From contig NZ_CP012373.2 in assembly GCF_001305575.3 (NCBI RefSeq), positions 2,490,261 through 2,554,260 of the forward strand: a DNA stretch of 64,000 nucleotides. The letters are read 5' to 3'. The stretch is from Beggiatoa leptomitoformis (GTDB lineage: Bacteria > Pseudomonadota > Gammaproteobacteria > Beggiatoales > Beggiatoaceae). The notes under the pieces were generated by a model. It was not told where the DNA came from and did no database searches. It worked only from the letters and a program-made list of their open reading frames with translations. This document shows, one piece after another, positions 1-64,000 of this stretch (positions are counted from its first letter, which is position 1; every line of letters begins with the position of its first letter). A program made the translations under genes and the position numbers.

Positions 1-443
1 AATAACGCCCTCCTTACTTTTAAAAAAAATATTTATTGTGGCTAAATTACAAGTATTTTTTATTCTGCTTGTTTTTAGGAAAGTAAACTTTACCATTACA
101 ATAAATATAAATGGAATCATTATATTAAATAAAAATAAAACAAATTTCAATATAAATATATATTTATAGGATGAATAACGCTTTATTTTTAGAATTCTCT
201 TAAAACATGAAAAATTCTTTGCAAACAGTCTTTTTACTAATTATGATTGTTTGTAGGGTAATAAAAAATTAAACCAAACAATAACGACTAGAAACACATC
301 TCAATTATCATCTCATGGCTAATTACTAAATTGATTAGTTTTAAAAAATATGCTTCGTTGGTACAGAATTTGATAAACATGGTGGAACGAGTTACTTATT
401 TCCATTCTTAACTAATTATTTTTAATGTTGTATTGGGGAAATT
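1..443. other. AT-rich upstream region without a gene
   Basis: No convincing reading frame or RNA gene is visible. The stretch is very rich in A and T, with several runs of A, and leads into the large kinase gene. A GGGGA motif lies about four bases before that gene's ATG. It probably carries the kinase promoter, but I cannot place the -10 and -35 boxes with confidence. Confidence 0.5.
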
Positions 444-3400
444 ATGCTTTCAATAGCGGGTTATACTTTGCTTGAAAAATTATCTGATAGCATTTACACA
501 CAAATTTATCGCGGATACCGTAATACCGACCAATTGCCCATTATTTGTAAAGTATTGAGCAATCCACATCCTTCCCCCAGAGAAACTGCACAATTTCAAC
601 GTGAATATCATTTAACACTTAGTCTTAATTACCCCGGTTTTATTCGCGCCTATGAATTACAACCCTATAAAAATAGTTGGGCAATGATATTAGAAGATAT
701 TGGCGGTTGTGCATTAAGTCAGTTATCAACAAACTATAAAACAGATATTCATAAATTCTTACAGTTTGCTATTCAACTAACAGATATTATCGGTGAATTA
801 CATCAACGAAATATTATGCACAAGGATATTAACCCTTCTAATATCATCATTAATCCTAAAACCGAACAAGTACAACTAATTGATTTTGAAATTGCAACCG
901 AATTATCCCGTGAAACTCAAGAAATTTGTAATTTAGATACCTTAGAAGGCAATCTTTGCTACATCTCGCCCGAACAAACAGGACGCATGAATCGCAGTGT
1001 TGACTATCGTACTGACTTATATTCTTTAGGAATAACATGGTATGAAGTGTTGACTGGATGTTTACCTTTTAAAGCAAACGATGCAATGGAATGGGTGCAT
1101 TGCCATATTGCCAAATTACCACAAGCCCCTATTGAGATAAATCCGCATATTCCTTACGTTTTATCATCAATAATTATGCGATTATTGGAAAAAACGGCAG
1201 AAAATCGATATCAAAGTGCTTTTGGCTTACAAGTCGATTTACAACAATGCTTAACACAACTCCAAACCACAGGACGTATTGAAACCTTTACCATCGGCAC
1301 TAAAGACGCATCCAGTTACTTTCAAATTCCTGAAAAACTATATGGACGTGAAACAGAAATTGAAATGTTATTAAATAGTTTCGACTGTGTCAGTAATGGT
1401 CAGAAAGAATTGATGTTGATTGCGGGTTATTCAGGAATTGGTAAATCTGCACTCGTTCGTGAAGTGCATAAACCGTTTGTCAAAAAACACGGCTATTTTA
1501 TCAGTGGTAAATTTGACCAATTTAAACGGAATATTCCTTATGATTCTTTATTCCAAGCCTTTCGAGGATTAGTCCGCCAATTACTGACAGAAAGCGATAG
1601 TCAGCTTGAAACATGGCGAGAAAAATTATCTATTTATCTAGGGCCTAACGGACAAATATTAATCGATGTTGTACCCGAAATTGAACAAATTATCGGCAAA
1701 CAAGCACCCGTCCCTGAGCTATCACCCAGTGCAACGCGCAACCGCTTTAATCTCGTTTTACAAAATTTTATCCGTGCCTTTTCTTCAGTACATCCCTTTG
1801 TGATTTTTTTTGATGACTTGCAATGGGCTGATACAGCAACGCTGCAATTATTAGAACTCCTCATGGATGATAATAAACAGCGACACCTCTTTATTATTGG
1901 TGCTTATCGAGATAACGAAGTCGATGAGTTTCATCCCTTGATGCTCACGCTAAAAAATATTGAACAACAACAAGCTACTGTAAACTTTATCACCCTGAAA
2001 CCACTGGCGTTACCACATGTCATGCAACTGGTTGCCGATAGCCTAAAATCTACGCCTATAGAAGTCATTCCCTTTGCACAACTGTGTTGGGAAAAAACAT
2101 TAGGTAATCCTTTCTTTTTAAATCAATTACTCCATGCTTTTCATCAAAGCGGGGCGATTACTTTTGACAAACAACAAGGGATTTGGCAATGGCATATAGA
2201 ACAAATGCAACAAGCCGCTATTAGCGATAATGTCATTGATTTAATGGTTAAAAAAATCCAACAACAACCTGCAAATAGTCAAGCTGTTTTAGAATTGGCG
2301 GCTTGTATTGGTAATCAATTTGATTTAAAAACACTTGCGATTGTCAATCAAAAATCTCTCATGGAGACCGCAGAAGAATTATGGCTGGCATTGAGAGAAG
2401 AATTAATACTTCCATTAGGAAATATTTATAAATTTGTTAATCAAACAAAATATACTCAAACTGCAACAGAAATAGCGGACGAACAACCCATAGAAATGTT
2501 GATTCCGCTCTATCGCTTTATTCACGACCGTGTACAACAAGCCGCCTACTCGTTAATTGATGACACACAAAAAGTAGCAACCCATTTACAGGTTGGGCGA
2601 TTACTATTAGCAAACAGTTCAAAAATAGAATTAGAAGAACATTTATTTGAAATTGTTAATCATCTGAATATTGCCGAAAAACTGATTGACTCTGTAGAAG
2701 AACGCCATCATTTAGCCGAATTAAATCTTAATGCAGGGAAAACTGCAAAAAGTGCCGCCGCTTATGAACCCGCACTCTCCTATTTACAACATGGATTAAC
2801 CCTTTTACCCCCCAATAGCTGGGATACACATTATCATTTAAGTCTTGATTTATATGTAGAAGTAACAGAGGTAGCTTTTTTAAACGGCGACTATTCCCGA
2901 ATGAATCAGTGGGCGCAGTTGGTTTTACAACAATCACATAATTTGTTAGACCGCGTGCGAATCTATGAAATTCAGATTCAAGCCTTTATGGCACAAAATC
3001 AGCCGTTAAAAGCCATTGAGTTAGCATTAGATGTCTTGCAAATGCTGGGCGTTTCTTTTCCAAAAAAACCAACGATGTTTCATGTATTACATGATGTTTA
3101 TCGCGCCCGTTTTATGTTATTGGGCAAAAAAATTGAAAAATTAAGCCGTCTGCCTGTCACAACAAATCCGCATGACTTAGCTGTTATGCGCATTATGAAT
3201 CGCATTTATTCCGCCGCGTATATTGCAGATACAAAACAAATGATTTTGACCTCCATCAAATTAATGAGTTTTTCTGTACAACGGGGAAACAGCCCAATTT
3301 CTGCCTTTGCGTATGCGAGCTATGGGCTGATTTTATGCGGGGTAGTGGGAGAAATTAGTACAGGGCATCGTTTTGGTAAACTGGCGTTACAAGTCTTGGA

Positions 3401-6400
3401 TGATTTTAATGCGAATGAATTGAAATGTCGTACTTATTTTATGGTTTACAACTTCGTTTGGCACTGGGAAGCCCCACTTAGAGAAACGCTCGCGCCTTTA
3501 CTAGAAGCCTATCAAGTAGGCGTTGATACGGGAGAATTAGAATTTGCGGGCTATTCCATTTTTATGTACTGCAATTACAGTTTTTTTGCAGGACTGCCTT
3601 TAGAAGAACTTTTTCAAGAAACCGCAAAATATGTTACGGCCATTGACCAAATTCAACAACAAACACCTTTGTATTACAATCAAATTGTTTTACAAACCAT
3701 TTCAAATTTTCGCGGTGCTAATCCACATCAACCTTGGTTACTGGTTGGTGATGTTTATGATGAAACCCGTATGTTACCTATACACACACAAGCTAATGAT
3801 ATTACAGCATTAGCCTTTTTGTATGTGCATAAAATGATATTGTGCTATTGGTTTGAACAATATGAATTAGCGGTAAGCTATGCAGAAAAAGTCAATACGA
3901 TGGGGATTGCCTCCATGTTTCACAGCACCGTGTTTCACTTTTATGGCGCGTTGTCACGCTTAGCATTACTGCAAATAGGCAAAAAACCCACTGCCCAACA
4001 GCTTAAAGGGCTAGAACAAGATATTAAAAAAATAAAAAAATGGGCAAAACACGCGCCCAGCAATAATGCGCATCGCTATGCTTTTATTCAAGCAGAACAA
4101 GCAAGATTGAAGGGGGATGAGCTAAAGGCGATGCGTTACTATAAACAAGCGATAGAGTTGGCTAAAAAGCATCATTATCGCCAAGAAGAAGGGTTAATTT
4201 GTGAACGTTATGCCTATTTTTGGCAGACTAAAGCAGACAATAATATTGCCTCAACCTATATCAAAGAGGCGTTTTATCTATACCAACTTTGGGGCGCAAC
4301 GGCTAAGTTAGATTTATTAAAAAGTCGCTATCCTGAATTAAGTTTAGGGGTTTCTGTAAAATCGCTCACGATTTCACAAACACGCACAACGGTTAATACG
4401 AACAATACTCGACGGAGTAGTGCATCAGATAGCTTAGATTTAAGCTCTATTATCAAAGCCTCCCGCAGTTTATCAGAAGAAATTCAACTTGACCGCTTAC
4501 TAAAAAAACTCATTACCATCGTGATGGAAAACGCGGGCGCGCAACATGGCATGTTATTACTAGAAAAAAACGCACAATGGTTTATAGAAGCACACAGTAA
4601 TACGCAAAGTCTGGCTATTACCGCTTCTCATCCACTAAAAAAAACCACGGATGGAGAAATTCCCGTCGTCCCTGTTACCCTTATTCAACAAGTTATCCAC
4701 ACACGCCAAGCGAAAATTTTAGACAATGCTTGCGAGGATAATCTTTATAATACCGATAGCTATATAAAAGCCCAAAAAATAAAATCTATCTTATGTAGTC
4801 CTGTCTTAAATCAAGGAAAATTAGTTGCCATTATTTACTTAGAAAATAATCTTAGTAATGCCGTCTTTACGGCTGACCGTTTAGCATTAGTGCAGTTACT
4901 GGCTAATCAGTTAGCAATTTCTATAGAAAACGCGCGTTTATACGCCAGTCTTGAAGAAAAAGTAAATCAACGTACAGAAAAATTAGCACATGCTAATCAA
5001 GCCATTCAAAATCTAAACCAGCAATTAGAAATAGAAAACCAGAAATTAGCCATTGCACGTCAAGAAGCCCTCACCGCGACAGAATCTAAATCTGCATTTT
5101 TAGCGAATATGAGCCATGAAATTCGTACCCCCATGAATGCTATTATTGGCATGGCTAATATTTTAGAAGGAACACAACTGGATGAAGAACAACAAGAATA
5201 TTTAAGTACGATACGCACCAGTAGCAATACTTTATTAACGTTAATTAACGATATTTTAGACTTTTCTAAAATTGAAGCCAAAAAACTTGTTTTAGAACAA
5301 CGCGAGTTTGATTTGCGTGACTGTGTAGAAAATGCGCTGAATTTAACCAGTGGTAAAATAGTTGAAAAACCACTGAATTTAATCTATTTTTTCGCAGATA
5401 CTGTTCCTCAAAGTATCATTGGAGACAGCACAAGACTACAACAGATTCTTGTTAATTTATTGAGTAATGCCTTTAAATTTACAGAACAGGGGGAAATTAA
5501 CATTTATGTGCAAGCACAACGCATAGATGACAAACTGCAACAAATTCAATTTACGGTACAAGATACGGGCATCGGTATTTCAAAAGACAAGATAGCTAGA
5601 TTATTTCAATCATTTAATCAAGCTGATGAATCTACTACACGCAAATATGGTGGAACAGGGTTAGGACTAACGATTAGTAAACACCTGAGTGAATTAATGC
5701 AAGGGCGTATTTGGGTAGAAAGCAAGGAGAATGTCGGCTCATCGTTTCATTTTACCATTCGCGTTCCCGTCACAAATAATCAGCCACAGCAAATCCTTTA
5801 TGAACCGCATCCACAGTTAGCGGGAAAAACCTTGTTATTGCTGGATATGTTGCCCAGTAATCAACATTTATTACAGGCGCAGGCACAACGCTGGGGAATG
5901 CACGTTTTGACGGCGGTTCCTACGCCTGAAACTTCAATAGACCTTGCCATAATGGATATTAACAATGTCTCAACACCAATACAGGTATTACCAAATTGCC
6001 CACGGATTGCCCTAGCCAATTTGTGTAGCAAACAACAACGCCAAGCAGCGTTTGCGGCTTGTTTGACGAAACCCATCCGTCCTAAACGCTTATTAGACCT
6101 CTGTTTACAATTGATGGAGCAGACTACAATGCAGGAAAATCCTGTACCAATAGCGAAATCTATTTTACCCACAATACAATCACCAACAGAGTCATTAGAA
6201 ATTTTACTGGTGGACGATAATGTTGTGAATCGTAAAGTGGGGATGTTACAACTAAAAAAATTAGGCTATCGTGCTGATGAGGCGGTGGATGGGTTTGATG
6301 CGATAGAGGCTTTACATAAAAAACTCTATGATATTATCTTCATGGATATGCAAATGCCTAAAATGGATGGATTAGAAGCAACCAAAATAATTAATGACAC

Positions 6401-6572
6401 ATGGAAAGTTGCAGAACGTCCATGGATTATTGCAATGACCGCGAATGCTATGAAGGAAGACCGTGAAAAGTGTTTTGCTGCGGGTATGCAAGATTATATT
6501 GCTAAACCGGTGTTACCCGTTGACTTAGAAGCGGCACTAAAAAAAGCGAAAGAATTCCGTGCAAAAAGATAG
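444..6572 (+). CDS. Ser/Thr kinase - AAA ATPase - GAF - histidine kinase - receiver hybrid sensor protein
   Basis: This is a 2042-residue multidomain signalling protein. In order it shows a Ser/Thr kinase-like domain (about 5-270: Lys36, HKD at 126-128, Asn133), an ATPase with Walker A GYSGIGKS near 328-335 and Walker B FDDLQWAD near 455, a long helical TPR-like region, a GAF domain (about 1330-1490), a coiled coil, a HisKA domain (SHEIRTP, phospho-His about 1558), an HATPase (DTGIGIS, GGTGLGL) and a C-terminal receiver (phospho-Asp about 1968 in [10 protein letters not shown]). The kinase DFG motif reads DFE at 147-149. Between HATPase and receiver (about 1790-1890) lies a second, degenerate receiver-like segment. 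This architecture is known in cyanobacteria and large gammaproteobacteria, and the stimulus is usually unknown. The protein is probably cytoplasmic, since I see no membrane segment. It stands alone and ends at a bidirectional terminator. Confidence 0.93.
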
Positions 6573-6589
6573 AATAAACACTCCCGTTG

Positions 6590-6617
6590 TTTGAGTCAGG
6601 ATTTACAGGATTTTTAG
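6590..6617 (+). repeat. Dispersed TCTGAATCAGGATT-type repeat, short copy
   Basis: Reads GTTTGAGTCAGGATTTACAG and continues with GATTT. It is a diverged copy of the family also seen near 26.3, 27.6, 48.9-49.1 and 62.2-62.5 kb. It lies between convergent genes. Confidence 0.45.
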
Positions 6618-6625
6618 ATAGATAA

Positions 6626-6660
6626 AAATTGAGGAGGGCTAACCTCCTCAATTTCTAATA
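6626..6660. terminator. Bidirectional intrinsic terminator
   Basis: A perfect 12-bp stem (AAATTGAGGAGG at 6626-6637 with CCTCCTCAATTT at 6643-6654) encloses a five-base loop. It lies between the ends of the convergent kinase and BatD-like genes and has A-rich and T-rich flanks, so it can serve both. Confidence 0.8.
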
Positions 6661-6682
6661 AATAACAGAATGCTAGCTAACG

Positions 6683-8422
6683 CTATAATTTAAATAAAGG
6701 GGCTAACGTTTCTGTTGTTTGGACAGATTTTCGTTGCGTTTGTGTTCTTAAATAGGCTTGTACTGCCTCCCATAGCGTATTTCCTTGCCATTCAGTGATT
6801 TGTTGGCTATATAACAAGCGATTTAACGTTTGCACTTCATGCTGAATAGGTTCGCCACAACGCACCCCAATATCGCCTAAACTCACGGGGGGGCGGTCTT
6901 GCCAATGCGTTTTTGCCCATGCTAACAATGCCGTTTTAGCTTGAATGGCATCATTAAAACGACAGGCTTGTTGTAGCAAATAAAGCGGTTTTTTCTGCCC
7001 GTTTGTTTGACGGACTTGTTGCGCTTGATGACGTGTCCATGCCCATACCAACAAAGTTAAGAACCAACCAAGGGCTAAACACCCACTCACCCATTGCCAG
7101 AAAGAAGATTCAACTGTAACCGTTGTTAGCGCAGGTGTTGAGGATGGCGCAATCACGGGTGCAGGTGTGGGTGCAACGGGCGTTGCTTGAGGGGTCGCGT
7201 TAACGGATGTCGGTTGCACAATCGGTGCAGGATTTGTTGTCGCTTCTGCACTAGGTGCTACTTCAATGGTTTGAGCGGGTAATGTAGCGGTTTCTAATTG
7301 ATTTGTGTTGGTATTCCACCAAGGGATTGAAATCGCGGGTAGTGTATAACTACCTGCTTTAGAGGGAATCATTGCTATTTTTTCTTGGCGAGAGCTAATA
7401 ACACCGCTACTTGTCATCTGTTCATTAGGTTTTGCCTGATCAGGATAGGCTTTTAACTCGACGGGTAAATGTCCCGTATTCATTAATGTTGGTAATTGCC
7501 CTGCGGTTAGACCATTCGCGTTTAAAGTAATCGTGCGTGTAACGGGTTCGCCCACTTTAAATTTTGGGGGATTAGGCGACCAATCTTCTTGTAATACCAA
7601 TTGTTTTGCAGGTAGCCATTGTTGCCCTGTAAAATCGCTGGGTATGGGTTGCACCGTCACATCCACCGCATCCGACGTAATTTTTTTCGTTGTCCCTGTT
7701 GTTTGTGTAAAAAAACTATCAAACGTAGAACGCGAATAGCGGTTAGCATCTAATAACTGTGCTTGTAGTGTTAAAGGTTCAATATGTAACGTACCACTTT
7801 TTTGTGGAAAAATAGCATATTTGCGCTCTACAACAGCATATTGTTTATTATTTCGTTGCGTACGATAGGTAATATCTTCCCCTAAGCGTTGTACAACGGC
7901 ATCACCCTCACCAATTTTTAAATCAGTTAAACTGGCATTGGCAATATCAATCGAGCGAAATAGGCGTAAAGTATAAATAATTTGTGATTGTACATAGGCT
8001 GTTTTTGGTTCGACATCTACCTCTAAAAACAAGGTTTGATTTTTATCGTCATTGCTATTACTAGCAGCTTCTGCGGTTACGGTAATTTGCGTGGCAGAAC
8101 TATGGGTGTTACCAAAATCAATTTCAGGAATGGTTAATACCCCTTTATGTTTTGGCATGAGTGTTAATCGCCATATCATCTGGTTGGTATAATCGCGATT
8201 AATCATAGTGACTTGATTGCTTTGTGCTTGGCTTAAAATCTCAAAGTCTTGACTAAGTGGTTTAAAATCAGGTGTGCCAACATTTCCTGTTGCCGTAAAT
8301 GTTACCTCAAACGATTCATTTTCCTGAATTTGTTGGCGGTTAATGTCGACATCAATCCCCTCAGCAAAGCCATAAGCACTATAGAAAAACAATATCCAAA
8401 GCCAGCCTATTTGTTTGAACAT
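6683..8422 (-). CDS. BatD-like exported protein
   Basis: This is probably a BatD/oxygen-tolerance family protein, a periplasmic scaffold usually encoded with the VWA proteins BatA and BatB and a MoxR ATPase. From the ATG at 8422 it is 579 residues. It has a cleavable signal peptide (MFKQIGWLWILFFYSAYGFA), several beta-rich Ig-like segments, a Pro/Ala/Thr-rich linker (about 390-430), one membrane helix (about 440-460) and a cytoplasmic helical tail. The frame is open further upstream to 8473 from a TTG or an ATG at 8449, but only the 8422 start gives a tidy signal peptide. No moxR, batA or batB lies nearby, so the gene is isolated here. Confidence 0.8.
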   Translation of the reverse strand: MFKQIGWLWILFFYSAYGFAEGIDVDINRQQIQENESFEVTFTATGNVGTPDFKPLSQDFEILSQAQSNQVTMINRDYTNQMIWRLTLMPKHKGVLTIPEIDFGNTHSSATQITVTAEAASNSNDDKNQTLFLEVDVEPKTAYVQSQIIYTLRLFRSIDIANASLTDLKIGEGDAVVQRLGEDITYRTQRNNKQYAVVERKYAIFPQKSGTLHIEPLTLQAQLLDANRYSRSTFDSFFTQTTGTTKKITSDAVDVTVQPIPSDFTGQQWLPAKQLVLQEDWSPNPPKFKVGEPVTRTITLNANGLTAGQLPTLMNTGHLPVELKAYPDQAKPNEQMTSSGVISSRQEKIAMIPSKAGSYTLPAISIPWWNTNTNQLETATLPAQTIEVAPSAEATTNPAPIVQPTSVNATPQATPVAPTPAPVIAPSSTPALTTVTVESSFWQWVSGCLALGWFLTLLVWAWTRHQAQQVRQTNGQKKPLYLLQQACRFNDAIQAKTALLAWAKTHWQDRPPVSLGDIGVRCGEPIQHEVQTLNRLLYSQQITEWQGNTLWEAVQAYLRTQTQRKSVQTTETLAPLFKL

Positions 8423-8776
8423 AATCCCTTTATTTGCTGTTATAAACATTATTAATACCCACTTGTTGAACAAGACAAAATCTTAAACCTGTTATTTTCT
8501 TTACTTAAATGAATAAAATATTCTCATTTAGTGGAAAAGTTCAGTAAATTTTACAAGTATTTGGTTGTCAGCGGGATGAATGCAAGATTAAACTTCGTTA
8601 ATCAGTCATTACAAGGGGAAATAGTGTGTTATTGCAAAAAATAGTGTTTTGGTAGGATTATCTGCATTAAAACTAACACTATTTTTAAGATGAAAAATTA
8701 AGAATTTCTTAAACTTCCGTAGGATATTGCAATGATTAGTTTGATTTATTTTGCATTATTTAATCATAAAATCAAA
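8423..8776. other. Intergenic region upstream of the BatD-like gene and downstream of dnaX
   Basis: No gene seen. It holds the promoter side of the BatD-like gene and the end of the dnaX unit. One strong inverted repeat is listed separately. A weaker TTTGATTT/AAATCAAA inverted repeat lies just after the dnaX stop. Confidence 0.5.
8637..8686. terminator. Inverted repeat, possible terminator of the dnaX unit
   Basis: AAAAATAGTGTT at about 8637-8648 pairs perfectly with AACACTATTTTT at 8675-8686 across a 26-base loop. It has a T-run on either strand. It lies 90 bases past the dnaX stop. The long loop makes it a weaker terminator candidate than the others. Confidence 0.4.
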
Positions 8777-10417
8777 TTAGCTCACATGCTTAGTAATACG
8801 ACGCACTTGGCCGCTAAAATGTTCTTGCACAGCTTGTACAAAAGGGTCGTTATGAATATCTTCATGTATTTGTTTTTCGTTTTCAGCTTGTTGACGTTTT
8901 TGCTGTAGTGCAGGCGTATCGCCTGATAATTCACCAACTCGAATGCGTAAATGAATATTAGCATCACAATGTTGTTGTAATGCCTGTTCTAACTTACTTG
9001 ATTGATTAGCCAACGCTTGATTAGAGTTAGCTAAGACTAAATGAATTAAATTACCGTCACGTTTCTCAAAAGCACAATTAACGGCTAATTGTTTAACAAA
9101 CCCCTGAATAGCCAATGTTTGTAAAATTTGTGTCCATTCTTCGGCATTCGTCAATGCAACAGGTTCAGTTAATACAGCAACCGCGTTATTTGGAGGCTGT
9201 ACAGCGGATAGGTTAGAACTCGCTGATGATGCGGGTGTGGATTGTACGGGTGAGGATTGAACAGGTGTAGGCGTTGTTGGTTGTGGACGGGGTGGTGTGC
9301 TGGTACGCGTAGCAGGCAAACTGCCAAATCCTTCAGGACGAAAGGCTATCATGCGTAAGGCTATCATTTCAAAACCACTGCGTGCCTCAGGGGCAAGCGG
9401 TAAATCGCGCCGTCCTAACAACGCAATTTGATAAAATAATTGTACATCTTCGGGGCTAAGTTGTTTTGCGAGTGCAACGATTGCTGGGCTGTCACTTTGC
9501 ATCATATCTACCGTTTCTGGGACAACTTGCGCAATCGCAATTCGTTGTAAAAACGAGAGCAAATCTGCTAATAAGTGCATAAAGTCAGGGTTTTGTTCAG
9601 CAACTTGTGCAATTTGTTGTAATAACCCTGCGGCATCGTTATCAGCTAAAGCTTGTACAATAGCAACAACAATATGTTGGTCTAATGTACCTAACATAGT
9701 CCGTATATCGTCTGTATTAACACTACCACCACTGTAGGCTATCGATTGGTCTAGCAAACTGAGTGCGTCGCGTAAACTGCCATCTGCCGCAACCGCTAAT
9801 AATTGCAAAGCAGGTATTTCAAAAGGAATGGCTTCTGTTGTTAGAATATTTTCTAAATGTTGAGCAATATGTTCAGCAGCTAGGCGTTTAAGATTAAACT
9901 GTAAACAACGTGATAAAACCGTCGCGGGTAGTTTTTGCGGGTCGGTTGTTGCGAGTAAAAATTTAACGTGGGGTGGGGGTTCTTCTAGGGTTTTTAACAG
10001 TGCGTTAAAACTGCCCGTGCTGAGCATGTGGACTTCATCTATTAAATAAACTTTGTAACGTCCACGAGTAGGCGCGTATTGGACATTTTCTAAAATGTCG
10101 CGCGTATCTTCTACACGGGTGCGTGAAGCGGCATCAACTTCAATTAAATCAACAAATCGTCCTTCATCCACTTCTCTACAGGTATTACAAGTGCCACACG
10201 GATGAGAGCTAACCCCATGCGTTTCGCAATTGAGCGATTTTGCAAAAATACGTGCAATGGTGGTTTTCCCTACACCACGTGTGCCTGTAAACAAATAAGC
10301 ATGGTGTAACCGGTCATTATCAAGCGCATTTGTCAAAGCCCTGACTACATGGGTTTGTCCTACCATTTCGGGGAATTTATGCGGTCGCCACTTACGTGCA
10401 AGAACTTGATAAGCCAT
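8777..10417 (-). CDS. dnaX: DNA polymerase III subunits gamma/tau
   Basis: This is the clamp-loader ATPase of the replicative polymerase, loading the beta clamp with delta and delta'. Residues 45-52 form the Walker A motif (GTRGVGKT). Cys64, 74, 77 and 80 form the zinc module. LIDE at 125-128 is Walker B and SRC at 169-171 is the sensor/arginine-finger motif. A Pro/Thr/Ser-rich linker (about 365-410) leads to the tau-specific C terminus that binds polymerase alpha. The 546-residue length is ordinary. I did not find an obvious A-rich slippery site for a separate gamma product. It follows tRNA-Ser and the 4.5S RNA gene on the same strand. The usual partner genes (ybaB, recR) are not next to it. 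Confidence 0.96.
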   Translation of the reverse strand: MAYQVLARKWRPHKFPEMVGQTHVVRALTNALDNDRLHHAYLFTGTRGVGKTTIARIFAKSLNCETHGVSSHPCGTCNTCREVDEGRFVDLIEVDAASRTRVEDTRDILENVQYAPTRGRYKVYLIDEVHMLSTGSFNALLKTLEEPPPHVKFLLATTDPQKLPATVLSRCLQFNLKRLAAEHIAQHLENILTTEAIPFEIPALQLLAVAADGSLRDALSLLDQSIAYSGGSVNTDDIRTMLGTLDQHIVVAIVQALADNDAAGLLQQIAQVAEQNPDFMHLLADLLSFLQRIAIAQVVPETVDMMQSDSPAIVALAKQLSPEDVQLFYQIALLGRRDLPLAPEARSGFEMIALRMIAFRPEGFGSLPATRTSTPPRPQPTTPTPVQSSPVQSTPASSASSNLSAVQPPNNAVAVLTEPVALTNAEEWTQILQTLAIQGFVKQLAVNCAFEKRDGNLIHLVLANSNQALANQSSKLEQALQQHCDANIHLRIRVGELSGDTPALQQKRQQAENEKQIHEDIHNDPFVQAVQEHFSGQVRRITKHVS

Positions 10418-10526
10418 TATTTATCCTTTAAACAAAATCAGGAATCCGTGTTGTGCAACAGGCAAACAACACGCCATGAATTGTTACAGAATAAGTGTTG
10501 AGGGGAACAAAGACAAGGATAAAACG

Positions 10527-10641
10527 GGGGGTGGCAACCACGCCAGCTACACCACGGCACTCACTCGATTACTACTGCTGCTTCCTTCCGGACCTGACAG
10601 GGTTTATAACTTCATGATGCGAGGGAACCAACATGGTCACC
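10527..10641 (-). ncRNA. ffs: Small signal recognition particle RNA (4.5S RNA)
   Basis: On the minus strand the conserved SRP apical loop is unmistakable: GTCAGGTCCGGAAGGAAGCA, lying in about 10570-10602. The 5' part begins GGTGACCATGTTGGTTC, and the 3' part contains TGTAGCTGGCGTGGTTGCC, which pairs with it. Length and shape match the roughly 114-nt gammaproteobacterial 4.5S RNA. It binds Ffh to target membrane proteins. The exact ends are estimated to within a few bases. Confidence 0.93.
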
Positions 10642-10649
10642 ATAGAAAC

Positions 10650-10740
10650 TGGCGGAGAGAGAGGGATTCGAACCCTCGGTACGCGATAAACGTACACACA
10701 CTTTCCAGGCGTGCTCCTTAAACCGCTCGGACACCTCTCC
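10650..10740 (-). tRNA. tRNA-Ser (anticodon GGA)
   Basis: The minus strand folds as a 91-nt class II tRNA. It starts GGAGAGGTGTCCGAGCGG and has an anticodon loop CTGGAAA, giving GGA and decoding UCC/UCU. It has a long variable arm, a GGTTCGAATCC T-loop region, and an encoded 3' CCA. It sits directly upstream of the 4.5S RNA and dnaX, an order also known in other gammaproteobacteria. Confidence 0.95.
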
Positions 10741-10909
10741 TAATTGGAATATCAATTAGCTAAGACAATTGCTTAAACGAATTGAGCGAAGAAGTATAGC
10801 AGTTCACCAGCACAATTGTAAAGATACTATTTTATGTCCATCAGACAAAGATGAAAGTGCATGACAGCACAAAAGACGTAGCTAAATGCACCCTGATATA
10901 GACTTATTT

Positions 10910-11443
10910 TTAACTTTTATCCCCTTCCAGCCGTAACCCCGATAAATACCGTTTAAAGTTTTCAACATAATGTTTAGCTGATTGTTGTAAACCAACAAGC
11001 TCTGCATCCGTTAATTGACGTTTAACTTGTCCCGGACTGCCAACCACTAGTGAATTATCAGGGATAACTTTCCCTTCAGGAATTAACGCATTCGCACCAA
11101 TAATGCAGTTTTTACCAATATTCGCATGATTCAAAATGACAGCATTAATACCAATTAAACTGTTATCGCCTATTGTACAGCCATGTAACATCGCTAAATG
11201 TCCTACTGTCACGCCTTTACCTATTGTCAGTGGTACGCCTTTGTCCGTGTGTAAAACTGAACCGTCTTGAATATTCGTATCTTCACCAATCACAATAGGG
11301 TCATTATCGCCGCGAATCACCACGTTAAACCAAATACTAACCTGATTATGTAAAATAACTGAGCCAATAACCGTTGCATTATCCGCAATAAAATGACTGT
11401 TGCCGATTAATTGCACGTGTCGCTCTTCTAGGGTGTAAAGCAT
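10910..11443 (-). CDS. Gamma-class carbonic anhydrase-like (left-handed beta-helix) protein
   Basis: A 177-residue hexapeptide-repeat protein of the gamma-carbonic anhydrase/YrdA/PaaY family. These are trimers of left-handed beta helices with a metal site shared between subunits. The three expected His ligands are visible (His65 in LHTD, His82 and His87 in [10 protein letters not shown]), so metal binding is likely. Whether it hydrates CO2 in vivo cannot be told. An AGGAGG ribosome site lies just before the ATG and overlaps the argE stop, so the two genes are probably cotranscribed with argE first. Confidence 0.88.
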
Positions 11444-11452
11444 GATTTCCTC

Positions 11453-12604
11453 CTACAAGCAAAAATGTTGAATGGTTTGTTTTAAAATATTGAGCATAGG
11501 CACTATACGGTCTGTGCCTAAATATTCATCAGGTTGATGCGCTTGTTCAATATCCCCCGCACCTAAAATAATCGTTTCCATTCCCAGTTGTTGCAAATAC
11601 GGGGCTTCTGTGCCAAAAGCGACTCCTGTCGCGCTGTGATGGGTTAATTTTTCTGCCAAACGCACAATGTCTGCGGTTGCGGGTGTTTCCATTGCGGCAA
11701 TACCTTCAAATAAGGCTTTAAACTCAACTGTTAATCCTGTATCCGCAATGACTGACCGAACCCGTGCATGAAGTTCTTGCCGTAATTCATTGAGTTTCAT
11801 CGTTGGTAAAGGACGTAAATCGATATGTAATTCGCAATCGGCACAAATTCGATTGGGATTATCGCCCCCGTGTATATGCCCTAAATTCAAGGTCGGCACA
11901 GGAACGAGAAAATTTGGATTCTGATAAGTCGCTTGTAACGTTTCGCGCCAGCGAATTAACTCGCCTAACACTCGATACATACCTTCTAACGCATTGTTAC
12001 CTAAAGCAGGATTGCTGGAATGTCCTGATGAACCGATAAGACGTATCGATTCCATAAAAATGCCTTTATGTAAACGAACAGGGCGCAAACCTGTCGGCTC
12101 ACCGATGAGTGCATAACGGGCTTTCGGATAACCTGCTTTCGCTAAAGCCCGCGCACCTGCCATTGTCGACTCTTCATCAGCGGTAGCAATCAGAATTAAT
12201 GGATTTTTAGGTTGTTTTAGCGATAAATCTTGCACCGCTTGCAACACCATCGCAAAAAACGCCTTCATATCGGTTGTGCCTAAACCATACCAACGATTAT
12301 CTTTCTCAACCAATTGAAACGGGTCTGTTTGCCAACGTCCCAAGTCATACGGTACGGTGTCAGTATGCCCTGCGAGAACTAAACCGCCCGCGCCCGTACC
12401 CAACGTTGCAACGAGATTGTATTTATCTAATGCAGGATTAACGGGCAATATTTCGCAGCGAAACCCTAAAGACGCACACCAACTGGCTAACAGCTCAATA
12501 ACCGCCCGATTACTTTGGTCAAATTGCGGACTAGCGGAACTGACAGAAGGTAAGGCAACCAGTTGATGAGTAAGCGAAAAGAGCGACGGGAGGATGAATG
12601 ACAT
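11453..12604 (-). CDS. argE: Acetylornithine deacetylase
   Basis: An M20-family zinc amidohydrolase, 383 residues. It removes acetate from N-acetyl-ornithine (linear arginine route). His80 and Asp112 (GHTDTV, GTTDMK) and Glu144-Glu145 (DEES) match the family's metal-binding and catalytic positions. The central dimerisation domain has the usual GHSSNP motif. Length and motifs fit ArgE better than DapE or succinyl-carrying relatives, though the substrate is inferred. It is divergent from sodB and lies 9 bases upstream of the gamma-carbonic anhydrase gene. Confidence 0.87.
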   Translation of the reverse strand: MSFILPSLFSLTHQLVALPSVSSASPQFDQSNRAVIELLASWCASLGFRCEILPVNPALDKYNLVATLGTGAGGLVLAGHTDTVPYDLGRWQTDPFQLVEKDNRWYGLGTTDMKAFFAMVLQAVQDLSLKQPKNPLILIATADEESTMAGARALAKAGYPKARYALIGEPTGLRPVRLHKGIFMESIRLIGSSGHSSNPALGNNALEGMYRVLGELIRWRETLQATYQNPNFLVPVPTLNLGHIHGGDNPNRICADCELHIDLRPLPTMKLNELRQELHARVRSVIADTGLTVEFKALFEGIAAMETPATADIVRLAEKLTHHSATGVAFGTEAPYLQQLGMETIILGAGDIEQAHQPDEYLGTDRIVPMLNILKQTIQHFCL

Positions 12605-12733
12605 GAGAACCTTGAAAACGGTAAGAAATAGACCAATACTGAATGATTGTTTACACTGTTGATTGTGGCTTAAGCTACATCCTGAAACAAGTTTTTACAT
12701 CGGATTTTCCATTCACTGGTAAAGGATTCACAC

Positions 12734-13312
12734 ATGGAACATAAACTGCCCGAACTCCCCTATGCAATGGACGCACTCGCGCCACATATTTCTAAGGAAA
12801 CGTTAGAGTTTCATTATGGTAAACATCACCAAACTTACGTTACCAATCTGAATAATCTGATTCGTGGTACTGAGTTTGAAAACTTAAGCCTTGAAGAGAT
12901 TATCAAAAAATCGTCAGGTGGTCTGTTTAATAATGCCGCGCAAGTGTGGAATCACACATTTTATTGGCATTGCTTAAGCCCTAAAGGCGGTAACGAACCC
13001 ACTGGCAAATTGGCTGAAGCGATTAATAAACAATTTAATTCTTTTGCCGAATTTAAAGAAAAGTTCACCCAAACGGCAATTACAACCTTTGGTTCTGGTT
13101 GGGCATGGTTAGTACAAAAAGCCGATGGCAGTTTAGCCCTTGTCAGCACCAGCAACGCGGCAACCCCAATGACTGCGGGCGATACCGCATTATTAACCTG
13201 TGATGTGTGGGAACATGCGTATTATGTAGATTATCGCAACGCACGTCCTAAATATGTAGAATCCTTTTGGAATCTCGTGAATTGGGATTTTGTAGCAAGC
13301 AATTTAAAGTAA
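12734..13312 (+). CDS. sodB: Iron superoxide dismutase
   Basis: Disproportionates superoxide in the cytoplasm. The four ligands His27, His74, Asp157 and His161 fall at the same numbers as in the E. coli enzyme. Gln70 in [11 protein letters not shown] is the feature typical of the iron rather than the manganese type. It has 192 residues, as usual. AAGGA lies seven bases before the ATG. The gene is monocistronic and ends at a clear terminator. It is divergent from argE across a 129-base intergenic region. Confidence 0.96.
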
Positions 13313-13338
13313 ATTTATTGTTTTAACGCAGGATATAG

Positions 13339-13376
13339 AACCTTTAGGCGATAATAAAGTCTAAGGGTTTTTTTTA
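13339..13376 (+). terminator. Intrinsic terminator of sodB
   Basis: AACCTTTAG (13339-13347) pairs with CTAAGGGTT (13361-13369), with one G-T pair, and is followed by eight Ts. It lies 27 bases past the sodB stop. Confidence 0.85.
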
Positions 13377-13423
13377 TGGAACAAGGCTAGTTATCCTAAC
13401 TGCTTGCACTAACGGTGATTATT

Positions 13424-15823
13424 ATGATATTTGCATTCATTTTGATTGTTAATACAGCATTGTCCCCTTTTGTCATCGGTCAACAAGCCTTTCAACAAGG
13501 ACAATATGCTGAGGCAATTCAACAGTGGAAAAGCGCGTTAGACATAAGTTCTGATAACCACGAACAAGTTGCCATCATGATACAACTGATAAAGGCTTAT
13601 CGACAGCTAGGTAATTACAATCAAGCCATTGAATTAGTTGAACAAGCCTTAAAGCAAGGCAGTGAATTATTTGATATTCCGTTAAAAATTAATTTATATA
13701 ATGAAATCAGTAAATTAAATCTAGCACAAGGCATTGATTATTTTAAAAAAGCATCGCAGTACAATACACAAGCATTGGTTTTAGCGCGACAGTTGAACGA
13801 TGTGGACTTATTAGCAGAAGTCCTAAATCAGTCTGCTAATTTGTTTAGTGCTAATTTAGATTTTGAAACAGCGTTAAAAAATTATACAGAAGCGATTGAA
13901 TTATTACGTAATAAAGGTGGTGATTCTCGTGTTTTACAAGAGATGCAGACAAAAATTTTAATTAATAAAGCCCAAAAACAATTTTTATTAGAGAAGGAAA
14001 CCATAGACCAATTTGATACCACAGAAGAAGCCTTGCAACACAGTTTGCAGCTTTTAGAAACGGCTTTACAACAAACCAATCATTGGCAAGACCAATATAG
14101 TGAAATCTTCGCGCTAATCTCTTTAGGAAAACTCGCGCAAGCATTACGTCAAGAATTTCCTGCCGAGTCTGTCGCAGCTAAACACTTGTTACAACAAGCC
14201 TATCAAGCCTTATATCGCGCTCAACAATTAGCAAATACACTGCATAATGCCTACGCTCAAGCCTATGCTGACGGTTCATTAGGTGAACTTTATCAGTCAG
14301 TTGCCCAAAATACCGAAGCCTTACAACTGTTTCGACAAGCCGTTTTTCACGCGCAACAAACACAAGAAAATACATTACTATACTTATGGTTATGGAAATT
14401 AGGACACTTATTACGTCAGCAAGAGCTGTACAAAGAAGCGATAGATATTTATCGAGCGGCAATTGCTGAATTTACCCCTGTACAACAACAAATTGCAACA
14501 AAAGGGTATTGCGCGATTACCGATAGTATTCGCGAACGAGTCGCGCCCGTTTATTTTGAATTAGCGGATTTATTGTTAAAACAGGCAAAGCAGGAAACAG
14601 ACACACAACGCCAAACCACTTTGATTGAAGCGCGTCAAGCGATAGAAACTTATAAAAACTTTGAATTACAAGATTATTATCAAGATAGTTGTATTACACA
14701 ACAGACAGAATGCACCTCAGCCGACCAATTAATTGACTCACACACCGCTATTTTATATTTAATCCCACTAGTTGACCGTTTAGAATTATTACTAACCACA
14801 ACAACGGGTATTCATCAAGCAACTGTTGCCGTCACCGAAAAAAATCTACACGACACCGTTAGTTATTTTTCTAGCCCCCTGCGTGATAATCCCCAAGCAA
14901 AACAACGTATTCGTGGGATGGAAGAAGCCAACTCAAGCCGTTGTGAACCTTTGCGCCTTCTTGTTGAAGATACGATGATTTCCTCCCCACCTGCTAGCTT
15001 TTTTGAATATGCACAACGTTTACATCAATGGTTAATTGCACCCTTTACACAAGAACTGCACAATATAGATACATTAATTATTGTTCCTGAAGGTATTTTA
15101 AGAACCTTACCTTTTGCCGCGTTGCACGATGGAAAAAATTATTTAGTAGAACAATTTGCGTTAGGTATTACGCCCAGTTTATGTTTGAATAATGCACAAG
15201 AACATCGGGTTAAAAATAAAATATTACTCAGTGGATTATCTGACAGTGTACAAAATTTTTCGGCGTTACCCTGTACCAAGTATGAAGTAGAAACCATTCA
15301 ACAGCTTTATAGCAGCCCACCCCCACTCTTAAATAAAGACTTTTCTATTCCTAAGTTACGTAGTGCATTAAGTGCAGGAGACTACTCCATTGTACATATT
15401 GCTTCGCATGGACAATTTAACAAACAGTTAAACAATACTTTTATTTTAACTTATGATGACAGATTAAACTTAAGCCAATTAAATGACTTAATGACATTAG
15501 CACGGGTCAACAATACACCAATAGAGCTATTGACCTTAAGTGCTTGTGAAACCGCAATGGGTGATGACCGCGCAGCATTGGGTTTAGCTGGTGTCGCTTT
15601 AAAAGCAGGTGTGAAAAGTGCATTAGCCAGTTTGTGGAAAGTGGACGATGAAGCAACACCACTCGTGTTAATTGAATTTTACACACAATTACAACCCCCT
15701 CATATTACTAAAGCAAAAGCCCTACAGTTAGCACAAAAACGGATGATAACCGATAAAAAATATCGTTATTATCATCATCCATACTATTGGGCAGCCTTTT
15801 TATTGATTGGAGGATGGCTGTAA
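13424..15823 (+). CDS. TPR and CHAT-domain (caspase-like) protein
   Basis: About 799 residues. A hydrophobic N terminus may be a signal peptide or anchor. It is followed by TPR repeats (about 25-440) and a C-terminal CHAT domain, a caspase-like peptidase fold. The expected catalytic pair is visible: His about 662 in HIASHGQF and Cys about 708 in LLTLSACETAMGDDRAALGL. Some CHAT proteins are proteases in defence or programmed death (for example the gRAMP-associated CHAT protease), but most stand-alone TPR-CHAT proteins have no known substrate. No partner gene is adjacent: it sits between sodB and a cytochrome c. The open frame begins at a GTG at 13415, but the ATG at 13424 is more likely. Confidence 0.88.
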   Translation: MIFAFILIVNTALSPFVIGQQAFQQGQYAEAIQQWKSALDISSDNHEQVAIMIQLIKAYRQLGNYNQAIELVEQALKQGSELFDIPLKINLYNEISKLNLAQGIDYFKKASQYNTQALVLARQLNDVDLLAEVLNQSANLFSANLDFETALKNYTEAIELLRNKGGDSRVLQEMQTKILINKAQKQFLLEKETIDQFDTTEEALQHSLQLLETALQQTNHWQDQYSEIFALISLGKLAQALRQEFPAESVAAKHLLQQAYQALYRAQQLANTLHNAYAQAYADGSLGELYQSVAQNTEALQLFRQAVFHAQQTQENTLLYLWLWKLGHLLRQQELYKEAIDIYRAAIAEFTPVQQQIATKGYCAITDSIRERVAPVYFELADLLLKQAKQETDTQRQTTLIEARQAIETYKNFELQDYYQDSCITQQTECTSADQLIDSHTAILYLIPLVDRLELLLTTTTGIHQATVAVTEKNLHDTVSYFSSPLRDNPQAKQRIRGMEEANSSRCEPLRLLVEDTMISSPPASFFEYAQRLHQWLIAPFTQELHNIDTLIIVPEGILRTLPFAALHDGKNYLVEQFALGITPSLCLNNAQEHRVKNKILLSGLSDSVQNFSALPCTKYEVETIQQLYSSPPPLLNKDFSIPKLRSALSAGDYSIVHIASHGQFNKQLNNTFILTYDDRLNLSQLNDLMTLARVNNTPIELLTLSACETAMGDDRAALGLAGVALKAGVKSALASLWKVDDEATPLVLIEFYTQLQPPHITKAKALQLAQKRMITDKKYRYYHHPYYWAAFLLIGGWL

Positions 15824-15961
15824 AAACTGAATTAAACTATTCAATAAACCGCATGTTTCCCAATGCAAGTGAAATGTCTATAATTCTATTGTTCTCAATC
15901 ATTGCACGAGAACTGTTACTATGCTGTTTTAGACAATAATGATTACAGGAGAATAAATCTA

Positions 15962-16354
15962 ATGCGTTCTATTTTTACAGCGACTTGTTTAAGTTTAGCG
16001 ATGTTTAGCACAGGGTCTGTGATTGCCGCAGACACCGCCAAAGTCGCAACCACAGAGGAAGCAACCAAATTAATCCAAGACAAGGGCTATATTTGCTTAA
16101 CCTGTCATCAAGTGGACACCAAAGTATTAGGGCCTGCTTACAAAGAAGTAGCTGAAAAATACAAAGGAGCTGATGAAGCAACTGTTGCCCGCTTAATGAA
16201 ACAAGCCAAAGAAGGCAAAGCCGCTGATTTAGTTTGGGGTCAAGTACCTATGCCCCCTAACCCGACTTTAACCGATGAAGATGCCGCAACCATTGTGCAT
16301 TGGATTTTATCTTTAGCAGCTGCTGACGCTAAAGGTGCAGAAGTCAAAAAATAA
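15962..16354 (+). CDS. Class I cytochrome c, periplasmic
   Basis: A 130-residue exported monohaem cytochrome. The signal peptide ends near residue 22 (GSVIAAD). CLTCH at 45-49 binds haem and Met97 (in QVPMPPNP) is the likely distal ligand. Size and spacing resemble cytochrome c551/c5-type electron carriers. AGGAG lies ten bases before the ATG, which supports this start over an in-frame ATG 60 bases upstream that would spoil the signal peptide. Its redox partner is not encoded nearby. Confidence 0.9.
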   Translation: MRSIFTATCLSLAMFSTGSVIAADTAKVATTEEATKLIQDKGYICLTCHQVDTKVLGPAYKEVAEKYKGADEATVARLMKQAKEGKAADLVWGQVPMPPNPTLTDEDAATIVHWILSLAAADAKGAEVKK

Positions 16355-16403
16355 ATAACTGATTAACATTTTTTAAACAAGTCGGGCCAATTTTTTTGTT
16401 AGA

Positions 16404-16440
16404 CTGCGTGAAAGAACGTTTTACTAACGCTTTCACGCAG
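16404..16440. promoter_or_regulatory. Strong hairpin between cytochrome c and gspD
   Basis: CTGCGTGAAAG (16404-16414) pairs perfectly with CTTTCACGCAG (16430-16440). An inner CGTT/AACG stem closes a TTACT loop. It lies 50 bases past the cytochrome stop. The following bases, GTTTTACG, are only weakly T-rich, so it may be a terminator, a 3'-end stabiliser or a leader structure of gspD. Confidence 0.55.
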
Positions 16441-16567
16441 GTTTTACGACTTGCTGTCACCCTTATATATGTACAACAGTGAACGATAACTCACCTGCTT
16501 GTAACATCTTGCTTATCTCTGACCTACAAATACGGATTTTTATCCGTTCTTGTGTGTACCTGTGAAC

Positions 16568-18640
16568 ATGCGCCTCATCCATTATTATTTATTCTGCTTG
16601 TTAATTTGTTTTTCCCTGCCGCTTACCGCGCAACAAGTCACGTTAAATTTTCGAGATATGGATATTAACGTGCTAATTGATACTGTTGCAGAAATTACAG
16701 GTAAAACATTTATCGTTGACCCTCGGGTTAAAGCCAACGTTACAGTCGTATCTAATAGCCCTATGAATAGTGAACAAGTTTATCAAGTATTTCTATCTAT
16801 TCTAAGCGTGCATGGATACGCAGCCGTAGAATCAGGAAAAGTGACTAAAATCTTACCCGACTCACTGGCAAAGTCCGAAAATACCCCTGTTGTCTCAGGG
16901 TTAGACGATATTCAAGGGGATACCTTAATTACTAAAGTTATTTCCCTAAAACATGTCTCAGCCGCACAATTAATTCCATTACTGCGCCCGCTTATTCCAC
17001 AACAAGGACATCTAGTTGCTTATCCTAGCAACAACACAATTATCGTGTCCGACCGTGCAGACAATGTAAATCGATTACTACACATTGTGGAACGTATAGA
17101 CACATCCCCCCAACAAGACGTTGATATCATCGTCTTACAACACGCATCAGCAGCAGAAACAGCGCGAGTCATTACATCCCTAGAACAAAAAAACTCCGCC
17201 GCCTCAACCGCCGCAGGTACGCCAGACACCACCAGCATTATTGCTGACGAACGCACAAACAGCCTACTAATTAGCGGCGACAGTGCAACTCGCCTACGCA
17301 TAAGAACATTAGTTGCACATTTAGATACATCCATAGAAACCGTTGGAAATACACAAGTTGTATATTTACACTATGCCCGAGCAGAAGAACTAGCCAAAGT
17401 ATTACAAGGCATGAGTGACGGTATTATTGCAACCACAACGCAAACAGGACAAGGACAACCCTCAACCACACCTGTTTCTACAAACCTACTCGCCAATACC
17501 AACAGCAACAACAATAACAATGGCAACAACACAGGGCAAACCATAAAAACCAGTATCCAAGCAGACCCCAGCACAAATAGCTTAGTGATTACAGCCGCCC
17601 CCTCAGTGTTACTAAATTTACAAGCCGTTATTCGTCAACTAGACGTGCGTCGCGCTCAAGTACTAGTAGAAGCCATCATTGCAGAAGTTTCTGCCGATAT
17701 TTCAAACGAACTAGGCGTACAATGGTTCATGTACGGTAAAGAAAACGGCCCCATTGGATTATCCAACTTCAGCAATGCAGGCCCTAGCTTAAGCTCCCTC
17801 GCATCAGCCGTAGATAGCTATCAAAATGGCAGCAGTTCAAGCTTAAGCAGTGTTGACTTAACAGGCTCATTTTTAGGACTCGGCATATTCAATAGCAACA
17901 CATTTAACATAGGCCTATTAGTTCGCGCATTATCCACAGATACTGACAGCAATGTCTTATCCACCCCCTCATTACTAACCTTAGACAACCAAGAAGCAGA
18001 AATTGTTGTAGGACAAAATGTCCCTTTTATTACAGGACAATACAGCAATACAGGCAGTTCCAGCAGTGTTTCCAATCCTTTTCAAACCATTCAACGCGAA
18101 GATGTTGGCCTAAAACTCAAAGTTAAACCCCAAATAAATGAAGGTAATGCTGTTAAGTTAGATATTGAACAAGAAGTCTCCAGTATTACCCGTAGCTCCG
18201 TAACAACGGCCGATATTGTGACCAATAAACGCACAATTAAAACAACCGTAATGGTTGAAGATGGCAACATGATAGTTCTTGGTGGATTAATTGACGAAAA
18301 CCTGCAACAAACAATGCAAAAAGTACCCGGTTTAGGTGATTTACCCCTTGTTGGCGCGCTATTCCGCTCTCAAAGCACACAAAAAGTCAGAAAAAACCTT
18401 ATGGTTTTTTTACGCCCTGTTATCATACGCAATGATGAAAAAGGCGCGATGGTCAGCGGAGGAAAATATGCGTACATGCGGACACAACAACTAGAACAAC
18501 GGGAAAAAGAAGCAAACAACCACCTTATTTCCCCAAAAGAAGTTCCCGTTTTACCCGACATGAACGAGTTTTTAACCATCCTACCTGGCACAGCAGAAGG
18601 CACACAACAAGTATTTCCTGCACATCAATTACTGCAATAA
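16568..18640 (+). CDS. gspD: Type II secretion outer-membrane secretin
   Basis: About 690 residues with a signal peptide (RLIHYYLFCLLICFSLPLTA). The N0 domain begins with LNFRDMDINVLIDTVAEI. N1-N3 KH-like repeats follow, with an Asn/Gly/Thr-rich insertion near 300-325, then the C-terminal secretin barrel with the signature VPGLGDLPLVGALF and a LMVFLRPVI end. It forms the multimeric pore through which folded periplasmic proteins leave. No other gsp gene is in view, so the rest of the machinery must be elsewhere. The frame is open from a TTG at 16550, but the ATG at 16568 gives the best signal peptide. Confidence 0.92.
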   Translation: MRLIHYYLFCLLICFSLPLTAQQVTLNFRDMDINVLIDTVAEITGKTFIVDPRVKANVTVVSNSPMNSEQVYQVFLSILSVHGYAAVESGKVTKILPDSLAKSENTPVVSGLDDIQGDTLITKVISLKHVSAAQLIPLLRPLIPQQGHLVAYPSNNTIIVSDRADNVNRLLHIVERIDTSPQQDVDIIVLQHASAAETARVITSLEQKNSAASTAAGTPDTTSIIADERTNSLLISGDSATRLRIRTLVAHLDTSIETVGNTQVVYLHYARAEELAKVLQGMSDGIIATTTQTGQGQPSTTPVSTNLLANTNSNNNNNGNNTGQTIKTSIQADPSTNSLVITAAPSVLLNLQAVIRQLDVRRAQVLVEAIIAEVSADISNELGVQWFMYGKENGPIGLSNFSNAGPSLSSLASAVDSYQNGSSSSLSSVDLTGSFLGLGIFNSNTFNIGLLVRALSTDTDSNVLSTPSLLTLDNQEAEIVVGQNVPFITGQYSNTGSSSSVSNPFQTIQREDVGLKLKVKPQINEGNAVKLDIEQEVSSITRSSVTTADIVTNKRTIKTTVMVEDGNMIVLGGLIDENLQQTMQKVPGLGDLPLVGALFRSQSTQKVRKNLMVFLRPVIIRNDEKGAMVSGGKYAYMRTQQLEQREKEANNHLISPKEVPVLPDMNEFLTILPGTAEGTQQVFPAHQLLQ

Positions 18641-19015
18641 GCTACAAACTAACCTGAATTTGGCAAAATCTTACAAATAAATGACATAAATAAAACAAAG
18701 ACCTGACAAGTTTTAAAAACCTGTCAGGTCTTTTTGCATCAATCTGCCATGGTTCGCAACAAGATTAATATCCATGATTGACAAATAGCTAGCAACACTG
18801 ATAACTGATTCAATATAATCATAAACGGGGCAAACTTATCACCCTCAACTACCAAAAAATAAACTATCTTCCCGTACAACGGCAAATTCAAAAAGGGCAA
18901 AACGGCAACCCATAAAATTGATTTAACACAAACCGACTCGGATAATTACTAAAAATAGCTAAAAAGTAAAATCGTTTACGCATTAAACGTTCAAACAAAA
19001 CAAAAGGCAAAAACG
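18641..19015. other. Intergenic region after gspD
   Basis: No gene seen. It contains the gspD terminator (listed separately) and an A-rich approach to the next gene. Confidence 0.5.
18697..18735 (+). terminator. Intrinsic terminator of gspD
   Basis: AAAGACCTGACA (18697-18708) pairs perfectly with TGTCAGGTCTTT (18722-18733), ending in a T-run. It lies 57 bases past the gspD stop. Confidence 0.87.
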
Positions 19016-19579
19016 ATGAACAGAAAAACAGAAAAACAGATGTGGCGAATTGACGTACCTATTTTTCGTCATCCTGTCATCATCCAACAATTAGGGATAG
19101 CCATTGGTATTCCTTTTAGCTTATTGATTCTTATGGTTCTAATAGTTTCAGGAAATAGTATTTATACCCTGTACGCACTGGGGCTGATAGGCACATTATT
19201 TTTTTTAACATGGCTGTTTTTAATAATGGTATATCGCGGACAATATGCGGTTGAATTCACCTTAGATGACAAAGGCGTGAGATGTTATACACAAACACAA
19301 CAAACGAAGAAGAATCACCTGATTAATACGATTACGGTTATTTTTGGCTTATTATCTGGCAAACCTACTGTTGTGGGAGCAGGATTACTAGCACAATCAA
19401 GACAATCTGTTTTTCTCAACTGGCAACGGATTCGTAAAGTATCCTATCAACCGCAACGACACACGATTTTATTGCGTGGTGCTTGGACAGAAAATATCGC
19501 CCTGTTTTGTACCGCAGAAAATTATTTGCAGATTGAACAAATTGTAAAGCTAAAAACGAAATCGTTGGAAAGTCATTGA
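19016..19579 (+). CDS. Membrane protein of unknown function with a possible PH-like tail
   Basis: 187 residues. Two hydrophobic helices (about 30-50 and 54-75) lie near the N terminus, followed by a cytosolic beta-rich part that may be a PH-like fold similar to YcxB-type proteins. I do not recognise a specific family. It sits alone between gspD and the Rhs-remnant patch, and could mark the edge of the accessory region. Confidence 0.7.
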   Translation: MNRKTEKQMWRIDVPIFRHPVIIQQLGIAIGIPFSLLILMVLIVSGNSIYTLYALGLIGTLFFLTWLFLIMVYRGQYAVEFTLDDKGVRCYTQTQQTKKNHLINTITVIFGLLSGKPTVVGAGLLAQSRQSVFLNWQRIRKVSYQPQRHTILLRGAWTENIALFCTAENYLQIEQIVKLKTKSLESH

Positions 19580-19654
19580 ATATTAAATAATATTAAAGAA
19601 ATTAGAAAATCACATCCTTCTTTGATCTCCTCTTTTTGATGATTTTTAATATAC

Positions 19655-19808
19655 GTCACCATTAGCTACGACCCCACAAGACGCTTAATTGAAGTCAAAC
19701 AAGGCATACTAATACAAGGTTTTATCTATTAAGACAAACTCAAACCTGTTACGTAACTCGATGGACAAAGCAATTTAATTGCTAGATTCGTTTATGTCTC
19801 AAAAACTA
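19655..19808 (+). pseudogene. Rhs/YD-repeat core fragment a (decayed)
   Basis: Translation gives IEVKQGILIQGFIY, then a stop, DKLKPVT, a stop, and LDGQ..LIARFVYVSK. This aligns with the intact-looking core in fragments b and c (VLTQGFIYQGKLKPVAQLD, EIVARFVYASK). Two in-frame stops and missing flanks make it a pseudogene. An IS630 pair is inserted immediately after its last recognisable codon. Confidence 0.75.
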
Positions 19809-19841
19809 TATAGTAACCGTATTTTAAAAAGAGGATAAGAA

Positions 19842-20207
19842 ATGACCTATTCAATAGATTTCCGTAGAAAAGTATTAAAAGTGAAACAAGAAGAAAATCT
19901 CACCCTAGCAGCGGTAGCGAAACGCTTTCAGATAGCCATCGCAAGCGTCGTCAGGTGGAGCAAAGTATTAGAAGCCAAAGGGACACGTAACAGACCAACT
20001 AAAATAGACATGGAAGCCCTAAAACAAGATGTAGAGTTATATCCAGATGCTTACCATTATGAACGCGCAGTACGGTTTGGAATAACTGAGGGAGGAATTC
20101 GCCATGCGTTAAAACGTCTAGGGATTAGCCGTAAAAAAAACCCTCAAACATCCCAAAGCCAACCCCGAAGCACGGCAAGTCTTTCAAAACAAAATGAACC
20201 GTTATAA
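19842..20207 (+). CDS. IS630 transposase, N-terminal frame (orfA), copy 1
   Basis: 121 residues carrying the helix-turn-helix DNA-binding part (start MTYSIDFRRKVLKVKQEENL; FQIAIASVVRWSKVLE). The frame runs into an A8 tract at 20133-20140. Beyond it, the +1 frame reads TLKHPKANPEARQVFQNKMN and continues without a stop into the catalytic frame. Full transposase therefore needs a frameshift (or loss of one A) at the A8 run. Copy 2 has the same arrangement. Confidence 0.85.
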   Translation: MTYSIDFRRKVLKVKQEENLTLAAVAKRFQIAIASVVRWSKVLEAKGTRNRPTKIDMEALKQDVELYPDAYHYERAVRFGITEGGIRHALKRLGISRKKNPQTSQSQPRSTASLSKQNEPL

Positions 20208-20664
20208 ACAATCTGATAGGCAAATTGTTTTTATCGATGAAAGTGGTTTTGCTCATGATATGCCACGCCGTTTTGGTTATGCCCCTATCGGCAAACGTTG
20301 CTCTGGCACGCAAGATTGGAATGCAAAGGGACGTACTAATGTCATCGGGGCTTTGCTCAATTTTTGTTTATTAACGGTCTCTTTAGTTTCTGGGGCGATT
20401 AATTCCGATGTCTTTTTCGCTTGGATAACCCAAGACTTACTTCCTAAACTCCCTCAGAATTCTGTGATTGTGATGGATAACGCCACTTTTCATAAACGTA
20501 GTGACATTCAGCAGGCTATTTTAGACGCTGGGCATCTCTTGGAATATTTACCGCCTTATTCGCCTGATTTAAATCCTATTGAGCATAAATGGGCTCAGGC
20601 TAAGACTCTCCGTAAACAACAACATTGTTCTATTGATGAGCTCTTTTTACTGAATTCTATTTAA
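20194..20664 (+). CDS. IS630 transposase, catalytic DDE frame (orfB), copy 1
   Basis: 156 residues with the DDE signature of IS630/Tc1-like transposases: Asp in FIDESGF, Asp in VMDNATFHKR and Glu in SPDLNPIEHKW. It overlaps orfA by 14 bases in the +1 frame. The in-frame open reading extends upstream to the A8 tract, so the ATG at 20194 may not be a true start. The protein is more likely made as an orfA-orfB fusion. Confidence 0.85.
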   Translation: MNRYKQSDRQIVFIDESGFAHDMPRRFGYAPIGKRCSGTQDWNAKGRTNVIGALLNFCLLTVSLVSGAINSDVFFAWITQDLLPKLPQNSVIVMDNATFHKRSDIQQAILDAGHLLEYLPPYSPDLNPIEHKWAQAKTLRKQQHCSIDELFLLNSI

Positions 20665-20717
20665 TCTTTTTATAGTACTGTTGCTATAGTAACCGTCCCT
20701 TAAAAAGAGAATAAGAA

Positions 20718-21060
20718 ATGACCTATTCAACAGATTTCCGTTGTAAAGTATTAAAAGTGAAACAAGAAGAAAATCTGACCCTAGCAGCGGTAGCGAAACG
20801 CTTTCAAATAGCCATTCGTCAGGTGGAGCAAAGTATTGGAAGCCAAAGGAACACGTAACAGACCAACTAAAATAGACATGGAAGCCCTAAAACAAGATGT
20901 TGCATTATATCCCAATGCTTACCATTATGAACGCGCAGCCCGTTTTGGGATTACGGAAGGCGGGATTCGCCATGCATTAAAACGTCTAGGGATTAGCCGT
21001 AAAAAAAACCCTCAAACATCCCAAAGCCAACCCCGAAGCACGGCAAGTCTTTCAAGATAA
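20718..21060 (+). pseudogene. IS630 orfA, copy 2, broken by an 8-base deletion
   Basis: It starts like copy 1 (MTYSTDFRCKVLKVKQEENL), but at about 20813-20818 eight bases present in copy 1 (within GCCATCGCAAGCGTCGTCAG) are missing. This shifts the frame inside the helix-turn-helix. The remaining in-frame part resumes from about 20836. The copy should not make active transposase. Confidence 0.8.
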
Positions 21061-21061
21061 A

Positions 21062-21532
21062 ATGAATCGTTATAAACAATCTGATAGGCAAATTGTTTTC
21101 ATCGATGAAAGTGGTTTTGCTCATGATATGCCACGCCGTTTTGGTTATGCACCTATCGGCAAACGTTGCTTTGGCACGCAAGACTGGAATGCAAAGGGAC
21201 GTACCAATGTCATCGGGGCTTTGCTCAATTTTTGTTTATTAACCGTCTCTTTAGTTTCTGGGGCGATTAATTCCGATGTCTTTTTCGCTTGGATAACCCA
21301 AGACTTACTTCCTAAACTCCCTCAGAATTCTGTGATTGTGATGGATAACGCCACTTTTCATAAACGTAGCGACATTCAGCAAGCTATTTTAGACGCGGGG
21401 CATCTCTTGGAATATTTACCGCCTTATTCGCCGGATTTAAATCCTATTGAGCATAAATGGGTTCAGGCTAAGACTCTCCGTAAACAACAATATTGTTCTA
21501 TTGATGAGCTCTTTTTACTGAATTCTATTTAA
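21062..21532 (+). CDS. IS630 transposase, catalytic DDE frame (orfB), copy 2
   Basis: 156 residues, nearly identical to copy 1 orfB, and all three catalytic acidic residues are kept. Its upstream orfA is broken, so it could act only if complemented by copy 1. Confidence 0.8.
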   Translation: MNRYKQSDRQIVFIDESGFAHDMPRRFGYAPIGKRCFGTQDWNAKGRTNVIGALLNFCLLTVSLVSGAINSDVFFAWITQDLLPKLPQNSVIVMDNATFHKRSDIQQAILDAGHLLEYLPPYSPDLNPIEHKWVQAKTLRKQQYCSIDELFLLNSI

Positions 21533-21556
21533 TCTTTTTATAGTACTGTTTCTATA

Positions 21557-21786
21557 TGTTGGAACGGGAATCGTTGCTGTAGGAGCATGTGCTTTACTTC
21601 CTGAAGTATGTATACCAACGCTCATTATCGGAGTGGCTGGTTTAAGATAGACAACAAGTTAGATAGTTTAGTACGAAAGTTATTAGGATAAAACATTTTA
21701 ACAGTTGCATGAATTATAGAGCATGGATAATTAAATATCCTCATGATTTTTTTATTCACTATTAGTGTACATAACTCAGGAAAAAT
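21557..21786 (+). other. Hydrophobic reading-frame remnant downstream of the IS pair
   Basis: Just after the IS, a frame without a start reads VGTGIVAVGACALLPEV and ends at a TAG near 21650. It may be the glycine-rich end of the Rhs gene interrupted by the IS, but this is speculative. The rest is AT-rich leader of the next gene, with AGGAAAAAT before its ATG. Confidence 0.3.
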
Positions 21787-22227
21787 ATGATGTACTATCA
21801 AACTAATTTATGCGAAATCAATCTATATGGGTTGAATTTGTGCAACTGTATATTTGAGGGCGGGGAAATTGACAGCCTTAATTTAGAAAATATTCGGATA
21901 GAAAATGTTATTTTTGAAGGGTGTATAATGCTAGAAATAAATTTTAGAAATGCAATCTTTATTAATGTTGAGTTTTATGATGTGATTCTTTTCCGTACAG
22001 ACTTTTCTTTAACAAAATGGGATAAATCTCGTTTTTATGGTGTGGATTTGAAAGAAACTAAGTTTTTTCAAGCAACTTTAAGAGAAACCTTGTTTTTACG
22101 AGATAACGTGTTGCATAAAACAGACATTAGCTCTGTAGATTTTTCTACGGCTACCTTTGATAAGGTAATATTAGACAATGTGATGTTTGATAAACACACC
22201 ACCCTACCCAATGGATATAAGCTATAG
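21787..22227 (+). CDS. Pentapeptide-repeat protein
   Basis: 146 residues made of degenerate pentapeptide repeats (pattern A/N/D-L/F-x-x-x, such as NLENIRIENVIFEGC and VDFSTATFDKVILDNVMF). These fold as a right-handed quadrilateral beta helix. There is no signal peptide. AGGA precedes the double ATG. Such proteins range from gyrase-protecting DNA mimics to structural or immunity proteins. Its place between Rhs fragments a and b suggests a leftover cassette gene, but that is only context. Confidence 0.75.
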   Translation: MMYYQTNLCEINLYGLNLCNCIFEGGEIDSLNLENIRIENVIFEGCIMLEINFRNAIFINVEFYDVILFRTDFSLTKWDKSRFYGVDLKETKFFQATLRETLFLRDNVLHKTDISSVDFSTATFDKVILDNVMFDKHTTLPNGYKL

Positions 22228-22247
22228 CCTAGTAGGGTGGACTTTCC

Positions 22248-22547
22248 ACCAAAACCATTGAATACATCATCGATGCCAAAAACCGTCGAGTCGGTAAAAA
22301 AGTCAATGGTGTTCTAACACAAGATTTTATCTATCAAGGTAAGTTAAAACCTGTTGCGCAATTAGATGGTCATGGAGAAATTGTTGCCAGATTTGTCTAT
22401 GCCTCAAAAGCGAATATTCCTGATTACATTCTCAAAAACGGCAATACCTACCGCGTCATTTCCGACCATTTAGGCAGTCCGTGCTTAATCATCGATGCAC
22501 AAACAGGTGCAATTGCACAATGCCTAAATAAAGGGGGATTGATATAA
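22248..22547 (+). pseudogene. Rhs core fragment b
   Basis: An open frame without a start reads TIEYIIDAKNRRVGKKVNG, VLTQDFIYQGKLKPVAQLD, EIVARFVYASKANIPDYIL and ISDHLGSPCLIID, ending after NKGGLI. The DHLGSP motif is the hallmark of the Rhs repeat-associated core. The long N-terminal YD-repeat region is absent and the tip is only a few residues. About 200 bases (22254-22460) recur in fragment c. Confidence 0.85.
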
Positions 22548-22571
22548 ATACGTTACCTTGTGAGATTATCC

Positions 22572-22904
22572 ATGACTAAATATTGGGAGGTAGAGTTTGC
22601 CTCTTTTATAAAAAAATCTCAATATCAAAAAGTTGTGTGGTTAAGCAGCCTTTTAGTTTTTGTCTCAATGTTTGCCAGAGGTACTTATAGGGCAGGCACA
22701 AACCTTGTTGATGAACCAAGTAAACTTAGGAGATACAATGAATTATTGCATAGGATTGCTAATTTCCAACTAGAACTAGCCCGCAATAAGGTTGTAAGAG
22801 TACCAGATGAAGAGTTTTTCTTGATGTTAGCTGATGCAACAGATGGGCTAAAAATTGATATTATTTTCCTACTAGAACATGTCAATAGAAATGCTCAAGC
22901 ATAA
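22572..22904 (+). CDS. Small protein of unknown function next to Rhs fragment b
   Basis: 111 residues from the ATG at 22572 (a GTG at 22560 is an alternative). The sequence is helix-rich, soluble, and shows motifs such as MFARGTYRAGTNLV and RRYNELLHRIANFQLELARN. I do not recognise it with certainty. It begins 24 bases after the stop of Rhs fragment b, the position where an immunity gene normally sits, so a retained immunity gene is a reasonable guess. The ribosome site is weak. Confidence 0.6.
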   Translation: MTKYWEVEFASFIKKSQYQKVVWLSSLLVFVSMFARGTYRAGTNLVDEPSKLRRYNELLHRIANFQLELARNKVVRVPDEEFFLMLADATDGLKIDIIFLLEHVNRNAQA

Positions 22905-23000
22905 GGTGTGTGTTTACACCGCGTAACGCATTCTATGCTGGCTACTGTGTTATCTCCAACCACTTACAAGTAGCGTTAGCAATGCCCACCTTACATACTC
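22905..23000. repeat. Palindromic intergenic repeat remnants flanking Rhs fragment c
   Basis: Contains GCGTTAGCAATGCCCACCTT and neighbouring pieces. These resemble the GTAGGGTGG...GCCCA repeat family seen intact at 23503-23571 and as a short piece at 22231-22250. No gene seen. Confidence 0.4.
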
Positions 23001-23270
23001 CCCACAAAAACCATCGAATACGTCATCGACGCGAAAAACCGTCGTGTTGGTAAAAAAGTCAATGGCGTATTAACACAAGGGTTTATCTATCAAGGTAAAC
23101 TCAAACCTGTTGCGCAATTAGATGATAATGGAGAAATTGTTGCCAGATTTGTCTATGCCTCAAAAGCGAATATTCCTGATTATATTCTTAAAAATGGTAA
23201 CACCTACCGCATTATCGACATTTATAGTCTTGTGTCCCTGAGCGGGTTTTTCCGTCTTTCACAAGGCTAA
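23001..23270 (+). pseudogene. Rhs core fragment c
   Basis: A start-less frame nearly identical to fragment b from TIEYVIDAKNRRVGKKVNG through ANIPDYILKNGNTYRI. It then diverges just before the expected DHLGSP motif into about 20 unrelated residues and a stop. It therefore lost both the YD-repeat region and the end of the core. Confidence 0.82.
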
Positions 23271-23425
23271 AATCTTGCCGTTATCCGCTTTCTTTTAAAA
23301 TATCCTCCCGTGAAGCAAGAAATTTAATCTGTTACAATTGCTGATAATATGCTTGTACTTCCTTATCAAGTAGCTAATTGAGTTAAATACAATTATCTCA
23401 CTTATCCACATATTTAGGATTAGAA

Positions 23426-23506
23426 ATGTCTAAAACATTACTGTTGATTTTCCATCCACTCCACGCGCTCGCTAAAAGTGTTTATTCTATCCCTGTTACA
23501 AGATAG
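23426..23506 (+). pseudogene. Possible truncated flavodoxin-fold oxidoreductase start
   Basis: AGGA precedes an ATG and the frame MSKTLLLIFHPLHALAKS, which resembles the first strand of NAD(P)H/flavodoxin-fold oxidoreductases. It stops after 26 codons exactly where a palindromic repeat begins. Read as a gene cut by the repeat. The family guess is weak because so little remains. Confidence 0.3.
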
Positions 23507-23571
23507 GGTGGACATTGCCCATCAAAATTTGGGCATTTGGCATGTGAATAATGGGCGATGCTTACCCTACT
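23503..23571. repeat. Palindromic MITE-like repeat, GTAGGGTGG family
   Basis: The left arm TAGGGTGGACATTGCCCAT and the right arm ATGGGCGATGCTTACCCTA are near-perfect inverse complements around a roughly 30-base centre. Similar pieces flank Rhs fragments b and c and occur near 38.07 kb. Confidence 0.65.
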
Positions 23572-23692
23572 TGGTGGTTACAAGCGGTCTGTTTTAGATG
23601 AATTTCGTACCTACTTGTATATCCAGAATCACAAATTCAGTATTTTAAGGTAATATTGCTACTTTACCCAACAAACTAAGATTTCAATAACC

Positions 23693-26299
23693 ATGATTAG
23701 TGTCATCGAATTACGCCAACAATTTCTCAATTATTTTGCTTCTAAAGGACATACCATTGTTTCTAGTAGTCCTTTAGTCCCCGGTAACGACCCTACTTTG
23801 TTATTCACCAATGCAGGCATGGTGCAATTTAAAGATACGTTCTTAGGTTTAGAAAAGCGTGATTATAAGCGGGCGGTTACTTGTCAGCGGTGTGTGCGTG
23901 CAGGGGGCAAGCATAATGATTTAGAAAATGTTGGTTATACCGCGCGGCATCATACGTTTTTTGAAATGTTGGGTAATTTTAGCTTTGGCGATTATTTTAA
24001 ACGTGAAGCAATTCAATTTGCTTGGGAGTTTTTAACTAAGGAATTGGGTTTACCGCCTGAAAAACTCTGGGTAACGGTTTATGAAGAGGATAGGGAAGCC
24101 GAAGATATTTGGTTGAAAGAAATGAAAGTTGACCCGACGCGCTTTTCACGCTGTGGTAAACATTCTAATTTTTGGATGATGGGCGATACTGGACCTTGTG
24201 GGCCTTGTAGTGAGATTTTCTATGATCATGGTGAAGGCATTTTCGGCGGCCCCCCCGGTAGCCCTGATGAAGATGGCGACCGTTATATCGAAATTTGGAA
24301 TTTGGTTTTTATGCAGTTTAACCGCGACACTAGCGGCGCATTAACCCCTTTGCCACATCCTTCAGTTGATACGGGTATGGGCTTAGAACGTCTTGCCGCA
24401 GTTCTGCAACATGTTCATTCTAATTATGAAATTGATTTATTCCAGTCTTTATTAAAAGCCGTTGGCACGGTCGCAAATCGGGTGGATTATGAAAATAGTT
24501 CTCTGCGTGTCATTGCTGACCATATTCGTGCCTGCGCTTTTTTAATCGTGGATGGGGTTATCCCTTCTAATGAGGGGCGCGGTTATGTGTTGCGGCGGAT
24601 TATTCGTCGCGCTGTACGACACGGTTATAAATTAGGATTACACGAACCGTTTTTTTATCGCCTTGTGCCTGCATTGGATACAGAAATGGGCGCGGCATAT
24701 CCTGAATTACGTAAAGCGACGGATTTAGTCGGTCGTTTATTAAAACAAGAAGAAGAACGCTTCGCTGAAACCTTAAGCCATGGCATGGTGTTACTCAATG
24801 AGGCCATGCAGCATTTGAATGGTAAAACCATCATTGCAGGTGATGTTGTTTTTAAACTGTATGATACTTATGGTTTTCCTACCGATTTAACGGCTGATGT
24901 CGCTCGTGAACATGAGTTGAGCATCGACATGGAAGGTTTTGAACGGTGCATGACTGAGCAACGCACCCGTGCGCGCGAGGCAGGACATTTTAAAGTTGAT
25001 TTGTCTAATGTCGCTCTTACTGCTGATTGTCAAAGTGTTTTTATAGGCTACAACAGCGTTGCAGGGGATAGCACGATAACGGCGTTATTCTTTGAAGGAC
25101 ATGAAGTTGAACAGTTGAGCGCGGGACAAACAGGGCAAATTATCTTAGACAGTACACCCTTTTATGCTGAATCTGGCGGTCAAGTGGGGGATAAAGGACA
25201 GTTAAATAACGCAACTGCGCTGTTTATTGTCACAGATACCCAAAAAATCGGACATGCTAATGCACACATTGGCACGCTCAAAACAGGTATTGTGCATAAA
25301 GGGGATAAATTACACGCACAAATCGACGTAACAGCGCGTCAATCCACTGCGCGTAATCATTCCGCAACCCATTTATTACATGCCGCATTGCGCCAAGTTT
25401 TAGGTGAGCATGTTAAACAAAAGGGTTCATCGGTTGATACTGACCGTCTGCGCTTTGACTTCGCGCATTTTGAACCGATTACAGCCAAACAGCTCGCCAC
25501 GATAGAGCATATCGTTAATGAAAAAATCTTAAATAATACCAGTGTACAAACACAGGTTATGAATTTGGATGATGCTGTAAAAAGTGGCGCGATGGCGTTA
25601 TTTGGTGAAAAATATGAGGATGATGTACGTGTGTTGTCAATGGCGGATAATTTTTCTGTAGAACTCTGTGGTGGAACACATGTGCAACGTGTTGGTGATA
25701 TTGGACTGTTTAAAATTCTGTCTGAATCGGGTGTTGCGGCAGGTGTGCGACGGATTGAGGCGATTACAGGCACGCAAACGCTGGCATGGGTTACGGAAAC
25801 TGAAAACCATTTAAATCATGTATTAAGCACGTTAAAAACGGGGCGTGATAGCTTAGAAACCCGCTTGCAACAATTATTGGAGCAAGTGCGTCAGGGTGAA
25901 AAAGAACTTTCTCGCTTACAAAGTAAACTCGCCAGTAGTCAAGGTGATGATTTAGCAGGACAAGCGACAGAAATTAATGGCGTGCATGTTTTAGCGCACC
26001 GTTTAGATAACGTAGATGTTAAACAATTACGTGATACCTTAGACCAGTTAAAAAATAAATTGGCTTCTGCGGTTATTGTATTAGCCTCCGTAAAGGATGA
26101 TAAAGTCTCGTTAGTTGCGGGTGTTACGGCAGATGTAATGAATAAGGTTAAAGCAGGCGAATTAGTAAACCATGTCGCGCAACAAGTGGGTGGAAAAGGT
26201 GGCGGTCGTCCTGACATGGCACAAGCAGGCGGAAGTGACCCCAGCCATTTACCAGCGGCGTTGAATAGCGTCGTGGGTTGGGTACAGGAAAGACTGTAA
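23693..26299 (+). CDS. alaS: Alanine-tRNA ligase
   Basis: Class II synthetase charging tRNA-Ala, 868 residues, the usual length. The catalytic core is at the N terminus ([32 protein letters not shown]). The editing domain has the zinc/catalytic pair of motifs [11 protein letters not shown] and CGGTHV. A coiled coil and the C-Ala domain end in [15 protein letters not shown]. It stands alone here: recX/recA, often nearby in other gammaproteobacteria, are not in view. Confidence 0.97.
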
Positions 26300-26318
26300 A
26301 AACGGTCTATTTAAAGCC

Positions 26319-26358
26319 TGTTTGAATCAGGATTGAGAAGATTTTCAGCATCCTAAAG
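26319..26358 (+). repeat. Dispersed TCTGAATCAGGATT-type repeat
   Basis: CCTGTTTGAATCAGGATTGA followed by AGATTTTCAGCATCC, a diverged copy of the family also found near 6.6, 48.9-49.1 and 62.2-62.5 kb. Confidence 0.45.
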
Positions 26359-26384
26359 ATGATGATAATAGGTTAAATTAGCAA

Positions 26385-26412
26385 GGATACCACCGCGTTG
26401 AGCGGTGTTATC
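26385..26412. repeat. REP-like hairpin, GGATAAC family
   Basis: GGATACCACCGC and GCGGTGTTATCT form a hairpin with a short loop. Closely related hairpins occur at 49003-49035 and 57562-57594. It could also stop transcription of alaS, as TGTTTTCTT follows. Confidence 0.5.
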
Positions 26413-26496
26413 TGTTTTCTTATAGATGGTCTGAATCCGCGTTTCCCCTCAAATTCTTTCTAATCCCCTTAATTTTTTATCTTGTGTGAGATACTC

Positions 26497-27642
26497 ATGC
26501 TTTACTGGCGATTATCCAGTTTTTACCTATTTTATTTTGCCAGTTTAGGGGCGTTAATGCCTTACTGGAGCTTGTATTTACACACCCTAGCATTTGACGC
26601 ACAAACCATTGGACAACTCATGGCTATTCCAATGGCGACTAAAATTGTTGCGCCCACTTTATGGAGTTGGATTGCTGACCATACAGGACAACATGTCCGT
26701 TTGATTCGCTTAGGAACATTTTGCGCCCTGCTCTGTTTTACAGGGGTTTTTTACGCGCAAAGTTATGCTTGGTTGGTTTTTATCATGACTGTATTTAGCT
26801 TTTTCTGGAATGCCAGTATTCCACAAATGGAAGTCACAACACTTGCGCATTTAGGCAACCAAAGCCATCAATACACACGAATTCGTTTATGGGGTTCAAT
26901 TGGGTTTATTATCACTGTCATATTAACGGGCTATTTGTTAAAACAATACGGTATTGCATTATTGCCTTATATTCTCACAGGATTATTTGCTATCATTTTT
27001 CTGGCCAGCCTTTTTGTTCCCGCCCCGCCCGCGAATAGCTTGCCCTCAGTAACATCATCAACAATACCAACTTTATTTCGTCACATCTTAAAAAAAAGAC
27101 CGATTATTGTCTTAATCATCGCGTTTTTTCTGATGCAGGCAAGTCATGCACCGTACTACACCTTTTTTACTATTTACTTAGAGGAGCATTATTATACCCG
27201 TGAAATAATTGGTTATTTATGGGCGTTAAGTGTCTTTGCAGAAGTATTAGTTTTTTGGGTAATGCATCATTTACTACAACGTTTTCGTTTAAAAAGCCTG
27301 TTTATTTTCTGTTTTATTTTAACGGCTATTCGTTGGTTATTAATGGGATATTATGTTGATAGCATAATGATTATTCTTTTTACGCAACTTTTCCACGCAG
27401 CTAGTTTTGGGATTTATCATGGGGTTGCCGTTCAATTTATGCACCATTACTTTATCGGCAATACCCGCAGTCGGGGGCAAGCACTCTATAGTGGTTTAGG
27501 GTTTGGCGCGGGTGGCGCGGTAGGAACATGGTTAAGCGGTTACAGTTGGTCATTACTGGGTGCGCAAACTAGCTTTACATTGGCTGCGTTGCTCTGTTGT
27601 ATTGCGGTTTTACTGTGTTTTTGGGGGTTAGAAGAAATTTAA
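26497..27642 (+). CDS. MFS transporter (MFS_1-like/HcaT-like)
   Basis: 381 residues from the ATG at 26497, with about twelve hydrophobic helices. It starts MLYWRLSSFYLFYFASLGAL, and PYWSLYLHTLAFDAQTIGQL resembles the N terminus of the phenylpropionate permease HcaT and relatives annotated MFS_1_like. The loop after helix 2 contains SWIADHTGQHVR, the family's Asp-containing loop. The substrate cannot be told. The open frame starts earlier at a TTG (26482), which is less likely. It is flanked by dispersed repeats on both sides. Confidence 0.87.
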   Translation: MLYWRLSSFYLFYFASLGALMPYWSLYLHTLAFDAQTIGQLMAIPMATKIVAPTLWSWIADHTGQHVRLIRLGTFCALLCFTGVFYAQSYAWLVFIMTVFSFFWNASIPQMEVTTLAHLGNQSHQYTRIRLWGSIGFIITVILTGYLLKQYGIALLPYILTGLFAIIFLASLFVPAPPANSLPSVTSSTIPTLFRHILKKRPIIVLIIAFFLMQASHAPYYTFFTIYLEEHYYTREIIGYLWALSVFAEVLVFWVMHHLLQRFRLKSLFIFCFILTAIRWLLMGYYVDSIMIILFTQLFHAASFGIYHGVAVQFMHHYFIGNTRSRGQALYSGLGFGAGGAVGTWLSGYSWSLLGAQTSFTLAALLCCIAVLLCFWGLEEI

Positions 27643-27648
27643 AAGACG

Positions 27649-27728
27649 GTTTGCATCAGGATTTTTTAGCGTTAGATATTTTTAATCTCCTAATAATTTA
27701 GTAAATTCTGATTCGGCACGTTTTGCCG
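27649..27728. repeat. Dispersed repeat pair in inverted orientation plus small hairpin
   Basis: GGTTTGCATCAGGATTTTTT at the left and TAAATTCTGATTCGGCAC at the right are inverted copies of the TCTGAATCAGGATT family. A CGGCA...TGCCG hairpin (27714-27728) closes the element. The remainder up to 27927 has no gene. Confidence 0.5.
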
Positions 27729-27927
27729 TTTTAACGAGAAGATAAAATAACACTGGCTAGGCTTGCATCCATTATTCGGTTTTCCCTACGATTATTTATA
27801 CTGGTATCCTTCTTGCAATCCATCCTTTTATACAGAAAAATATTGCAATCACTCAATCATGATGGATTCTTTGTTACACTGTAAATCCTATTAATTGCAC
27901 ACTTTTTACGACTGCTAACTAATTACC

Positions 27928-28944
27928 ATGACAGACCGCTATGTACACTGTTTACGCCCACACTTTACAGAACAACTCCTTAATACGTTTCAACGTAAAG
28001 GTAAAAATGGCATTGCAATTAATTTAATCGGTGAAGTGGGACAAGGAAAAAGACGTTTATTAGCAGACATAAAACGCTGTCGTCCAGAAGAGACACAAGT
28101 TTTATTAGCCGATATGGCGGTATATAAAGAAAATTATGACAAATTAATCGCAAATCTTTGGCAACAAGTCGACAATCATTATAAAGCGGATAAACCTGTT
28201 GCCACAGAATTATGGGACATCATTCGCTTATTCGAAAAAACCAATCATTACTTGATTATCTTACTAGCCAATTTTGACCAGTTATTAAATAACCCTACAT
28301 TAGATAAAAAATATAAATTAAAGTTTTTTGATAATTTAAATACCATGCGCCAACACAATAATATGATGTTAATTTGTGTCACCCAACAACCGCATCACTT
28401 AGGCAATATTTTTTTAGAAGGCGAGTTTTACCGCCAATCATGGCTTAATCTGCAAGAAATGACGTTACCGAGCTTAACCCGTAACGACATCATCACTGAA
28501 TTGGTTAAACGACAGAAACTGAGTTTAACCGTTGCGGAAACGATGGCATTAATTCAAACTATTCAAAATCATACCCGACCTTACGCCCTACTTGAATATT
28601 TCGCGCGTAAGTTTTCTGTGCGTCAAGACAAACATTTAAACATTACAGAACGCACAAAAAAGTGGGAAGCACAATTTAATGAAATGATGGGCATTAGTCG
28701 CTGGCAATTATTCTATGACAGCCTTAAAAAAGCAGGAATATACATTAAAAACACTATATTAACCAAATGGGCAAAATTAAAACAACGCCGTTTACGACGC
28801 TCGCCCATTATTGAAAGCCCGATTATTCCCTTTGTTAGTGCAAATGAGGCGTTAAAAAACCAATTTGGTGAAAAACCTGCTAAGCCATTGACGAAGGAGG
28901 AGACAGATACTGATTTACGCCCACCGTCGCCACCGTCGTCGTAG
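27928..28944 (+). CDS. Putative P-loop ATPase of unknown function
   Basis: 338 residues. GEVGQGKRRLLADIKR near residues 33-48 looks like a Walker A loop but has Arg where Ser/Thr is usual. YLIILLANFDQLL (about 109-121) could be Walker B. The middle resembles AAA/ORC-type ATPases (CVTQQPHHLG, NHTRPYALLEYFARKF). The C terminus is basic, then Pro-rich. I do not recognise the family. The last 65 bases overlap, tail to tail, the 3' end of the glycosyltransferase gene on the other strand. Confidence 0.65.
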   Translation: MTDRYVHCLRPHFTEQLLNTFQRKGKNGIAINLIGEVGQGKRRLLADIKRCRPEETQVLLADMAVYKENYDKLIANLWQQVDNHYKADKPVATELWDIIRLFEKTNHYLIILLANFDQLLNNPTLDKKYKLKFFDNLNTMRQHNNMMLICVTQQPHHLGNIFLEGEFYRQSWLNLQEMTLPSLTRNDIITELVKRQKLSLTVAETMALIQTIQNHTRPYALLEYFARKFSVRQDKHLNITERTKKWEAQFNEMMGISRWQLFYDSLKKAGIYIKNTILTKWAKLKQRRLRRSPIIESPIIPFVSANEALKNQFGEKPAKPLTKEETDTDLRPPSPPSS

Positions 28945-29728
28945 CTGTTAGAATGGCTTGCAAACGAGCAATATTTGCAGGTTCTTGACTTCTATCCTGT
29001 TCTGGATGCCACAAATGGAATACAGGCACTGCAAACCGTCCTTCTTTACGTTGCACCCCTGCACGAATCAAACGCACAACTAAATCAGCATCCTCATGTC
29101 CCCAGCCTTGAAATAGCTCATCAAAACCATTAACCGCAAAAAAATCTGCGCGCCACATCGCCAGATTACAAGTTTTTGCTCCTTGCCAACGCTTGCAGTG
29201 CCATTTACGCCACGCATTTGGTAATGGCAGTGTCAATAAGGGTAAAAAACGATTCATTGCACCCTGTAAATAAACCCGCCACCATTGCCATAAATTATCG
29301 GGTAATTGAATTGCTTGCTGCAAAATAGCTTCTGTAAACACTGGGTTAAGCAATACACGATTACCCGCAACAAACCAGTTTTGTTCGGCTAATTGAAGAT
29401 GTTGTGCAACAAAATCTGAACGCGGAAGACAATCACCATCTAAAAAAATTAAATAATTTCCCGTTGCTAAAGCGACAGCACGATTGCGCGCCATCCCCGC
29501 GCGAAAGCCGTTATCTGCTTGCCAACTGTGTTTTAGTTGATAAGGCAAGCGAGGACGTAAGCTATTGATTAATTCTGTTGTTGCTATATGAGAACCATCA
29601 TCCGCAATGATGATTTCTAAATGCCTTACATCAACCCCTTGTTGTTGCGCACAGGCATGTAAAACTTGTTGCAACGCATCGGGACGATTGTAAGTCGTGA
29701 TGATGATACTAGGTTTTATCGGATACAT
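28880..29728 (-). CDS. Family 2 glycosyltransferase (galactosyl/GalNAc-transferase-like C-terminal motif)
   Basis: 282 residues with the GT-A fold: PSIIITTYNRPDALQQVL at the start, Asp-containing IIADDGS, the metal-binding FLDGDC, and a C-terminal GWGHEDADLVVRLIRAG motif typical of chondroitin-synthase-type GT2/GT27 enzymes. It is probably cytoplasmic, making a cell-surface glycan. Its start overlaps the end of the next upstream GT2 gene by 20 bases, so the two are coupled. Its 3' end overlaps the opposite-strand ATPase-like gene. Confidence 0.87.
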   Translation of the reverse strand: MYPIKPSIIITTYNRPDALQQVLHACAQQQGVDVRHLEIIIADDGSHIATTELINSLRPRLPYQLKHSWQADNGFRAGMARNRAVALATGNYLIFLDGDCLPRSDFVAQHLQLAEQNWFVAGNRVLLNPVFTEAILQQAIQLPDNLWQWWRVYLQGAMNRFLPLLTLPLPNAWRKWHCKRWQGAKTCNLAMWRADFFAVNGFDELFQGWGHEDADLVVRLIRAGVQRKEGRFAVPVFHLWHPEQDRSQEPANIARLQAILTATTTVATVGVNQYLSPPSSMA

Positions 29729-30476
29729 TATGCTGATAATAATATAGTTTTAAATAACGGTAATAAGTGCCTTCCGCATTAGAGACCGCTAACATAAAGC
29801 CCTCGCGTCCCTCTAAAAAGCCTAATCTGATGATATAAGTACGAATAAACGTCCATAGCGCGTGTAAAATCGCCTTACCCAACCCCCCCTGTTTACCACG
29901 CGCAAACTGCATTTGCGCACTCGCACTAGAATACGCATTTATTTTTTGCAAGACTTCTTCTAGGTTTGCAAAAGAATAATGCAATAACGGTGTAGTCAAC
30001 TGACCGATTTTTCCTTGAGAAACCATTAACTTTTCATGCACTAAATCATTAGAAAATTGTGCAGTGCCTCGTTTAAACAGACGAGTGACATAATCAGGAT
30101 ACCAACCGCCATGTCGCATCCATCGCCCACAATAGCGAGACAAACGCGGCAGTTGCCATGCACTATAAGATTGATTTTGCATAGCTTCTAATATTGCTTG
30201 TTGCAATATTGGTGTTACCTCTTCATCCGCATCTACGGATAATACCCAATCTCCCGTTGCATACTGCAATGCCCGATTTTTTTGTACACCAAAGCCTTGC
30301 CAATCCGTATGAATAAAAACGTGCTTAGTGTAAGCCGAGCAACGAATAAGTGTGTCATCAGTACTGCCGCTATCAACAACAATAATTTCGTCCGCCCAAC
30401 GCACCGCCGTTAAGCATCTATCAATATGTGGTGCAGCATTTTTAGTAATCAGAATAACGGAGAGCATTTTACTCAC
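29709..30476 (-). CDS. Family 2 glycosyltransferase, WaaE/KdtX-like
   Basis: 255 residues. Motifs MLSVILITKNAAPHIDRCL, WADEIIVVDSGSTDDT, YATGDWVLSVDADEEVTP and GGWYPDYVTRLFKRG match the WaaE/KdtX lipopolysaccharide-core glycosyltransferases (beta-glucosyl to heptose). The exact acceptor is inferred. It lies between cyaY (8-base overlap) and the second GT2 gene (20-base overlap), so all three may be one transcript. Confidence 0.87.
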   Translation of the reverse strand: MSKMLSVILITKNAAPHIDRCLTAVRWADEIIVVDSGSTDDTLIRCSAYTKHVFIHTDWQGFGVQKNRALQYATGDWVLSVDADEEVTPILQQAILEAMQNQSYSAWQLPRLSRYCGRWMRHGGWYPDYVTRLFKRGTAQFSNDLVHEKLMVSQGKIGQLTTPLLHYSFANLEEVLQKINAYSSASAQMQFARGKQGGLGKAILHALWTFIRTYIIRLGFLEGREGFMLAVSNAEGTYYRYLKLYYYQHNVSDKT

Positions 30477-30798
30477 AAACCAACGTAACAGGCTCGCCCG
30501 CTTGTGCTGAACAAAGTTGGCTTAAAAAACTAAATAATTCTTGTGCTTGCCCATCATCAGTTATCCAATGTTGAGCGTCTGCGGAATAATTGAAATGAAA
30601 TCCGCCCGCTTTCGCAGCGACCCACAATTGTTGAACGGGCGGCTGACGATTAATAATAATTTTAGAACCATTGAGGAAGGTTAAAGTGAGAATACCGCCA
30701 TTGTTTTCATAATCAATTTCTACACCGCAAGATTCAACGGCTTCTTCTATGGCGAATAAAGTTTCTTCAGCAAGCTGTTCATACGCTGAACTTGTCAT
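30469..30798 (-). CDS. cyaY: Iron donor/frataxin-like protein CyaY
   Basis: 109 residues of the bacterial frataxin fold. The acidic first helix (YEQLAEETLFAIEEAVES) binds iron, and a five-strand sheet follows (GGILTLTFLNGSKIIINRQ, QQLWVAAKAGGFHF). It modulates iron supply to the IscS/IscU iron-sulfur cluster machinery. The gene is the first of a probable three-gene unit with two glycosyltransferases, an odd partnership. It is divergent from the pentapeptide gene. Confidence 0.93.
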   Translation of the reverse strand: MTSSAYEQLAEETLFAIEEAVESCGVEIDYENNGGILTLTFLNGSKIIINRQPPVQQLWVAAKAGGFHFNYSADAQHWITDDGQAQELFSFLSQLCSAQAGEPVTLVCE

Positions 30799-30905
30799 GG
30801 GAATATCCTCTCAGAATCATTGGAAAAAATTATTCATGCTATGGTATAAATTTTGCTGATTACAATTTTACCATTCTGTATTCTTTAAGTATGAGGAAAA
30901 TATTT

Positions 30906-31760
30906 ATGTGGAAAACGCTATTTTCCTACATTGTATTTATCGTGATAACGCACCATTCATCTACGTTACAAGCAGCAGAAACGGGTTTGCAACATGGGTA
31001 TGAATGCGTGCGTTGCGATTTGCAAGGCAAGGATTTTCAACAACTCAATTTAGCACATGCCAATCTGCAAGAAACGGTGTTGATGACCAGCAACTTGCAT
31101 CAAGCCAATTTAACCCAAGCGAATTTGAGCCGTGCGGACTTACGCGGAGCCGATTTAAGCCGTGCCGTTTTAACCGCTGCGATTTTAACCCATGCGGATT
31201 TACGTCGTGTTGAATTAAGCAACGCCCAATTATCCCATGCGCAACTGATGCAAGCCGATTTAAGCGATGCGGATTTAACCGCTGCCGTTTTAACCAAAGC
31301 CAATTTACAACAAGCTGATTTAAAAAATGCACAACTAGAAAATATAAAAGCCAGTCTAGCCATTTTTACTGCGGCTGATTTACGGAATGCCTTATTAACA
31401 AAAGCCGATTTACGCGGTGCAAATTTTACACAAGCAAAAATGAGTGAGTCCAATTTAGAAAATACGCAATTAAGTTGGGCGATTTTACAAAAAGCGGACT
31501 TACGCGGTGCATTTCTCACCAACGCAGATTTACGTCGGGCTAATTTACGTGAAGCAGATTTACGCGGTGCAGACTTGCAAAAAGCGGATTTACGCGAGGC
31601 GGATTTAACGGACGCAAATTTAAACAAAACCAATTTACAAGACGCGTTATTCAGCCGTGAAAGTGATATACAAAAAGCCCGTTTACAAGGGGCAAATCTA
31701 CAAGGGGCTTGCTTTGCGATAACTGTTGCGGATAAACCACAATGGAGTTGCATCCGTTGA
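30906..31760 (+). CDS. Exported pentapeptide-repeat protein
   Basis: 284 residues from the ATG at 30906, which has GAGGA eight bases upstream. Two in-frame earlier ATGs lack this. A signal peptide (WKTLFSYIVFIVITHHSSTLQA) is followed by a short CVRC motif and about 45 consecutive pentapeptides of the A-D/N-L-x-x type (LTQANLSRADLRGADLSRAV). The product should be a long right-handed beta helix outside the cytoplasm. Its function is unknown. Because of the regular repeat, long shadow frames appear on the opposite strand. Confidence 0.88.
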   Translation: MWKTLFSYIVFIVITHHSSTLQAAETGLQHGYECVRCDLQGKDFQQLNLAHANLQETVLMTSNLHQANLTQANLSRADLRGADLSRAVLTAAILTHADLRRVELSNAQLSHAQLMQADLSDADLTAAVLTKANLQQADLKNAQLENIKASLAIFTAADLRNALLTKADLRGANFTQAKMSESNLENTQLSWAILQKADLRGAFLTNADLRRANLREADLRGADLQKADLREADLTDANLNKTNLQDALFSRESDIQKARLQGANLQGACFAITVADKPQWSCIR

Positions 31761-31914
31761 GATTGACGATACAGAAAGGTATATTACTAACCTACCGTTT
31801 TTTCTATAGTGTCTTATAATAAACAGTAATATCTATCCGTCCGCATTTATACTTAACCCTATTATTTACCAGCCATTTTTCACGCCAAACCACAAACATA
31901 GGGACTTAACCATT

Positions 31915-32757
31915 ATGCTGTTTAATCCCACAGAACTTGTTATTGATGCCTTTGTTGAAAAACTTGAGGTTGCTTATCGTCGGAATTATGGCAGTTTAGA
32001 ATCTGGTAACGGTTCTATTATTGCGTGGGCAGGACGTATGGCACTAGAGCATTTTGCTAACAGTGACGCGCTTTATCACAATATGGAACATACCATAATG
32101 GTAACGCTGGTCGGACAAGAGATTTTACGCGGTAAACATATTAGAGATGGTGGTGTATCCCATCGTGATTGGCTTAACTTTATTATTTCCCTCTTATGTC
32201 ATGATATTGGACATGTACGTGGTATTTGTCGAGATGATAAAGACGGCTATTACACAACGGGTATTCGTAACGAAATGGCACAATTACCCGCAGGCTCAAC
32301 AGATGCCGCCATGTCACCTTATCACGTTGACAGAGGTAAATTATTTATTCGTGAACGCTTTGGAGGAAATTCTGTTATAGATGCTGAAGTTATCGCGGCA
32401 AATATTGAATTAACCCGCTTTCCCGTGCCAAACGATACCGACCATCAAAACACCAGTTCCTACCCCGGATTAGTGCGGGCAGCGGATTTAATTGGACAAT
32501 TAGCCGACCCGAATTATTTACGTAAATTACCTGCTTTATTTTATGAATTTCAAGAAACAGGCATTAACGAAAAATTAAATTACACATCCCCTAACGATTT
32601 ACGCACCAGTTACCCTGCATTTTACTGGGATATGGTTAGCCATTATATTCAAGACGGATTACGCTATTTACGTGTAACACAGGAAGGAAAACAATGGATT
32701 GCAAATCTATATTCGCATGTTTTTTCTTCAGAACATGCAGAATTTGATGTACGGTGA
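31915..32757 (+). CDS. HD-domain metal-dependent hydrolase (Npun_R2479-like)
   Basis: 280 residues. The HD metal site is visible: YHNMEH (His55, His59) and LLCHDIGH (His96, Asp97, His100), with later His/Asp residues in the fold. The whole N-terminal half resembles the Npun_R2479-type HD metalloproteins known mainly from cyanobacteria. HD proteins hydrolyse phosphoester bonds in nucleotides or cyclic nucleotides. The substrate is unknown. It is monocistronic. Confidence 0.85.
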   Translation: MLFNPTELVIDAFVEKLEVAYRRNYGSLESGNGSIIAWAGRMALEHFANSDALYHNMEHTIMVTLVGQEILRGKHIRDGGVSHRDWLNFIISLLCHDIGHVRGICRDDKDGYYTTGIRNEMAQLPAGSTDAAMSPYHVDRGKLFIRERFGGNSVIDAEVIAANIELTRFPVPNDTDHQNTSSYPGLVRAADLIGQLADPNYLRKLPALFYEFQETGINEKLNYTSPNDLRTSYPAFYWDMVSHYIQDGLRYLRVTQEGKQWIANLYSHVFSSEHAEFDVR

Positions 32758-32894
32758 TTAAAATCGTCAGCGTCTATGTTTTTAGAACTTTAACCGCTTT
32801 TTCAGTAGTGCCAAAAAACAAATAAAAAAGATTCCCTCTTATTTCCCCCCTTTACGGGGGAAAGTCAAGCATTCTATTCAATATAAACATAGTG

Positions 32895-32977
32895 ATATAG
32901 AACCCATTTGAAATGTTTAAAAAGAGACGATTCATTTAATCATCAGTCTGATAAAACACGGTTTCAATTTAGCATTC
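32895..32977. repeat. Truncated end of the IS5-type element found at 34970
   Basis: About 83 bases starting ATATAGAACCCATTTGAAAT match the left end of the 34970-35282 element with about ten differences. The copy is then cut off with no second end. Confidence 0.7.
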
Positions 32978-33074
32978 TCAAGAGTCCATTCAAGATTCTT
33001 AACCAATGACTTACAACGCCCAAGCATTAGAACGTTCTACTACCCATCTTGCTTTCACGGGTACAAAGCCTGTC

Positions 33075-33150
33075 TTACCAGCTCTGCTTGCCGAGTACAA
33101 GCGGACTTAAGCATGGGGCGTTCAAGTACCAGCCAAGCAGAGCTTGGTAA
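33075..33150. repeat. REP-like inverted repeat, GCTTGGTAACGAG type
   Basis: TTACCAGCTCTGCTTG (33075-33090) and CAAGCAGAGCTTGGTAA (33134-33150) are inverse complements with one extra base, followed by CGAG. Confidence 0.6.
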
Positions 33151-33285
33151 CGAGCAAAAGAATTCTCAAATGAATTTTATTCCTCAGCGTGTTGTGATAA
33201 ATCATGAAAAGCAATAAGTTGTGTTAGTAATCGATTTGTATCGACTAGTTCAGCAATCCACGCCGCTGGAGCGACGCGGTAGGCA

Positions 33286-33307
33286 TTCCCACGCTAGAGC
33301 GTGGGAA
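33286..33307. repeat. REP-like hairpin, GCGTGGGAACGAG type
   Basis: TTCCCACGC and GCGTGGGAA are perfect arms around the tetraloop TAGA, followed by CGAGG. It shares its GGGAACGAG/GGTAACGAG tail with the neighbouring repeat, and the type is widespread in filamentous bacteria. Confidence 0.65.
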
Positions 33308-33557
33308 CGAGGAAAACAATCGTGTTAAATTCATGGTAGGCAAGCTCGTTGAAAAATATGGAATGTAGCGGTTTTATATTTTCTCAGATATTAGCGGGTT
33401 TGCCTTCCTTATTCCGAACTCAGGTTATGATAGACAAGTTCTAAAGTGCGGGGATTTAGAACTGCATTGATGTTCAGTCGCTTACATGAGGTATTGGCTG
33501 GAAGCACTTGCTTTATACCAGCCATAACTAACCGTTGTGTTATGTTGAGGATGCACT

Positions 33558-34373
33558 TCAGACAGGCAGTTTGAAAGCCTTCCGCAGGTTTTTGTCGAAT
33601 ATCCCTTCGGGCAAAAAGCGGCGGAAAAAGCGAAGTTGGTAGGCAAGTTTTCCAGCGGTATAGCGTCTTTTAGGTGTTATCGCTGTCGCTGCTTTTACAA
33701 TGGTCTTTGCCACAATCTCTGGGGAATCTCCTGTATTCACCCCGTCCCGTATGACGGCTTCCATGACAGTACGCGCTGCGTTATAGATGGGAAGCGGTTG
33801 GTCAGGTCTGGTGATATTTTCTTCAAACGCAGTTCGCGTCATTGCAGGCTCAACCAATACCACCCGAATGCCAAAAGTTCGCAGTTCATGGTCTAGCGAT
33901 TCAGAATAGCCTTCGACTGCATGTTTCGTTGCACTGTACAAGGCACTATAAGGAGCTGGTATCAATCCCAAAACGGAACTCATATTGATGATTCTACCTT
34001 TCTTTTGCTGACGCATTGTGGGCAACACCGCATTCGTCACGCGGGTAATGCCAAAAACGTTCACCTCAAATAAGGCTTGAGCCTGTGCAGTAGAGGATTC
34101 TTCTGCCCCCGCCAGCAAACCAACACCTGCATTATTAACCAACAAGTCGATGCGTCCTGTTTGCTGTAAAACTTCAGCAACCATGTTTTGCACAGACGTT
34201 TCGCTGGTCACATCGCAAACCAACATCGTAATGCCGTCGGAATTTTCGGCAAACGACCTGCGACTGGTGCCAAATACTCGGTATCCTGCTTGTTTAAGTG
34301 CTTTAGCGGTTGCTAGTCCAATGCCTGTTGATGCACCTGTGACGAGAGCAACTTTCATAGTGTTATTGTTCAT
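33558..34373 (-). CDS. Short-chain dehydrogenase/reductase
   Basis: 271 residues of the classical SDR fold. TGASTGIG near the start binds NAD(P). NNAGVG follows, Ser in SSVLGL, and the catalytic pair appears in YSATKHAVEGYSESLDHEL. Arg/Lys after the second strand (TSRRS) suggests NADP preference. The substrate is unknown. It is divergent from an HxlR-type regulator with repeated operator-like sites between them, a common arrangement in which the regulator controls the oxidoreductase. Confidence 0.9.
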   Translation of the reverse strand: MNNNTMKVALVTGASTGIGLATAKALKQAGYRVFGTSRRSFAENSDGITMLVCDVTSETSVQNMVAEVLQQTGRIDLLVNNAGVGLLAGAEESSTAQAQALFEVNVFGITRVTNAVLPTMRQQKKGRIINMSSVLGLIPAPYSALYSATKHAVEGYSESLDHELRTFGIRVVLVEPAMTRTAFEENITRPDQPLPIYNAARTVMEAVIRDGVNTGDSPEIVAKTIVKAATAITPKRRYTAGKLAYQLRFFRRFLPEGIFDKNLRKAFKLPV

Positions 34374-34408
34374 GTTAAATCTCAGTGTGGATTGTTTACA
34401 GTTGAAGT

Positions 34409-34467
34409 GTTACTATCAATTTAAAAGTAACAAAAGCCATGTTACTATTAATTTGAAACCAAGTCAC
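34409..34467. promoter_or_regulatory. Paired operator-like repeats between SDR and HxlR genes
   Basis: GTTACTATCAATTTAAAA (34409-34426) recurs as GTTACTATTAATTTGAAA at 34441-34458, exactly 32 bases apart, about three helical turns. The first also forms an inverted repeat GTTACT...AGTAAC (34409-34431). Such repeated sites between divergent genes fit binding by a dimeric HxlR regulator. Confidence 0.6.
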
Positions 34468-34479
34468 TACTAAAATGAT

Positions 34480-34938
34480 ATGAACAGTAAAAATAGTTGT
34501 GAAAACCCCTGCCCAATTGCCCGTTGCCTAGCTCTAATCGGTGATGCTTGGAGCATGTTAATTCTGCGAGATGCCCATTTTGGTCTTACGCGTTTTGACC
34601 AATTTCGGAAAAATTTAGGCATCGCCCCCACGATTTTAACCAAACGGCTGACGACACTGACGGAGGAAGGATTGTTGGAAAAACGGCTTTATTCAGAACA
34701 CCCGCCGCGTGAGGAATATCTACTGACGGTCGCAGGACGCGATTTTTTACCAGTGCTTATTATGATTGGTGCGTGGGGCGACCAATATCGGGGAGAGGGC
34801 AAGTTGATACAGCTTTTAGATGCCGAAACAGGGGTAAGGATTAAACCCGTTGTCATCGATGAAATGACGGGGAAAAAAATCGGAACTCGCCCGATACGTA
34901 TTGTCATACCAGATTGTGATGAGTTGACAAAAGACTGA
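34480..34938 (+). CDS. HxlR-family transcriptional regulator
   Basis: 152 residues. A winged helix spans about 10-100: CPIARCLALIGDAWSMLILR, then FDQFRKNLGIAPTILTKRL as recognition helix and EEGLLEKRLYSEHPPREEY as wing. Cys6/Cys11 (CENPC) near the N terminus could sense thiols or electrophiles, as in related HxlR proteins, but this is a guess. It probably controls the divergent SDR gene and itself. There is no clear ribosome site before the ATG. Confidence 0.9.
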   Translation: MNSKNSCENPCPIARCLALIGDAWSMLILRDAHFGLTRFDQFRKNLGIAPTILTKRLTTLTEEGLLEKRLYSEHPPREEYLLTVAGRDFLPVLIMIGAWGDQYRGEGKLIQLLDAETGVRIKPVVIDEMTGKKIGTRPIRIVIPDCDELTKD

Positions 34939-34969
34939 ACACGATCGATGCGCTAACTTGGGTGTCTTG

Positions 34970-35282
34970 TATAGAACCGATTTGAAATGCTTAAGAAGAA
35001 ACGATTCGTTTAATCATCAGTCTGATAAAACACAGTTTCAGTTTAGCATTAATGCCTGTCATCGGTTTATCGATAACCCCCGAAGTCCTCCATTGTTTAT
35101 AATGCCAATAAATGATTGAATGGAAGTCTTTAGAAAGGTCAACCCAATGACAGCCATTTATGAGGACAGGTAAGTTTTTTCTTGGGCAATGACGCATTTA
35201 AGAGTGGTTCAATCACTGCCCATTCTGCATCAGTTAGGCTACTTGAGTTACGTTTTATCTTAGACTTCAAATCGGTTCTATA
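34970..35282 (-). mobile_element. Decayed IS5-type element (about 310 bases) with intact terminal inverted repeats
   Basis: TAGAACCGATTTGAA at the left and TTCAAATCGGTTCTA at the right are perfect inverted ends, each flanked by TA. Inside, on the minus strand, two broken frames recall the N terminus of DUF4096/IS5 transposases (SSLTDAEWAVIEPLLNASLP, then DLSKDFHSIIYWHYKQWRTS), joined by a frameshift. The catalytic part is gone. The element is now non-autonomous, like a MITE. Confidence 0.78.
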
Positions 35283-35461
35283 ACATCTCTCCATCAAATA
35301 AAATATCTCCCCTTTATGCGGGTTTGAGAGGGAAATATTTTGCATCATTATCCTATTTTGCCTTATCAATACGCTAAATTCTGATTCAGACGTTTCGTTA
35401 TCCTGTTTGATTTAAAGACCCTGTAAAATACGTTATCTTAAGAAGCATTATTCATCACTTA
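35283..35461. other. Intergenic leader of the VWA gene with inverted dispersed repeat
   Basis: Contains TAAATTCTGATTCAGACG near 35374-35392, an inverted copy of the TCTGAATCAGGATT family. No gene seen. Confidence 0.4.
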
Positions 35462-37606
35462 ATGAACTGGTTGGATGTCATGCACGGTTTACATCACCCG
35501 CTTACCGCAAAACAGTTGCAAGAAATCTTGAATGAATACGTCGGTTTGATTCTCATGGCACACCGTCAACTAGATGATGCGGTTAAAGTATTAGCCAACT
35601 TGCCACGTCCACAACAAGATTGGGTGGTGGAATGGGTGCGTGTGGTCAGTCGGCAAAATATGGAGTTAGCGTATGAATTTATTCATCAAGTGGCGTATGC
35701 GCTGACATTAATGGATGAAAACGGGGTAGAGGAATGGATTACCGCTGTTATCGAAACCTACGATAAAGAAGGTTTGAATAAAGCCCTAGACCAACTCAAT
35801 GCGTTGGGACAATTTGCGCAACAATACCGCTTAAATAATATGGGTTTGCCGTTAGTACAAATACAAAGTGTGTTACAACATTTTATTATCGGTTTGGATG
35901 GGCGTGCTTTAAAAATGGAACATGGCGATGTTGCCTTTACTGACACAGAAACCTTGTTTTTACCCGCTTCTATCCATCGTTTTGATGATAAAACCCTCAA
36001 TTTCCTGCTTTATAAAGCGACGGCTGCGCATTTATGGGCGCAAACATGGTTTGGTACATGGCAATTAAGTTTAATCACGGCAAGTGAACAATTTCCACAC
36101 CGTGAAAAAGCTATCCGCTTGTTTCATACACTAGAACGGTTACGATTAGATGCTTGTATTGCAAGGGAACTCTCAGGCTTACATCGTGATATGCAACGCT
36201 TACTACAGTTATTGAATGAGCCTGTCATTCCAACAGGGTGGGAAACCATTGCAGCACGGTTGGCTGAACCGAATGCGACAGTAGAAGATAGCTATTTTAT
36301 TTTAAATGAGATTCACACATGGGCAGTTCCTGAACCCGTTGCTTATCAAGGTGTGTTATTGCCTGAGCAAGTTGAACGGGTTATAAATTTGCGCAAGGTG
36401 CATGAGAAAAAAGCCTTGCAAAATGCGCTGGCTGAATTGTTACATAAACACCCTGAGCAGCCACAAAATACGGATGATGGCGCACAATTAAACGCGCAAC
36501 CAATGATTGAACAACAACCGACGCTAACGGAGCGCACTTTGCAAAATTTGTTGACCATGCAAGGAGAAGGCGCGCCAAATATTCCAGAATTACAAGATAT
36601 TATTGCTTCAATTAAACAGGATTATGGTGAAATTCCACCCGATTACTGGCTAATTCCTGCAGGTGCGGGACAGGGAGAACCTGATTTTTTAAATCCTGAG
36701 AAAAAACATCGTGATTTAGCCGATACCGCACAACAGATTTTTTCTTATCCCGAATGGAATTATCAACGCCAGCGTTATCATAAGGATTGGTGCAGTTTAC
36801 GCGAGGTTGATGTTGCCTTAAAACAAGACAATTTTATTCAAGAAACCCGTTGTAAATATAAGGGATTATTGGCAAATTTACGTCGAACTTTTGAGGCGTT
36901 ACGCGGTGGTAATCAATGGCAACGTCGACAATCTTATGGTGAAGATATTGATTTAGAAGCCTTAATAACCGCCTATACCGACGCGCAAGCAGGGCATGAA
37001 ATGAGCCAGCGGGTTTTTACACATTTACGGCGTGTAGAGCGTGATATTGCGGTAATGTTAATGATAGATATGAGTGGTTCAACCAAGGGTTGGATTAATT
37101 TGGCAGAGCGTGAAAGTTTGGTGTTATTGTGCGATGTCTTGGAATTATTGGGCGACCGTTATGCAATTTATGGTTTTTCGGGTGCAACCCGCAAACGGTG
37201 TGAAATTTTCCCCATCAAACGGTTTGATGAACCGTATAATACAACCGTACAGCAACGCATTAGCGGAATCAGCGCGCAGGAATATACACGTATGGGTGTT
37301 GCTATTCGTCATTTAACCCATTGTTTATCAGAAGTTGACGCACATATACGTTTATTAATTACCCTGTCTGATGGCAGACCCGACGATGAAGGCGAAAATT
37401 ATCGGGGTGTTTATGGGTTAGAAGACACACGCCAAGCCTTGTTAGAAGCCAAAAAAATCGGCATACATCCTTTTTGTATCACGATTGACAGCCAAGCAAA
37501 AACGTATTTGCCTTATATGTATGGGGTTGTTAATTATGCAGTGATAGATAAAGTAGAACAATTACCGATGAAAGTTGCTGATGTTTATAGAAGATTAACG
37601 ACTTAA
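35462..37606 (+). CDS. VWA-domain activator of the NorD/CbbO family
   Basis: 714 residues: a helical N-terminal region, an acidic linker, and a C-terminal von Willebrand A domain with an intact metal site (D536-M-S-G-S540; Thr in TRMG; SDGRPDD at 636-642). NorD acts with the MoxR ATPase NorQ on nitric oxide reductase, and CbbO with CbbQ on Rubisco. Both remodel metal enzymes. Its length and the sequence around YWLIPAGAGQGEPDFLNPE fit either. The partner ATPase is not adjacent. A small membrane protein follows after 33 bases. Confidence 0.85.
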   Translation: MNWLDVMHGLHHPLTAKQLQEILNEYVGLILMAHRQLDDAVKVLANLPRPQQDWVVEWVRVVSRQNMELAYEFIHQVAYALTLMDENGVEEWITAVIETYDKEGLNKALDQLNALGQFAQQYRLNNMGLPLVQIQSVLQHFIIGLDGRALKMEHGDVAFTDTETLFLPASIHRFDDKTLNFLLYKATAAHLWAQTWFGTWQLSLITASEQFPHREKAIRLFHTLERLRLDACIARELSGLHRDMQRLLQLLNEPVIPTGWETIAARLAEPNATVEDSYFILNEIHTWAVPEPVAYQGVLLPEQVERVINLRKVHEKKALQNALAELLHKHPEQPQNTDDGAQLNAQPMIEQQPTLTERTLQNLLTMQGEGAPNIPELQDIIASIKQDYGEIPPDYWLIPAGAGQGEPDFLNPEKKHRDLADTAQQIFSYPEWNYQRQRYHKDWCSLREVDVALKQDNFIQETRCKYKGLLANLRRTFEALRGGNQWQRRQSYGEDIDLEALITAYTDAQAGHEMSQRVFTHLRRVERDIAVMLMIDMSGSTKGWINLAERESLVLLCDVLELLGDRYAIYGFSGATRKRCEIFPIKRFDEPYNTTVQQRISGISAQEYTRMGVAIRHLTHCLSEVDAHIRLLITLSDGRPDDEGENYRGVYGLEDTRQALLEAKKIGIHPFCITIDSQAKTYLPYMYGVVNYAVIDKVEQLPMKVADVYRRLTT

Positions 37607-37639
37607 AAAATTAACGGACTGCTCATAGAGGATTATATA

Positions 37640-38050
37640 GTGGATGAACCGATGATTGTTGCCTTGCTGGTTATTGTCAGCATTTATGTATTTTTTTTAC
37701 TGATTCGGTTATTTGCCGATATTTATATTGCAGGCGTTGCGCTTGTCTGCGCGGTGATTGCTTATAATATTCCTGCTTTTTATCCTGAAGCGAGCAGTTT
37801 ATTACAAGATGTGGGAATTTTAAAAGTTTTACATTTAAGCCTACCAGAACAACCTGATACAACGGCTATTTATACAATTGCAGGGCTTATTGCATTTTTT
37901 GGTGTATTAGTTTGTTTGCCCATGTTACCTTTTTCTGCAACGTATCGTTGGATGTTGGGCGTAGAACGGCTTTCACGTAAAGAGGAAGCAAAAATTCGTT
38001 ATTGGATTCAAGAAGAAATAGAAAGAACCATGCAGGACGAAGAGGAATAA
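37640..38050 (+). CDS. Small membrane protein of unknown function
   Basis: 136 residues from a GTG (AGAGGA eight bases upstream). Hydrophobic segments lie at about 5-45 and 79-100. The acidic/basic tail RKEEAKIRYWIQEEIERTMQ is probably a helix in the cytoplasm. It lies 33 bases downstream of the NorD/CbbO-like gene and is likely cotranscribed. No family recognised. Confidence 0.7.
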   Translation: MDEPMIVALLVIVSIYVFFLLIRLFADIYIAGVALVCAVIAYNIPAFYPEASSLLQDVGILKVLHLSLPEQPDTTAIYTIAGLIAFFGVLVCLPMLPFSATYRWMLGVERLSRKEEAKIRYWIQEEIERTMQDEEE

Positions 38051-38064
38051 ATCGGCTACAACAC

Positions 38065-38108
38065 TCGCTATGGTAGGGTGCGTTAGCATCGCTAAACGCA
38101 CTACTAAC
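38065..38108. repeat. GTAGGGTGCGTTAGC-type palindromic repeat
   Basis: GGTAGGGTGCGTTAGCATCG followed by CTAAACGCACTACTAACGC resembles half of the palindromic intergenic repeats near 23.5 kb. It lies between convergent genes. Confidence 0.4.
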
Positions 38109-38169
38109 GCAAGTTTATTTAAAACAAGGTGTAATACATGCCTAACTCACCCGACACAAACGTACTTTT

Positions 38170-38589
38170 TTAACCTTCCATAATTGTCGAGTAGGCTTTT
38201 CTTAACAACTCCAATTCTGCGGGCGGTAAATTGCGTGCTTCCATAATGCTGATAAAACGCGCGTTATGCGGTGCAACTGCGTCGCGTGGGGGGTCGGTTG
38301 CGGTAAAACGGGCTAAGAAAATGCTGAATGGTCCATTAGGAACATCAACATACGCATGGAATTCGCTATCGATAACTAAACTACCTGCGGGCATACCCAG
38401 TTGTTTTTCTGCATCAGTTAATAATTGTGCAGGATGTACTAAGACTTGCGGTGCCGTTTTTCCATTGTCAATCAGCTCGGCTAATGGGGGTAAGCCATCA
38501 AAAGCGCACACCGTGCCATTAACATTTAAAAACAGTGTCTTAGCACTGGTTGACTGTTTATGGTACATAATTAAACGGGCGTTTTGCAT
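38170..38589 (-). CDS. Conserved hypothetical protein
   Basis: 139 residues, soluble, mixed alpha/beta. It has no motif I can assign. Segments such as LVIDSEFHAYVDVPNGPFSI and FISIMEARNLPPAELELLRK look like a compact folded domain. It is transcribed with the same polarity as the J-like gene upstream (82-base gap). I have no function to offer. Confidence 0.7.
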   Translation of the reverse strand: MQNARLIMYHKQSTSAKTLFLNVNGTVCAFDGLPPLAELIDNGKTAPQVLVHPAQLLTDAEKQLGMPAGSLVIDSEFHAYVDVPNGPFSIFLARFTATDPPRDAVAPHNARFISIMEARNLPPAELELLRKAYSTIMEG

Positions 38590-38671
38590 AACAACTATGT
38601 TTCCTTACAGGTTAGAAAGTCATTGACAATAATAATGGCTATTTTTTGAGTCACGTTAAAAAATTAAGGTA

Positions 38672-39166
38672 TTACGGTCTTTTTTTCTGCATAGCACCCA
38701 AGTTTAATTCACTGGGTTCGTTGGGACCTTGCGGGTTTACAAATAAACCGCTGAGCATATATAAGAAGAATAATAACGCAATGGCAAAGATAACAACATC
38801 TTTGAATGCAGGCGGGGTAATGGTCATTCTTTCTAAAAGATGGCTCAATACACCCGTTTGTGTCGTCTGTTGTTTTACCGTTTGCTTGGCATCAGGCAAC
38901 TGTCGCTTTGATACTGAACCATATTGTTTGTTAATGCGTTGTGCATCATACATCTTACGTTGTTCAACATCATTTAACACCCGAAATGCTTCATTAATTT
39001 CATTAACTTGTGCTTGAATACTTGCCTGATTATGCTGTTTTTCAGTATCGTTTAATTGGCGAAAAGCCTCGTTAATGGTGTTAGCTTTTAATTGCGCAGC
39101 CGCTTTAATGAGAGATTGGTCAGTGTCAGGGCTAATGCCGAGTATTTCATAGTAATTTTTGTCCAT
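38672..39166 (-). CDS. J-like membrane protein lacking the HPD motif
   Basis: 164 residues. The start MDKNYYEILGISPDTDQSLI and the later NEINEAFRVLNDVEQRKMYD match the first and last helices of a J domain. The HPD tripeptide that stimulates Hsp70 is absent. In its place lies INEAFRQLNDTEKQHNQAS, which duplicates the INEAFRVLND segment. A single membrane helix follows (about 122-142). The protein would therefore be a tail-anchored J-like adaptor and not a normal Hsp70 co-chaperone. Confidence 0.75.
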   Translation of the reverse strand: MDKNYYEILGISPDTDQSLIKAAAQLKANTINEAFRQLNDTEKQHNQASIQAQVNEINEAFRVLNDVEQRKMYDAQRINKQYGSVSKRQLPDAKQTVKQQTTQTGVLSHLLERMTITPPAFKDVVIFAIALLFFLYMLSGLFVNPQGPNEPSELNLGAMQKKRP

Positions 39167-39303
39167 TCAGTTACCCCAGTATTGCCACGCATCCTAACGA
39201 TATTAATTCTATATGATACTATAAAATCATTGACGTTAGTTATTTCAAAGTGGGGACAATAACCTGTTTCAAATGCGTCACAACACCTTAATTTATAAAA
39301 AAA

Positions 39304-40746
39304 TCAGTGTGCTTCTTTTTCTGCTTCCTTTTCTGCTTCAAACTCTGTTTCTAATTCGCTATAACGTTCTGTAATTCTTGCATTTAAATAGGGTGATAAA
39401 TCGGGTAAACGACTCACTTGTTTTAATTGCGCTAAAGCAAGTTGGGTTTTACCTTGCAAATAGAGGTTTTCCGCAAGGGTTAATCCTGCTTCTGCGGGGG
39501 AGCCTGTATCTTGATAGGCTTGTGCTAATAAACGGTAATAATAGGGATTATTCCCCGTTGATGATAAGGTTAATAAAATCGTTTTTGCTTTGGCGGCTTG
39601 TCCTTGACGGAGTAGGGTTTCTGCAAAGCGAATGCCTAACAATTGGTCAGCGGGGTAAATAGTCAGTGCTTGTTCATAGAGTTGCAAGGCAACTGCAGGT
39701 TTGTTTTGTAATAAAGCTAAATCCGCTTGTAATAAATGGTAAGCAACGCGGTCAGTATCATGCTTAAGCAGCCAATCAATATGCGCTTGTATTCCCTCTA
39801 TTTGTTGGCTTTTTAATAGGGTTAAGGCAAGTGCATAATGCACCGCACGCTCATCACGAAAACGCCCTTCAGTAAGATTTTTTTGCAGTTTTTTCAATAA
39901 GTCACGTGGGTTATTGTCGGTAACTACTAAGAGTTTTGCACGCATGAGGTGATATAACGGATTATTAGTGACTACGTGTTTTGGATATTGCTCTGCACGG
40001 TCGCGTGATTCGGCTATCCGTGAGGTTGTTACAGGATGTGTCCGTAAAAATTCGGGTACTTCAGTACCATAATAACGGCTAGAATTTTGTAATTGCTCAA
40101 AAAATGCAGGCATACTGCGCGGGTCAAACCCTGCGGCGGATAAAATCTGCATACCAACGCGGTCGGCTTCTTGCTCATGTACACGGGTAAAATTGATTTG
40201 CATTTGAATATTTCCCGCTGCAATCGTTGCAACAGCCGCTTGTCCAATTTCAGGGTTTTTCGTCGCAACAATCATTCCTGCAATCATGGCAGCCATTGCA
40301 GGTAATGAAAATTTACCCGCAGTTTCAATGCTTCGTGCAATATGCCGTTGCGTCACATGCGCGATTTCGTGTCCGATGACAGACGCTAATTCACCCTCAT
40401 CTTGCGTTTGTAAAATCAAGCCACTGTGTATGCCTATATATCCGCCCGGAATTGCAAACGCATTGATAATGGGGGACTTAACCACAAAAAAAGTAAACCG
40501 TTGTTCTGGCATATCGCTAACTGCTGCGAGATTATTACCCAACGCATTAATATAGTTGTTGATTTCTAAATCATCTATCACTTCAACTTCTCGCCGTAAC
40601 TGACGCATGGCACTATCCCCTAAACGTTGTTCTTCTATTGGGGATAATGCCGTATCTGTTGATGCACCTATATCAGGTAAATCAATTGCATATAGTGGCA
40701 GTGAGAGAACTGTGAGTAGAAATGCAAATAAGGTTTGCCGTTGCAT
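39304..40746 (-). CDS. bepA: Periplasmic M48 metalloprotease with TPR repeats (BepA-like)
   Basis: 480 residues with a signal peptide (1-20, ending LPLYA). The zinc site HEIAH is at 126-130 and the third ligand lies in EQEAD at 191-195. C-terminal TPR repeats span about 270-465. This is the BepA/YfgC architecture: a chaperone-protease that helps LptD and BamA assemble in the outer membrane and degrades stalled forms. The C terminus is a repetitive Glu/Ala/Lys tail. It is monocistronic on the minus strand. Confidence 0.9.
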   Translation of the reverse strand: MQRQTLFAFLLTVLSLPLYAIDLPDIGASTDTALSPIEEQRLGDSAMRQLRREVEVIDDLEINNYINALGNNLAAVSDMPEQRFTFFVVKSPIINAFAIPGGYIGIHSGLILQTQDEGELASVIGHEIAHVTQRHIARSIETAGKFSLPAMAAMIAGMIVATKNPEIGQAAVATIAAGNIQMQINFTRVHEQEADRVGMQILSAAGFDPRSMPAFFEQLQNSSRYYGTEVPEFLRTHPVTTSRIAESRDRAEQYPKHVVTNNPLYHLMRAKLLVVTDNNPRDLLKKLQKNLTEGRFRDERAVHYALALTLLKSQQIEGIQAHIDWLLKHDTDRVAYHLLQADLALLQNKPAVALQLYEQALTIYPADQLLGIRFAETLLRQGQAAKAKTILLTLSSTGNNPYYYRLLAQAYQDTGSPAEAGLTLAENLYLQGKTQLALAQLKQVSRLPDLSPYLNARITERYSELETEFEAEKEAEKEAH

Positions 40747-40930
40747 AGAGGATAAAAACCCAAGAAATGAATGATTAATTGAATATCAATAATTATGCGG
40801 AGTAGGCTTTTCAATAGTGCGGAAAAAGTGTAGGGGCGGGTATGGTGTTTTTGAGCGTGTCAAACAGGATGAAAAAGACTTCTTTTGTAATCTGTTGTCA
40901 TTTTCCATCCTATTTTCTGCCACTAACCGA

Positions 40931-41722
40931 TTAACTATATAAACGTTTCCGCAATAAATAACTGGCTATCCACAAGGCACAAATACAGTAAAAAACAATA
41001 ACGAATAAGTGCAAAATAATATGTGTTACCGCTTGCCCTGTCATTAACGGCCGTACCAATTCAACCGCGTGGACTAAAGGGAAATAATATGCACCCGTTT
41101 GGATAATTGGCGGTAAGCTGTTAAATGGAAAGAAAATACCACTTAATAATGTCATTGGGGTTAACAGCAAGGTCACGTAATACAGAAAAAAATCGTAGCT
41201 CTTTGCTAGTGTGGTTACAATTAACGCCATTGCACCAAAACACGCGCCTACCAGTATCATTAAGGGTAAAATCCACAAGGCTTGCCAACTGCTGACCATC
41301 CCCAGTAACGTCGCAACCAGCAGGATTGAGCTAACGCCAAGTAGGCCTTTTGTTGCTGCCCATGCCGCTTCACCTAGAATAATATCTTCAATATCCAATG
41401 GCGTGGCTAACATGCCTTCCCATGTGCGTTGTACCGCCATACGGGTATATGCAGAGTATAAACCTTCAAATGTCGCTGTTTGCATACCGCTACTACATAC
41501 CATGCCCGACGCAAGAAAAACCACGTAGGGTAAATCACCAATTTTTCCAACGAAATGCCCTAATCCATAACCCAGTGCGACAAGGTAAAACAACGGTTCG
41601 CCAAAATTTGCCAGTAATGACGGTAAAAATAGTTTTAGCCATACGCGCGTGTGTCGTGACCAGATAGCACGCCAACGCCCTTGAAGAAAACTGAACCATA
41701 ATCGTATTAATGCACTAATCAT
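40931..41722 (-). CDS. ABC-2 type transporter permease (NodJ-like)
   Basis: 263 residues with six predicted membrane helices. MVCSSGMQTATFEGLYSAY and LTPMTLLSGIFFPFNSLPPI match the ABC-2 permease family that includes NodJ and polysaccharide/drug exporters. Its start overlaps the end of the ATP-binding gene by 8 bases. It should pair with that protein as the membrane half of an exporter. The substrate is unknown. Confidence 0.9.
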   Translation of the reverse strand: MISALIRLWFSFLQGRWRAIWSRHTRVWLKLFLPSLLANFGEPLFYLVALGYGLGHFVGKIGDLPYVVFLASGMVCSSGMQTATFEGLYSAYTRMAVQRTWEGMLATPLDIEDIILGEAAWAATKGLLGVSSILLVATLLGMVSSWQALWILPLMILVGACFGAMALIVTTLAKSYDFFLYYVTLLLTPMTLLSGIFFPFNSLPPIIQTGAYYFPLVHAVELVRPLMTGQAVTHIILHLFVIVFYCICALWIASYLLRKRLYS

Positions 41723-42647
41723 CGCGCAACTCCCGCCCCGTTAATTTTAAAAAAACATCTTCTAAACTGGCTGGACGATGCAAGTAACGCAAGGCTTGCC
41801 GATTTTCTAGGGTTTGTAATAACTGCGTGATGGCTTGCCCACGTCCATAATAAAACCACGTGTCGCCCACTTGTTCACTACGCAATGGTGCAGTTTTACC
41901 AACTTGGTCGTGCCACTGTTGCACATCCACGCCATGAACTTCTACCACTTGCGGTTCTATATAGCGTTCAATTAAATCACGTGGTGAACCTTGGTCAAGA
42001 ATTTTACCATTATCCATAATAATCAATCTATCACACAGCCTTTCTGCTTCTTCCATATAGTGTGTGGTTAAGATAATCGTTAGCCCATCATTTTTTAAAC
42101 GGCGTAGGCGTTGCCAGATTAATTGCCGTGCTTGTGGGTCTAGCCCTGTCGTGGGTTCGTCCAACACTAATAATTCGGGCTGATTAATCAAGGCACGGGC
42201 AAGGGATAATCGCCGCTGCATTCCACCAGAGAGCATATTAATCAGTGCATTAGCTTTATGTTGCAGCGAGGCAAATTCTAAAATTTCGGGAATTCTGGCT
42301 TGTAACATTGCCTGACTCAAGCCGAAATAACTGCCATAAATTTCTAAATTACGGGTCACGCTAAAATCGGGGTCAAGATTATCTTGTTGCGGTACAACGC
42401 CAATACGGGCGCGCATTTCGCGCGCTTGGTCGGGAATTGTCGCGCCTAATACTGTTAAACGTCCACCACTCGGGGGCGTACTACCGATTAACATGCGTAA
42501 CGTTGTTGTTTTCCCCGCGCCATTAGGGCCTAAAATGCCACAACATTCGCCTTGATAAACATTAAAATTAATAGATTTTACAACAGATTGTTGTCCATAC
42601 ATCTTGCTTAACTGCTCGGCAGCGACAACGACGGGATATTCAGACAT
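41715..42647 (-). CDS. ABC transporter ATP-binding protein (NodI-like)
   Basis: 310 residues. Walker A is GPNGAGKTTTLRMLIG (about 39-54), the signature is LSGGMQRRLSLARALI, Walker B is LLVLDEPTTGLDP, and the switch His is in ILTTHYMEEAERLCD. The C-terminal 80 residues are typical of NodI/drug-exporter ATPases. It is translationally coupled to the permease gene downstream. Confidence 0.93.
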   Translation of the reverse strand: MSEYPVVVAAEQLSKMYGQQSVVKSINFNVYQGECCGILGPNGAGKTTTLRMLIGSTPPSGGRLTVLGATIPDQAREMRARIGVVPQQDNLDPDFSVTRNLEIYGSYFGLSQAMLQARIPEILEFASLQHKANALINMLSGGMQRRLSLARALINQPELLVLDEPTTGLDPQARQLIWQRLRRLKNDGLTIILTTHYMEEAERLCDRLIIMDNGKILDQGSPRDLIERYIEPQVVEVHGVDVQQWHDQVGKTAPLRSEQVGDTWFYYGRGQAITQLLQTLENRQALRYLHRPASLEDVFLKLTGRELRDD

Positions 42648-42886
42648 AGTGAATGTAAATCATAAAAGTAATAAGAGGATAAGTGTATTTTCCGACGCGG
42701 CTATTCATTTAAAAAAGCCTGACTAAATCAAAAGCGACGGAATTAACAGCGTATAAAAGTAAAAAAATTAATGCGGTTAGTTATAGAAATCCTGCAACCA
42801 TTTTGTAAAAGTAGGACGGATACCCCAGTTGTAAACAGTGTTATCCATGAAAACTAAAGCCCATCTGTAATAGAACTTAGGCAATC
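42648..42886. other. Intergenic region between GT9 gene end and ABC operon start
   Basis: AT-rich, with an AGTGTTATCCATGAAAA half-site of the GGATAAC hairpin family near 42837-42853. It should include the ABC operon promoter. No gene seen. Confidence 0.4.
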
Positions 42887-43969
42887 TCAAACAAGCATTG
42901 TTTGTACAGCTTGAATCACGGTTGCAGGTTCTAAAGTATCTAAACAACGGCTATAACTCTCACGATGTCGTTCACAACCTTCTTGATGGCAAGGAACACA
43001 CTCGCCCGCCCCTTGTACTAGAAATACATTACCACATCGTTGTGAACCTTTTTTTGCAAAAGGTGGCACATCTGCTTGATATTCTGCTGGAAAAGGCGAC
43101 CATTTAACAGGATTTGTCGCCCCATATAATGCTACAGTTGGCACACCAACAGCGGCAGCTAAGTGGGTAACAGCGGTATCAGGTCCTACATAAATGCAGG
43201 CATGACGTAACAATGTTGCTACTTCAGAAAATTGCAATTGTCCTGCGAGATTAACAACCGTTGCGGGCATGGTTTGCAAAGCAGTTTGTAAATAGTCCAA
43301 TTCTGCCTTTCCCCCGCCACCTGTCAACACAACCCGTAAACCGCGCTGTGTTAGATATTCCGCCAATGCTGCCCAACCTGTTAATGTCCAGCGTTTATAA
43401 CGCCACATCGGCAATAAATGTAAAACAGCGTAGGCTTCAGCTTGCCATGCAAAGGGTAAACAACGGCTTAATGTTGCCGTATCACTAGGCAAAGTAGGCG
43501 CGACCACCGCATACTGACGCGGGATTGCCAACACATCAGTTAGGCGTAAGTTTTGGGTGACGGTGTGAGTTTGCTCGTCGTCTAATACTGTCCAGCCCTG
43601 TGTTATCCAACGTTTCCATGCTGATTTTTTATCTAACGGTGGCACAATGGATACTCGACAAGGGGCAGCGAGCAAACTATAAAATATAGGTCTATCACCC
43701 GCTAACGTAGAAACTGCCAAATCATAACGACGGGTAATACGGGCTAACAATGCCAAATGTTCGCGCCATGATGGACGCTCGGCAATGGTTAATAAAGTTT
43801 GATAATCAGGATTACCGTTTAAAATGCCCTCCTTCCCCCGAAAAACTAACACATCAATCTGCGCAGTCGGATAGGCGAGTCGTAATGACCGTAGCAAGGG
43901 CGTGACCAGCAACACATCACCAATTTGGCGTGTGGCGATTAATAGAATTTTTTGTGCAGAAAACTTCAT
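42887..43969 (-). CDS. Family 9 glycosyltransferase (heptosyltransferase-like)
   Basis: 360 residues. Motifs KILLIATRQIGDVLLVTPLL at the N terminus and YVGPDTAVTHLAAAVGVPTV in the second Rossmann half mark the ADP-heptose:LPS heptosyltransferase family (WaaC/F/Q, GT9). A Cys-rich tail (ECVPCHQEGCERHRESYSRC) resembles the WaaQ-like subgroup. It probably acts on lipopolysaccharide core. It is divergent from a secreted-protein gene, with only about 28 bases between their starts. Confidence 0.9.
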   Translation of the reverse strand: MKFSAQKILLIATRQIGDVLLVTPLLRSLRLAYPTAQIDVLVFRGKEGILNGNPDYQTLLTIAERPSWREHLALLARITRRYDLAVSTLAGDRPIFYSLLAAPCRVSIVPPLDKKSAWKRWITQGWTVLDDEQTHTVTQNLRLTDVLAIPRQYAVVAPTLPSDTATLSRCLPFAWQAEAYAVLHLLPMWRYKRWTLTGWAALAEYLTQRGLRVVLTGGGGKAELDYLQTALQTMPATVVNLAGQLQFSEVATLLRHACIYVGPDTAVTHLAAAVGVPTVALYGATNPVKWSPFPAEYQADVPPFAKKGSQRCGNVFLVQGAGECVPCHQEGCERHRESYSRCLDTLEPATVIQAVQTMLV

Positions 43970-43997
43970 AACTCACATATCTATGAAGGGAAAAATG

Positions 43998-44639
43998 ATG
44001 CCTCTTATATCACAACTCTGTTTTAGTTTATGCTTTTTTCTCTCTACTGCGGTTTATGCAACATGCGAAACCGCTACTTTACCCGCGCCTTTTTCAAGCC
44101 TGACTTGTCGAGCGGTCACACACGAAAACACTTGTAAACAATTATGCGTGTTACGAACTGACCAAGAATCGCACTGGTTTTTATTCAGCGCGCAATCTTT
44201 CACAGTCAAGCTAGATATTCCTGCGTCTTTTTACGGTGTAACGGCGTTTGAAATTTCGCCAACGGAACACTGGATAGCAATCGCTTCCGCAGGTGAAGGG
44301 CATCCCGCGCTTGATGTTTTTCCGCTTCAGCCCTTATTAGAAAACCAAGCAGTAGAAGCCCGTTATAGTATTAATCCCTATCCCGGTAGCATTGATATGG
44401 AACGTTGGGAAGATGCCGAGCATTTACGCATCACTACTGACCGTTGGTTACCGTATAACACGCCATTATTTGAGGAAAAATATGTGCAATTTCGCTTGAA
44501 TGTCACAACAGGCGAATATAGCACTGATGATAAAGACTTAACGAACCCCGTAAAATATTATGAAAAAATGCTTACCCGTTTAACAGATGATTGGGAAAAA
44601 CAGGAAGCCATGAATGCGTTAAAACAGATACAACCGTAG
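43998..44639 (+). CDS. Secreted protein of unknown function
   Basis: About 213 residues with a signal peptide (PLISQLCFSLCFFLSTAVYA, then TCETATL). It has four conserved-looking Cys early in the mature part and a beta-rich body with Trp/Tyr pairs (AFEISPTEHWIAIASAGEGH; ITTDRWLPYNTP). It may be a small propeller-like or Ig-like domain. ATGs at 43983, 43995 and 43998 are all in frame. AAGGGA spacing favours 43998 or 43995. No family recognised. Confidence 0.72.
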   Translation: MPLISQLCFSLCFFLSTAVYATCETATLPAPFSSLTCRAVTHENTCKQLCVLRTDQESHWFLFSAQSFTVKLDIPASFYGVTAFEISPTEHWIAIASAGEGHPALDVFPLQPLLENQAVEARYSINPYPGSIDMERWEDAEHLRITTDRWLPYNTPLFEEKYVQFRLNVTTGEYSTDDKDLTNPVKYYEKMLTRLTDDWEKQEAMNALKQIQP

Positions 44640-44791
44640 CTCATCGCCATCATTCGCCCACATTAATAATAGCTTGTGCTTGCTAAGGGTTTCTGTGAGT
44701 TGTACAGCAAGCCTGAGTTAGTCAGGGATATGGCTACAACATTATGTAAATCAAATTATATCGTCAGTGGCTTAATTTATAAAGGTTTTCT

Positions 44792-45520
44792 ATGGGAATT
44801 GATGTTTCACCAAATAAAGTTGTTACTTTTAATGCCACGCACAATCGTTTAGTAAATACTAATATAGAACAAATTCCTATGGAGCATGAAATTACTGGGT
44901 GTAAAATTTCATGTATATTCCAACGCAGAAAATCATCATCAGGGGATGGAAACCCATTAATTTACGCTTTAAAGGGGAAAGATGGATATTCTATCTCAAG
45001 GAGAGAACTTACTAAGTTTTTGGGAAGTTTTTATGTATTGCTTGAAAAGATTCTTGGACAAAAATCAGCCGATATTATCGTGCCAATGCCTTCATCGCAT
45101 CCCATAGCGTTAATTATAGCAAGGAGAATAGCACGTAGAATGAATAATCAAGTACTTATTTTGAATAATTTATTTCAGAAAAAAACAATTGATGAAGTTT
45201 CATCAGAGCTTGAAGATTTACTCCAAAACTCTTTGCTTTCTAAGAAAGAATGTCGCTCCATTGAGCAATTGATAGCTCGCTTGGGAAAAGTTAAAGGCAA
45301 GATGTTTTCTATGAAAAATGTTGATATAAAATCTCGGGCGTATATTAACCCACTAAAACTTAGTTTACATTCGCCAGAAATATCCATGACTCTTTTACGA
45401 ATCATTGTTGTAGATGATTTAGTTGCATCAGGTAGTACTTTAAGTGCAGCAGTCAACCTTTTAAGAGAGTTGTATCCTAACGCTCACATTGAGGGTATCT
45501 GTTTGTTCAGCAAGTTATAA
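44792..45520 (+). CDS. Phosphoribosyltransferase-domain protein (ComF-like)
   Basis: 242 residues. The type I PRTase signature is clear near the C terminus: IIVVDDLVASGSTLSAAVNL binds PRPP. An earlier strand-loop ADIIVPMPSSHPIALIIARR fits the ComF/PRTase fold. Between them lies a charged helical insertion (about 130-195). A Cys pair (GCKISC) is near residue 35. The substrate and role are unknown: ComF proteins serve DNA uptake, and other PRTases serve salvage or defence. A structured RNA with a strong terminator follows on the same strand. Confidence 0.78.
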   Translation: MGIDVSPNKVVTFNATHNRLVNTNIEQIPMEHEITGCKISCIFQRRKSSSGDGNPLIYALKGKDGYSISRRELTKFLGSFYVLLEKILGQKSADIIVPMPSSHPIALIIARRIARRMNNQVLILNNLFQKKTIDEVSSELEDLLQNSLLSKKECRSIEQLIARLGKVKGKMFSMKNVDIKSRAYINPLKLSLHSPEISMTLLRIIVVDDLVASGSTLSAAVNLLRELYPNAHIEGICLFSKL

Positions 45521-45567
45521 TCCTCTTCATTGACAGAAATTATCTTTTAGTGTTTAATTAAAACCTA

Positions 45568-45754
45568 AGACCATATATATGCCCTGTGGTCTATAAAAAT
45601 GAAGCTGAGGTTCGCCTCAGTGGGTCCGAGCTAGCACTGTGAACGGGTCAAACCATAAGGGTTAAGTATCGTTTTTGGTTAGGTATCGGCTAACAAATTA
45701 GGTTTTGAAATTTAGAAAGGCTCATAAGATTCTTCTTGTGGGCCTTTCTTTTTT
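45568..45754 (+). ncRNA. Candidate structured non-coding RNA, unidentified
   Basis: Downstream of the PRTase gene lie successive hairpins: AGACCA/TGGTCT (45568-45573 with 45587-45592), CTGAGG-TTCG-CCTCAG (45605-45620, a UUCG tetraloop), AACC/GGTT (45651-45662), and then a strong intrinsic terminator. There is no open frame, and the next gene is on the other strand, so this is either a stand-alone small RNA or an elaborate 3' UTR. It does not match the 4.5S, tmRNA, RNase P or riboswitch consensus sequences I could recall. Confidence 0.45.
45714..45754 (+). terminator. Very stable intrinsic terminator
   Basis: AGAAAGGCTCATAAGA (45714-45729) pairs over its full 16 bases, two of them G-T, with TCTTGTGGGCCTTTCT (45734-45749) around a TTCT loop, followed by a T-run. 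It ends the PRTase/RNA transcript. Confidence 0.9.
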
Positions 45755-45860
45755 AAATGTTCAAAAATAAAATTCAGTAGCAAAACGTAATGTTCCCCGC
45801 AAATATCCTAAGCCTTTCGCTATCACTTTTTCAACTTTTAAAACCTTTACCAAAGAAAAC

Positions 45861-46607
45861 CTAGCTTTTTTTCCCCTGTACCTGCGCGGCTGTCAAAATT
45901 CCACGCAAAATATTAACCTCAGATTGATTTGGTTGTGCCTTATTAAGAAAACGTTGCAATTTACGCATTAAACGCTTGGGTTTTTCTGGGTCTAAAAAAT
46001 TTATATCTATCAACGTTTGCTCTAAATGCTCGTAAAGCCGTGCTAATTCCTCAGCAGAAGCTAGCGGAATTTCATTTTTAATGGCAATACTGGGTGTTGC
46101 AGTTAATAAGCTTGCTTGGCGGCGGGCTTCATAACATAAAATTTGTACCGCACTTGCAATGTTTAACGACGCATAATCAGGATTAGAGGGGATTTGTACC
46201 AAATAATGACAACGGTCTAATTCTGCATTGCTTAAACCTGAATGCTCCCGTCCAAACACTATCGCGCAATTTTCTCCCGACTCTAACGCTTTTTCGATAC
46301 AGGCTTCAGGGCTAAGTGTTGGCCATGCCACACTGCGCGGGCGCGCACTACAGCCAAAAACCAAGCGACAATCCTTTAATCCCGCTTCTAAAGAATCGCA
46401 CACCTGCGCATTTTGCAAAATATCGCTTGCCCCTGACGCTAATGCAGTCGCTTCAGCAGAGGGAAATTTAAGCGGTTCTACCAAGACTAATTGGGAAACG
46501 TTCATGGTTTTCATGGCACGGGCAGCAGAACCTATATTACCGGGGTGTGTTGTGCCAACCATGACGATGTGTAAACGACGGAGCAAAATATCTAAAGAAG
46601 TAGGCAT
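45861..46607 (-). CDS. trmJ: tRNA (Cm32/Um32) methyltransferase
   Basis: A SPOUT-class methylase that 2'-O-methylates position 32 of certain tRNAs. Family motifs are plain: IVMVGTTHPGNIGSAARAMK at the start, LASGASDILQNA, CAIVFGREHSGLSNAELDRC and IPSNPDYASLNIASAVQILC (the trefoil-knot SAM site). It has about 248 residues from the ATG at 46607, which follows the upstream stop as TAACTATG. An ATG at 46628 would add seven residues and overlap the previous gene. It is coupled to the DUF599 gene. The neighbours often linked to it (iscR, suhB) are not in view. Confidence 0.92.
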   Translation of the reverse strand: MPTSLDILLRRLHIVMVGTTHPGNIGSAARAMKTMNVSQLVLVEPLKFPSAEATALASGASDILQNAQVCDSLEAGLKDCRLVFGCSARPRSVAWPTLSPEACIEKALESGENCAIVFGREHSGLSNAELDRCHYLVQIPSNPDYASLNIASAVQILCYEARRQASLLTATPSIAIKNEIPLASAEELARLYEHLEQTLIDINFLDPEKPKRLMRKLQRFLNKAQPNQSEVNILRGILTAAQVQGKKS

Positions 46608-46609
46608 AG

Positions 46610-47245
46610 TTATTCGGTTTGTAGCCATTGCATGTCATTACCACCAAAATCTAGGCGGTAAAGGGTGAAAACTAAAACAAGCGTTCCTAACAGTAGCCAG
46701 AAGCCACCTAATAACCATAAGGCTAAGGGAATGGAAAAGTAATAATGTCGCATTCCAACGTTGTAATAATAAGCGGTACGGTTAAGTGTTTTAATCACAA
46801 ATTGGCGGAAATCGGTGTAGGTTGCGTCATTGAGCGGAATATTGAGCAAAAAAGCCAGATGATTATAAAGCCTAACCGCTAGGGCAAAATTCAAAAACCC
46901 TAAAAAGAAATTAATCGCCAGTAGAGATAACTTCATAATCCATAAGGCTTCTGGCGTATGTTTTTGTTGCTCTGCGGTTAGGGCCATATTTAAAATGCCC
47001 AAGGCAATAATAATCGCGGTGGAAGCAAGAAAAGAACTAGACATAATCCAATTGCGCAAGGTTTGCACAACCATCACGTCTTTTTTCCCCCCCAACACGC
47101 TATCAACCCACAAAATCCGTAACATGTTTATTTTACTAAATCTAACGACATGCGGCGTATGGTTAATGCGGATGTACAAGTAGAGGTGATACGCAACTAC
47201 CAGTACAAACGCGAGCAATGTAAAAGAAACGTCTAAACCGTCCAT
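46610..47245 (-). CDS. DUF599 membrane protein
   Basis: 211 residues with four hydrophobic helices (about 5-25, 70-90, 105-125, 170-195). MDGLDVSFTLLAFVLVVAYH and the RTLRNWIM-type loop (VVQTLRNWIMSSSFLASTAI) match DUF599, a family without known function. It sits between prfC (6-base gap) and trmJ, so prfC-DUF599-trmJ may be one transcript. Confidence 0.87.
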   Translation of the reverse strand: MDGLDVSFTLLAFVLVVAYHLYLYIRINHTPHVVRFSKINMLRILWVDSVLGGKKDVMVVQTLRNWIMSSSFLASTAIIIALGILNMALTAEQQKHTPEALWIMKLSLLAINFFLGFLNFALAVRLYNHLAFLLNIPLNDATYTDFRQFVIKTLNRTAYYYNVGMRHYYFSIPLALWLLGGFWLLLGTLVLVFTLYRLDFGGNDMQWLQTE

Positions 47246-47251
47246 CTATTG

Positions 47252-48835
47252 TTAATGTTCTCGCGTTGCTAAAAATTGCACCCCTTGCCATTTTTCTTGG
47301 GCAAGACTGAGATTAATCTTCGTTGGGGCGATATAAACCAATTGGTCAGCATTGTCTAATGCCAAGTTTTCAAATGCTCTTTTTTGCAACTCTTCCAGTT
47401 TTTTCGCGTCGTCGCATTTTATCCAACGCGCAGTCGCAACTTGTACATTTTCAAAACTACATTCCACCCCATATTCATTTTTTAATCGCCAACTGACCAC
47501 ATCAAATTGCAACACGCCAACAGCCCCTAATATCAAATCGTTATTGCTTAGCGGGCGAAAAACTTGGGTTGCCCCTTCTTCGCTCAGTTGCATCAATCCT
47601 TTTAACAAGGCTTTCATCCTCAATGGGTCACGCAGGCGAGCGCGGCGGAATATCTCAGGGGCAAAGTAGGGAATACCCGTGAATTTTAGGGTTTCACCTT
47701 GCGTAAAGGTATCGCCAATTTGAATCGTGCCATGATTGTGTAAACCGATAATATCACCGGGAAAGGCTTCTTCTACATGTTCCCGTTCCCCTGCCATAAA
47801 AGTTAAGGCCGTTGCAATTTGTACATCACGGGCAAGACGCACATGACGCACTTTCATACCCTTACTGTATTGACCTGAACAAACCCGTAAAAAAGCAATA
47901 CGGTCACGGTGTGCAGGGTCCATATTTGCTTGGATTTTAAAGACAAAACCAGAAAATTTATCTTCGGTTGCTTCAACAATACGGCTCGTTGTTGGGCAGG
48001 GTTGTGGCACAGGTGCGTATTCGGCAAAACTATCCAATAAACTTTGAATGCCAAAATTATTAATTGCTGAGCCAAAAAAAACAGGCGTGAGCTTTCCTGA
48101 TAAATAGGGTTCTAATTCAAATGGATGACTTGCTCCTTGTACCAGCTCTAATTCTTCCTGTAGCTCATCAATCATATCCTGACCAATGATAGCGGCTAAT
48201 GCGGGGTCATCTAAGCGTGCAAAACGTTGTCCTTCGCTTGCAATGGCATTTTTACCATGTTCAAACAACGTGACGCTGTGGTCTAAGAGATGATAAACCC
48301 CCTTAAAGCGTTTTCCCATGCCGATGGGCCAAGTGATAGGGGCGCATTGAATTTTTAACACGCTTTCAATTTCGTCTAATAACTCAATCGGCGGGCGACC
48401 TTCACGGTCTAATTTATTGATAAATGTAATAATCGGCGTATCACGTAGGCGACAAACATCTAATAATTTAATCGTGCGTTCTTCCACCCCTTTAGCGCAA
48501 TCTATCACCATCAAAGCAGAATCGACGGCGGTTAAGGTGCGATAAGTATCTTCGGAAAAGTCTTCATGTCCCGGTGTATCAAGCAGATTAATAATGATGT
48601 TTTTATAAGGAAACTGCATCACGGAGGAAGTCACAGAAATACCGCGTTGTTTTTCCAGTTCCATCCAATCGGATGTTGCATGGCGAGCGGCTTTACGTCC
48701 TTTCACCGTGCCTGCCATTTGGATTGCACCACCAAATAACAATAGTTTTTCCGTTACCGTAGTTTTACCCGCATCAGGGTGGGAGATAATGGCAAATGTG
48801 CGGCGTTTCGCCGTTTCTTCAATCAAGGTTGACAT
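47252..48835 (-). CDS. prfC: Peptide chain release factor 3
   Basis: A 527-residue translational GTPase that recycles RF1/RF2 after termination. G motifs: [15 protein letters not shown] (P loop), [16 protein letters not shown] (G3) and [11 protein letters not shown] (G4). The sequence around [19 protein letters not shown] is specific to RF3 and separates it from EF-G. It is the first gene of a likely unit with DUF599 and trmJ. Confidence 0.96.
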
Positions 48836-48896
48836 GCTAAATCTATTCGGTTAGTTGCGACAGCAGAGAAAAGAGGAATTGTATCGTATTTGCAGG

Positions 48897-49097
48897 GTCT
48901 GAATCAGGATTTTAAAAGTAGTAAAGATTGTCTGAATCAGAATTTTCAGGATTAACAGAATTGACAGAATTTAAAAACAATAGATTTATTGCAAAATATA
49001 ACATGGATAACACAGCTTTAAGCGGTGTTATCCATTTTTAAAGATTGTCTGAATCAGAATTTTCAGGATTAACAGAATTACCAGAATTTAAAGACAA
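48897..49097. repeat. Cluster of dispersed TCTGAATCAGGATT repeats around a GGATAAC hairpin
   Basis: Two nearly identical 55-base direct repeats (48925-48980 and 49042-49096; AGATTGTCTGAATCAGAATT then TTCAGGATTAACAGAATT) flank the hairpin ATGGATAACAC/GTGTTATCCAT at 49003-49035. A third partial copy starts at 48897. It fills the 311-base gap between prfC and the GST gene. No gene here. Confidence 0.8.
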
Positions 49098-49146
49098 GAA
49101 AATGCTTAACCTATTTAGCAGTCTATTAATGCACTCTAGCATTTTC

Positions 49147-49800
49147 TTATCTTTCCTGAGAAAGCAACACCTCTGTTTCTGCTTTTCCTGCACTTATCCA
49201 AGCCTGTAGAGCAGGTAATGCTAAAATTGTCTCCAGATACGTCTGCTCGATAGTTTCCAGTTTGACGGCATAACTGGCAAAACGTAAAACCACTGGCGCG
49301 TACATCGCATCTGCAATACTAAAATCACCGAATAGAAAATGGCCATTTTGCCCATATTTCATTCGACAAGTGCGCCAGATTTCACAAATACGATGGACTT
49401 CTTGCTGTGCCGAATCAGAAATGCTAACCGCGCCCTTATCGTAAGCACAATTTAAAGGTAATTCTTTACGCAATTCAGCAAACCCCGCGTGCATTTCGGC
49501 ACTGACAGAACGCGCCACCGCCCGTGCATCGCCATCGCTAGGTAAGCCTTTCCCCGCTAAATGGGTTTCATTTAAATACTCACAAATTGCCAGAGAATCC
49601 CAAATAATCCGCCCTGCATCATGTAATACAGGGACTCTGCCCGAAGGAGAATATTGCAAGATTTGCGTATAAAAAGAAGGGACATAAAGAGATAAGCGGA
49701 TTTCCTCAAAAGGAATGTTAAAATAACGGGCAAACAGCCAAGGGCGTAAAGACCAACTAGAGTATTTCTTATTACCAATAATTAAGCATGTAGATGACAT
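49147..49800 (-). CDS. Glutathione S-transferase-like protein
   Basis: 217 residues. The thioredoxin-like N domain is present (LIIGNKKYSSWSLRPWLFAR, SPSGRVPVLHDAGRIIWDSL with the cis-Pro, then Asp-Ser for glutathione), followed by the all-helical C domain. The NKKYSSWSLRPW start is typical of the bacterial GST group where a Ser activates glutathione. The substrate is unknown. It is monocistronic and divergent from the next gene. Confidence 0.9.
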   Translation of the reverse strand: MSSTCLIIGNKKYSSWSLRPWLFARYFNIPFEEIRLSLYVPSFYTQILQYSPSGRVPVLHDAGRIIWDSLAICEYLNETHLAGKGLPSDGDARAVARSVSAEMHAGFAELRKELPLNCAYDKGAVSISDSAQQEVHRICEIWRTCRMKYGQNGHFLFGDFSIADAMYAPVVLRFASYAVKLETIEQTYLETILALPALQAWISAGKAETEVLLSQER

Positions 49801-49879
49801 AGTAATAGCTCGTTGTCTGTAATATGTTGGTGATGGCAGGAAAGTTACAATAAATGGAAATTAACTGATTTAAGGTGAT

Positions 49880-50269
49880 ATGTCACAGATGGACACAATT
49901 TTGTTAGAAAAATTATTAGCCTTGCTAGTTGAAAAAGACTCACTCAAAGCAGTACATGCGTATTTACAAGCGCAACAGGTAAAAACAACGAGTGACACGG
50001 TAGAACAAACATTGTTAGAAAAAATCAATGCGCTGCTTCCTAATTCTGCTCAAACATTGGTGTTTTTACGCAATATTTACAACCCCGAATTACCCGATGT
50101 ATTAGATAAAATCCCGCCACACGCCAGCATGAGCAAAGTTGATGTGTATCATCAACAGCAAGAATGGTTAAAAGACAAGATATTAGGCGAGCCACAAGCC
50201 ACAAAAATCTGGACAGTTGACGAACTTAAAGAATTAGGTTTCGTTGGCATTTATGGACAAGCAGAATAA
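49880..50269 (+). CDS. Conserved hypothetical protein upstream of glmU
   Basis: 129 residues, soluble. The N-terminal half is helical (ILLEKLLALLVEKDSLKAVH), the rest acidic with no motif I recognise. It ends 49 bases before the glmU start and may share its transcript. Function unknown. Confidence 0.65.
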   Translation: MSQMDTILLEKLLALLVEKDSLKAVHAYLQAQQVKTTSDTVEQTLLEKINALLPNSAQTLVFLRNIYNPELPDVLDKIPPHASMSKVDVYHQQQEWLKDKILGEPQATKIWTVDELKELGFVGIYGQAE

Positions 50270-50318
50270 ATTCCTGCTTGCGTCACCTTTTCTCGCGCAC
50301 TCATCCACACCACGCACC

Positions 50319-51692
50319 ATGACAATAAACACCTCACTTGCCATCGTTATCCTTGCGGCTGGACAGGGCAAACGGATGTATTCCGATTTACCTAAAGTCT
50401 TACACCGTTTAGCCGATAAGCCATTATTACAACATGTATTAGACACCGCTTATCAGATAAACCCCACGCAACTGTATATTGTTCATGGTCATGGCGGTGC
50501 GCAACTCCAAACGGTATTTGCACAAACAAACGCAACATGGGTACAACAAGCACAACAGCTTGGAACAGGTCATGCAGTCGCGCAAGTATTACCTTATCTC
50601 ACAGATAATCAACAAATTTTAGTCCTCTATGGTGATGTGCCACTGATACCAGCCGAAACCTTAAAAACCCTGTGCGCCCAAACGCCGAGCAATCAAGTTG
50701 GCATTCTCACAATGACCATAGATAACCCAACAGGTTACGGGCGTATTGTGCGCAATGACTCGGGTCAAGTTATACAGATTATTGAAGAAAAAGAAGCTGA
50801 TAGCACGACAAAAGCCATTCATGAAATCAACACAGGAATTATGTTAATCCCCGTCAACGCATTACGCACTTGGTTGCAACAATTAACCAATCATAATGCG
50901 CAAGGTGAATACTATCTAACGGATATTATTGCACTCGCAGTGCGCGATGGAATCAACATCACCACACACTCCCCCCGACACGAATATGATGTGCTAGGCG
51001 TAAACGACCGCTTACAACTCGCTACCCTAGAACGTTATTACCAACAACAACAAATTATAACCCTGATGCAACAAGGCTTAAGCGTGCGCGACCCTGCACG
51101 TTTAGATATTCGCGGACAAGTGAGCATTGGGCGAGATGTTTGCGTGGATATTAACGTGATTTTTGAAGGCGTGATAAAACTAGGCAACCGCGTCACGATT
51201 GGGGCAAATTGCATATTGAAAGATGTAGAAATTGCTGACGATGTAGAAATTCGCTCCCACTGCGTGCTGGAATCCTGCACCGTTGGCGCAAACAGCATTA
51301 TCGGTCCTTTTGCCCGCTTGCGTCCTGATACCGTTTTGGCGGAACAAGTTCATATTGGTAATTTTGTCGAAGTGAAAAAAACCACTGTTGGCATAGGCTC
51401 AAAAATCAATCACTTAAGCTATATTGGTGATAGCGAAATTGGCGCAGGCGTAAATATTGGCGCAGGAACAATTACTTGTAACTATGACGGTGTGAATAAA
51501 TTTAAAACCATCATTGAAGACGGCGCATTTATCGGCTCTGACACACAATTAGTTGCTCCTGTGACAGTCGGCAAAGGGGCGACAATTGGCGCAGGTTCAA
51601 CCATCGTACATGATACACCTGCGGAAAAATTAACCTTGAGTCGGGCGCAACAAATCACGATAGAACAGTGGCAGAAACCTGTGAAGAAGTAA
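50319..51692 (+). CDS. glmU: Bifunctional UDP-GlcNAc pyrophosphorylase / GlcN-1-P acetyltransferase
   Basis: 457 residues, the usual length. The N domain makes UDP-GlcNAc (LAAGQGKRMYSDLPKVLHRL, where GlmU usually has GKGTRM; YGDVPL binds metal). The C domain is a left-handed beta helix that acetylates GlcN-1-P (GAGTITCNYDGVNKFKT carries the family site, and His in RHEYD/NHLSYIGDS is the region of the catalytic base). It supplies peptidoglycan and LPS precursors. The frame is open upstream to 50244, but the ATG at 50319 matches known GlmU starts. Confidence 0.96.
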   Translation: MTINTSLAIVILAAGQGKRMYSDLPKVLHRLADKPLLQHVLDTAYQINPTQLYIVHGHGGAQLQTVFAQTNATWVQQAQQLGTGHAVAQVLPYLTDNQQILVLYGDVPLIPAETLKTLCAQTPSNQVGILTMTIDNPTGYGRIVRNDSGQVIQIIEEKEADSTTKAIHEINTGIMLIPVNALRTWLQQLTNHNAQGEYYLTDIIALAVRDGINITTHSPRHEYDVLGVNDRLQLATLERYYQQQQIITLMQQGLSVRDPARLDIRGQVSIGRDVCVDINVIFEGVIKLGNRVTIGANCILKDVEIADDVEIRSHCVLESCTVGANSIIGPFARLRPDTVLAEQVHIGNFVEVKKTTVGIGSKINHLSYIGDSEIGAGVNIGAGTITCNYDGVNKFKTIIEDGAFIGSDTQLVAPVTVGKGATIGAGSTIVHDTPAEKLTLSRAQQITIEQWQKPVKK

Positions 51693-51795
51693 CTTTTCTC
51701 GCACGGCGGTTGTTGGCGTTAGCAATACTAATCCGAGTACTGTGAGATAATTAATATAGAACAGATTTTTACATTCTCTCGATTAAAAGAACAAA

Positions 51796-54700
51796 ATGAA
51801 CCCTATACAAACGTATTTAAACGAGTTGCAAGCTGCTGTCAGTGCAGGGAATGCAACAGAACATACTCACCGCCCTGCTTTAAAGAATTTGCTATGTGCG
51901 ATTTTACCTGACTATCGAATAACCAATGAACCCCGCCGTATTGCCTGCGGTTCGCCCGATTTTGAAGTGGCAAAAAATGATATTCCTGTGGGACATATTG
52001 AGGCGAAAGACATCGGCATTGATTTGAACAAAGTACAACAGTCTGAGCAATTAGAGCGTTATTTGCCGTTATTAAATAATTTGTTGTTGACGGATTATGT
52101 TGAATTCCGTTGGTTTGTTGAGCAGGAATATCGACCTGAAATGACGGTGCGTTTAGCGGAACGAGATAAAAAAGGGAATTTAAAACCGATTCCCGAATCG
52201 TTTTCACACTTAGAAACTTTGTTGCAGACCTTTGTCAATACGCAGATTGTCACGCTACGTAGTCCTGAAGAGTTAGCCAAAAAAATGGCACTTATTGCGC
52301 GAGATATTGATCGTAATATGCTACTTGCGTATGAACAGGAAGGGGACAGAGGCAAGTTACATGAGCAGTTAAATAGTTTTAGAATCACCTTATTAGATAC
52401 GTTAAAAGTTGAAGATTTTACCGACATGGTCGCGCAAACCGTTTGTTATGGGCTATTCGCCGCAAAGTGTAGCGCAGATTTAAGTCAGCCTTTTAATCGT
52501 TTAACCGCGAGTCATTTTGTTCCTAAAACCAATCCGTTTTTAAGAAATTTATTTAATCAAATTGCAGGGATTGAATTAGATGACCGTTTAGTGTGGATGG
52601 TTGACCATTTATGTGCGGTGTTGAATCGGGCAGATATTGCGGCGATTTTAGAAAACTTTGGACGGAGAACACGGCAAGAAGACCCTGTCGTGCATTTTTA
52701 TGAAACTTTTTTGGCGCAATATAACCCTAAATTGCGAGAGGTGCGGGGGGTTTATTACACGCCTGAACCTGTTGTGTCTTATATCGTGCGCTCTGTGGAT
52801 TTAGTGCTTAAAGATAAATTTAAGTTAAAACAAGGTTTAGCGGATAGTTCTTTGTTAGAAAATGGCGTGCATAAAGTGCAGATTCTTGACCCTGCAACAG
52901 GAACAGGGACATTTTTATATTCTGTTTTTGCGACGATTTTTGAGAAATTCCGTAAAAATAAGGGCATGTGGTCGGATTATGTTTCTAAACATTTATTGCC
53001 GCGTGTGCATGGTTTCGAGTTGTTAATGGCGGCTTATACTGTCGCTCACATGAAATTAAGTTTGCAGTTGAAAGATTATGGCTATGATTTTAAAAGTGAT
53101 GAGCGATTAAGGGTATTTTTAACCAATACTTTAGATGAAGCACATCAAAGTGAAGAAACCTTGCTGGCGCGGTGGTTGTCGAATGAAGCCAATGAGGCAA
53201 ACAGTGTTAAATCAACATCGCCTGTGATGGTGGTTTTAGGGAATCCGCCTTATTCCTATGATTCAATGAATAAAGGGAAGTGGATTAGTGAACTAATCCG
53301 TGATTATTATCAAGTTGATGGTAGTTCTTTGAACGAAAGCAATCCAAAAGGCTTACAAGATGATTATGTTAAATTCATTCGTTTTGCCCAGTGGCGAATT
53401 AAGCAAACAGGCTACGGCGTTTTAGGCTTTGTCACAAATCACGGCTATTTAGATAATCCAACCTTTAGGGGAATGCGTCAGGCTTTGATGCAAGATTTTG
53501 ATGAAATCTATATTTTAGATTTACACGGTAATGCAAAGAAAAAAGAGCAATCACCTGATGGCAGTGTGGATAAAAACGTGTTTGATATTCAACAAGGCGT
53601 TGCGATTGGGATTTTTATCAAACATCGTGAGAAAAAAGCAGAATATGCTCAAGTTTATCATGCACATTTACACGGTGAACGGGCTTTTAAATATCAGTAT
53701 TTAGCTGAGAAAGATATTAATTTGACAGAATGGACAAGCTTAAAACCGCAATCGCCTTTTTATTTATTTGTTCCACAAAATACCGATTTATTGCCTGAAT
53801 ACGAACGCGGATGGAAAATTACAGAAATAATGCCGCTAAATTCAACAGGTGTAAAAACACACCGCGACCATTTTGTTATCGCTTTTGATAAAACAGAATT
53901 GCAGAAACGGATTGATGATTTTAGAAATCTTGCATTATCTGATGCAAAAATTGCTGAATTGTATGATTTGAAAGAGACGGATAGCTTTAATTTAAATATA
54001 AGCCGTACACATTTACGTGATGATAAAAATTGGCAATGTTTTTTTACACATGTTTTATATCGCCCATTTGATATACGCAGTTATTATCATAACGAAAACC
54101 TTGTTGATCGTTCTCGTCAAGATGTTATGCAACATATTGATAATATGGATAACTTATCCATTGGTTTGGGAAGACAAGGAATAGCCGTAAATGATGACAT
54201 TTGGCATTTAGTAACATGTACTAACTATATGTTAGACACCAATGTATTTAGAAGGGGTGGAGTTAATGTATTTCCCCTCTATCTCTACCAAGAAGAAAAA
54301 GGCTTACTCTCCTATATAGGACTATCAGAGCCACAAATCACCCGCAAACCCAACTTTTCCCCCGAATTCATCCAAGATTTAGAAACTCGCTTAACCCTAC
54401 AATTTATCCCTGAAGAACGAGGCGATTTTAAAACAAGCATTAGCGCGTTAGATGTTTTCTACTACATGTATGCCGTTTTTCACAGCCCAAGTTATAGAAC
54501 ACGTTATGCCGAATTTCTAAAGATAGATTTTCCCCGTTTGCCCTTAACCAAAGATAAAGCTAAATTTAAACAACTCACCGAGTTAGGCGAACAACTGGTT
54601 AAAATTCACCTCATGGAAGCGGATATCGAAAACGACAGCAGTTTTCCCATTGAAGGTAATAATCTTGTTGAGAAAATCGAATACAAAGACGACAAGGTTT

Positions 54701-54915
54701 ACATCAACAAAACCCAGTATTTTGAAGATATTAGCCCCGCGATTTGGCACTTTTACATTGGCGGTTATCAAGTTTGTCAAAAATGGCTCAAAGATAGAAA
54801 AGGCAGAACATTAAGCTATAATGACTGTGTGCAGTACCTTTATATTTTATCCGCAATAGAAAAGACTCAAGACTTAATGGAGCAGATTGATGCAATTTCA
54901 GGCTTCCCTCTTTGA
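51796..54915 (+). CDS. Single-chain type IIG-like restriction endonuclease-methyltransferase
   Basis: 1039 residues combining cleavage, methylation and probably recognition. The N-terminal nuclease shows a PD-(D/E)xK site: D55 in SPDFEVA, then E69-A-K71 in HIEAKD. A helical connector (about 130-330) leads to the N6-adenine methylase: motif I DPATGTGTF from residue 365 and motif IV NPPY at 483-486. The last 400 residues probably form the target-recognition domain. There is no helicase, which separates it from type ISP enzymes such as LlaBIII. Its substrate sequence is not predictable. A small gene overlaps its 3' end. Confidence 0.88.
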   Translation: MNPIQTYLNELQAAVSAGNATEHTHRPALKNLLCAILPDYRITNEPRRIACGSPDFEVAKNDIPVGHIEAKDIGIDLNKVQQSEQLERYLPLLNNLLLTDYVEFRWFVEQEYRPEMTVRLAERDKKGNLKPIPESFSHLETLLQTFVNTQIVTLRSPEELAKKMALIARDIDRNMLLAYEQEGDRGKLHEQLNSFRITLLDTLKVEDFTDMVAQTVCYGLFAAKCSADLSQPFNRLTASHFVPKTNPFLRNLFNQIAGIELDDRLVWMVDHLCAVLNRADIAAILENFGRRTRQEDPVVHFYETFLAQYNPKLREVRGVYYTPEPVVSYIVRSVDLVLKDKFKLKQGLADSSLLENGVHKVQILDPATGTGTFLYSVFATIFEKFRKNKGMWSDYVSKHLLPRVHGFELLMAAYTVAHMKLSLQLKDYGYDFKSDERLRVFLTNTLDEAHQSEETLLARWLSNEANEANSVKSTSPVMVVLGNPPYSYDSMNKGKWISELIRDYYQVDGSSLNESNPKGLQDDYVKFIRFAQWRIKQTGYGVLGFVTNHGYLDNPTFRGMRQALMQDFDEIYILDLHGNAKKKEQSPDGSVDKNVFDIQQGVAIGIFIKHREKKAEYAQVYHAHLHGERAFKYQYLAEKDINLTEWTSLKPQSPFYLFVPQNTDLLPEYERGWKITEIMPLNSTGVKTHRDHFVIAFDKTELQKRIDDFRNLALSDAKIAELYDLKETDSFNLNISRTHLRDDKNWQCFFTHVLYRPFDIRSYYHNENLVDRSRQDVMQHIDNMDNLSIGLGRQGIAVNDDIWHLVTCTNYMLDTNVFRRGGVNVFPLYLYQEEKGLLSYIGLSEPQITRKPNFSPEFIQDLETRLTLQFIPEERGDFKTSISALDVFYYMYAVFHSPSYRTRYAEFLKIDFPRLPLTKDKAKFKQLTELGEQLVKIHLMEADIENDSSFPIEGNNLVEKIEYKDDKVYINKTQYFEDISPAIWHFYIGGYQVCQKWLKDRKGRTLSYNDCVQYLYILSAIEKTQDLMEQIDAISGFPL

Positions 54916-55207
54916 CACCCCAGCCCCGACAGAAACTACTGAAACTACTGAAACATCAAACCCTAAGACATCAGGTGTTTTAATCCTGGAATGGGATACC
55001 TTATGTTACGAGACCCGTTATTGCTTAGGTGATATGGCAGGGAATTTAAACGAAAAGTATATAACGGATGTTTTAGCCAAACAAAATGCTGATGAAGTGT
55101 ATGATTTTGTAAAACTTATGTTGCAAGATGGTCTAAAAAGAATGAGTAAAAATAAAGTAACCCTCAGTTTTGGCGCAAAAGACAATACAGAAACGCTCAT
55201 CAATTAA
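54890..55207 (+). CDS. Small protein overlapping the restriction-modification gene
   Basis: 105 residues from the ATG at 54890, which lies 26 bases inside the previous gene, so translation is coupled. It starts MQFQASLFDTPAP, has a Thr/Glu-rich linker (TETTETTETS), then a folded part (GVLILEWDTLCYETRYCLGD; EVYDFVKLMLQDGLKRM). I do not recognise it. The coupling suggests an accessory or control role for the type IIG enzyme. Confidence 0.65.
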   Translation: MQFQASLFDTPAPTETTETTETSNPKTSGVLILEWDTLCYETRYCLGDMAGNLNEKYITDVLAKQNADEVYDFVKLMLQDGLKRMSKNKVTLSFGAKDNTETLIN

Positions 55208-55363
55208 TTGAAAATCCCGCCATCAAAAGGCTTTGTTCAGACTCCCGAAAAAGTCAAAACAAAGCCTTATTTCATTTTCTCGCCTGCACTCCCCTCCGCA
55301 GGGGGCTATTTTCGCTCAATTCTGGGTTATTTTTGTTTGGCGTAGTTTGGTAGGAGTCTTTTT

Positions 55364-55459
55364 ATGCGATATACACAGACAATTATTGACCGTATTTGTA
55401 ACTGCGGAAAAATTCCCCGTTGGGACATTGGGCAAAAACTAATTTTCCTTGTAAATTAA
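55364..55459 (+). CDS. Possible small ORF with a good ribosome site
   Basis: TAGGAG lies eight bases before an ATG opening a 31-residue frame (MRYTQTIIDRICNCGKIPRW). It may be a tiny gene or the start of a lost one. The rest of the 55208-55645 gap holds a terminator and no other gene. Confidence 0.25.
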   Translation: MRYTQTIIDRICNCGKIPRWDIGQKLIFLVN

Positions 55460-55549
55460 TAATCTCAATATTTTTGGTTATGGTATCAAGGCTTACAGCC
55501 TAGAGAAATATCACATTCTTTTCACTTTGAACAGTTTTACCTCAGTCAG

Positions 55550-55597
55550 CCCCGCCCGCATCAGCACACCGCGCTCGATTGCGGGCGGGGGTTTTTT
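55550..55597 (+). terminator. GC-rich intrinsic terminator
   Basis: CCCGCCCGCA (55551-55560) pairs with TGCGGGCGGG (55580-55589) and is followed by GGTTTTTT. It is strikingly GC-rich against its AT-rich surroundings. It closes the rightward restriction-modification transcript. Confidence 0.82.
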
Positions 55598-55645
55598 CGG
55601 CTTCTCTTATCTCCTTTTGAGGACAGTTTAAGAATACCTAAATAT

Positions 55646-56548
55646 TTAGGTCTTTGCATAACTCAATAATTTTTCAAAAAAAATAGTTAACTCTTCAATT
55701 CTTTGCATATCATCACTATTAACATCAGACAAAAATGAAGACACAAGAAAAAATTTTAGTTCAAAACTATTAGAAGTAAAAAACGGAAAAAACATGATTT
55801 CATCATTACAAATTTTAAATAGAGAGTTATCTTTCAAATAAAAATTTAGGTAAATACTATAGAAAAATAAAAAAAACAATTCTGCTGCTGATAATTGTAA
55901 TTGTATAGTGCGTAAGAATATAGAACGATTTTCCGAGGTAGAAGGTATATACGTAATTACATTTTTTATAATAGAAAGATGAGAGGTTACTTTAAAATTT
56001 TCTTTTTTAAAGAAAAAGGCTAAAAAACCTAAAAAATCATCTTTATGAGAATTTGGGGATAGATGATATTTTTGTTTATATAAAATTTCTAAAAAACTGG
56101 AAACATTTACCCACGATAAGTTGCATTGAGCCTTACTATTTTTATAGGACCCATTTAACAGCGAAAAGGTTGTATTGATGTCTTGTTGTATCGCTAAATT
56201 ATTAAGAGATAAATTATATATATTGTTTCCTGCTTGTTGGATTTCTACGTTCCCAGTGACTGTACCAAAACTCAACGCATCAAAACCTTCTTTTTCTAAT
56301 GCCAACCCCTGACGAGTAATTGAATAAACGAAAGAATCTATATGTGTAGAAGGTAACTTAGTTAAAAAACCATTTGCTACAAGAGTATTTAAATCATCAT
56401 TTAAAAACCTTGGCTCAGAAATAGAGATTTCTTCGCTTAGTACTAAATCATCACTTAAGGTACACAACGTAATAAAAGATGGAATTCTTTCACTTTTCAT
56501 TTGTTTTAAAATGGACAACGCTTGGTCTGATAATTTTATATTTGACAT
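55646..56548 (-). CDS. Putative phage abortive infection protein (AbiC-like) with winged-helix-like N terminus
   Basis: 300 residues. The N-terminal 95 look like a winged helix (LSDQALSILKQMKSERIPSF; FLNDDLNTLVANGFLTKLPS). A beta segment (GNVEIQQAGNNIYNLSLNNL) follows. The C-terminal part resembles the AbiC/putAbiC family: TTFSLLNGSYKN at its start, and FLRTIQLQLSAAELFFLFFY near 225-245, matching the usual pattern of R-x-Q-L-S plus ELxLLFYN. AbiC proteins stop phage by an unknown route. It lies convergent to the type IIG enzyme and downstream of hicBA. Much AT-richer than neighbours, as is usual for transferred defence genes. Confidence 0.6.
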   Translation of the reverse strand: MSNIKLSDQALSILKQMKSERIPSFITLCTLSDDLVLSEEISISEPRFLNDDLNTLVANGFLTKLPSTHIDSFVYSITRQGLALEKEGFDALSFGTVTGNVEIQQAGNNIYNLSLNNLAIQQDINTTFSLLNGSYKNSKAQCNLSWVNVSSFLEILYKQKYHLSPNSHKDDFLGFLAFFFKKENFKVTSHLSIIKNVITYIPSTSENRSIFLRTIQLQLSAAELFFLFFYSIYLNFYLKDNSLFKICNDEIMFFPFFTSNSFELKFFLVSSFLSDVNSDDMQRIEELTIFFEKLLSYAKT

Positions 56549-56678
56549 GATTAATTTCCTAAAAGTGAAAGCTTCTTAATTATTCTCACTACCCTTAATT
56601 GCCCCACCGCACAAGCCTTGCACGAGAATAACGGACATAAAGCTTAAAAGAGTTTTATCTTTGACTTAAAAAACCCAC

Positions 56679-56904
56679 TTACTTCCTCAAAAACTCCTCA
56701 GTACTAATACCTGCTTGCGTCAGAACAGCTTTTAATGTGCCTTCAGGCATATCACCTGAATGATTGGGGGATTGTTGTGTAACAGTTTGTTGTAGCGTTA
56801 TACCAAATCTCATGACTGCCAGCGGCTTGTCGGTAAAGTTCAAAGCCTAAAGCCCTTAGACGGCTAACTATCTCACGATATTTAAACCCTGATAACCGCC
56901 CCAT
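56679..56904 (-). pseudogene. hicA: HicA toxin, frameshifted
   Basis: The minus-strand frame begins MGRLSGFKYREIVSRLRALG and carries the family GSHEIWYN with its catalytic His. It goes out of frame at a run of five C (G5 on the plus strand, 56766-56770). The +1 frame then continues NHSGDMPEGTLKAVLTQAGI to a normal HicA end. Removing one C restores a 74-residue toxin, an mRNA interferase. It starts immediately after the hicB stop. Either it is an inactivated toxin or there is a sequencing error in the homopolymer. Confidence 0.8.
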
Positions 56905-57120
56905 TTAAACCCCAATCACTAAAGCGCAATCAAAGGAGTCTGGAATTTTGCGGACATTTTGGGCTTGTGCCAGCAATAAACACTTTGCGACATCCTGAGC
57001 AATGGAGATTGTTTCCTCTAAAGTTTCACCTTGAGCAACTAAACCTTGCACGTCTTTTGAAGTAGCAAGGTAATAGCCTTCGGGAAGTTTTTCGATATGT
57101 AGCCTGATAAGTGTTTCCAT
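56905..57120 (-). CDS. hicB: HicB-family antitoxin
   Basis: 71 residues of the short HicB type: METLIRLHIEKLPEGYYLAT then SKDVQGLVAQGETLEETISI, the partially degraded RNase H-like fold that binds HicA. There is no C-terminal DNA-binding domain. GGA lies eight bases before the ATG. The stop codon abuts the hicA start, giving the reversed order hicB-hicA. Confidence 0.85.
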   Translation of the reverse strand: METLIRLHIEKLPEGYYLATSKDVQGLVAQGETLEETISIAQDVAKCLLLAQAQNVRKIPDSFDCALVIGV

Positions 57121-57144
57121 GATATTTCCAATTGGGGACTGCTT

Positions 57145-57360
57145 CTATTTAAACGGGTTCTTAATACATGTCACTTCGCTTCTAAATTTTTCGAAGACTC
57201 TTTCTATGTTCTCAATTTCTTTATTTGTTTTGTCTATAAACGCTTGCTTCTCTACAACATCTTTCTTTAACTCTTTGTTCTCTAAATATAACTGTACAAC
57301 AAAAGTACTCAAAACAGTAAGTAATATCAGCATAATGATAAATAACGTCTTTTCTTTCAT
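57145..57360 (-). CDS. Small membrane protein with coiled coil
   Basis: 71 residues. A single hydrophobic helix (about 5-25) is followed by a Lys/Glu-rich coiled coil (ENKELKKDVVEKQAFIDKTN). GGAGA lies ten bases before the ATG. It sits 24 bases upstream of hicB on the same strand. No family recognised. The form is like small phage or plasmid inner-membrane proteins, but nothing more can be said. Confidence 0.55.
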   Translation of the reverse strand: MKEKTLFIIMLILLTVLSTFVVQLYLENKELKKDVVEKQAFIDKTNKEIENIERVFEKFRSEVTCIKNPFK

Positions 57361-57561
57361 ACTTGAACGTCTCCATTTAAGGACGGCGATATTTTGGGCT
57401 TAAAAGGTTTTACCCTTAAAAATTCGCTTTTGTCTTTTAATCGGTGAACGCTAATGTTTCTTTTAGTTTTCTTATTTTAATACCACCACTTCTTTTGCAC
57501 TATCAAATAAAGTAACCCTCAGTTTTACCGTAAAAAACAATGATAAGCTTTTTACACAGTG

Positions 57562-57594
57562 ACGGATAACGCTGACCACAGCCGCATTATCCGT
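57562..57594. repeat. REP-like hairpin, GGATAAC family
   Basis: ACGGATAACGC (57562-57572) and GCATTATCCGT (57584-57594) form arms with one mismatch around an 11-base loop. It matches the 49003-49035 hairpin in layout and core sequence. It lies just past the end of ppsR. Confidence 0.65.
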
Positions 57595-57618
57595 GAAAAA
57601 CCATTGTAATCCATAAAC

Positions 57619-58449
57619 TTACTTAAATCGCTTTTTCAATCCCGTCTGTTTTAAAATCATTGCAGAAATCTCCTCAATAGAGGTGTGCGTTGCATTGATA
57701 TAGGGAATTTTTAACTGTCGAAACAATGCTTCAATTTTTTGTACTTCTATCTGACAAGTTTTTAATGACGCATAATCACTGTTTGGATAACGCTGTTGAC
57801 GAATGCGTTGCAAATTTTCAGGTGCAATCGTTAGCCCAAATAATTTGTGTTGATGCGGCTGTAAAATAGACGGTAAACCATCGCCCAATTCTTCAGCAAT
57901 CAATGGATAATTTGCCGCTGTCACTGCAAAATTCATCGCTAAATATAAACACGTTGGTGTTTTACCCGAGCGTGATACACCCAATAAAATAATTTCCGCC
58001 TCTTCATACCGTTTAACACTTGCACCATCATCATGTTGCAAGGCAAAATTAATCGCTTCAATACGGTTATAATAAGACAAGGTCTCCTCACCCTTATTGT
58101 GCGTGCGTCCAATTGCGTGCGAAGATTTAAGCCCTAGTTCTAATTCTAACGGTTCGATAAAACGACCAAAAATATCAAATAATAAAGCGTTTGCTTTGGT
58201 TAAAATGTGGCGATAAGGTAATTCAATGAGTGTTGCAAAAATAATGGGGCGATATTCCGCAGTTTTGGCATATTCATTGATTTGTTTTACAGCGTCTTCA
58301 GCTTGTTCAACTGATTGAATGAATGTAATGGTGGTAAATTCAAATTCAACATTATCTTCAAATTGGGCTAATAGGCTGTTGCCTAAAGTGCTGACCGTAA
58401 TGCCTGTGCTGTCAGATACAAAAAATACATAGCGTTTGGGTTTGCTCAT
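57619..58449 (-). CDS. ppsR: Phosphoenolpyruvate synthase regulatory protein (kinase/pyrophosphorylase)
   Basis: 276 residues of the PSRP/DUF299 family, which both phosphorylates (using ADP) and dephosphorylates a Thr next to the catalytic His of PEP synthase. The P loop GVSRSGKT is at 157-164 and the N-terminal FFVSDSTGITVSTLGNSLL is typical. It is divergent from ppsA, its target, across about 240 bases, as in many proteobacteria. Confidence 0.95.
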   Translation of the reverse strand: MSKPKRYVFFVSDSTGITVSTLGNSLLAQFEDNVEFEFTTITFIQSVEQAEDAVKQINEYAKTAEYRPIIFATLIELPYRHILTKANALLFDIFGRFIEPLELELGLKSSHAIGRTHNKGEETLSYYNRIEAINFALQHDDGASVKRYEEAEIILLGVSRSGKTPTCLYLAMNFAVTAANYPLIAEELGDGLPSILQPHQHKLFGLTIAPENLQRIRQQRYPNSDYASLKTCQIEVQKIEALFRQLKIPYINATHTSIEEISAMILKQTGLKKRFK

Positions 58450-58690
58450 AAATCATTAGTAACGTGATAAAGTGAAGAAACTCGGATAGTAACATATTTG
58501 TCATTCACGGATTGAGCAAACACAAGACTGTCGTTACGTTCCTAAAAATGATAATTTGTGCAGTAATACATAAAACCATAAAAAAACTATAAATAATAAC
58601 CAATGTAGTGATGGAAACACGCTTTCAGTATAAACTTATCGTTTTTTTTCTACATTATTCGCAACGGCTGGTTGCAGAGGGAGTTCAGCA

Positions 58691-61069
58691 GTGCAAGTGC
58701 AAGAGTACGTTATCGGGTTTGAATCGTTAGGTATGCACGATGTTAATCGAGTTGGTGGCAAAAATGCCTCTCTTGGTGAAATGGTTAAACATCTCGCAAA
58801 ACTCGGCGTGCGGGTGCCGGGTGGTTTTGCCACAACGGCGACGGCGTTTGTTGATTTTTTAGAACAAAGCGGCTTGCGTCAACAGATTAATGAACGGTTA
58901 CAAAATCTGAATATTGATGATGTTGATACACTCGCTAAAGTGGGTGCAGAAATTCGTCAGCAGGTGATAGATACCCCATTAACTAAACCATTAGAAGAAG
59001 CAATTACAACCGCTTATCATCAAATGGTTGCTGATGCAGGTGGTGAAATTTCCGTTGCTGTGCGCTCCTCTGCGACTGCTGAAGATTTACCCGACGCATC
59101 CTTTGCGGGACAACAGGAAACCTTTTTAAATGTGCGTGGCTTAGCGGATGTGTTACTCGCGGTTAAACACGTTTTTGCTTCTTTATTTAATGACCGTGCC
59201 ATTGCTTATCGGGTACATCAGGGCTTTGCGCATAGTGATGTTGCTTTATCCGCAGGGATTCAGCGCATGGTGCGCAGCGACATCGGCGCAAGCGGTGTGA
59301 TGTTTACCTTAGATACAGAATCAGGTTTTCCTGATGTTGTCTTTATTACATCCGCTTATGGTTTAGGTGAAACCGTTGTGCAAGGTGCGGTGAATCCTGA
59401 TGAATTTTATGTACATAAATCTACTTTACAGGCGAATAAACCTGCTATTTTACGTCGCAATCGCGGTAGTAAATTGATTAAGATGATTTATAGCGATGAA
59501 AAGGGTTACGGTAAAGCGACAAAAACCGTTGATGTGGATGAAACCCAACGTTTTACTTTTTCTCTAACGGATGCGGAAGTAGAAGAGCTGGCGCGTCAAG
59601 CCTTAATCATTGAAAAGCATTATCAACGTCACATGGATATTGAATGGGCAAAAGATGGACAAGATGGCAAAGTCTATATTGTGCAAGCCCGTCCAGAAAC
59701 GGTAAAAAGTCGCCAAGTTAAGAGCAATGTTTTAGAGCGTTATGAACTAAAACAAACAAGTAATGTATTAGTCACAGGTCGCAGTATTGGGCAAAAAATT
59801 GGCGCGGGTAAAGTCCGTGTGATTAAAAACGTTAAAGAAATGTCGCAAGTGCAAACAGGTGACGTATTAGTTACCGATATGACAGACCCCGATTGGGAAC
59901 CTGTGATGAAGCGTGCAGCGGCAATTGTGACTAATCGCGGTGGTCGGACTTGTCATGCAGCCATTATTGCGCGTGAATTGGGTATTCCTGCGGTAGTCGG
60001 TTGTGGCGATGCGACCCAAATTTTAAAAGATGGGCAAGAAGTGACTGTATCATGCGCAGAAGGAGATACAGGCTTAATTTATGCGGGGCTGTTAGCCTTT
60101 GAAGTAAAACGCTCTGATACGGCTGTGATGCCTAAATTACCGTTCAAAATTATGATGAACGTTGGTAATCCTGATCGTGCGTTTGATTTTGCCCAAATTC
60201 CTAATGCAGGCGTTGGTTTAGCGCGTTTAGAGTTTATTATCAATAATATGATAGGGATACATCCTAAAGTATTGTTAAACTTTGACCAACAACCTGAAGA
60301 CCTTAAAAAAGTCGTTAGAGAACGCATTGGTGGATATGCCGACCCCGTTAGTTTCTACGTGGAAAAATTAGCCGAAGGCGTATCAACCTTAGCCGCCGCG
60401 TTTTACCCCCAACCCGTTATTGTGCGTTTATCTGATTTTAAATCAAATGAATACGCTAATCTCATCGGCGGTGAACATTATGAACCGCATGAAGAAAATC
60501 CGATGATTGGCTTCCGTGGGGCTTCTCGTTATATTGCTGAGTCTTTTCAAGATTGTTTTGAATTAGAATGTCGGGCGATGCGGAAAGTGCGTGATGAAAT
60601 GGGATTAACCAACGTTGAGCTGATGATTCCTTTTGTCCGTACTGTTGAAGGGGCGCGGAAGGTTGTGGACATTTTGGCGAAAAATGGGTTAGAACGGGGT
60701 AAGAATGGTTTACGCTTGATTATGATGTGTGAATTACCTTCTAACGCTTTATTAGCCGATGATTTCTTGCAATATTTTGATGGTTTTTCCATCGGTTCAA
60801 ATGACATGACGCAATTGACCTTAGGACTAGACCGTGATTCTGGTTTAATCGCGCATTTGTTTGACGAGCGTAATCCTGCGGTTAAGGCTTTGTTGCATCT
60901 AGCTATTCAGGCTTGTCGTAAGGCGGGTAAATATGTTGGTATTTGTGGACAAGGCCCTTCAGACCACCCTGATTTAGCCCGTTGGTTAATGGATGAGGGC
61001 ATTGAAAGTGTGTCGTTAAATCCTGACACAGTGGTTTCTACGTGGTTGTATTTGGCGGGGCAGAATTAG
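58691..61069 (+). CDS. ppsA: Phosphoenolpyruvate synthase
   Basis: 792 residues, the usual length. It converts pyruvate and ATP to PEP, AMP and phosphate for gluconeogenesis. The N-terminal nucleotide domain has [15 protein letters not shown] and [20 protein letters not shown]. The swivelling domain carries the phospho-His422 in [18 protein letters not shown], where the Thr beside it is the regulator's target. The C-terminal PEP domain ends in [10 protein letters not shown]. The start is a GTG at 58691 (another lies two codons on). It ends at a strong terminator. Confidence 0.96.
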
Positions 61070-61123
61070 AGATTTATCAACTTGCTGAATATTAAAATTT
61101 ATTTGTTATAGTGGTTTTATACT

Positions 61124-61156
61124 AACCCTGTTTTAGTTAATCAAAACAGGGTTTTT
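61124..61156. terminator. Intrinsic terminator of ppsA
   Basis: AACCCTGTTTT (61124-61134) pairs perfectly with AAAACAGGGTT (61143-61153), followed by Ts. It lies between the ends of convergent ppsA and fdsD and may serve both. Confidence 0.87.
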
Positions 61157-61170
61157 TGTTTTACAAGACG

Positions 61171-61377
61171 CTACAACCGTCCGATGGCTTCTTTAACTAA
61201 CTCGTTTAGTCCTTCTCCGCCATTTTTATAATGTTCAATAATTTTTTGGCGCATTCGTAATTCCCATGATTTTTGAATATGGTCAGCAATGCCTAAAATA
61301 GCGTGTTCCCGCTCAGGTTCAGCACTGAAAAAATCACCGATATTATTTGCCATTTTGATCAAGTTATCCGTTTGCAT
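61171..61377 (-). CDS. fdsD: Formate dehydrogenase delta subunit
   Basis: 68 residues. KMANNIGDFFSAEPEREHAI and HIQKSWELRMRQKIIEHYKN are the two conserved blocks of the FdsD family, the small subunit needed for activity of NAD-dependent molybdenum formate dehydrogenases (FdsGBAD). It is the last gene of the operon, and its start overlaps fdhD by 14 bases. Confidence 0.92.
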   Translation of the reverse strand: MQTDNLIKMANNIGDFFSAEPEREHAILGIADHIQKSWELRMRQKIIEHYKNGGEGLNELVKEAIGRL

Positions 61378-62188
61378 AGTTCTCCTCCGTTGTTGTATGT
61401 ATTAGTCGTTGTGCATGGGTGTAAATAATATGGTTTGTTCCCCGCGCAAAACCAATTAAAGTTATTTGGCTTTCTTCCGCTAAACGAACAGCGAGTGCGG
61501 TAGGGGCAGAAATCGCCACAATGATGCTCATGCCAACCATGGCCGCTTTTTGTACCATTTCATAGCTGGCGCGACTGGTAATTAATAAAAAACCTTGATT
61601 AATATCAATCTGATTTTTGATTATTGCACCAATTAATTTATCCAGCGCGTTATGCCTGCCTACATCTTCTTTTAGCAGTAAAATGTCGCCTGTAACGCTA
61701 ACCCACGCGGCGGCATGAATCGCACCGGTGAGTAAATTAAGCGGTTGATGTTGTTTTAACTGATTTAAGGCAATTTGTAAATTTGTATCGGTGATTGTGC
61801 AACCTATTCCAATCGGCGCGGGGTGACGAATGACTTGGAGTAGCGTTTTAGTGCCACATAGTCCACAGCTTGTATTGGCGGTTAAATTACGTTGTTTATC
61901 TGTTAATTCGGCATAGCGTGCTTGGGGTATTTCTACATGTATTTCAATGCCATCAGTTTGCGGTAAAAGATATAAATCTTTAAGTTCTTCGGCTTGATAA
62001 ATAATCCGCTCGCTGAGGCTAAAACCCAGCGCGAAATCGGCCAAATCTTGCGGGGTTGCTAACATGACGACATAAGGCGAGCCATTGTAAAAAAATGCAA
62101 TCGGTGTTTCTTCGGCAATTGTATCGCTTAATGTATCGTGTTGTTTCTCGCGCCAACGGTCAACGGGATGTAGGGTATAGGATTGCAT
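61364..62188 (-). CDS. fdhD: Formate dehydrogenase accessory sulfurtransferase
   Basis: 274 residues. FdhD (also called FdsC) moves sulfur from IscS to the bis-MGD molybdenum cofactor before it enters formate dehydrogenase. The active cysteines lie in TSCGLCGTKTL, and KEDVGRHNALDKLIGAIIKN is the family signature. It sits between the alpha-subunit gene (293-base repeat-filled gap) and fdsD. Confidence 0.95.
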   Translation of the reverse strand: MQSYTLHPVDRWREKQHDTLSDTIAEETPIAFFYNGSPYVVMLATPQDLADFALGFSLSERIIYQAEELKDLYLLPQTDGIEIHVEIPQARYAELTDKQRNLTANTSCGLCGTKTLLQVIRHPAPIGIGCTITDTNLQIALNQLKQHQPLNLLTGAIHAAAWVSVTGDILLLKEDVGRHNALDKLIGAIIKNQIDINQGFLLITSRASYEMVQKAAMVGMSIIVAISAPTALAVRLAEESQITLIGFARGTNHIIYTHAQRLIHTTTEENYANG

Positions 62189-62481
62189 AAAAATGGTCTG
62201 AATCAGGATTTTCAGGATTAATAGAATTTCTAGGATTTAAAGATAAAAAATAATATTTTTAACCATCAGCTAATTCTGATTTAACAAGCTGTTTAAATTA
62301 GGTTAATAGAATTATTAATTAATCTTATTAATTCTGGAAATTGGGTGAATGCGGATTCAGACAATTTTAAAAATCTATCTGAATCAGCATGTTCAGGATT
62401 AACAGAATATTCAGAATCTAAAGACAATACAGTGTTTTTAAAATTCTGCTAATTCTGGTTCAGATAACGGTCTTTATGCGA
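62189..62481. repeat. Dispersed repeat cluster inside the formate dehydrogenase operon
   Basis: At least two direct units (GTCTGAATCAGGATTTTCAG at 62193; TCTGAATCAGCATGTTCAGG at 62380) and three inverted units (GCTAATTCTGATTTAACAAG near 62268; GCGGATTCAGAC near 62352; GCTAATTCTGGTTCAGATAA near 62448) fill the gap between the alpha subunit and fdhD. No gene here. The cluster may fold into a long hairpin in the operon mRNA. Confidence 0.75.
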
Positions 62482-64000
62482 CTACATGGTGACGCGTTGT
62501 TCTAACAACTGCAATTGTTCTTCGCTGAAAGATTCATATTGCTGTTGCCATGCGGAACGTTGGCTGACAGAAACGGGCATGACTTGTACTGCGGTCACTT
62601 TGTATTCAGGGCAGTTGGTTGCCCAGTCGGAATTATCCGTTGTGATAACATTCGCACCCGATTGGGGGAAATGAAAAGTTGTATAAACAACACCGGGTTG
62701 CATCCGCTCGCTGATTAACGCCCGCAATACGGTTTCTCCCGCACGGCTCTTAATTCCAACCCAATCCCCCGCTTTAATGCCGCGTAATTCTGCATCGCTG
62801 GGATGAATTTCTAATCTATCTTCATCGTGCCATGCTACATTTTCAGTGCGGCGAGTTTGCGCGCCAACATTATATTGGGACAAAATCCGTCCTGTGGTGA
62901 GAATAAGCGGGTATTTTGCGGTTGTCCGTTCAGGCGTTGGTACGTATTCCGTCAGGACAAATAAGCCTTGACCACGCACAAAGTGTTTGGTGTGCATTAG
63001 GGGTGTGCCATCTGGCGCATCAGCATTGCAGGGCCATTGAATACTCCCCATTTCTTCTAATTTAGCGTAGCTTACGCCTGTAAAGGTAGGCGTTAAACGT
63101 GCAATTTCATCCATGATTTCCGATGGATGGCTGTAGTTCATTGGATAACCCAGTGCATTGGCTAATAATTGGGTAACTTCCCAATCTTCTTTACCCGCGA
63201 GTGGCGGCATAACTTTACGCACGGGGGAAATACGCCGTTCTGCGTTGGTGAAAGTGCCATTTTTTTCTAGGAAGGAAGAGCCGGGGAAAAACACATGGGC
63301 AAATTTGGCGGTTTCGTTTAAAAATAAGTCTTGCACCACCACGCATTCCATCGCTGACAGTGCCGCGTGAACATGTTGAATATCAGGGTCAGATTGGGCA
63401 ATATCTTCACCTTCTACATACAAGCCTTTAAAACTGCCATCTAACGCGGCAGAAAACATGTTAGGAATACGTAATCCGGGTTCTGCTTCAAGACTTACCC
63501 CCCATGCTTGTTCGAATAGTTCACGAGTGGCATGGTCGGCAACGCTACGATAACCGGGAAACTCATGCGGGAATGAACCCATGTCGCAAGAGCCTTGCAC
63601 GTTGTTTTGTCCGCGTAAAGGGTTTACGCCTACGCCTTCGCGTCCAATATTCCCTGTCAACATGGCAAGATTGGCAATGCCCATGACGGTTGTTGAACCT
63701 TGACTGTGTTCTGTTACGCCTAAACCGTAATAAATCGCGGCATTACCGCCCGTTGCGTATAGTCTAGCGGCACTGCGGATAGTTTCTGCGGGAACACCGA
63801 TGGCTTTTTCTACCGCTTCGGGTGCGTGGCGGTGGTGGCTGATGAAGGTTTTCCACTTTGCGTAAGCATGTAAATCACACCGTTTGTCGATAAAATGTTC
63901 ATTTGCTAAGCCTTCGGTAACAATGACATACGCTAAGGCATTAAGCAACGCAACGTTTGTTCCCGGTTGTAATTGCAAATGGTAATCGGCTTGTACATGG
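62482..64000 (-). CDS. fdsA: Formate dehydrogenase alpha (molybdopterin) subunit, partial
   Basis: The C-terminal 505 residues are present. The frame stays open to the window edge, so the start and the N-terminal Fe-S and catalytic Cys/Sec region lie beyond 64000. Visible molybdopterin-oxidoreductase motifs: LQLQPGTNVALLNALAYVIV, MTGNIGREGVGVNPLRGQNN and VQDLFLNETAKFAHVFFPG, then the C-terminal cofactor-binding domain with TTGRILSQYNVGAQTRR. Together with fdhD and fdsD downstream it points to the soluble NAD-linked enzyme that oxidises formate to CO2. Confidence 0.94.
   Translation of the reverse strand, partial: HVQADYHLQLQPGTNVALLNALAYVIVTEGLANEHFIDKRCDLHAYAKWKTFISHHRHAPEAVEKAIGVPAETIRSAARLYATGGNAAIYYGLGVTEHSQGSTTVMGIANLAMLTGNIGREGVGVNPLRGQNNVQGSCDMGSFPHEFPGYRSVADHATRELFEQAWGVSLEAEPGLRIPNMFSAALDGSFKGLYVEGEDIAQSDPDIQHVHAALSAMECVVVQDLFLNETAKFAHVFFPGSSFLEKNGTFTNAERRISPVRKVMPPLAGKEDWEVTQLLANALGYPMNYSHPSEIMDEIARLTPTFTGVSYAKLEEMGSIQWPCNADAPDGTPLMHTKHFVRGQGLFVLTEYVPTPERTTAKYPLILTTGRILSQYNVGAQTRRTENVAWHDEDRLEIHPSDAELRGIKAGDWVGIKSRAGETVLRALISERMQPGVVYTTFHFPQSGANVITTDNSDWATNCPEYKVTAVQVMPVSVSQRSAWQQQYESFSEEQLQLLEQRVTM

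Follow-up and report, generated by a model that had tools for sequence, protein, structure and literature searches.

The window analysed here, a stretch of 64,000 nucleotides of the Beggiatoa leptomitoformis genome, very probably holds an array of three orphan Rhs modules in decay, and an intact gene of 110 aa within it is very probably the immunity partner of a tip that has been deleted, with what would be a defensive role. The earlier note on this DNA had read the region as the graveyard of an Rhs array, a reading that core homology, module order, the scar of a tip and the absence of a full-length Rhs from the genome support. Each ancestral module would have consisted of a short left-end repeat, the C-terminal part of an Rhs core, a toxin tip and an immunity gene, in this order. 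The toxin of module B would have been lost by deletion, while module A would have been split by insertion of IS630-family elements and module C cut by an IS1-family element. The three core fragments and two genes that the earlier note had listed are present, and it overlooked two IS630-family elements, a pretoxin-like piece, the end of a tip and a remnant of the IS1 family.

Rhs-core fragments in the window

Core sequence of the same type occurs three times on the plus strand, as had been claimed, and nucleotide comparison, translation and tblastn place it at 19664-19804 (fragment a), 22241-22529 (fragment b) and 22997-23216 (fragment c). The fragments match proteins of the Rhs_assc_core / TEN_YD-shell type, both from this genome and from relatives in its family, which agrees with the Rhs identity first given to them. 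When an intact core from elsewhere in the genome (locus L015, 12185-12907) is used in tblastn, fragment b matches at 85% over 87 aa (4e-44), fragment c at 90% over 73 aa (8e-39) and fragment a at 66% over 35 aa (7e-9), which is far beyond chance. Fragments b and c share 88% nucleotide identity over 219 nt, and fragment a reaches 74% over 96 nt. The peptides KLKPVAQLD, IVARFVYASK and ANIPDYILKNGNTYR, quoted earlier for all three copies, are read exactly in fragments b and c, but fragment a has the inexact form KLKPVT*LD...LIARFVYVSKTI, in which the asterisk is a stop.

Fragment a has two internal stops in translation and is composed of a YD-repeat piece, YDPTRRLIEVKQ (19664-19703; 92.5% in blastn to L077 14088-14049 of the sister species, G001), which an internal deletion has joined to part of the core (19709-19804; query positions 234-329 in blastn with the core, and translation). 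Fragment b extends from TKTIEYIIDAKN to DHLGSP...GAIAQCLN, with core-like DNA through 22529, and translation finds DHLGSP in this fragment only, the one for which it had been noted. Its frame is open, has no ATG, GTG or TTG start, and ends 25 nt before the ATG of the immunity gene. Fragment c is a truncated core, TKTIEYVIDAKN...KNGNTYRII, cut off where 56 bp of an IS1-family insA gene remain on the minus strand (23207-23262; 89% identical to the insA of L016 and L017). This third module is followed by alaS. None of the three fragments has a YD-repeat body, a toxin or a whole core, and the absence of the first two had been correctly observed from the sequence.

Insertion elements and pentapeptide gene of module A

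Fragment a ends at 19804-19808, and the first module is split there by a tandem IS630-family pair on the plus strand (19809-21556). Copy 1 (19809-20684) lies at the TATA junction that ends the fragment and has orfA (19842-20207) and orfB (20194-20664), with Pfam matches to HTH_Tnp_IS630 (3.7e-19) and DDE_3 (1e-33). Copy 2 (20685-21556) abuts it, is 93% identical and has a frameshifted first ORF. Behind the pair, on the same strand, a hydrophobic piece at 21558-21647, VGTGIVAVGACALLPEVCIPTLIIGVAGLR followed by a stop, has a weak tblastn match to the C-terminal end of a full-length Rhs of a relative (G010; 50% over 20 aa, E 9e-5, 4.2-kb subject). It may be a remnant of the pretoxin or tip region, and it lies where an Rhs C-terminus would be expected.

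The immunity position of module A is occupied by an intact pentapeptide-repeat gene of 146 aa (21787-22227, plus strand; Pentapeptide_4, 1.8e-15). This gene had also been proposed as an immunity gene, a reading with less behind it than the proposal suggested: in genome G002 a pentapeptide gene of 164 aa follows, by 6 bp, a full-length Rhs with the tip motif DGHHRY, but its protein is only 24% identical to that of the window, and the closest homologue, 66% identical in the sister species, lies between trmL- and pyrC-like genes and not near Rhs. Relative to that homologue the gene is constrained (omega 0.13, with dS saturated). It is thus the weaker candidate, with about an even chance of being an immunity gene. 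The wide occurrence of the two orphan genes away from any Rhs locus, which the earlier note had named as evidence against its reading, is found in part, in this sister-species homologue and in solitary members of the family of the 110-aa gene.

Probable immunity gene and tip scar of module B

The gene of 111 residues reported between the fragments is real; its product has 110 aa if translation starts at ATG 22572 and 114 aa if it starts at GTG 22560. The reading of this gene as an immunity gene is supported by homologues that stand right behind an Rhs tip in two other genomes, and by the end of such a tip just upstream of it, so that the evidence is strong for an intact orphan immunity gene at 22572-22904 (plus strand; alignment A1). 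Homologues were found in five of the 58 genomes searched, the own genome counted. In the Thiotrichaceae MAG S06.Bin195 (G008), a homologue of 115 aa with 59% identity starts 1 bp past an ORF of 705 aa, which combines Rhs/YD-shell and PT-HINT with a tip about 80 aa long. In Thioploca SL_4_0 (G042), the homologue follows a tip of the same type, 82% identical to the former, near a PAAR/Rhs-like pair. A small gene directly behind the tip is thus seen in both relatives, and in the window the gene stands directly behind the tip scar. Solitary homologues without Rhs are also present (L084 and L024, in G040 and elsewhere in the own genome), and the search of the 58 genomes found no copy in the sister genome G001.

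The DNA switches sharply from core to tip at 22529/22530. The stretch that follows (22530-22576, plus strand), about 13 codons reading RGIDINTLPCEIIHD and a stop, would be the end of the deleted toxin tip; it is 88.6% identical over 35 nt to L111 in blastn, overlaps the start of the 110-aa gene and has a frame different from that of fragment b. The window reads RGIDINTLPCEII upstream of the gene, and the tips of the relatives end with RGFDINTLPYEAL and RGFDINLLPREVL. In a tip profile RGIDINTLPCEII scores 45; the next site in the 64-kb window has 22, and 20 shuffles gave no more than 34. The scar is short (about 13 residues), and it is from its position and its pairing with the tip that the 110-aa gene is assigned as a probable immunity gene. 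The core/tip junction and the tip scar indicate that fragment b and the 110-aa gene were a toxin gene, whose tip was deleted, and its partner, which stayed intact.

Searches of Pfam and NCBIfam returned no family for the immunity protein, and the same searches and that of PDB sequences returned none for the tip. The AlphaFold2 model of the immunity protein is predicted to be all-helical (pLDDT 86.5) and gave no Foldseek match below E 1 in the PDB, while the model of the tip (pLDDT 56) is too poor for use. The tip and its immunity protein form a testable pair that has no match among the families of Pfam or NCBIfam. The original coupling of the 110-aa gene to the toxin gene is lost, and a consensus scan of the upstream DNA found no evident promoter on its strand. 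By analogy with known systems (PMC3150448, PMC5361080), any protein made from the 110-aa gene would bind to a matching tip delivered by kin and so block it. We infer expression, binding, protection and selection behind the retention of the gene. Its omega is poorly measurable because dS is saturated, and as the gene is absent from the sister genome, recent retention by selection in this lineage is at most a possibility.

Left-end repeats of the modules

A short inverted repeat, GTAGGGTGGGCATCGCCCACC, opens several modules and is joined to the core at the codons for PYHYDVLGN. Scored ungapped against the module consensus over 30 positions (background 99.9% quantile 18.3), nine of the 20 core 5' ends of the own genome and G001 reach at least 19/30. 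Module C has such a repeat, CAAGTAGCGTTAGCAATGCCCACCTTACAT (22967-22996, plus strand), with 23/30 matches, and the degenerate repeat of module B, TAGGGTGGACTTTCCACC (22231-22248, plus strand), has 16/30, below the threshold of the ungapped score. A degenerate form is also seen at 23501-23523, where there is no core. Modules of the MAG S06.Bin195 are preceded by repeats with the same start (GTAGGGTGGGC...GCCCA). The exact repeat, with at most one mismatch, occurs at two sites in the genome, both at Rhs modules, and its being a common genomic repeat was rejected on this ground. That the repeat takes part in module movement is a guess.

Rhs content of the genome and its relatives

The earlier note had advised searching the rest of the genome for a full Rhs gene. 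The outcome is an informative negative: the complete 4.27-Mb genome (a single contig of 4,265,317 bases) has orphan modules only and no full-length Rhs. Core DNA is found at 13 places in five clusters, namely in the window, at about 2.74 Mb (L017), at 3.736-3.742 Mb (L015), at 3.782 Mb (L016) and at 3.904 Mb (L018). The intact modules match TIGR03696, the TEN_YD-shell matches of the genome cover at most 219 of the 909 positions, and the longest matching frame has 279 aa. In the Rhs array of the sister species G001 the longest frame has 605 aa, and synteny with G001 is broken around alaS. More distant members of the family have Rhs frames of 2,136-2,651 aa; the named relatives are Thioploca and Thiotrichaceae MAGs. 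One full-length Rhs in the family opens with a signal-peptide-like stretch, and the Rhs of G042 is PAAR/VgrG-like. With no full-length Rhs in the own genome and no frame above 605 aa in G001, the delivery part seems to have been lost in the genus, as judged from these two genomes. The role of the 110-aa gene today would be defensive only, as the genome no longer has an Rhs that could deliver a toxin. A literature search on Rhs of Beggiatoa found nothing relevant.

Toxin-only deletions and the retention of immunity genes

Two more deletions that removed only the toxin are found in the genome, both in L015 and each stopping at an intact immunity gene. In the first, the core is joined about 8 codons before the start of a gene of 208 aa (imm208, 79% identical to its G001 homologue), and about 490 bp are missing relative to G001, including a ParB-like (EGHHR) tip that is still visible, although frameshifted, in G001. 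In the second, imm273 stands exactly at the core end; about 807 bp are missing, and homology resumes at the ATG. The start points of the three deletions in the core differ (after GAIAQ, DPINF and NYDA), so the deletions look independent. Between the two sister species, four orphan immunity genes have omega values of 0.32-0.58, and their dS of 0.06-0.62, against 1.23 for alaS as the one reference gene, suggests exchange of modules between species.

These observations are consistent with a wider reading, possible but short of an even chance, in which the genome keeps a purely defensive library: delivery would have been lost, scattered immunity genes would have been trimmed of their toxins by independent deletions, and each module would move as a unit, with the hairpin GTAGGGTGGGCATCGCCCACC as its left boundary. 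If so, the Rhs graveyards of the family would be a store of immunity only, without an offensive part.

A rather unlikely alternative is that the region is neutral debris, in which decay was random and the intact small genes are short targets still unhit that protect against nothing. Chance does favour a longer survival of small genes, the N-terminus is missing from an immunity gene of the ankyrin type in L016, and the omega of the immunity genes (0.3-0.6) is above that of alaS (0.05). Three deletions in one genome, with different core ends, nevertheless all stop within 0-13 codons of the start of a spared immunity gene, omega is below 1 in every pair compared, and the 110-aa gene of the window is open while its neighbours have stops and deletions. 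The count of deletions is subject to ascertainment, as those that also took the immunity gene would go unrecognised.

Still less probable, and indeed improbable, is that the orphan modules are a reservoir kept for recombination through the core, by which a resident Rhs would acquire a new tip and its immunity gene. Such exchange is known in Rhs/CDI arrays (PMC3150448), a Salmonella case is cited in PMC5361080, core DNA is common to the modules here, and in the MAG S06.Bin195 a full Rhs is followed by modules of this kind. The genome, however, has no full-length Rhs as a recipient, so there is no resident gene to which its orphan modules could lend spare tips, and the window modules have no tip to give. 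That the two intact genes are ordinary ones, unrelated to Rhs and brought between the fragments by rearrangement, is hardly credible: the trmL-pyrC setting of the closest pentapeptide homologue and the solitary relatives of the 114-aa gene agree with it, and for the pentapeptide gene the sole counterpoint is the distant Rhs-linked parallel, but for the 114-aa gene it is ruled out by the common tip paired with it in two genomes, whose scar remains in the window.

Comparison with known systems

Orphan Rhs-CT/immunity arrays are a known kind of locus, of which the window is a degenerate member. Arrays of orphan rhs-CT/rhsI and cdiA-CT/cdiI pairs are tandem C-terminal fragments with a conserved core stub; most of them lack a translation start, a small immunity gene comes after each, and some are disrupted by IS elements (Poole et al. 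2011, PMC3150448). The window shares the core stubs, found in each module by tblastn and blastn, the lack of a start codon and of an N-terminal delivery part, the small immunity gene behind and the IS disruption. Of the tip that should follow the core, only the final 13 or so codons are left, in module B alone, so the locus is what remains of an array and not an intact one. It also differs from the arrays of Poole et al. in that the toxin is deleted and the immunity gene stays, in the short repeat that marks the left end of many modules, and in having no full-length Rhs upstream, a usual though not obligatory neighbour that is absent from the whole 4.27-Mb contig. The reason for which bacteria keep such orphan modules is debated as an open question (PMC3150448), with spare weapons and stored shields as the two ideas. 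The present genome, in which no Rhs remains to be re-armed and immunity genes stand intact with their toxins cut out, separates the two and favours the shield.

Arrays of orphan immunity genes are also found in T6SS clusters of Vibrio cholerae, for which protection against kin was proposed (Kirchberger et al. 2017, PMC5361080). There, as here, the old effector is gone and the cognate immunity gene is kept, but those arrays formed by displacement at an active T6SS cluster, whereas the present modules, whose cores have decayed, are scattered over five clusters of the chromosome, and a delivery protein was not found. The Rhs array of the Thiotrichaceae MAG S06.Bin195 (G008, contig C33; L080, L082 and L111) belongs to the same family and has a homologous core. 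Unlike the window, it has a main Rhs of 2,262 aa with a signal-peptide-like start and intact tips, and it shares with the window the homologous tip and immunity gene of 110-115 aa, further modules and similar left-end repeats.

Genes and sequence features associated with the Rhs modules

The 145-146-aa gene that adjoins Rhs arrays is found in B. leptomitoformis (Rhs-module locus L015, 6849-7286) and in the sister species G001 (locus L077, 4788-5228), and its two copies are nearly identical, with a dS of 0.06 versus 1.23 for alaS. This near-identity between species points to a recent transfer of the gene between them.

In L016, another Rhs-module locus of B. leptomitoformis, the ankyrin-repeat gene (5904-6410), a candidate immunity gene, has lost the lipoprotein-like signal that its G001 counterpart carries, and its tip, which is frameshifted, is separated from it by IS elements. 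The window also holds a pair of IS630 copies (19809-21556) that adjoin each other as direct tandem repeats; being 93% identical, they do not stem from a single recent duplication. Upstream of alaS, the left-end repeat of the modules recurs in degenerate form (GGTGGACATTGCCCATC, window 23501-23523), with no core behind it.

Two orphan Rhs ORFs in the array of the Thiotrichaceae MAG G008 (L082, 4146-6263 and 6710-7843) have in common a signal-peptide-like start, MKHT.LLITLSLFLTGVSS, joined to shell parts, as if these orphan modules had gained their own export signal. Several Rhs tips in Beggiatoa-family genomes (L077, 10900-11450; L038, 2400-2565; L082, 6018-6260) carry close to their end a [DE]GHHR or NGNTR motif, which may be reminiscent of ParB-like toxins.
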